Virus record (IMG/VR): IMGVR_UViG_3300042934_000088
Location: 1-25,471 of that record
Strand: one strand, 5' to 3'
Source: a virus
Length of the DNA stretch: 25,471 nt
Positions 1 to 25,471 of this stretch are shown piece by piece; positions within the stretch are counted from its first letter, which is position 1; each line of letters opens with the position of its first letter. Below the pieces are notes generated by a model. It was not told the origin of the DNA, did not search any database, and worked only from the letters and a program-made list of their open reading frames with translations. The position numbers and the translations under genes were made by a program.

Positions 1-159
1 TGATTTTTCTATTCTTAGTTTCATATTGTCTGCTTTAAAGTTAATCTTTATCACTTGATCTCCATTAGGAATATCTATATTAACATCCACTTTGTTTGCT
101 TCATATAATATTCCTTTCTTGATAATTGCTGATAAGATCATTTCTTTAATATTAAACAT
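1..159 (-). CDS. Partial small phage protein of unknown function (N-terminal 53 residues)
   Basis: The reading frame starts with ATG at 159 and runs off the left edge of the window, so only the first 53 residues are visible. It begins MFNIKEMILSAIIKKGILYE and continues with alternating polar and hydrophobic residues typical of beta strands (for example VDVNIDIPNG). A strong AGGAGG ribosome binding site lies about ten bases upstream and supports the start. I recall similar short proteins in Bacillota phages but know of no function. It follows the nucleotide kinase gene after a 55-base gap that holds a small inverted repeat. Confidence 0.7.
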   Translation of the reverse strand, partial: MFNIKEMILSAIIKKGILYEANKVDVNIDIPNGDQVIKINFKADNMKLRIEKS

Positions 160-169
160 AATAATCATC

Positions 170-196
170 CTCCTATATTCTTTCTCATAATAGGAG
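170..196 (-). promoter_or_regulatory. Possible hairpin masking the ribosome binding site of the left-edge gene
   Basis: Bases 190-196 and 170-176 are perfect 7-base inverted repeats (CTCCTAT and ATAGGAG on the minus strand) with a 13-base loop. The downstream arm contains part of the AGGAGG ribosome binding site of the gene starting at 159. In mRNA the pairing would cover that site. Seen in sequence; a regulatory role is inference. Confidence 0.35.
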
Positions 197-214
197 TTGT
201 TATTTTCGCGTGGG

Positions 215-709
215 TTATACTATACTTTTAATGAATTCTATAGCCTTGTTCTTTAGACTGATTAAATCGTCATCATTATGAACTACGAAATCATATTCAT
301 AATTGTCAACATTGGCATCTGCCATATTTGAACTTATGCCTTCTTTGTTTATATTTTGGATAAGTAGAGTTATACAATTAAACTCTTTCTTTAACTTTTC
401 AATTTCTTCTGGCTCTCTTACGTGTATGAACATTACACCTAGAGATCTATCATTATTAAATTGTTCCATATTAGCCTTAATATATTCATATGGATAATTG
501 TTATAACCAGTCGATAATACTTTTAAGTCAGATAAGAATTTTCTATCTGCTTCAGTTTTACCACCATCCCAACCTAATATTTTAGCTGACTCTTTTATTT
601 TATCCACTGACGATATATTCATTATATTAGCATATATACGACAAAAGTCAACAAACGTGTCTTTACCAACTCCGCCTGATCCATTTATAATAACTTTCTT
701 CTTTTCCAT
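215..709 (-). CDS. P-loop nucleotide kinase, deoxynucleoside monophosphate kinase-like
   Basis: A 164-residue protein that probably phosphorylates deoxynucleoside monophosphates to support phage DNA synthesis in the cytoplasm. It opens with a beta strand and a P-loop, NGSGGVGKDTF at residues 9-19, followed by a helical region and a second strand, MFIHVREPEEIEKLK, which is typical of the dNMP-kinase-like P-loop family. The length suits that family. The ATG at 709 is chosen because it follows the upstream gene's stop by one base and has an AGGGGTG-like ribosome binding site; an in-frame extension upstream would lie inside the neighbouring gene. It pairs with the MazG-like gene as a nucleotide-metabolism unit. 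The exact substrate cannot be told from sequence. Confidence 0.75.
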   Translation of the reverse strand: MEKKKVIINGSGGVGKDTFVDFCRIYANIMNISSVDKIKESAKILGWDGGKTEADRKFLSDLKVLSTGYNNYPYEYIKANMEQFNNDRSLGVMFIHVREPEEIEKLKKEFNCITLLIQNINKEGISSNMADANVDNYEYDFVVHNDDDLISLKNKAIEFIKSIV

Positions 710-710
710 T

Positions 711-995
711 TTATAACACCCCTGTATTTTTATTTGTAATTCTATCGATCCAACGTTTACTTTTATATTCGATTTGTAATTCGTCTTCATTGATATCTAA
801 CATCTTAGCGCAATGAACTACGTCCGTATATTCTTCTATGACACTAGCCCTAGCCTCTTCCTCAGTTACTGGTGTAGGATTCTCTCCCCTTAATATTCTA
901 GCTTGTTTTAAAGCGGCCTTAGCTAACTCTGTAGCTTCCTCAGCCAATTGTTCTAGTAATGATGGTTTACCAATTAATTTTTCTATATTACTCAT
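711..995 (-). CDS. MazG-like all-alpha nucleoside triphosphate pyrophosphohydrolase
   Basis: A 94-residue, almost wholly helical protein. The metal-binding pattern of all-alpha NTP pyrophosphohydrolases is visible: EEATE at residues 19-23 and EEYTD at 54-58, on two helices. Such enzymes hydrolyse (d)NTPs to monophosphates and pyrophosphate, and phages use them to shape nucleotide pools or lower alarmone levels. The length is that of a minimal single-domain member. An AGGGGATG ribosome binding site precedes the ATG. It lies just past the terminator of the lysis genes and one base before the kinase start, so the two are probably translated together. Substrate is unknown. Confidence 0.8.
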   Translation of the reverse strand: MSNIEKLIGKPSLLEQLAEEATELAKAALKQARILRGENPTPVTEEEARASVIEEYTDVVHCAKMLDINEDELQIEYKSKRWIDRITNKNTGVL

Positions 996-1024
996 TTTAA
1001 CATCCCCTATATTTTATTATAACT

Positions 1025-1057
1025 AAAAAGAAAAGGACATGTATACCATACAAGCCC
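1025..1057 (-). terminator. Rho-independent terminator after the endolysin gene
   Basis: On the minus strand, bases 1057-1035 form a stem of about ten base pairs (GGGCTTGTAT with ATACATGTCC, one T-T mismatch and one G-U pair) with a 3-base loop. A T-rich run, TTTTCTTTTT, follows at 1034-1025. It sits 14 bases past the endolysin stop and so closes the late operon. No clear promoter is visible between it and the next gene, so partial read-through is likely. Confidence 0.7.
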
Positions 1058-1071
1058 CCAATTCTCTTAAT

Positions 1072-1860
1072 TTATTTGATCCATGCTCCTGACTTATCTA
1101 CATAATATCCATCTGGAGTTTTACAATCTTCATACATTACTCCATCCTTATCGAAACAATAACATACACTATCTATCCATAGCCATTGTGACTTAGCCAT
1201 CATACAGTTTGATCTTAAGTAGTACCATTTATCTTTCCACTTAGACCAGTAATTAGCTATTGCATATCCTTCATCGTTAAATAGATAATATTCGCCATCA
1301 ATCGATTTCCAACAGTTTTTATAGTAATAACCATCTTCTAATGATGTACAATACCACCAACCTTTTTTATTTTCATTCCATCCTTGTTTGTGTAAGTTCA
1401 CGATATTAGCTTTCTTAACTTTATCTAATGGAAAATATGCACCTGGACATTCTGAACTCCCTGGTGTATTTGGATTATCCCTGTGTCCATATACCGGCAT
1501 ATTGCCGTACTTATTACATAAATAAGCTTTCAATTCACACCAAGCATTATATTGAGAATCTGTCATATCAGATCTATAGTCATAATCACCCTCAAATGCT
1601 ATACCAAGTGTATTGGTATTACACCCCTGACAATGAGCTCCTATAGCCTTATCTGGACGTCCTTTATATATGGAACCATCAATTCTTATATAATAATGAT
1701 ATCCTATACCAGCCCAACCATGTTCATTTATATGCATATTATGAATCATATCAACTGTCCAGTTTTCTCCTTCAGCTTCTAAATGATGTACTATTAACAT
1801 TGATGGGTGATTATTCATATTCATAGATCCAAAACTTAGATTGTTATCTATAATATTCAT
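1072..1860 (-). CDS. Endolysin: N-acetylmuramoyl-L-alanine amidase with cell-wall-binding repeats
   Basis: A 262-residue lysis enzyme that should cut the amide bond between muramic acid and the stem peptide. Residues about 18-145 are an Amidase_2 (T7 lysozyme-like) domain. The likely zinc ligands are H25 in IVHHLE, H126 in YGHRDNP and C138 in SSECPGAYF, and the GYHYYI strand at 53-58 is also typical. Residues about 160-262 are rich in W and Y and form roughly 20-residue repeats (KGWWYC, DGYYYKN, GEYYLFND, DKWYYL, DGYYVDK), as in choline- or cell-wall-binding repeat domains, so they should anchor the enzyme to the wall. There is no signal peptide, which fits holin-dependent release. It follows the holin gene by 11 bases and a terminator follows it. 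Confidence 0.93.
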   Translation of the reverse strand: MNIIDNNLSFGSMNMNNHPSMLIVHHLEAEGENWTVDMIHNMHINEHGWAGIGYHYYIRIDGSIYKGRPDKAIGAHCQGCNTNTLGIAFEGDYDYRSDMTDSQYNAWCELKAYLCNKYGNMPVYGHRDNPNTPGSSECPGAYFPLDKVKKANIVNLHKQGWNENKKGWWYCTSLEDGYYYKNCWKSIDGEYYLFNDEGYAIANYWSKWKDKWYYLRSNCMMAKSQWLWIDSVCYCFDKDGVMYEDCKTPDGYYVDKSGAWIK

Positions 1861-1871
1861 AACAACATCTC

Positions 1872-2162
1872 CTATTCATCTTTATTTAATTGTTTTGCTG
1901 TTTGATTTATACCTATAGCTACTCCCCAACATAAGATGCCTTGTAATACACCGTTAACGATAGCTTCAAATAAAGTTTTATATTGTGAGTTAATACTGAT
2001 AAGTAGAACTGCGAATGTTATGCTGAAAAGCATTAATATAATAGTAATATAATTATCATTAATCTTTTCAGTTTTCTTTAGAAACATGCCCATTACATAT
2101 ATTCCAGCTATTAATATTGCTAAGTTGCTAGGTACGAAATTTGTTATATTTGTAAAATCCAT
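1872..2162 (-). CDS. Phage holin with three membrane segments
   Basis: A 96-residue membrane protein with three hydrophobic helices (about residues 12-28, 38-57 and 66-86) and a charged C-terminal tail (KQLNKDE). Size, topology and position directly before the endolysin fit a small phage holin of the Phage_holin_5_2-like group, which makes the membrane lesion that releases the amidase. It starts three bases after the BhlA-like gene, behind a GAGG ribosome binding site. The family assignment is from memory of the pattern; the holin role rests mainly on topology and neighbours. Confidence 0.8.
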   Translation of the reverse strand: MDFTNITNFVPSNLAILIAGIYVMGMFLKKTEKINDNYITIILMLFSITFAVLLISINSQYKTLFEAIVNGVLQGILCWGVAIGINQTAKQLNKDE

Positions 2163-2165
2163 TTT

Positions 2166-2465
2166 TTACAACCTCTTTTCTATACTTTCTATTTGTATAT
2201 TTAGACTATCAAATCTACTCTCTATCTTTTCTATTGCAACTGCTAGTCTAGTATTGTTTTCAATACTCTTATTTAGTTGAATATTAAGCTGTTCTTCACG
2301 TTTCTCCGAAGTATCGCTTTGGTCTTTTAATTGCATTTCAAATTTGATAATGGTATTACTTACGAAGTCCCTTGTGAACTTAGCTAAATACCATATAGCT
2401 AGTAATAACGCCATTAATAATATCCAAGTTATACTTTTACCTTCAAATATCTCAAGATTCGGCAT
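2166..2465 (-). CDS. BhlA/UviB-like holin-associated membrane protein
   Basis: A 99-residue protein with one transmembrane helix at about residues 11-28 (SITWILLMALLLAIWYLAKF) and a long charged heptad-rich helix from about 40 to 99 ending KIESRFDSLNIQIESIEKRL. This arrangement matches the BhlA/UviB and XhlA-type proteins that sit beside holins and endolysins in Bacillus and Clostridium phages and affect membrane permeabilisation. It overlaps the end of the helix-hairpin-helix gene by 14 bases, and its strong GGAGG site lies inside that gene. Whether it is itself a holin or a helper cannot be told. Confidence 0.75.
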   Translation of the reverse strand: MPNLEIFEGKSITWILLMALLLAIWYLAKFTRDFVSNTIIKFEMQLKDQSDTSEKREEQLNIQLNKSIENNTRLAVAIEKIESRFDSLNIQIESIEKRL

Positions 2466-2784
2466 TTACGCACACCTCCTCCCGGATATCCTCAATAAAA
2501 TCTTCTGAGATACCATCAATTGTAGCTATATCCCAAATAGATTTGTATGGTCTATTTTTAATAATTAAGTCTGCTTTCTTGTCGCCAATGCCTTTTATTG
2601 ACATTAGTTCTGATTTATTAGACTTATTCATATCTATTTTTTTACGATCAGCATTACCTATATTAATTATATTGTTATTGGTGTTTGCATTATTCTTCTG
2701 ACTTAGAGATACTGAAAAGCCAAGCAAAAATGCTATTATTATAGTTAACACTGACATCATAATTATAGTATTTACCTTATTCAT
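2452..2784 (-). CDS. Membrane-anchored ComEA-like helix-hairpin-helix protein
   Basis: A 110-residue protein with an N-terminal hydrophobic segment (residues about 5-27) and no obvious cleavage site, then an asparagine-rich linker, then a ComEA-like double helix-hairpin-helix domain. The first hairpin is SIKGIGDKKADLIIKNR at 62-78; the second is around IDGISEDFIEDI at 89-100. ComEA proteins bind double-stranded DNA outside the membrane during transformation. The ATG at 2784 is chosen over an in-frame GTG at 2796 because that GTG overlaps the ribosome binding site. It lies between the fibre-accessory genes and the holins and overlaps the BhlA-like gene. Function in a phage is unknown; a role in DNA transit or superinfection control is only a guess. 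Confidence 0.8.
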   Translation of the reverse strand: MNKVNTIIMMSVLTIIIAFLLGFSVSLSQKNNANTNNNIINIGNADRKKIDMNKSNKSELMSIKGIGDKKADLIIKNRPYKSIWDIATIDGISEDFIEDIREEVCVNAES

Positions 2785-2817
2785 TTTTAACCTCACTTTT
2801 CAGTATATGGTTACAGA

Positions 2818-2952
2818 TTATATAGTCATTTGTGGAGTTGATATTATAGTTTCATATTGTTCCTGTGTTATACGTCCTTTTGTCACCTGCATTTGCAGAA
2901 ATGTTGTATCCACTTTTCTTAAAATCCATTGGTTTAATAAATAATCATACAT
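2818..2952 (-). CDS. XkdX-like small tail protein, second copy
   Basis: A 44-residue reading frame with a strong AGGAGG ribosome binding site nine bases before ATG 2952. It begins MYDYLLNQWILRKV, and its second half, TKGRITQEQYETIIS, carries the ITxEQYxxI signature of the XkdX family, tiny proteins found downstream of tail-fibre genes in PBSX-like phages. Their role is unknown. It follows the 107-residue fibre-associated protein, in the same order as the pair at 3827-3320, so both pairs look like products of one duplication. Confidence 0.75.
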   Translation of the reverse strand: MYDYLLNQWILRKVDTTFLQMQVTKGRITQEQYETIISTPQMTI

Positions 2953-2966
2953 CTTTAGTATTCCTC

Positions 2967-3290
2967 CTACATTATAGTTAATATTGTATTCTCTACACTA
3001 CCTATTCTTTGTTGGTCACTTGGTGAATGTATAGTTGGTGGGTATAATATAGCTTTTTCAGAATCAGTTAATAAACTTAAAGTATTATTTTCATATTTGT
3101 AGTTATACTTTCCAAACATATCCATTAACCCATTTTCTAGATAATTCCCTTGTGCATGAGCATATTTATCTCCTTGACCTTCATCTACGCATATCCACCC
3201 TATAATGTCAGTTAGAAAAATACCACTATTTATATTTATAACTACATTTTTGTCATTAATTTTTATGTATACCTTTATATTTTCTTCCAT
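2967..3290 (-). CDS. Tail-fibre-associated protein, second copy
   Basis: A 107-residue paralogue of the protein at 3444-3827. Both begin MEENIKVY and share the block DEGQGDKYAHAQGNY followed by a G-K-YNYK strand. In this copy the C-terminal region is shorter and different (ending SVENTILTIM). The ATG at 3290 is chosen because GGAGG lies nine bases upstream; an in-frame TTG at 3305 would put that site inside the gene. Related proteins sit near fibre genes in Bacillota phages. A fibre-assembly or small baseplate role is inferred from position only. Confidence 0.75.
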   Translation of the reverse strand: MEENIKVYIKINDKNVVININSGIFLTDIIGWICVDEGQGDKYAHAQGNYLENGLMDMFGKYNYKYENNTLSLLTDSEKAILYPPTIHSPSDQQRIGSVENTILTIM

Positions 3291-3319
3291 TTTGTATTCC
3301 TCCAATTTATTAATTTTTT

Positions 3320-3442
3320 CTAATTAGTAGATAATATTAACTCTTTTTCCTCTGTTGTAATCCATTTTTTACTTACAGCAGCGTCAAGCATCTGTGGGGT
3401 TAATCTTTTTTGGTCATATAGTGATTTTATTATTTCAAACAT
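3320..3442 (-). CDS. XkdX-like small tail protein, first copy
   Basis: A 40-residue reading frame starting at ATG 3442 behind AGGAGGG. It begins MFEIIKSLYDQKRLTPQML and ends with KKWITTEEKELILSTN; the ITTEE segment is the conserved core of XkdX-type proteins. It starts one base after the stop of the 127-residue fibre-associated gene and occupies what would otherwise be an unexplained 150-base gap. It is the first of two XkdX-like copies, each following a paralogous larger gene. Function is unknown in the family. Confidence 0.75.
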   Translation of the reverse strand: MFEIIKSLYDQKRLTPQMLDAAVSKKWITTEEKELILSTN

Positions 3443-3443
3443 A

Positions 3444-3827
3444 CTAGTTCCCTCCTAAAACGTTCAATGTTATACTATCTAGTTTAGCTTGCATAGTTAA
3501 ATTATCTAAGACAAGATCACTAATTAATTCTGCTTGTTTCTCTTCTAATATTTGCTGTTTAGGTTGAGGGGGAAATAAATTATACTTTTCCTCCTCAATT
3601 AATTCGACAGCCTTACCATCGACTAACTTATAATTATATTTCCCTGTCATATCGCTTAAAGGCTTTTCTTGTGGAAAATAATTTCCTTGAGCATGAGCAT
3701 ATTTATCTCCTTGACCCTCATCAATTTTAATCCATCCTGTTAAATCTTGTATAAATATAATACTATTTATTTCTTTAATGACATTATTACTATCTACTTT
3801 TACATAAACTTTTATATTTTCTTCCAT
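3444..3827 (-). CDS. Tail-fibre-associated protein, first copy
   Basis: A 127-residue protein with an N-terminal beta-rich part (MEENIKVYVKVDSNN), the conserved block DEGQGDKYAHAQGNY at about residues 37-51, a YNYKLVDGKAVEL strand, then a proline/glutamine-rich link and a helical C-terminus. I recall this block from phages of Bacillota, next to fibre genes and XkdX, without an assigned function. Its position directly after the fibre gene suggests a fibre chaperone or a small structural component; this is inference. A shorter paralogue lies directly downstream at 2967-3290. Confidence 0.75.
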   Translation of the reverse strand: MEENIKVYVKVDSNNVIKEINSIIFIQDLTGWIKIDEGQGDKYAHAQGNYFPQEKPLSDMTGKYNYKLVDGKAVELIEEEKYNLFPPQPKQQILEEKQAELISDLVLDNLTMQAKLDSITLNVLGGN

Positions 3828-3845
3828 ATTTTTATCACTCCAATT

Positions 3846-4985
3846 TTAATATATTTCAGCATCTAAACCGGAAATATCAGCGTGTGTTGCTGTATTAATG
3901 CCGTGTGCTATTTTATTTGCTGTAATTGATATACCATTACCAGTTAAACTTCCCGTGAAAGTGAAACCACTTGCAATTCCGCCATCATTATACCATATAG
4001 TGCCACTTGCTATAGATGGATTTGCTCTCATACGAACATGCGTAGGTGACAAATAGGTCATTGAATTAGTATAAATTCCATTGTTTATAGAAGTTCCACT
4101 ACCAAGGTAATAACGTAAACACAATGCTAATTCTTCTCCATAAAGTCTTGGTACAAAAAGTGTTGCTTTATCTCCACTTTCTAGTTTAATTTGTGCTATA
4201 TCTACATATCCAATTCCAAAAGTTTCTGTTATTGTATCTCCAACATATTGTGCCGTTCCACTTCCGTATGCGTTTGTAAAGACAACTCTCAAATAATCGT
4301 CATTATTACTACCAAACGTTTTACCCACTAAAGTATTAGTATTAATTGTTAAAGAATATTTTTGCCAAGTATTATTTAATATGAAATTAGTACCATTTAA
4401 AAATTCGAAAGAAGACGGACTTCCACCTGAACCATAATTTTGTATACAAAATACTCCAAGTTTTTTATTGGTTATAGAGCTCCTAGCATAAAAAGAAATT
4501 GTAACTTTTTTACCATTACCACATAATTTTCGTGCACCATTTTCTATACTGTGATTTAACCTGTAAAGATCATTTGAATTTAACACACCCACGCTATCAC
4601 TTACTATTCTATAAAAATTTGAAGCATTAGGAATATCTGGTGTTGAAAAAGTTTGTCTAGAATGTGTTATTGTGGTTGGCGCTATTCCTGTTAAACTACA
4701 AGTTATTTCAAATCTATCAGCTAAATATGTTTGAGTGACTGGATTTACTATTGTTGTTCCTCTTTGCCAAAACTCTAAGCCACCATTTATAATCCAATTT
4801 GCATTCGCCTTTTCTAACAATTGTACATCGATACTATCAATATCCTCTTTACTAGGTAACGGAACATTACCAGATGTACCGCCTATATATAATCTTTTTT
4901 CATCAGTAGTAAATCCAGGTTCTGCTAGTCTTAAGGTTGGTAGACTGGTCTTTAATCCTTTCCTGAATTTAATTATATCTCCCAT
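3846..4985 (-). CDS. Tail fibre / receptor-binding protein
   Basis: A 379-residue fibre. Residues about 1-45 (IIKFRKGLKTSLPTL, then AEPGFTTDEKRLYIGG) match the N-terminal attachment domain of phage fibres related to the major tropism determinant, where short beta hairpins dock onto the tail. After a short linker, residues about 60-270 (NWIINGGLEFWQRGTT, then ADRFEI and a strand ending KLESGDKATLF) look like a carbohydrate-binding jelly-roll domain. The C-terminal 110 residues are beta-rich and probably form the host-contacting tip. GGAG precedes the ATG. It lies between the coiled-coil fibre protein and the fibre-associated pair. The receptor cannot be predicted. Confidence 0.8.
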   Translation of the reverse strand: MGDIIKFRKGLKTSLPTLRLAEPGFTTDEKRLYIGGTSGNVPLPSKEDIDSIDVQLLEKANANWIINGGLEFWQRGTTIVNPVTQTYLADRFEITCSLTGIAPTTITHSRQTFSTPDIPNASNFYRIVSDSVGVLNSNDLYRLNHSIENGARKLCGNGKKVTISFYARSSITNKKLGVFCIQNYGSGGSPSSFEFLNGTNFILNNTWQKYSLTINTNTLVGKTFGSNNDDYLRVVFTNAYGSGTAQYVGDTITETFGIGYVDIAQIKLESGDKATLFVPRLYGEELALCLRYYLGSGTSINNGIYTNSMTYLSPTHVRMRANPSIASGTIWYNDGGIASGFTFTGSLTGNGISITANKIAHGINTATHADISGLDAEIY

Positions 4986-5007
4986 TTATATCACTCCTTT
5001 ACTTTTA

Positions 5008-5457
5008 TTAAAAATCTCCACCATCATAAACGCCCCCTTCTATAGGGTCTCCAAAATCCCCACCATCTATCATAAATGGTAATTTCCCAGTTAGTGATGA
5101 TGTATTATACCAATTTTGAAATTGTGCAATTGTTGCATCTCTATCCACTTCATTTGTTGAGAATATATCTTGTCTATTATTTTCATTAGTATTAAACGTG
5201 GCTTCTCTAGCATCTTCATTGGTATTAAAAATATTTGTTCTAACAGATTCTTGAGATTGTCTACTAGCTTCTTGAGATTGTCTTATATTTTCATTATTTA
5301 TTCTTGTTTGTTCCTGTGAGTCGATTACATTCTGTCTTGATGTGGTGCTAACTACTTCGTCATTAATAGCTTCTATACCACTGGCTATACTTTCTCTTAC
5401 ATCTTTTCCATAAACGGCTTGTCTTATTGATGCGACTTTTTCTGTTACATTAGCCAT
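5008..5457 (-). CDS. Coiled-coil baseplate/fibre connector with hendecad repeats
   Basis: A 149-residue, largely helical protein. Residues 1-32 (with GKDVRESIASGIEAIND at 17-33) match the N-terminal attachment segment found on many Bacillota phage fibre and upper-baseplate proteins. Residues about 48-110 form a long polar helix. Within it, residues 74-106 are three exact 11-residue units ending R, each containing TNE at positions 6-8. The C-terminus has the glycine-rich motif DGGDF twice, at about 131-135 and 145-149. It probably forms a trimeric stalk joining the tail tip to the fibre encoded next. No enzymatic domain is seen. Confidence 0.75.
   Translation of the reverse strand: MANVTEKVASIRQAVYGKDVRESIASGIEAINDEVVSTTSRQNVIDSQEQTRINNENIRQSQEASRQSQESVRTNIFNTNEDAREATFNTNENNRQDIFSTNEVDRDATIAQFQNWYNTSSLTGKLPFMIDGGDFGDPIEGGVYDGGDF
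5140..5238 (-). repeat. Three 33-base in-frame repeats encoding 11-residue units
   Basis: Three consecutive 33-base units encode TNIFNTNEDAR, EATFNTNENNR and QDIFSTNEVDR. Eleven-residue periodicity is the hendecad pattern of coiled coils. Copy number could change by slippage or recombination and so alter stalk length. Confidence 0.8.
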
Positions 5458-5473
5458 TTTGAATCACCTCCTT

Positions 5474-7150
5474 CTAAGTTTCCCAATTATGAGCTACGCT
5501 GTAATCGTGTATTAGGTCATTAACATAATCATCCAAAGTAACATCATCTAAAGTTAAAGTTCCATTTATCTTTACATTAGCATAAAAACGAGCGTCGGCC
5601 TCTGCATTAAGCTTACCGAAAACACGTAATACATCTTGAACATATAAATCATCTGGGATATTTACTCCTGTGTGGGAACCATCCTCTATAATTTCTACGT
5701 CCGCTATTGCTCCGGATGAACCAACTAAATGTACACCTGAGGAATTTATAGTACATGAAGCTGAATTATCTTGAATTGTTAAACCACCTGTAGCTGTAAT
5801 ACTATCAAATGTTCCACCTTGTGCAGTTATATCATTAAACGTTCCTTGGTTAACTGTAATATTATCAAATGTTCCACCTTGTGCTGTTATATCGACAGCT
5901 ACTAATTTACCATTAATATCGACATAGAATACTTTCTGATTTTGATTTTCTATGCTTATACCCTCAGTTGCGTTCATAGTAGTTACGACTTTATTATCAC
6001 TTCTAACTGCTCTAATACCATATGCACTGCCAATTTGAACATTGTTATAAACACCATTATTTTGAATAGAGGATTTTCTTAAATCATTAATAGCCGTCGA
6101 CAACGTTACTGGTTTTTTGGATATGGTTAGATTAGGATTATATGGTTCTAATAAATCTAAATCAATATTGACAATACTATAAATAGAATCCACACCCATA
6201 AAACGATTTAATAAATGTAGTTTTACACCTAACGCAAATTGTTCAGCCTTATTACCTGACAGGAAACTTAAATCTAAAGCATTACTTGTTAGTATATACG
6301 ATGGTTGAGTATGCTCAGATATTCCAGATATACAAGTATTCCTTAATATTGTAGCGTCCTCTATATCTCTATATTCTACCGTTTTCTCAATAACACCATA
6401 TATTGCTTTAGCCCCAGCATCTTCTAAATAATCTAAACCACCATTTACTGATTCTATAGTCAAATTATTAGCTCCTATAGGTATGATTCTAGTGCCAAGA
6501 CTAGTAACGTCTTTACTAACTATCATATCTTTCATGTTAACACCTAAACTTACTTCCAAAACGGTATCACTAAAGGATTGTAACCAGTCCATATATAGTA
6601 TATCGTTTACTTCCCTTATTCTTATCTGACCACCAAGTTTTTCCTTTACTGCTATTATCTCAGAAAATGTAGTTTTAAACTCGCATGTATGAATTACATT
6701 ACCAGGTATATCCACATTACCTATTTGTATTTGTTTTCCAGATTCGACTTTAGAATTATGAACTCCTAAAATCTGTGATAGAAATCCTGTAACATTATCA
6801 GCATAAAATGAACTACCTCTTAATTTAGTATCATTTAGGAAACTTAATGCTCCTTCAGCCGTAATTTCTTTATATACTACACCAGAGCTATCCATTTTAT
6901 TATTTATATCTAATATTCTACCAGTAAATCTAATAGAGTTATCCCTAACATCTAATACCTTTACTCTTGTAGTTAATTCAAATACTTTATCATATCCTTG
7001 GTTAGTAGCATATAAAGAGAAAGTGAGAGTATCTACTACTGATAGTCCTTCTTTTAATGCCATTTTTTGCACATGTGGGTCATCTATATTTGCACTTGGA
7101 AAATGTACAATAGTTTCAACATTATTATTAAATATTGACATCCTATACAT
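5474..7150 (-). CDS. Tail-associated hub protein (Tal/prophage tail endopeptidase-like) with a beta-repeat C-terminus
   Basis: A 558-residue tail-tip protein encoded directly after Dit. The first ~350 residues (for example DTLTFSLYATNQGYD, a FTGRILDINNK strand, LHLLNRFMGVDSIY and the helix STAINDLRKSSIQ) resemble the gp27-like hub of prophage tail proteins, which closes the tail tube. Residues about 421-460 are four 10-residue units beginning IT, then a fibre-like C-terminus ending in a helix. No peptidase or other lysin catalytic motif is obvious, so a lytic role is not supported. The ATG at 7150 has AAAGGAGAG upstream and overlaps the Dit stop as TAATG, indicating coupled translation. Confidence 0.8.
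   Translation of the reverse strand: MYRMSIFNNNVETIVHFPSANIDDPHVQKMALKEGLSVVDTLTFSLYATNQGYDKVFELTTRVKVLDVRDNSIRFTGRILDINNKMDSSGVVYKEITAEGALSFLNDTKLRGSSFYADNVTGFLSQILGVHNSKVESGKQIQIGNVDIPGNVIHTCEFKTTFSEIIAVKEKLGGQIRIREVNDILYMDWLQSFSDTVLEVSLGVNMKDMIVSKDVTSLGTRIIPIGANNLTIESVNGGLDYLEDAGAKAIYGVIEKTVEYRDIEDATILRNTCISGISEHTQPSYILTSNALDLSFLSGNKAEQFALGVKLHLLNRFMGVDSIYSIVNIDLDLLEPYNPNLTISKKPVTLSTAINDLRKSSIQNNGVYNNVQIGSAYGIRAVRSDNKVVTTMNATEGISIENQNQKVFYVDINGKLVAVDITAQGGTFDNITVNQGTFNDITAQGGTFDSITATGGLTIQDNSASCTINSSGVHLVGSSGAIADVEIIEDGSHTGVNIPDDLYVQDVLRVFGKLNAEADARFYANVKINGTLTLDDVTLDDYVNDLIHDYSVAHNWET
5771..5890 (-). repeat. Four 30-base in-frame repeats encoding 10-residue beta units
   Basis: Four abutting units encode ITAQGGTFDN, ITVNQGTFND, ITAQGGTFDS and ITATGGLTIQ. 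Units one and three are nearly identical at the DNA level. The spacing suggests stacked beta turns in a trimeric beta structure between the hub and the C-terminal domain. Confidence 0.85.
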
Positions 7151-7869
7151 TATATACTCTCCTTTCTAAATATAAAGTTAATTCTCCCAGTTCCATTAAT
7201 GGTTAGAGTATTAGCTAAGTTAGTTAAATAGAATCCATATAACTTATTATCACCAACTACTAAATCATAACTCTTTCCATTTTGAATAAGTGTCATAGGA
7301 GCATTACAATTTATGATTGGTCTTACAGTCCTTCCAGGGTTATAAAGGGTTATTGTTTTAGAACCAACTACATCATAACCAGAATCCTGTAAATAATCTT
7401 CTTCGAAATTGAAAGTGTCCCATATATTTACTCCGACATAGTCTACTGAAGACTTAAAAGGATCAACTACAAATTTTATTTCTAATTTACCGAATTCCAT
7501 AGTCTCTTCAAACGAACTTGTTTCTTCTACTTCAGCCATAAAATAGTAATCTTTTATAACATCAAACACTAATTTTTGTTTACCAACATCTACTAACCAT
7601 TCTAGTGTTGTGGAGTATAATACTTGCAACCTCTCTTTAGTTTCTGCTGGTAAACCTAAAACTATAGTTATTTCTCGTTCTGAATAAACTATTTCACCAT
7701 TACTTCCTATTGTACTAAAGTCATAACTACCATTCATAAAAGGAACTGAATCCTTTATCTTTTTCTTAGGAGGAGATTGGATTGATTTATTATGCATAAC
7801 CACTCCAACATCGTTATTATGTTTACCATTAAATGTAAATCCTCTTAAACCAGACATTAATGTGTTCAT
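7150..7869 (-). CDS. Distal tail protein (Dit-like)
   Basis: A 239-residue protein of the siphovirus distal tail family, which forms the hexameric ring linking the tail tube to the hub and fibres. The N-terminal LRGFTFNGKHNNDVGVVM strand pair, the central REITIVLGLPAE and FGKLEIKFVVDPFK, and the C-terminal beta-rich galectin-like half (GSKTITLYNPGRTVRPII onward) fit the family, as does the length. The start ATG overlaps the tape-measure stop in the arrangement ATGA, so it is translationally coupled. Order tape measure-Dit-Tal is the standard siphovirus order and gives strong contextual support. Confidence 0.88.
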   Translation of the reverse strand: MNTLMSGLRGFTFNGKHNNDVGVVMHNKSIQSPPKKKIKDSVPFMNGSYDFSTIGSNGEIVYSEREITIVLGLPAETKERLQVLYSTTLEWLVDVGKQKLVFDVIKDYYFMAEVEETSSFEETMEFGKLEIKFVVDPFKSSVDYVGVNIWDTFNFEEDYLQDSGYDVVGSKTITLYNPGRTVRPIINCNAPMTLIQNGKSYDLVVGDNKLYGFYLTNLANTLTINGTGRINFIFRKESI

Positions 7870-10800
7870 GATCCAACCATCCTTCCTGTAAAGTTATTTT
7901 TAACACCCATTAAATTATCTACATCATCAATTATGTACTCAGCAATAGCCTTTCCATTTTGTAATACTAGTTGTATTGCCATTGGTTGTTTCGATGTTGT
8001 TGGGTTATTTGTAGTTGCTAAATTAGTACCTCCATTATTAATAGGTTCATTAACAACCTGTTTACTTTGTATACTCCTAGCAGTTGAACTAACTGAATTT
8101 ATAGAACTGTCTATTCCATAATTGTCTATACCATTCATCATACTATATAATTTGTTACTTCCATTTTGAATGTCTGTTAAATCTAAAACTGGTCGTATAA
8201 CCGGTTGTGAATCTATGTCACTATTAATAACATCTGTAATGCCAGCAATAGAGTTTGACATCGAGTCGAGAGCATTAGATCCCATATCATATCCAGCATT
8301 AGACACTTTAGTTCCCATATTATTAAGACCTATAACAAGACCTTCACCTGCGTAAACTCCAACTTGTTTAAATTCTCTAGATGGTGAATGCTCTTTCAAT
8401 GCTTTTTTAGCTGCTGCAAGTGCTTCATTACCTAATGCTGCTCCAGCATCCCATATCTTTCCAGGCATACTTGCTAATCCTTTTATATATCCTTGTACTG
8501 CATATATACCAGCGTCTATGAACTTATCTTCTAGTGAACGTATGCCATCTACTATAGCTTTTACTAATTTTAAACACGCATCTCCCATTGGTCCTGCGTT
8601 AGCATCGACAGCATCAGCTAATCCATTTATAAAACTAACAATTAATTTAGCTGCTGCGTCTATAACCTTAGGTAAACTATCAGTAATCCCTTGAATATAT
8701 CCAACTATTATGTCTACCCCAGCCTTTACGAATTTAGGTATATTATCTGCTATAACTTTTAATAGGGCAAGTATTATATCTGCAACTTTCTGACTTATAG
8801 TTGGAATCCAAGTTATTAAAGCATCAAGTATAGATGATAGTGTTGTTAACACTCCGTTTAGTATTACTGGTATATTTGTAACTATACAATCTACGATGGC
8901 TGCTATTATAGTAGTTATTGTGGCTACTATTGTAGGTATACCATCAGATAATACTTTACAGAACGCTATTATACCTTCGCCAATTTTAGCCATAACTTGA
9001 GGTATCAATGCAGCTACACCTATTATTATAATTCCTAATGCTGTAACAATAGCAGTTGCACCTGTAGCTGTAACGCCAGCCAATAATATAAACCCTGCTG
9101 CTACCCCTGACAAACCTACACCAACTAATGCTAAACCAGCACCTATACCAATCATAGATACCCCTAGTAAAACCAAAGCTGCTCCCAAACCAAGCATAGA
9201 TGGAAGTATCGGAGTTAATACTGCTGCGGCTATTGCAAATATAGCTATTGTAGCTGCTAAATCTACAAGACCTTTAATTATACTTTCCCATGTCATAGCT
9301 CCAAGCATAGACAACGCTGGTGCTAATATCATTAATGCTCCTGCTGCAACTAATAATGCTGCAGACCCGGCAAGCGACCCAGTCATTGACGATAACGCTA
9401 TAGATAGAATAGTTAAAGCTCCACCCATAGTAATTAAACCTTTAGCTATTTCTTCCCAGGACATACTACCCATGTTTTTAAGTGCATCAGCTATTAATAT
9501 TAAAGCACCACCCATAATAACTAATCCAGATGCTGTAACTGCGATGTTTTTAGGCATTAATTTTACAGCTATTGATATCTCAGTTAAAGCCACGCCCATC
9601 GCCACTAATCCCTTAGCTATTTCAGACCAAGACATACGACCAAAGTCAGCCATAGCTGAAGCTAATATTTTCATAGCCGCAGCAATAGCGATTAGAGCAA
9701 CACCTGTAGATATAACATTTTTAGCATTACCTGTAATATTAGAAAATAATGATAATTCTCCAAGTAATACTCCTATACTAATCAACCCTTTACTTATTTC
9801 AGACCAGGATAAATTTCCAAAGTCAGCACAGGCTGAAGCTAATACTTTCATAGCAGCTGCTAATATAACAATACCCGTTGCAGTTAACGTCGACTTAGCG
9901 CTAAATTTAGCAGTGTTTAGGAATACTGATATTTCAGCAAGTAATACTCCTACTCCAGTCAAACCTTTAGCTAGTTCGTTCCAACTTAGTTTAGATAGGT
10001 CGGCACAGGCTGAAGCTAATACTTTTATAGCCAAAGCAAAGGCTACAATTCCTGCTGATCCTTTAATCATTGATCCGCTACCAGTAGATAGTAATTTAGA
10101 AGTCGCTACTAATGTTCCAGACAAAGCTGCAATACCAACAGTTCCTTTAGCAATACCATTCCAATCCAAAGTTGCAAGTTTGGCCATAGCGGTTGATAAT
10201 ATAAGAATAGCTGTTGACATGGTTATCATAACTATACTAGCTTTAATAACTCCGCCTTTAAATTCACCTATAGTTGTAAATAATTTCATTGCAATTAATA
10301 ATTGTGCAAATAAAGTTCCTATTGCAGCAAGTGAACTAGTCAATTTTCCTGAGTCTATTAGTGATATTGCTACAATTGATGCTGCAAGTATACCTATAGC
10401 CATTGCTAATTTAAGTAAAATACCAGCTTTTAAATTTTGTTGGTAAGCTTCGAAGCTACCTCTAACACCATCAAGAATACCAGTAACACCATCTATCATT
10501 CCTTGTAAGCCGTGTAATGGTTCAGTTAAACTCTTTAAGAATTTACTAATTGATATAGCCACTGCACCTATTGATACTCCGGCTATAGCATCAAACATAC
10601 CACTAAAGTTAGCGTTGCTAAATGCTTTAGTAATTGAATCTGCCATTTTACCAACTAAAGTTCCAATACTATCTGAGACTACTTTAACTGTGTTCCATAT
10701 CGCAGTGAATAATTCACCAATCTTACTATCAGCAATTGATTTGGCGATACCAACGAAAGCTCCACTTATTACTGTTTTCATACCATCGGCTTCATTACTA

Positions 10801-12491
10801 ATGCTAGTCATTCTCTTACCTAGTAGTTCTAAGAATGCTTGTATGTCTTCAAATGAAGGTAAACTTATCTTTTCACTTATAACAGCAATAACTTTCTGCA
10901 TTCCTTTTACTACTAAGTCAAATACAAATGCTATTGAACTGAAGGCATTTTTAATGCCATATGCTAGAGCAGTTAATACTTTATTAAAGACATCAGACTT
11001 TTTAATAGAGTTGTCTAAAGCCGTAAACCACTCTCCTAAAGATCCAGTCAAACCTAATATACTTGAACCGAGATCTCCAACTCCTCCTAGCATTATTCCT
11101 ATGGCATTAGCCACTGCTAGAAATATTGTCTTACCTATATCTAATATAGCAAAGACTCCTTTGAATGTTGATCTAAGATTTGATAGTGTTGTTTCGCTGA
11201 ACTTAAAGTTTTCAGTTAGACTTTTTAAACCCTCTGTGAAACTGAATAATTGAGCTGATGTTGTAGCTGGAAATATATCTCTGAATGCACCACTAAGAGT
11301 AGTTACTACACTCATAACACCATCGAATGCGTTTTTAATAGCATCAATCAATGCAGTTCGACCACCTAAGTCTTTCCATCCAGTAAGCATATCATTACGA
11401 GCCTTAGATGAGGCACCTATAATTCCACCTAGAACATTACTTACATCAGTAAACATTACTTTAGCTTCTTCAAAGTCTCCAAATAAAGTTTGCCAAGTTT
11501 GAGCCCATCCTGATCCAACTGCTTCTTTTAGAGTGTCAAGTAATTGAGTAAACGTCTTAACTTTAGTAGCAGCGTCGTTAGCAGTCTGACCCATTTTGAT
11601 TATAGACTCTATTTGAGTTTGTGTGTAACCTTTAGCTGCTAATTCAGAAGCAGTCATATCACCAGTAAATTTTTGAAGAGTGGCTATTAGAACGTCAGAT
11701 GTTAACCAACCGGTTCCATCTTTATCACTAATAGAATCTCTGAACGATTGGGACTCATCTATATTCTTACCCATTAATTTACCAGTTTCTTTTAATGAAT
11801 TTTGAAATACGGCACCACCCATACCGGCGTTAACAACTGAGTTCCAGTCTTGTAAGTTTACTCTACCGGCAGCTAATGCCTGAGAGAGTTGATACATAGC
11901 TGTCGATGCTTGTTGAGAATTTGATCCGGATACAGCCGCTAAATTAGCTATACCTTTAATGGCTGCAGTTGATGTTTTTAAGTCTACGCCAGCCGCAGTG
12001 AAAGTACCAATATTTTTACTCATCTCAGTGAAATTATAAATGGTTTTATCGGAGTAGGTATTAAGTTCTTGTAAAGCGGCTTTTACTTCAACTAGAGTAG
12101 TACCTTTAGTTGATGTATTAGCTAATATGGTTTGTATGGCATTCATCTGAGTTTCATATTCCTTGAAACCTTCCATTATTGGATCGATAGTTAATGACGA
12201 TATAAGATTCTTTCCAGCAGTTACAGCTGAGTTTGCTATATTAGACAGAGCTGTTACAGCGATAACTTGAAGTGCTGAGAATTTAACCTTTACTGATTCA
12301 ATACTGTTCGCCATTCCATCAAAACTTACTCTTTTTGCAGCATCGTTAATAGATTCTAGTCCCTTAGCTGATCCTGAAAGATCTAATCCTTTCTTAAGAC
12401 CATTTAGGGTGTTCATACTAGTAGCGACACCGCTTTCAAATTGTTTATTATCAAACTTCATCGATAAGATTCGTTCGTCGATACTACTCAT
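7866..12491 (-). CDS. Tail tape measure protein
   Basis: At 1541 residues this is the longest gene. It sets tail length and is probably ejected with the DNA; at about 0.15 nm per residue it predicts a tail of roughly 230 nm. Residues about 115-250 form the tape-measure N-terminal domain (for example QLSQALAAGRVNLQDWNSVV). The middle alternates hydrophobic and amphipathic helices and includes a tandem array of about 60-residue units (conserved Trp at 777, 837, 896, 955, 1012 and 1068). A strongly hydrophobic glycine/alanine-rich stretch follows at about 1080-1160. Near the C-terminus is the common motif HSPSREFKQVGVYAGEGL. AAGGAGG precedes the ATG, which overlaps the upstream stop by four bases. 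Confidence 0.96.
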   Translation of the reverse strand: MSSIDERILSMKFDNKQFESGVATSMNTLNGLKKGLDLSGSAKGLESINDAAKRVSFDGMANSIESVKVKFSALQVIAVTALSNIANSAVTAGKNLISSLTIDPIMEGFKEYETQMNAIQTILANTSTKGTTLVEVKAALQELNTYSDKTIYNFTEMSKNIGTFTAAGVDLKTSTAAIKGIANLAAVSGSNSQQASTAMYQLSQALAAGRVNLQDWNSVVNAGMGGAVFQNSLKETGKLMGKNIDESQSFRDSISDKDGTGWLTSDVLIATLQKFTGDMTASELAAKGYTQTQIESIIKMGQTANDAATKVKTFTQLLDTLKEAVGSGWAQTWQTLFGDFEEAKVMFTDVSNVLGGIIGASSKARNDMLTGWKDLGGRTALIDAIKNAFDGVMSVVTTLSGAFRDIFPATTSAQLFSFTEGLKSLTENFKFSETTLSNLRSTFKGVFAILDIGKTIFLAVANAIGIMLGGVGDLGSSILGLTGSLGEWFTALDNSIKKSDVFNKVLTALAYGIKNAFSSIAFVFDLVVKGMQKVIAVISEKISLPSFEDIQAFLELLGKRMTSISNEADGMKTVISGAFVGIAKSIADSKIGELFTAIWNTVKVVSDSIGTLVGKMADSITKAFSNANFSGMFDAIAGVSIGAVAISISKFLKSLTEPLHGLQGMIDGVTGILDGVRGSFEAYQQNLKAGILLKLAMAIGILAASIVAISLIDSGKLTSSLAAIGTLFAQLLIAMKLFTTIGEFKGGVIKASIVMITMSTAILILSTAMAKLATLDWNGIAKGTVGIAALSGTLVATSKLLSTGSGSMIKGSAGIVAFALAIKVLASACADLSKLSWNELAKGLTGVGVLLAEISVFLNTAKFSAKSTLTATGIVILAAAMKVLASACADFGNLSWSEISKGLISIGVLLGELSLFSNITGNAKNVISTGVALIAIAAAMKILASAMADFGRMSWSEIAKGLVAMGVALTEISIAVKLMPKNIAVTASGLVIMGGALILIADALKNMGSMSWEEIAKGLITMGGALTILSIALSSMTGSLAGSAALLVAAGALMILAPALSMLGAMTWESIIKGLVDLAATIAIFAIAAAVLTPILPSMLGLGAALVLLGVSMIGIGAGLALVGVGLSGVAAGFILLAGVTATGATAIVTALGIIIIGVAALIPQVMAKIGEGIIAFCKVLSDGIPTIVATITTIIAAIVDCIVTNIPVILNGVLTTLSSILDALITWIPTISQKVADIILALLKVIADNIPKFVKAGVDIIVGYIQGITDSLPKVIDAAAKLIVSFINGLADAVDANAGPMGDACLKLVKAIVDGIRSLEDKFIDAGIYAVQGYIKGLASMPGKIWDAGAALGNEALAAAKKALKEHSPSREFKQVGVYAGEGLVIGLNNMGTKVSNAGYDMGSNALDSMSNSIAGITDVINSDIDSQPVIRPVLDLTDIQNGSNKLYSMMNGIDNYGIDSSINSVSSTARSIQSKQVVNEPINNGGTNLATTNNPTTSKQPMAIQLVLQNGKAIAEYIIDDVDNLMGVKNNFTGRMVGS
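9221..10225 (-). repeat. Six-unit ~57-60-residue tandem repeat in the tape measure gene
   Basis: Within residues about 756-1090, units built on xxxW[NSE][GES][IL][AIS]KG recur. The tryptophan codons start at 10163, 9983, 9806, 9629, 9458 and 9290, giving spacings of 180, 177, 177, 171 and 168 bases. Neighbouring units keep long identical blocks such as KVLASACADF, so recent unit duplication is likely. Confidence 0.85.
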
Positions 12492-12865
12492 TTATTAATA
12501 ACCTCCTTCCATACTTGATTTGCAATTTTATCAAACAGTGGTTTCATTGCAGGGTTAATATAGTCCCTTCCTGCAACATAACCACCATTTTGAGTACCAT
12601 GACCATATTGTAATATTATGGCGATTGGCACTCCATTTACAACATTAGAATTAAACCAGGATATAGTTGCCTTACCCTTAACTGTTTCGATCTTATAATA
12701 CCAAGATGAAGAAGTTACTCCCGAATCTAATGGTGTATTTTTTGAAAGTATTTCAACACCTTCGTTACCGTATTTGTCTAGTATTCTTGTTATCTTATTT
12801 TTGGATGTATTATTTAAAAAATCTAATGTTTTTGAGAAATCACCTTTGTTACCAAATGTTATCAT
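12488..12865 (-). CDS. HK97 gp10-like tail completion/minor structural protein
   Basis: A 125-residue protein with the hallmarks of the HK97 gp10-like fold: an N-terminal helix, then TPLDSGVTSSSWYYKI (about residues 45-60), a WFNSNV strand, and AIILQYGHGTQNGGYVAGRD followed by NPAM. The family covers tail-completion and head-tail joining proteins. Here the gene sits directly before the tape measure and overlaps it by four bases (ATGA), so a tail-tube completion role is more likely than a head role. A strong AAGGAGG site precedes ATG 12865. Confidence 0.8.
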   Translation of the reverse strand: MITFGNKGDFSKTLDFLNNTSKNKITRILDKYGNEGVEILSKNTPLDSGVTSSSWYYKIETVKGKATISWFNSNVVNGVPIAIILQYGHGTQNGGYVAGRDYINPAMKPLFDKIANQVWKEVINK

Positions 12866-12879
12866 TATGTAATTCCTCC

Positions 12880-13419
12880 TTACCCATTACTGTTTAATTG
12901 TTGTCTTCTTTTGTTATTTAAATCCCTATTTCTATTAATTATCTCAGACCTTGACATCTTTTTATTTGGATTATTTTTATGTCCGCATACTCTTATCAGA
13001 GTCAGAAGTCTATTTAGATGCCATTTTTGACATTCTAATGGTATATTATATATTATCATCATGTAGTAAATTATTTCAGATGTTATTATCTCATTCTGTG
13101 GTTTGTCATTAGTATCATTGAAAGTGGTCGCGGACATAGTAGCAGCTATGTACTCGCTAATCATTTCAATATTATTATTAGTTATATTGTTATAAATCTC
13201 TGGTTTAACGTTTTGAGTTATGGTCATACACTTAACATAATCTATAGTTTCTTCGGTAGTTTTATGTTCTTTGCCTAGGAAAGGCTTATGCCATTTTGAT
13301 TCCCATTTTGAAAGTGAGACGAGTGAATGTTCAACTTGTATAGTTTGTCCTTTGACATTTATAAATTCACCCTTGCCTTCATCATAGCTTTCGAGATCAG
13401 GTATAACAAGTTGAAACAT
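12880..13419 (-). CDS. Tail assembly-associated protein upstream of the tape measure
   Basis: A 179-residue protein with an N-terminal beta segment and then helices. Its best marks are EHSLVSLSKWESKWHKPFL (about 31-49), CMTITQNV, TSEIIYYMMIIYNIPLECQ and KWHLNRLLTLIRVC, ending in a basic tail (MSRSEIINRNRDLNNKRRQQ). I recall this pattern from many Bacillota siphoviruses, always between the chaperone and the tape measure, so it probably acts in tail assembly, possibly as the second chaperone that elsewhere is made by frameshifting. That role is inference. AAAAGGAGG precedes the ATG. Confidence 0.7.
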   Translation of the reverse strand: MFQLVIPDLESYDEGKGEFINVKGQTIQVEHSLVSLSKWESKWHKPFLGKEHKTTEETIDYVKCMTITQNVKPEIYNNITNNNIEMISEYIAATMSATTFNDTNDKPQNEIITSEIIYYMMIIYNIPLECQKWHLNRLLTLIRVCGHKNNPNKKMSRSEIINRNRDLNNKRRQQLNSNG

Positions 13420-13438
13420 TTCATTACCTCCTTTTAAT

Positions 13439-13612
13439 TTATTTCATTATAACCATCTTCGAACTGTTCTTTTGGAGACCATGATATACAACTTTATATC
13501 CTTCTCTCTCAGGATCTTCATCTTCAGGTATTGTCCAACATTTAAACTTATTATATTCTCCTAAATTCATTGGTTCAGCTTGAACTATTTTATGACATTG
13601 ATACTTTTTCAT
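13439..13612 (-). CDS. Small phage protein with an apparently frameshifted C-terminus
   Basis: A 57-residue reading frame beginning MKKYQCHKIVQAEPMNLGEY and including WTIPEDEDPEREGYKVVY. This resembles a phage family that usually continues with a Y/S-rich strand and SWSPKExFE. In the given frame it ends abruptly with HGLQKNSSKMVIMK. In the minus-one frame, immediately after KVVY, the DNA instead reads SWSPKEQFEDGYNEIN and stops at 13434, just what the family predicts. So the gene either has a small indel, is read by frameshifting, or contains a sequence error. It has its own GAGGAGG site inside the end of the chaperone gene, overlapping it by 23 bases. Function is unknown. Confidence 0.65.
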   Translation of the reverse strand: MKKYQCHKIVQAEPMNLGEYNKFKCWTIPEDEDPEREGYKVVYHGLQKNSSKMVIMK

Positions 13613-13991
13613 TATTAACAACCTCCTCATATTTCACTGCTGGAACTATTCCATTAACAAATGATGTTGCTTCTTTAGCATCTGTTGCTAACAACATAAA
13701 TAGATCAGAGTAAGCTTCAGTTTGAGAAAACGCGATCTTTATTTCGTCGTTCTTAATAAAATGTTTACCATCTGCTGACTTTTCACCATAAGCTCCAAGT
13801 ACGAGATCTTTGAATATTATAATGATAGTTGCTGGATCTTTAGATGCTATTACTTTATTTATCTTCTCTGATAATCCACCAACGGTACCCATTTCCATTT
13901 CCATTACTTCAGCCTTTGTAAGATTGAAGTAAAAGTCCTCAGTTCTTTCCACCCCATTATAATCGGTATATGATATTGTCTTTTTTAACAT
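13590..13991 (-). CDS. Tail assembly chaperone
   Basis: A 133-residue protein from ATG 13991, supported by GGGAGG upstream; a longer frame exists but lacks a site. It begins MLKKTISYTDYNGVERTEDF, a beta hairpin with tail-tube-like character, and then has helices (KAEVMEMEMGTVGGLSEKI, then TIIIIFKDLVLGAYG and FSQTEAYSDLFMLLA). This matches the Gp13/gpG-type tail chaperones of Bacillota siphoviruses, which hold the tape measure before tube polymerisation. It lies between the major tail gene and the tape measure, as expected. No classical slippery heptamer is seen in the right frame at its end, and the next gene has its own ribosome binding site. Confidence 0.8.
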   Translation of the reverse strand: MLKKTISYTDYNGVERTEDFYFNLTKAEVMEMEMGTVGGLSEKINKVIASKDPATIIIIFKDLVLGAYGEKSADGKHFIKNDEIKIAFSQTEAYSDLFMLLATDAKEATSFVNGIVPAVKYEEVVNNEKVSMS

Positions 13992-13993
13992 AA

Positions 13994-14209
13994 TTATTCC
14001 TCCCTTGCTATTGATGCATTTGCCCACATAGATGTTTCCTCGAGTTTAGTTATAGCTAATGCTCGTTCTCTACTATTAGGACATAATTCATTTATTAGAT
14101 ATGCTAATTCTTTAGCTTTTTCTCTTAACTGATTGTATCTCTCTGGTTGACCAGCCTTAGGAGCATGATATTTAAAATTATTTTCTATCTGTTCTATTGG
14201 AGTTTTCAT
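13994..14209 (-). CDS. acb2: Acb2-family anti-CBASS cyclic-nucleotide sponge
   Basis: A 71-residue helical protein matching the Acb2 (T4 Vs.4-like, Acb2/Tad1 hairpin) family. The pattern FKYHAPKAGQPERY (12-25), AKELAYLIN (32-40), ELCPNSRERALAITKLEE (41-58) and MWANASIARE (61-70) is family-diagnostic. Known members form hexamers that bind 3',3'-cGAMP and related cyclic di- or trinucleotides, so CBASS effectors are not activated; that activity here is inferred from homology. The length is that of a complete minimal Acb2. It is translated from an AGGTGG site two bases after the stop of the crAss001_48-like gene, inside the late tail operon. Confidence 0.88.
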   Translation of the reverse strand: MKTPIEQIENNFKYHAPKAGQPERYNQLREKAKELAYLINELCPNSRERALAITKLEETSMWANASIAREE

Positions 14210-14211
14210 GA

Positions 14212-14526
14212 TTATTTATCCACCTCGACTTTAGTGTTTGGAGGAGTTGTTATGGTATTGTCAATAATTTCAACAACTTCTTCTAAACTTACTTCTTCCA
14301 ATTTAGCTCTTTCCTCTAAATGTGTTCTATACATTATCATTGAGTTCAATTGACCATCTAATAATTTTATACTACATTTAGGTGTAAAAGTTAAATTTCC
14401 TTTTCTATATTTATCTAACATAGCTCCTAATCCATCTATTCTGTTTATCAATTGAAAATATTCAGCTCTAAATCTTTCTTTAAAATCTTTACTATTCATT
14501 AATTCTACTGTTTCTGAAAGTTTCAT
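14212..14526 (-). CDS. crAss001_48-related small helical protein
   Basis: A 104-residue helical protein. It begins MKLSETVELMNSKDFKERF, continues with AEYFQLINRIDGLGAMLDKY, a short FTPKCSIKLL link and a second helix, QLNSMIMYRTHLEERAKLE. Two antiparallel helices around a short loop are typical of the small proteins annotated as crAss001_48-related in many phages, for which I know no function. They often lie next to Acb2 homologues, as here, so it may act with Acb2, but this is only inference. GGAGG precedes the ATG, and a GC-rich hairpin lies between it and the major tail gene. Confidence 0.6.
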   Translation of the reverse strand: MKLSETVELMNSKDFKERFRAEYFQLINRIDGLGAMLDKYRKGNLTFTPKCSIKLLDGQLNSMIMYRTHLEERAKLEEVSLEEVVEIIDNTITTPPNTKVEVDK

Positions 14527-14553
14527 AATTTAAAAGTCCTCCTTATTTATAAT

Positions 14554-14581
14554 AGACCCCTCATATATAAACAAGGGGTCT
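14554..14581 (-). promoter_or_regulatory. Hairpin between the major tail gene and the Acb2 pair
   Basis: A perfect 8-base inverted repeat, AGACCCCT with AGGGGTCT, has a 12-base AT-rich loop. On the minus strand it begins ten bases after the major tail stop. No T-run follows on either strand, so it is not a standard terminator. It could protect the upstream abundant mRNA from 3' decay or partly end transcription, which would lower expression of the genes downstream. Confidence 0.6.
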
Positions 14582-14590
14582 CCATTTTGA

Positions 14591-15547
14591 CTAGACTGCA
14601 GTTGTAAAGTTAATAACAGATGGCGCAAGTGATTGATTGTATACGTCTATAACTCCTACTATAGTAACTAAGTACATAGTAGCAGCAGAGAAGTCACCTG
14701 TAGGATTAATAGTCAATATTTTTCCTGTAATATCCCAAGTCTTAACTACAGGTATCAATGCTCCGACTGATGAAGTAACTATGATACTTTCTTCACTTAT
14801 TTTATTATTAAATGTTAACACTACATTATCAGAAACTAATACTCCAGTTTCTTCATCTGCTGGATCGACTGTCACAGTTAAAGCAGTTGGTGCTGCTGCT
14901 GCAAATATAGAAGCAATCTCATCAGGTAAAGGTAAACGAGCATCAACTCCTGTATTACCATATAGAATTAGTTCCAAAGCAGCAAGTTTAGCTGAATCAA
15001 CCTTAGTTGAGTCTATAACTAAAGAAGCAGTTGGTTTGAATCCTGTTACTGCCACAGGTGTAGTAGTAACTTCCCATGAGAAAGTTATAGCTTCTGGAGA
15101 ATCATTAATAGTAGCATATCCTTTCTCAGATGGAGCAGCTAACGCACCATATATAAGATGAAGTTTATATCCATGATCAGTTCCATCGACATCATTACCT
15201 AGTGTAGTTCTATAACTAAGTCCAAATGACTTACGGCTTTGTTGACCGATAATTACTCCAGTTTCTATTTCTAATGACCCATCGCAAACTGCAAACTCAT
15301 CTGGATATGTGAAAGCTTCTATCGTAGCTCCGAATTCTTCTGCAGATATAAGGTTCAAATATTTTATGTCATCTGCATATTGTGGTGATGCCTCAGCTCC
15401 TGAAGGACTTTCTGTAACAGTTGTTAAACCATTCCAAGCAACTCCTTTAGAATATAAACCCGAGTTTTGCCAAGGGTAAAGAACCCCCATTTTTACTCCT
15501 GTTTCGTATAAACGTTTTCCCATTTCGTCCCAAACTAATTTAGACAT
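14591..15547 (-). CDS. Major tail (tube) protein with C-terminal Ig-like domain
   Basis: A 318-residue tail tube protein. Residues 1-215 (KLVWDEMGKRLYETGVKMGV, SKGVAWNGLTTVTESPSGAE, KYLNLISAEEFGATIEA, GQQSRKSFGLSYRTTLG) match the tube proteins of many Bacillota siphoviruses. Residues about 222-318 are a Big_5/SbsA-type Ig-like domain (VDPADEETGV, VVLTFNNKISEESI, ATMYLVTIVGV, SVINFTTAV). Such domains decorate the outside of the tail tube and are thought to bind surface glycans weakly. AAGGAGG precedes the ATG. It opens the tail section and is followed by a hairpin. Confidence 0.92.
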   Translation of the reverse strand: MSKLVWDEMGKRLYETGVKMGVLYPWQNSGLYSKGVAWNGLTTVTESPSGAEASPQYADDIKYLNLISAEEFGATIEAFTYPDEFAVCDGSLEIETGVIIGQQSRKSFGLSYRTTLGNDVDGTDHGYKLHLIYGALAAPSEKGYATINDSPEAITFSWEVTTTPVAVTGFKPTASLVIDSTKVDSAKLAALELILYGNTGVDARLPLPDEIASIFAAAAPTALTVTVDPADEETGVLVSDNVVLTFNNKISEESIIVTSSVGALIPVVKTWDITGKILTINPTGDFSAATMYLVTIVGVIDVYNQSLAPSVINFTTAV

Positions 15548-15559
15548 TTATTTTCCTCC

Positions 15560-15862
15560 TTAATAATACATATCAAATACACTATGGTAAAGATTGTCTT
15601 TAACATATCGTCTATCAAAACTACACTGTGGAAGTTTTGATACAAGGTATACTATGTTTTCATTTACATCTTTACTAATAACTGTTATTGTATATGATTT
15701 CTTTTGATAATACACCAAATCATTGGCATGAATATTTTCTATTTTATTTTCTTCATATTTAATAGCTGGGTATTTCATAAATATATTACTAGGCGCCTGA
15801 AGATATACATTAGGTCCACCTATTGATAGTAATAAATCATGTATCTTAATTCTTTCACTCAT
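15560..15862 (-). CDS. Tail completion / head-tail joining protein
   Basis: A 100-residue protein beginning MSERIKIHDLLLSIGG. It contains PSNIFMKYPAIKYE, NDLVYYQKKSYTITVISKD and a terminal SFDRRYVKDNLYHSVFD. I recognise this pattern from Bacillota phage neck proteins encoded just before the major tail gene, where tail-terminator proteins usually are. ATG 15862 has GGAGGT at about eight bases, while the longer frame has no site, so the shorter start is used. It overlaps the upstream gene by eight bases. The precise neck role (terminator versus adaptor) is inferred from order. Confidence 0.7.
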   Translation of the reverse strand: MSERIKIHDLLLSIGGPNVYLQAPSNIFMKYPAIKYEENKIENIHANDLVYYQKKSYTITVISKDVNENIVYLVSKLPQCSFDRRYVKDNLYHSVFDMYY

Positions 15863-16169
15863 TATATATACCTCCAATCGTTATAATTATCCTAGGAGGT
15901 TTGATATCAACTGAAGATATCTCCCATTTTGAACCTATGAATGTTATAAACTTCATGAATGCCATATTTTTAAACATAAACGAATTACATACTACACTTA
16001 TATTGTTACTTATGTTTAAATTATCATTTATTTGACTTTGATCGACTATTCTTCTATTGTCTTTTACAACGTCCCCATAATACGTCTTCTCAGTTATACT
16101 TTCGGTCCACACTCCAGGCTGAGTTTCCACAGCCAGAGCATAACCTATAATACCAGAGCACTTAGGCAT
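15855..16169 (-). CDS. Head closure-like connector protein (DUF7253-like)
   Basis: A 104-residue, beta-rich protein starting MPKCSGIIGYALAVETQPG and including WTESITEKTYYGDVVKDNRR, NISNNISVVCNSF and KWEISSVDIKPPRIIITIGG. This pattern belongs to a family (DUF7253 as I recall) coded between the major capsid and tail-completion genes of many phages; the fold and position suggest head closure. The start lies three bases after the capsid stop with no strong ribosome binding site, so translation is probably coupled to the very abundant capsid message. No other function is suggested. Confidence 0.72.
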   Translation of the reverse strand: MPKCSGIIGYALAVETQPGVWTESITEKTYYGDVVKDNRRIVDQSQINDNLNISNNISVVCNSFMFKNMAFMKFITFIGSKWEISSVDIKPPRIIITIGGIYNE

Positions 16170-16172
16170 CTA

Positions 16173-17228
16173 TTAAACCGATGTAAAAGATTCAACAGCT
16201 ATAGCTGCATATGGTTTAATTAAAGCCCCTGAACATCTAGTTTCAATTAAGTATTTTTGAGCATTGTAATCGATATCGAAGTCGTCGAACAGGTTAACAG
16301 CTCCGCCCTTGTCAGCACCAATGTTATAATCTACAAGATTTACAATTATTCCTTCTAGTGTTTTAGTGATTGCTCCATCTACTCTAGTTAAAGATTCCAT
16401 AGACGGAATTGTAACGATATCACTAACTCTTAATGCAGATTTAACTTTATCAACACTCTCATATATTGTTCTACCAGTAGTATCTTCCATTAATAAAATA
16501 TTAGTTAGCATGTCTTCAGTTGTGTATAGAGTTGGTTGACCAGAACCTTTATAATCTTTTCTGGCTTTAACTGCAGTTCTAATAAATGTTTTAGCTTTAG
16601 CATCATCAGTTGTTAGTAACTTATCGTCATAAGCAGTTTTTATAGTGTATAGATCAGCATCAGTCCAAACAGGTCTAATATTTTGCTCATTGATTTTATC
16701 ATCACTAGATGATAATCTACCATCTCCTATCAATACAGATCTTGCAATTTCTTCATTAAGCATCATTCTCATTTCTGTCTTTAACCATGCTACAACATCG
16801 AAATCAGTTATATCTACAACATCATCTCTATCAAGCTTTTGTTTCTTGTAGATTGTAGTTGGTGATGTAGTTCTCTTTAATAATGAGAATACTTCTTCTT
16901 TCTTTAAATTACCTTTAATATAACCTTTAGCTCTAGCATCATCAGCAGTTATATCAGCATAAGTTGATTTGATTCTAGCGAATGGAGTATGATGAACTGA
17001 GGCTAATACACCATCAACCCAAGTATTTTGTCTTTGAATAAATCCAGGAACATCAGTAACATTTTTGAAATCTGGGAATAAATAATCTATATTAGTTATT
17101 CCATGAGCTAATACTGCATCTTTTAAACTACCATATCTTTTAGCATCTGAAAGTACTGTTGCTATTTCAGCATGTGATAATACATCACCTTGTGTGTTAT
17201 CTTCTTTGTTAAATACGTTATGTTTCAT
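16173..17228 (-). CDS. Major capsid protein from an internal in-frame start
   Basis: Inside the protease-capsid gene, in the same frame, an ATG at 17228 (residue 217) begins MKHNVFNKEDNTQGD, directly before the capsid domain. The 17 bases upstream read AAAGGTGGAGAAGAA-ATG, a good ribosome binding site with five bases between GGAG and ATG. This would give a 351-residue capsid protein without the protease or linker, made in excess over the fusion, as structural copy number needs. This is seen in sequence and its use is inference; proteolysis of the fusion is the alternative. Residues are identical to the fusion's C-terminus. Confidence 0.65.
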   Translation of the reverse strand: MKHNVFNKEDNTQGDVLSHAEIATVLSDAKRYGSLKDAVLAHGITNIDYLFPDFKNVTDVPGFIQRQNTWVDGVLASVHHTPFARIKSTYADITADDARAKGYIKGNLKKEEVFSLLKRTTSPTTIYKKQKLDRDDVVDITDFDVVAWLKTEMRMMLNEEIARSVLIGDGRLSSSDDKINEQNIRPVWTDADLYTIKTAYDDKLLTTDDAKAKTFIRTAVKARKDYKGSGQPTLYTTEDMLTNILLMEDTTGRTIYESVDKVKSALRVSDIVTIPSMESLTRVDGAITKTLEGIIVNLVDYNIGADKGGAVNLFDDFDIDYNAQKYLIETRCSGALIKPYAAIAVESFTSV

Positions 17229-17876
17229 TTCTTCTCCACCTTTATCATCAATATTTGATTGTTGTATTTCTGTATTTTTAGTTTTTTCTTCTTCCACAGC
17301 AGCTCCTACTATAGCATATACTACATTTTTTTGTTCTTCATTGAAAGTGTCAAACACTTCTTGAATTGTTTTTTCACTTGATTGATTTTCCACTTTTTTA
17401 GCATCCCCTTCTTTTTCATTATCGCTGTGACTTAATTCAATTTCTTCTCCAGTATATAATATACCAGCATCATTTTGAAGTAAGCCGTGAACCATAACAT
17501 CATCTATATAGGCACCAGGATTAGCTCCAGCTAATACGAGTGATACCTCTCTTATTTGACCATGCATTACATAAGAACCTTGTTTTTTTAATTGATTAGC
17601 ATATATTGATAACGATTTTATATCTCCATGCTTAACCATGTCTTTTGCATCATTTGCAGATGGAGTATTATTAAATGTACAGTAGGCATATACCCCGTCT
17701 TCACGATTTTCTAACATAGCATGTCCTAAAACATTGCTGGCCTCATTATGCCTGTGATTCCAAATTAAAGGAACTGTTCTACCATCATTATCTTGAAAAG
17801 CATTTTGCATTATTGTTAATCCATCAGAACATTTTAAATTATTCTTGGTGGCCCATCCACTGAAATCGTATTTCAT
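16173..17876 (-). CDS. Fused prohead protease-major capsid protein
   Basis: A 567-residue polyprotein. Residues 1-135 are an HK97-type (S78) prohead protease: the likely catalytic His is H41 in WNHRHNE and the Ser S90 in KSLSIYA, followed by the IREVSLVLAGANPG strand. Residues about 136-215 form a charged, probably helical scaffold-like linker (for example FDTFNEEQKNV). From about 217 on is an HK97-fold major capsid protein (LSDAKRYGSLKDAVLAHG; C-terminal YLIETRCSGALIKPYAAIAV). Fusions of protease, scaffold and capsid are known in some phages. AGGAGG precedes ATG 17876. An internal start at 17228 probably gives a second product. Processing should remove the protease and linker from capsid subunits. 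Confidence 0.93.
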   Translation of the reverse strand: MKYDFSGWATKNNLKCSDGLTIMQNAFQDNDGRTVPLIWNHRHNEASNVLGHAMLENREDGVYAYCTFNNTPSANDAKDMVKHGDIKSLSIYANQLKKQGSYVMHGQIREVSLVLAGANPGAYIDDVMVHGLLQNDAGILYTGEEIELSHSDNEKEGDAKKVENQSSEKTIQEVFDTFNEEQKNVVYAIVGAAVEEEKTKNTEIQQSNIDDKGGEEMKHNVFNKEDNTQGDVLSHAEIATVLSDAKRYGSLKDAVLAHGITNIDYLFPDFKNVTDVPGFIQRQNTWVDGVLASVHHTPFARIKSTYADITADDARAKGYIKGNLKKEEVFSLLKRTTSPTTIYKKQKLDRDDVVDITDFDVVAWLKTEMRMMLNEEIARSVLIGDGRLSSSDDKINEQNIRPVWTDADLYTIKTAYDDKLLTTDDAKAKTFIRTAVKARKDYKGSGQPTLYTTEDMLTNILLMEDTTGRTIYESVDKVKSALRVSDIVTIPSMESLTRVDGAITKTLEGIIVNLVDYNIGADKGGAVNLFDDFDIDYNAQKYLIETRCSGALIKPYAAIAVESFTSV

Positions 17877-17887
17877 TTCTCATCCTC

Positions 17888-18727
17888 CTATTTATTTTTT
17901 CTACTTTTTCTACTTTTTTTAGTAGATTGATATTGTGATTTTATTTCATCATATTCATCCTGATAAATATCTTCATAAGACGAATTTAATGATTCTTTAT
18001 TTTTAGAATACGTATCACGAGCAGTTTGTATAGCACTCTTTAATTCTGAAGCTACCTTTGTTCTTTCTGTTTTAGACTCTTCTGAATTTTTAGTAGACTC
18101 TATTTTCTTATCTGATGATAATTTTTGACGTTCTTTTGATACTTCAGTTCTAGTTTCTTCTGCTTTTTTACTATACTCTTCTTTAACTTCTTGTAAATCT
18201 TCACTATAATTTTCGTTTATTCCTTCTTTTTTAGAAGCTTTTTCTTCATCAGATAAATCATCATCCTTATTTATTTTTTCTATTTTTCTTTGTTTTGAGG
18301 CTTGTATTTGCTTTTGTTCTTGAGCTCTTTGTCTAGCTATTACTTCTAACTGTTCCTTTTGCGATTTTGTTAGTCCTTCAGTATTAGTTTTATATTTGGA
18401 ATTTAACATATCATTTAAACTTTTTAATTTGTTAGTTATTGATATTCTAGTAGCTTCGGCTTTAGATCTTGCATTCTGTATGTCTATTTCTTCTTGTTTT
18501 TTATACTCATTTATTTCACTTTTCTTTTTAGCAGTTATATTAGCCTTGGTGTCAGTCCATACTTCTTTACCTTCATCTGATAATCCACTAGTGGTTCTAC
18601 CCTTTAGTTTACGATTCTGTAGATAATATTCATGTGCTTTTTCTGGATCATAATAATCCGATGCATAATGTTTCAATTCAGTATTAAATAGACCATTAAC
18701 TAAATTTCGGATCTCATCATGATTCAT
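17888..18727 (-). CDS. Long coiled-coil protein, scaffold- or internal-virion-like
   Basis: A 279-residue, lysine- and glutamate-rich protein, almost entirely predicted helix from about residue 55 to 275 with no membrane segment. ATG 18727 is used because AGGTGGTGA lies upstream inside the portal end; an in-frame longer start lacks a site. The N-terminus has NTELKHYASDYYDPEKAHEY (residues 15-34) and then LQNRKLKGR. The YDPxKAxEYY...LKGR motif recurs, as I recall, in phage proteins bearing the HxGxKGMKWG tag, and NTELxH[FY] matches the tag leader here. Its place between portal and protease/capsid suggests a scaffold or internal head protein. The function is not established. Confidence 0.6.
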   Translation of the reverse strand: MNHDEIRNLVNGLFNTELKHYASDYYDPEKAHEYYLQNRKLKGRTTSGLSDEGKEVWTDTKANITAKKKSEINEYKKQEEIDIQNARSKAEATRISITNKLKSLNDMLNSKYKTNTEGLTKSQKEQLEVIARQRAQEQKQIQASKQRKIEKINKDDDLSDEEKASKKEGINENYSEDLQEVKEEYSKKAEETRTEVSKERQKLSSDKKIESTKNSEESKTERTKVASELKSAIQTARDTYSKNKESLNSSYEDIYQDEYDEIKSQYQSTKKSRKSRKNK

Positions 18728-20060
18728 TAGAATCACCACCTGACACATTTTGAATTATGTTATCGATTTCACCTTCTAAAGAATCCAATACATCATTTAG
18801 TATCTTTGTTCTCTCAGCTTCCATATCTATTCCGCCAGATGTTTTGGTTTGATCATCAGTAGGCGTCATTTGAGATTCTGGTGGTTGAGGCATGTTTGAA
18901 TTTTGTAACTTATCAGCTTTAGGATCGCTAGATGGTTGCATACCTATTACTTGACGTATCTCGTTAGCTGATGCTATTTCGTTTCTAGTGAATTTATCAG
19001 CTATTTCTGCTAAGTTATCTAATGGTAATAATTTAAATGGATCTCTAATGAATATAACAGATTGACCTTGTGTTCTAGCAGTTTTACTTAGAAACTTTCT
19101 CTTCATTTCGTCAGATATAGCTGATAGTATAGGTTCTACGGTTCTATTGAAATAGTTAAGCATCACCTTTGGATCGGCAGTACCATCTAAAACACTTGTA
19201 GTTATACCTAACTGGCCGTAAAGCATACTCGTTAAATATTCTATTTGTGACATTAGATTATTTTCTACTGGTCTATTCAATTGAGTTATCTTTTCAGTAC
19301 CGTCTATATAACCTATACCATACTTAGATCCAGCTAATTGATCTTCTAGATCCTTCTTTCGTTTGTCAGCTTCTCTTCTCCTAGCATCCGTTTTAATAAC
19401 ATAAGGTAACTGAATTACCATGTCTAATTTGCCAGATGAACTCTGATTATCAACACTATCCAATAATACCAGTTTATGAATTAATCGTTGAAGAGTACTA
19501 TTTGGTTCATTTATAACCGCATACAAAGGGTTTTCGACAATTCCTATAGTACTCTTAGCCAACTTAATATCTTGTTTTATACCAGTATGGTCGTTATATA
19601 ATTCTACAAGAACATGATTAGGATACCATTCTTTTATTTTACCAACTCTCATAGTCTCTATGTCAACACTTGCTGAATTAGCAGGATTGATATTTGTATC
19701 TACTGGAACTATAGCTACACAACCTTCATCTAACATAGATAATACTACATCTTGTATAAAAGCTCTACCTGTTTGATCTTTATTAGCTTCCAAAGTTAAA
19801 CAATTATTTAAACCTGAATTCACATAAGACATAAACCTTCCATTTTGATCTATCTTAGCATGACTCATGTTTATAGCAGCAGCATCCATAGCAATTCTAT
19901 TGAATACCGATGTAGCAATAGAACGTTCATTACCTCTAGACAATCTAGGTCTATCTGGTCTATATGAACTACTGTATTCACCTGAGTATCTATAATTATC
20001 TGTTGGATCTCGGTTTGTAAACGCATTCCAGGCATGCTGGAGTCTATCTTTAATTCCCAT
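18717..20060 (-). CDS. Portal protein
   Basis: A 447-residue protein from ATG 20060; an in-frame GTG nine bases upstream lies in the AAAGGTGA ribosome binding site and is rejected. The N-terminus GIKDRLQHAWNAFTNRDPTD, the SVFNRIAMDAAAINMSHAKI segment, FIQDVVLSMLDEGCVAIVPV and the wing/stem part VKMLNYFNRTVEPIL-like region (KVMLNYFNRTVEPILSAISD) match siphovirus portals, the dodecameric ring through which DNA is packaged and ejected. The C-terminal ~60 residues are polar (PQPPESQMTPTDDQ) and helical. It overlaps the next gene by 11 bases. Position after the large terminase and before the protease-capsid gene is standard apart from the tagged insert. Confidence 0.9.
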   Translation of the reverse strand: MGIKDRLQHAWNAFTNRDPTDNYRYSGEYSSSYRPDRPRLSRGNERSIATSVFNRIAMDAAAINMSHAKIDQNGRFMSYVNSGLNNCLTLEANKDQTGRAFIQDVVLSMLDEGCVAIVPVDTNINPANSASVDIETMRVGKIKEWYPNHVLVELYNDHTGIKQDIKLAKSTIGIVENPLYAVINEPNSTLQRLIHKLVLLDSVDNQSSSGKLDMVIQLPYVIKTDARRREADKRKKDLEDQLAGSKYGIGYIDGTEKITQLNRPVENNLMSQIEYLTSMLYGQLGITTSVLDGTADPKVMLNYFNRTVEPILSAISDEMKRKFLSKTARTQGQSVIFIRDPFKLLPLDNLAEIADKFTRNEIASANEIRQVIGMQPSSDPKADKLQNSNMPQPPESQMTPTDDQTKTSGGIDMEAERTKILNDVLDSLEGEIDNIIQNVSGGDSNES

Positions 20061-20076
20061 ATTACTCACCTTTCTA

Positions 20077-20541
20077 TTATTTAATAAATTGTTGATTATC
20101 TTTAGCTAATTTATCCCATTCAAGCATCTTATATTTATCAACTAATTTTTGACCTTCTTTAAAATTTTTATCATTTTTAAGTAAATTACTTACAGTTTCA
20201 GTTCTGTATTTAGAGTATGTGCTATCGAATAACTTCATATAATCATTCTCATAATCTTTTCTATTCATATAATTTGATCCGTATTTTTTTTCTTGTTGTT
20301 TATTAAATTTATCAATACCGCCATTATTCATATTATTAGCGGCTTTATTATATGATTTAACATGGATATCCAATTCTTGTTTTTTTATATTGTTAGTGGC
20401 TTTCTTCATATTCGATGTGTATTCTTTTGATACTCCTTTTTTTTCTTTATCAGTTAATGTATGACCGTCGTATTTTCGTTTACCCCAGTGCATACCTTTG
20501 ATGCCAAAGTGATAGAGTTGTTCGTCGTTATATATTTGCAT
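20077..20541 (-). CDS. HFGIKGMHWG-tagged helical protein between terminase and portal
   Basis: A 154-residue protein that starts MQIYNDEQLYHFGIKGMHWG (residues 1-20), the same tag found at the N-terminus of the proteins at 22871-23758 and 24874-25290. ATG 20541 has AAAGGAGGT upstream, while the longer frame overlaps that site. After the tag the sequence is lysine-rich and helical (THTLTDKEKKGVSK-like start HTLTDKEKKGVSKEY, KATNNIKKQELDIHVKSYNK, NRKDYENDYMKLFDSTYSKY) with no membrane segment or enzyme motif. It separates the large terminase from the portal, positions that are usually adjacent. A virion-internal role is inferred from the shared tag and place; no function is recognised. Confidence 0.75.
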   Translation of the reverse strand: MQIYNDEQLYHFGIKGMHWGKRKYDGHTLTDKEKKGVSKEYTSNMKKATNNIKKQELDIHVKSYNKAANNMNNGGIDKFNKQQEKKYGSNYMNRKDYENDYMKLFDSTYSKYRTETVSNLLKNDKNFKEGQKLVDKYKMLEWDKLAKDNQQFIK

Positions 20542-20557
20542 TGTGAATACCTCCTTT

Positions 20558-22303
20558 CTAAAAAGCATCTTTATTTAGTTTATAAGCTACGAGAGCATCC
20601 ATCATAGCTGACACGCAGTCTATCTTTTGCTCGTTCCGTTTCTTTAATAATTTTCTATTACCATTCGTATCTTCTAGTGTTATACAGTTACCCATGGTGA
20701 ATGACATTAAATCTTCATCAAATAATAGCATTCGTTCCTCACTTAGATTCTTTAATTCTCCAAGTGGAACTGATTCAGTCTTAGCTCCTTGTATAACTTT
20801 AACTATTCCGAATGATCCATTTTCAATTTCCCATCTTTCGACAAAATATTTAGCATTATATGGGTCATACCCAAAACATCTCACATCGTAATCGCAAGCA
20901 ATTATATGATTATCTAGATCGTCATATACTTCTTCCATCTCCAACATAGTTCCTTCTAAAACAATTAATGAACCTTCCTCTACGAATTGGTCGTATTTAA
21001 ATCTCATTGCTGATGGTAACTTAGATAACGTTAAATTTGTTATGTAAGCTCTTGTCTTAATGCCAAAACTACCATCGTTAAGTGGGAACATAAACGTGAA
21101 TGCACAGAAGTCATTTCCTTGAGATAAATCGGCACCAAGAGCGCATGGTAGTTGCCAGTATTCTCTATGTTTGTGTGGGAGTGTTTCTTCGTAAGTAAAG
21201 AAGTATGTTAATCCTTCCATAGGTATTCCGAAACGTTTCGCTAATATATCATTTCTAGAAGCTGGAGCATTTTCAGCTCGTTCAACATCTAATTGATATG
21301 TCTCGTATGATACGGTCTTATCTAAATTAGGATTAGCCTTAGACCATAGATCAGGATTGTTAATTTCTTCAAGACTGTCCATTTTATAATGCCAAATACT
21401 AACATGGGGATTTATATAATCGCCTTTTAGTATGTCGGCTAACTCCATTTTGATTGTATCTCCAGCTCCATTACGAACTGTACCTTCTGAACTTATAGCG
21501 ACTATTAACCAGTCATCAACTTTTGAAGCTCCTTGTTCTATTGAACCAACGACGTCTTCTCTAATGTCTCCAGATAACCATTCATCAATCGTGGTTACTT
21601 TGGGTCTCAGCCCCTGCAATTTATTAATAGTCATTGGTCTTACTTCTAGCAGTGATCCAGTAAGAAAGTTTTCTATACCCTTCTTAGTAGCCACTAACTT
21701 TTGTCTATTTGCTTTACTACCTGTAGTATTTTGTATGGAACCTTCAGTTAAGAACTTGTATAATGGTCCACGACTTTGTATAATCGAGGTTCGAAACGGA
21801 GCCATTACTTCTTCCGCTTGTTTCATAGTTGGGGCTGTGGTTATCTGATGAGTTGTTGAAGTGTCAACATTGAGAAAGTAGTTTTGTATACACTCGGCAT
21901 ACATGGATTTTGCTGCACCTCTAGCTACTATCAGATATTGTTTATTTATAAGACGCTTCTTAACTCGTCTCTTCTCATATCTTCCAGGAGCATGACCATC
22001 CGAGCTAGGCACATAAATACTTTTCTCAACGTAATAATACCAACCGAATATTTGTTCGGCCCATAGTTTAAACGTATCTAGTAATTGCATAGGCGAACCA
22101 TCAGTAAGGGTTAACTCCTCATTACAGTATAGTATGAATCCTTCAACTGCTTCGTCATCATAGTAAATTCCAGGATTATCTATAAGATCATCTATACGAT
22201 TCATCTCCATGGCAATTTCTTTACATACTGGTATCTCTCCACGTATTACAGAATCTCTAAATTGTCCATAGTAGATGGGAACCGCAGTATTATTTAGTGC
22301 CAT
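20558..22303 (-). CDS. terL: Terminase large subunit
   Basis: A 581-residue packaging motor. The ATPase part has a Walker A-like segment, IVARGAAKSMY at 125-135 with K132, and a Walker B, VTTIDEWL at 236-243 with D240 and E241. The RNase H-like nuclease follows: D392 in GADLSQGNDF, D480 in FGYDPYNAKYF and D562 in KIDCVSAMMDALVAY. Length and order fit TerL of cos siphoviruses. With the small terminase and HNH protein it should cut and translocate concatemeric DNA into the prohead via the portal. An AGGACG-like site precedes the ATG, weaker than its neighbours. Between TerS/HNH and TerL lie three other genes, which is unusual. Confidence 0.94.
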   Translation of the reverse strand: MALNNTAVPIYYGQFRDSVIRGEIPVCKEIAMEMNRIDDLIDNPGIYYDDEAVEGFILYCNEELTLTDGSPMQLLDTFKLWAEQIFGWYYYVEKSIYVPSSDGHAPGRYEKRRVKKRLINKQYLIVARGAAKSMYAECIQNYFLNVDTSTTHQITTAPTMKQAEEVMAPFRTSIIQSRGPLYKFLTEGSIQNTTGSKANRQKLVATKKGIENFLTGSLLEVRPMTINKLQGLRPKVTTIDEWLSGDIREDVVGSIEQGASKVDDWLIVAISSEGTVRNGAGDTIKMELADILKGDYINPHVSIWHYKMDSLEEINNPDLWSKANPNLDKTVSYETYQLDVERAENAPASRNDILAKRFGIPMEGLTYFFTYEETLPHKHREYWQLPCALGADLSQGNDFCAFTFMFPLNDGSFGIKTRAYITNLTLSKLPSAMRFKYDQFVEEGSLIVLEGTMLEMEEVYDDLDNHIIACDYDVRCFGYDPYNAKYFVERWEIENGSFGIVKVIQGAKTESVPLGELKNLSEERMLLFDEDLMSFTMGNCITLEDTNGNRKLLKKRNEQKIDCVSAMMDALVAYKLNKDAF

Positions 22304-22316
22304 TTTGAATCACGTC

Positions 22317-22853
22317 CTATCCTCTAGCTTTAGAAATAGCATCAACCATTAAAGCGGCACTTGCTACTACACCAAAGGTTGCTCCTGCTGTGGATAGTAT
22401 AGACTCAACCTTACTTCTACCGGCTTGTTGTGTTGTAGCATTCATGTAATTATTTTCCAGATTGAGTCTATTCGTTAATTTTTTCAAATCATCATCACTT
22501 AAACTTTTAGCGGTCTTAAGAACTTTACCATTGAAACCTCCGCGATTTATTGTCTGTCCTAGAGTTGATACACTTTGACCAGCTCTAGCTGAAGCTCCAA
22601 TAGCATTAAAGTCATTAGTATTTATTCTGTGTTTTGGTTTTGGTGGTCCTACAAAATTACTACGACGACCCCAACGCATTCCTTTAATTCCGAAATGGGT
22701 TATTTCGTCTTCATTAATTATAGCTGATCTATTTCTAGTTACTATAACCTTACTATGTTTTAAATCATCACTAGACAAATCTAAGTCGTCTTCGAAACTA
22801 CCCATTCGTTCTGCAAAATTTCTATAGTCTTTATCTACTTTAGATTCCCACAT
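22317..22853 (-). CDS. HFGIKGMRWG-tagged protein with C-terminal hydrophobic helix
   Basis: A 178-residue protein in which the tag ITHFGIKGMRWGRR is internal, at residues 51-64, after an acidic and polar N-terminus. A proline-rich link (VGPPKPKHRINTND) follows. The helix SLSDDDLKKLTNRLNLENNY (about 117-136) resembles the L-S-D-x-E-L...NRL-x-LE motif that I recall from phage proteins with the same tag. The C-terminus (STAGATFGVVASAALMVDAI, about 153-172) is hydrophobic enough for a membrane helix. It lies between the ADP-ribosyltransferase-like gene and TerL, with GGAGG upstream. A capsid-internal, membrane-active role is possible but unproven. Confidence 0.72.
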   Translation of the reverse strand: MWESKVDKDYRNFAERMGSFEDDLDLSSDDLKHSKVIVTRNRSAIINEDEITHFGIKGMRWGRRSNFVGPPKPKHRINTNDFNAIGASARAGQSVSTLGQTINRGGFNGKVLKTAKSLSDDDLKKLTNRLNLENNYMNATTQQAGRSKVESILSTAGATFGVVASAALMVDAISKARG

Positions 22854-22870
22854 TTAATCACCTCCATTAT

Positions 22871-23758
22871 TTAAGTGGCATCGACAGTTATTGCAAACAT
22901 ACCACGTTCTTTATCGAATTCTAATTTTTTATAAGTTAATTTATTCGGTGCTAGAATAGCTTCTTGATTACTACGTGTATTAACAAGAGCTTTTCCGTCA
23001 CTTGTTTTTCCGTCAGCTAAAACACCAGGACATTTCTTACAATTAATAACCATGTAAGTATTATAAGTCGAAGCTGCTGTTGGATTTACAGCTCTCCAAG
23101 TATCAATTGCAAATAGCGGTGAAGTACTTGTTGAGAATACTCTGTTTTCTTTATTTGATTTTCCAGAATAATTATTTGACATTCCAGCAAATAAACTTTC
23201 CATTTCTTTTTCATCTATTGAATTCAGTTTCTTGGCTACACCATTTACCGAGAACTTTAGATTACAGCTCCTATATACTGTTTGATTATCAACCGCGTTT
23301 TTCTGAAGTGTACGTTTTAATTTTTCAGCTTCACGAGCATATTCTTTTGGTTCTCCAATGGCTAAATATCCATTAACACTTCTGGAAAATCTAGCAGAAT
23401 CAGTATAAGTCTTTAAATTCTGTAAATCGTTTTTATTTAAATTACTATACACAGCATTTTTATGTGCTGTTATCCCAACACTTTCTATTGCCTTAAGTGC
23501 ATTTTTATTTGATGGAAGAGTTCCTGACTGTTTTAACGATTGTAAAGTTAAATCTGATAATAATTTAATATCATCATTTACTTTATTAGTTACTTTGCGA
23601 ACTTTATATTTTAATTCTCTTGGATTAACTTTTGCACCTATTGAATATATAGCTTTATTAACACTCGATTTAGCACTTGTTATATCTACTTTTGTATGAT
23701 GCCCCCATTTCATCCCTTTAACACCGAAGTGATAAAGTTCAGTGTTATATACTTGCAT
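22871..23758 (-). CDS. HFGVKGMKWG-tagged ADP-ribosyltransferase-like protein
   Basis: A 295-residue protein. Residues 1-19 are the tag leader (MQVYNTELYHFGVKGMKWG). Residues about 20-100 are basic and helical. From about 100 to 295 the sequence follows the R-S-E class of ADP-ribosylating toxins: helices LQNLKTYTDSARFSRSVNGY and the YAREAEKLKRTL helix, then TVYRSC with R163, FSTSTS at 208-213, and NQEAILAP with E266. The residue two before E266 is N264 where E or Q is usual. Such enzymes transfer ADP-ribose from NAD to proteins. T4 Alt gives a precedent for an injected phage ADP-ribosyltransferase. Activity and target are unknown here. GGAGG precedes the ATG; no signal peptide. Confidence 0.78.
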   Translation of the reverse strand: MQVYNTELYHFGVKGMKWGHHTKVDITSAKSSVNKAIYSIGAKVNPRELKYKVRKVTNKVNDDIKLLSDLTLQSLKQSGTLPSNKNALKAIESVGITAHKNAVYSNLNKNDLQNLKTYTDSARFSRSVNGYLAIGEPKEYAREAEKLKRTLQKNAVDNQTVYRSCNLKFSVNGVAKKLNSIDEKEMESLFAGMSNNYSGKSNKENRVFSTSTSPLFAIDTWRAVNPTAASTYNTYMVINCKKCPGVLADGKTSDGKALVNTRSNQEAILAPNKLTYKKLEFDKERGMFAITVDAT

Positions 23759-23760
23759 TT

Positions 23761-24111
23761 TTACACCTCCAAATTATTTGTTTCTACAGCTAACATCATT
23801 CTCCATTCTAGTTCGCTTAAATTATTATTGAAAGCTTCTATAACTGTAGAATTTGGTGGAGGATCGAATATTAGTTTTGTTTTTAAGTATAGATAAGTTT
23901 TTATCCCTTCTAAATTTATAGTTGTAGTGTTAATCCAGTCAGTCCATGTATCGTCAATTGAAGTTACTACGAAACCTGTAACAGGACCTATACCCATCTG
24001 TGATAGAGAGAATATTGTTGAATTGATAATTGTTGTGATGTCAGTATCGAAACTGTCATCGGTGACATCTATTCCTAATAACTTTTTCGTGTTGTTTAGT
24101 ATACTATCCAT
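23761..24111 (-). CDS. Head-tail connector-like protein
   Basis: A 116-residue, helical protein: KKLLGIDVTDDSFDTDITTI (9-28), SLSQMGIGPVTGF (35-48), then WTDWI and IKTYLYLKTKLIFDPPPNST and LSELEWRMMLAV. These features match the gp6/gp15-like head-tail connector proteins that add to the portal ring, and the FDPP[PS] and E[LF]EWR marks are characteristic. Here, however, it lies upstream of TerL rather than after the capsid gene, which is uncommon. AGGAGG precedes the ATG. The assignment is by pattern and memory, so a different role in packaging cannot be ruled out. Confidence 0.72.
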   Translation of the reverse strand: MDSILNNTKKLLGIDVTDDSFDTDITTIINSTIFSLSQMGIGPVTGFVVTSIDDTWTDWINTTTINLEGIKTYLYLKTKLIFDPPPNSTVIEAFNNNLSELEWRMMLAVETNNLEV

Positions 24112-24129
24112 AATGTAATCACCTCCTAT

Positions 24130-24543
24130 CTATTTCCAAGGACAAGTATCTCCTCTACTTCTATCAGTTATTATATTTGGAGATTTATCACCATAGTGAA
24201 TCGCATTGTGCGTTCGTAAACATGTGGCTATTAAATAATCTGGATTTATTAAATAATCCGTATTATCTAATATGTCTTCTTTTGAAATAGGATTCATGTG
24301 ATGAATTATTATGTTCTTATAAATTTCATAACCGTCTAATCCGAGATCACATCCTAGATCACGAATTATAATATCTCTCCTAGTGTCTAACCATATTTGA
24401 GATTTATAGAATACCTGGTTTAAGTATCTATCGAATCCAAATGTTAAGTCTGAAACTCTACCATTAAGTTTTAGATACTCAAATCTTTCATCAAAAGTTT
24501 TAAAATTCATTAACTCATTATATGTCCGAATTATTGTTCCCAC
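24130..24543 (-). CDS. HNH endonuclease of the packaging module
   Basis: A 137-residue HNH nuclease with a GTG start at 24543, behind GAGGAG, inside the end of the small-terminase gene (26-base overlap). The beta-alpha-metal core is visible: IIIRDLGCDLGLDGYEI (about 59-75), the HH of IIIHHMNPI (about 80-88), and the final LRTHNAIHYG (about 113-122), where N and H complete the site. In cos phages with 3' overhangs, HNH proteins beside terminase genes are needed for cos cleavage; this is established for HK97 gp74 and relatives. The position and the CCCCGGGG palindrome upstream support such a role. A free-standing homing function is less likely, given this conserved placement. Confidence 0.88.
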   Translation of the reverse strand: MGTIIRTYNELMNFKTFDERFEYLKLNGRVSDLTFGFDRYLNQVFYKSQIWLDTRRDIIIRDLGCDLGLDGYEIYKNIIIHHMNPISKEDILDNTDYLINPDYLIATCLRTHNAIHYGDKSPNIITDRSRGDTCPWK

Positions 24544-24841
24544 TGTAACTCCTCATCGCCGCTAAGGCGTTTGTATATAATTCTTCTATTACTTTTCCAG
24601 ATTTAATAGCTTCTGTTTTAGCTGTTATTAAGTCTAAGTTTTTCGCCAACGTTTGCTTCTCTAACATGCTAGTTGTAGATCCTAATTTTAGGAAGTGTGA
24701 TATTACTTGTGACGATGCAGAACCTTCCTTTAATTGTTTCTCGGCCAAATCGATGGCCAATGATATTAATTGATTTTCTCTAGATTCAGGTGTTAAACCA
24801 GGTCTAGACTTTCCTATACCTTTAGATGTATTCTTGGCCAC
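24518..24841 (-). CDS. Terminase small subunit (putative)
   Basis: A 107-residue protein starting at GTG 24841 with AAAGGAG seven bases upstream. The N-terminus, KGIGKSRPGLTPESRENQL, followed by SLAIDLAEKQLKEGSASSQV and SHFLKLGS, is a pattern seen directly before HNH and TerL genes of Bacillota phages and usually annotated as the small terminase or a DNA-binding packaging protein. The C-terminal half is a charged helix ending LYTNALAAMRSYSG. It should recognise the packaging site and feed TerL. It overlaps the HNH start by 26 bases. The assignment rests on position and recall of the family. Confidence 0.75.
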   Translation of the reverse strand: MAKNTSKGIGKSRPGLTPESRENQLISLAIDLAEKQLKEGSASSQVISHFLKLGSTTSMLEKQTLAKNLDLITAKTEAIKSGKVIEELYTNALAAMRSYSGNNNSDI

Positions 24842-24873
24842 TTCAATGCTCCTTTCTATTAGTTTTTATATAG

Positions 24874-25290
24874 TTATCTTTTAATCATATTCATTTCAGC
24901 TAGATAATTAGCTCCAACCAAACTAGCTGCTGAGCCAATAGTTAATAGACCTATCTTTAACATGTTCTTTTTAGTTTCTCTTTTGCCATATTCTATACGG
25001 GCATCATCTATGGTCTTTAAATCATCACTATTAAAATTCCAAGTTTTACCAGTTTGTTTTCTTACTACTTTACCAGACATCACATTCTTATAAGCTTCTT
25101 TTTGGATTGATCTTTCATATTTAGAATAATGCTTGTTTGATTCTCTTTTAGTATCTTCGTTTTGGAACTTAACTGTGTTTATTGCATCTTTCTTTAACAT
25201 TTTTTTATTGTTTTCAAAAGTAGATTGTCCTTTACCCCACTTCATACCTTTGATTCCAAAGTGACATAATTCTGTATTATATATTTGCAT
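24874..25290 (-). CDS. HFGIKGMKWG-tagged protein with C-terminal hydrophobic helix, first gene of the operon
   Basis: A 138-residue protein opening with MQIYNTELCHFGIKGMKWGK; its first 19 residues nearly equal those of the ADP-ribosyltransferase-like protein. The middle is highly charged and helical (DTKRESNKHYSKYERSIQKE), with TWNFNSDDLKTIDDARIEYG at about 83-102. The C-terminus (LKIGLLTIGSAASLVGANYL, about 111-130) is a likely membrane helix. No catalytic motif is seen. An AGGTGA site precedes ATG 25290. It is the first gene after the long hairpin and cos-like region, so it is probably among the first late genes transcribed. No function is known. Confidence 0.75.
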   Translation of the reverse strand: MQIYNTELCHFGIKGMKWGKGQSTFENNKKMLKKDAINTVKFQNEDTKRESNKHYSKYERSIQKEAYKNVMSGKVVRKQTGKTWNFNSDDLKTIDDARIEYGKRETKKNMLKIGLLTIGSAASLVGANYLAEMNMIKR

Positions 25291-25315
25291 ATTTTCACCT
25301 ACTTTAATTATTTAC

Positions 25316-25428
25316 TTTTCAGAGATATCTTTTAAACACGCCTAGGGGTGTACAATATGTGAGAATCGAAAGGGAGTAGCGATTATTATGGTTATTGTCT
25401 AGGCGCGTTTAAAAGACATCTCTGAAAA
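25316..25428 (-). repeat. 113-base hairpin with 30-bp inverted-repeat arms upstream of the packaging genes
   Basis: Arms at 25316-25345 and 25399-25428 match at 28 of 30 positions. On the minus (gene) strand both differences, at 25327 and 25338, are U-G wobbles; on the plus strand they are A-C mismatches, which favours a minus-strand RNA. Inside are further pairs: ACAATA (25352-25357) with TATTGT (25393-25398), and AATCG (25364-25368) with CGATT (25380-25384). The 11-base apical loop is at 25369-25379. No T-run follows on either strand, so it is not a typical terminator. It would lie in the 5' leader of the first late gene. Confidence 0.85.
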
Positions 25429-25429
25429 T

Positions 25430-25462
25430 GTACCCCCGGGGATTTTTTAGGGAGGCACCCGA
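25430..25462. other. Candidate cos (DNA end/cutting) region
   Basis: Just upstream of the HNH/terminase cluster is an 8-base perfect palindrome, CCCCGGGG, at 25434-25441 in an otherwise AT-rich genome. It sits in a longer GC-rich patch, ACCCCCGGGGATTTTTTAGG then GAGGCACCC. GC-rich palindromic cut sites with short 3' overhangs are typical of cos phages whose terminase works with an HNH protein. This is inference from composition and place; the actual cut is not visible. Confidence 0.45.
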
Positions 25463-25471
25463 TCAAATAGG

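Follow-up and report, generated by a model that had tools for sequence, protein, structure and literature searches.

A conserved stem-loop at the head of phage packaging operons is a probable multi-target antisense RNA directed at ribosome-binding sites

The DNA analyzed here, referred to as the window, is a 25,471-nt IMG/VR fragment in which a packaging operon on the minus strand is headed by a long hairpin next to a cos-like sequence. The features of this region are as follows.

25429..25471, minus strand: cos-like end TTTGATCGGGTGCCT / CCCTAAAAAATCCCCGGGGG, a candidate cos
25316..25428, minus strand (the gene strand): whole hairpin element, 113 nt, in the leader of the packaging operon
25399..25428, minus strand: stem, 5' arm as read on the gene strand, TTTTCAGAGATGTCTTTTAAACGCGCCTAG, 30 nt
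25346..25398, minus strand: loop of 53 nt, containing an inner 5-bp hairpin in the predicted fold
25368..25376, minus strand: putative antisense (anti-Shine-Dalgarno) part of the loop, CTCCCTTTC, for which the family consensus is CTCCTTTC
25316..25345, minus strand: stem, 3' arm as read on the gene strand, CTAGGCGTGTTTAAAAGATATCTCTGAAAA, 30 nt
24874..25290, minus strand: DUF7211 (HFGIKGMKWG) gene, between the hairpin and the small terminase gene in the window's phage
24518..24841, minus strand: putative small terminase (TerS) gene, phrog_4259, overlapping the HNH gene
24130..24543, minus strand: HNH endonuclease gene, phrog_4321, part of the packaging module

Related contigs repeatedly started at CCCTAAAAA (window 25452). 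In most relatives, TerS followed the hairpin directly, with no DUF7211 gene between the two. The HFGIKGMKWG/R motif of DUF7211 was seen in four separate window proteins (25290-24874, 23758-22871, 22853-22317, and 20568-20077, minus strand). All four lie in the packaging/head region, three carry the motif near the N terminus, and it appears as a shared tag on four otherwise unlike proteins.

The hairpin in the window is real. The original prediction had described 30-base arms whose two differences are G-U pairs on the minus strand, and the arms were indeed found to form 28 Watson-Crick and two G-U pairs on that strand. The inner pairs that it had proposed as extensions of the rod, AATCG/CGATT (25364-25368 / 25380-25384) and ACAATA/TATTGT (25352-25357 / 25393-25398), were both present in the predicted minus-strand fold. 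The energy of this fold was -52.6 kcal/mol compared to -21.5 +/- 3.6 for shuffled sequences (z = -8.65), and the plus strand lay less far beyond its own shuffles (z = -5.98). A covariance model of the element (R1), for which the window's phage was one of the 35 training rows, matched window positions 25322-25422 with 50.2 bits on the minus strand and 33.4 bits on the plus strand. No terminator-like site, that is, a stem followed by a T-run, was found at the hairpin, in agreement with the earlier reading. A comparison of the window to all 4227 models of Rfam 15, including any c4 model, gave no match at the gathering threshold, and the sole match among the relatives, at an E value of 1 or below, was to SCARNA7, at chance level, in seven of them. 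A phi29-type packaging RNA was not matched through Rfam in either the window or the relatives.

A search for the arm pattern matched one 52,452-nt IMG/VR contig (G001), which is identical to the window over the first 22,465 nt. Relatives were gathered with protein searches for the putative TerS (phrog_4259) and HNH (phrog_4321), which returned approximately 120 viral loci, loci in cellular genomes, mostly of Lachnospiraceae and other Clostridia, and cultured phages. When inverted repeats were sought in a strand-symmetric manner, arms with a score of 17 or more lay upstream of HNH in 118 of 152 loci, compared to 7 of 182 for an equal downstream control stretch. Ahead of the TerS/HNH genes, the element occurred in phages of Clostridia, Lactococcus, Arthrobacter (Gordon, Circum, StarLord, Tokki, Zeina, and Tenno), Microbacterium (Camille), Curtobacterium (Yotsuba and AddiRose, the latter with arms that lack the loop motif), and Bifidobacterium (BitterVaud1); the Lactococcus phages included P078 and CHPC971. 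It was absent from Streptomyces phages Bing, ClubPenguin, and HotFries, Gordonia phages Odesza and Chikenjars, and Rhodococcus phage ReqiPepy6; the Streptomyces and Gordonia phages are cases in which the same terminase genes occur without it. In nearly all phage genomes, R1 detected the element once. Among bacteria, it detected single copies in 5 of 200 genomes of one family, and TerS and HNH lay directly behind the element in all five. A near match in fecal record MT835727 turned out to be unrelated sequence. No description of such an element was found in a search of the open-access literature. The hairpin is a member of a widespread and apparently undescribed family of phage RNA stem-loops that head the DNA-packaging operon.

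The stem has changed in sequence while its pairing has been retained. In 35 aligned elements, double (compensatory) changes were present at all 27 of 27 stem pairs and 96.3% of the cells were paired, with 229 double-change cells compared to 70 in shuffled alignments and 19 to 53 in slid ones. MAFFT misaligned the shifted loop motif of the window in this alignment (A2), and the stem statistics were unaffected. Arm sequences likewise diverged with pairing kept across 108 non-redundant copies, and stem length in the family ranged from 25 to 38 bp. Such conserved secondary structure with compensatory changes is expected of a trans-acting antisense RNA that targets ribosome-binding sites (RBSs). 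The two wobble pairs of the window are by themselves little proof of selection on RNA, because any transition gives G-U on one of the strands and A-C on its complement. On the gene strand, a strand-symmetric search gave 310 G-U versus 83 A-C among the non-Watson-Crick arm pairs of the 108 non-redundant hairpins (P = 6.5e-32), and the G-U excess was found in 81 loci versus 13. Given this ratio, the selection for gene-strand RNA pairing that had been proposed from the window holds for the family. Strand-biased mutation should not produce this asymmetry, since C-to-T and T-to-C fluxes balance at compositional equilibrium. Selection most likely acts on a single gene-strand molecule, an RNA. The G-U asymmetry alone could also fit a single-stranded DNA hairpin, and the loop findings described below favor RNA.

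The loops contained the exact motif CTCCTTTC in 46 of 62 cases, compared to 0.45 expected from shuffled loops, and any anti-Shine-Dalgarno form in 55 of 62 and 95 of 108. The unpaired probability of the motif was 0.73 versus 0.50 for the remaining loop. It often sits in a small apical hairpin, which in the window is the AATCG/CGATT stem. Two other readings of the loop were tried and rejected. Its complement reads as a Shine-Dalgarno (SD) sequence and might have belonged to a minus-strand mini-ORF; start codons behind it were at approximately the chance level (29 of 75), compared to 49 of 63 for true downstream SDs. The loop (CTC-CTTTC-AA) was also compared to boxA, GCTCTTTAA, and a boxA-like antitermination site was set aside because ACCTCCT variants and the co-variation with RBSs are better explained by antisense pairing.

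We examined loop complementarity to RBSs of the same phage in 24 whole genomes, which were those of Gordon and Camille and 22 IMG/VR genomes carrying the element. Gordon and Camille, whose genomes are complete, have a loop sequence, CTCCTTTCAAGAG(CG), that perfectly complements several RBSs over 12 to 15 nt, and the matched genes lie just past the structural operon. The loops of nearly all the IMG/VR phages complemented RBSs of their own genome over 11 to 18 nt. For example, TGAAAGGAGAAGAGAAA-type sites complementary to the phage's own loop preceded five genes in G012, and the matching RBSs were GAAAGGAGCGATATAAAT in G027 and TGACGAAAGGAGAAC in G010. When complements of at least 12 nt were collected genome-wide on the transcribed strand, 107 of 112 directly preceded a start codon. 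The controls gave 2 complements on the opposite strand, 4 with the segment reversed, and 14 with the remainder of the loops.

This complementarity was specific to each phage. There were 144 RBSs with a complement of at least 11 nt to the native loop, compared to 67.0 +/- 11.3 when loops were swapped (100,000 permutations, maximum 119), and the summed best match lengths were 336 for native versus 275 +/- 7 for swapped loops. Duplex energies concurred, with a mean residual of -2.04 and a permutation standard deviation of 0.285. When the flanks of each loop were shuffled, a treatment that keeps both base composition and the CTCCTTTC core, the number of such RBSs was 49.6 +/- 10.5 (maximum 79), and 22 of the 24 phages exceeded their own flank-shuffled controls. 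Four phages new to the analysis were then used as an out-of-sample prediction, and all agreed with it: Lactococcus phage P078 matched over 18 nt at best (9.9 with shuffled flanks) and had five sites versus 0.6, Circum had five sites versus 0.4, Yotsuba had three sites versus 0.4, and the best match in Zeina was 13 nt versus 9.9. Loop and RBSs have also changed together. In a sister of the window's phage (L005/G002), the loop is CCCCTTTCAAA and the RBSs are TTTGAAAGGGG, a match of 11 nt; in the window's lineage, orthologous sites have GAAAGGGG instead of GAAAGGAG and the loop has shifted to CTCCCTTTC. An exposed segment that is complementary to its target RBSs and co-varies with them is what an antisense RNA should display, although this is weak for the window's own phage.

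In that phage, loop segment CTCCCTTTC pairs with UUGAAAGGGG RBSs. It was one of the 2 of 24 phages whose exact matches did not exceed those with shuffled flanks. Its two best pairings, each of 10 bp with two G-U pairs, were at the RBSs of a phrog_15866 gene and of a small membrane gene; a pairing of 8 bp with a phrog_4079 gene ranked third. Sites one and three belong to target families that recur elsewhere, and a rank test over all family genes was not significant (P = 0.60). One further site in the window is the following.

14000..14006, minus strand: AAGGGAG, possible weak target, a 7-nt complement of the loop, in the RBS of a tail-assembly-chaperone-like gene with its start codon at 13991

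The ortholog of this site is a strong target in seven other phages. The window's phage alone is statistically unconvincing, and the case rests on the family.

The targets lie mostly more than 27 kb from the hairpin. Matches were found at 113 of 1,279 sites there versus 31 of 874 in the structural half, a preference for the non-structural half with an odds ratio of 2.6 (P = 7e-7), to which the tail-assembly chaperone is a recurrent exception. The recurrent target families were phrog_2152 (11 phages), phrog_15866 (7 phages), and phrog_4282 (7 phages), followed by phrog_18141, phrog_4079, and the single-strand-annealing protein (phrog_4787). PHROG gives no function for phrog_4282, which we read from its position and size as putatively tail-assembly-chaperone-like. 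Native loops were better than swapped loops for the chaperone, phrog_2152, phrog_15866, and annealing-protein RBSs (P <= 0.0007), and nothing significant was measured for the TerS, HNH, TerL, portal, and tape measure RBSs. This per-family test is biased upward, as families were chosen from native matches, and a capsid control reached P = 0.02; the 100,000-permutation swap, the flank shuffle, and the four-phage prediction are free of this bias. The early or late status of the targets was read from map position only. The chaperone is a late gene, which counts against the explanation given below.

Taken together, these results make it probable that the hairpin is a trans-acting, multi-target antisense RNA in the late packaging leader that occludes RBSs of its own phage. 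From the structure, strand, motif, and phage-specific loop-to-RBS complementarity computed here, we infer transcription, processing, repression by pairing, and timing. The stem of 25 to 38 bp, free in sequence but not in pairing, would hold up the loop, and the exposed CTCCTTTC-centered segment would pair with the SD region and the phage-specific flanks of a set of genes, mainly the membrane and unknown genes that start the non-structural half, the single-strand-annealing protein, and the tail-assembly chaperone. Once late transcription starts, leader RNA would accumulate, possibly after release by a double-strand RNase cut at the long stem, and its pairing with RBSs would block initiation or trigger mRNA decay, so that target output would be lowered late in infection. 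Of the roles first suggested for the hairpin, a processed small RNA comes closest to this outcome: the loop is antisense to many RBSs, and processing is the conjectural part. For the family as a whole, we lean somewhat toward a post-transcriptional early-to-late switch, in which the packaging leader would shut off an early/middle gene set and tune the tail chaperone through a shared extended SD code that is changed in concert with the loop in each lineage. Phage early-gene shut-off at late onset is usually explained by transcription factors. If true, such a genome-wide RNA switch would be common to phages of gut Clostridia, Lactococcus, and Actinobacteria, would yield a target list in cultured phages with tractable hosts, and would assign a regulon to the conserved, function-less families phrog_2152, phrog_15866, phrog_18141, and phrog_4079.

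Several other explanations were weighed against this one. Our first idea was cis pairing with the nearest RBS, a leader whose anti-SD loop would pair with the SD of TerS, the first gene of its own operon, and restrain the packaging genes. The distance from the element to the next start codon, 18 to 108 nt in nearly all loci, suits such a leader, as do the strength of the TerS SDs (-14.0 versus -11.3 kcal for other genes) and a loop core that is complementary to any SD. We nevertheless regard it as unlikely, since native loops were no better than swapped loops for TerS (P = 0.52 and 0.56), the actinophage TerS SDs are AAGGAGGTGA and yet the loops keep CTCCTTTCAAGAG, and other genes separate the hairpin from TerS in the window, Tenno, and the Lactococcus phages.

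Pairing alone gives no direction, and the RNA might instead stabilize the mRNAs whose RBSs it pairs with, or one RNA with so many targets could be titrated by them as by a sponge. Known base-pairing RNAs usually prevent initiation when they lie over an SD, which makes a positive or sponge role decidedly unlikely. The c4 antisense RNA of phages P1 and P7, which carries its complementary sequence in loops and covers an RBS, is one example (PMC12197685). A long, near-perfect RNA stem that lacks a T-run and is free to change in sequence would also serve as an RNase III processing signal or a 5' stabilizer of the late mRNA. As a role that excludes antisense pairing this is improbable, since it leaves both the invariant loop motif and the phage-specific loop-RBS complementarity unexplained; it could be true alongside an antisense role.

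The DNA site next to cos that the original prediction had listed, either an inverted-repeat terminase site (cosB-like) or a cruciform, fared poorly. The element is usually 25 to 90 nt from the conserved cos-like sequence, but several isolates, such as Gordon, Camille, Yotsuba, and AddiRose, have it 0.4 to 2.4 kb from the left end instead of at a fixed position. In Camille and the Curtobacterium phages it is 1.9 to 2.4 kb from the cos/left end, just before or near TerS, and in several isolates genes intervene between cos and the element or between the element and TerS. With the 310:83 strand asymmetry and a loop segment that tracks RBSs elsewhere in the genome, a DNA element is very improbable. 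A CBASS-activating structured RNA, also raised originally, is barely credible: the hairpin is close to the terminase genes and the family phage Yotsuba encodes a protein (gp61; L293 37346-37843) annotated as cyclic-nucleotide sequestering, but the staphylococcal phage cabRNAs come from within terS/terL and an isolated stem or dsRNA was inactive (PMC10686824), the element lies upstream of TerS and outside both genes, and no window protein scanned matched the Acb2 family that had been said to be present. The only small window ORF seen as a candidate for that Acb2 (711-995, minus strand, 94 aa) had a PHROGs match to MazG-type NTP-pyrophosphohydrolases and no Acb2 match in Pfam.

An antisense role can be set beside that of known RNAs. 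The cabRNAs are likewise structured RNAs of the terminase region, but they are defined by cyclase activation, with no RBS pairing as described. Like c4, the hairpin family would be a phage-encoded antisense RNA with a loop-borne complement that covers RBSs. It differs in being a long single stem without an Rfam match and in targeting many RBSs genome-wide with no preference for adjacent genes, whereas c4 controls ant; for TerS, the neighboring downstream gene, there was no native-over-swapped signal. The sar RNA of P22 and the OOP RNA of lambda are phage antisense RNAs on phage mRNAs as well, but each acts on one mRNA (ant and cII, respectively), compared to the imperfect, SD-centered pairing with multiple targets seen here. 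In the C-rich-loop sRNAs of Gram-positive bacteria, such as RNAIII and the Rsa RNAs, a pyrimidine-rich loop pairs with the SDs of several mRNAs. The exposed loop of the hairpin family is similar, but those sRNAs are host encoded, lie outside a phage packaging leader, and lack a covariation-conserved closing stem of 25 to 38 bp. VpdS of VP882 and PreS of lambda are also phage-encoded, trans-acting sRNAs; they are Hfq dependent, have largely host targets, and are unlike the hairpin family in location and structure. The family most likely works like RBS-directed antisense RNAs such as c4 and the SD-binding sRNAs, and in this analysis it matched no described family.

Additional observations were made in individual phages. 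A protein of approximately 900 to 990 aa is encoded at the right genome end (L291 46633-49599, which is P078 gp77; L213 46785-49562; L292 46956-49631; L293 46934-49615; and L294 46877-49600). It is annotated as "RNA-dependent RNA polymerase" in P078 and as HTH or hypothetical elsewhere, and it might be a phage RNA polymerase that starts late transcription. The P078 loop (L135 38-194) has two anti-SD motifs, one of which matches several early-region RBSs over up to 18 nt. The best match of the second, 10 nt at the gp15 RBS, was not significant compared to shuffled flanks and is suggestive only; gp15 starts with MFKK, occupies the map position of the chaperone in other phages, and is likely the tail chaperone. 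The element occurs twice in phage G004, with a copy close to the contig end (L223 50-183) and another just before TerS (3151-3287). In Arthrobacter phages, additional long hairpins separate cos from the main element (L132 170-271; L134 168-273; L207 45-143 and 147-250; and L209 42-170), mostly without an anti-SD loop, and the one in L209 has CCTCCT. In ClubPenguin (L130 1-105), which has no long hairpin, a segment of the TerS leader was seen by eye to complement the SD of its own TerS (CTTTCA / TGAAAG), which is possibly a different, cis solution.
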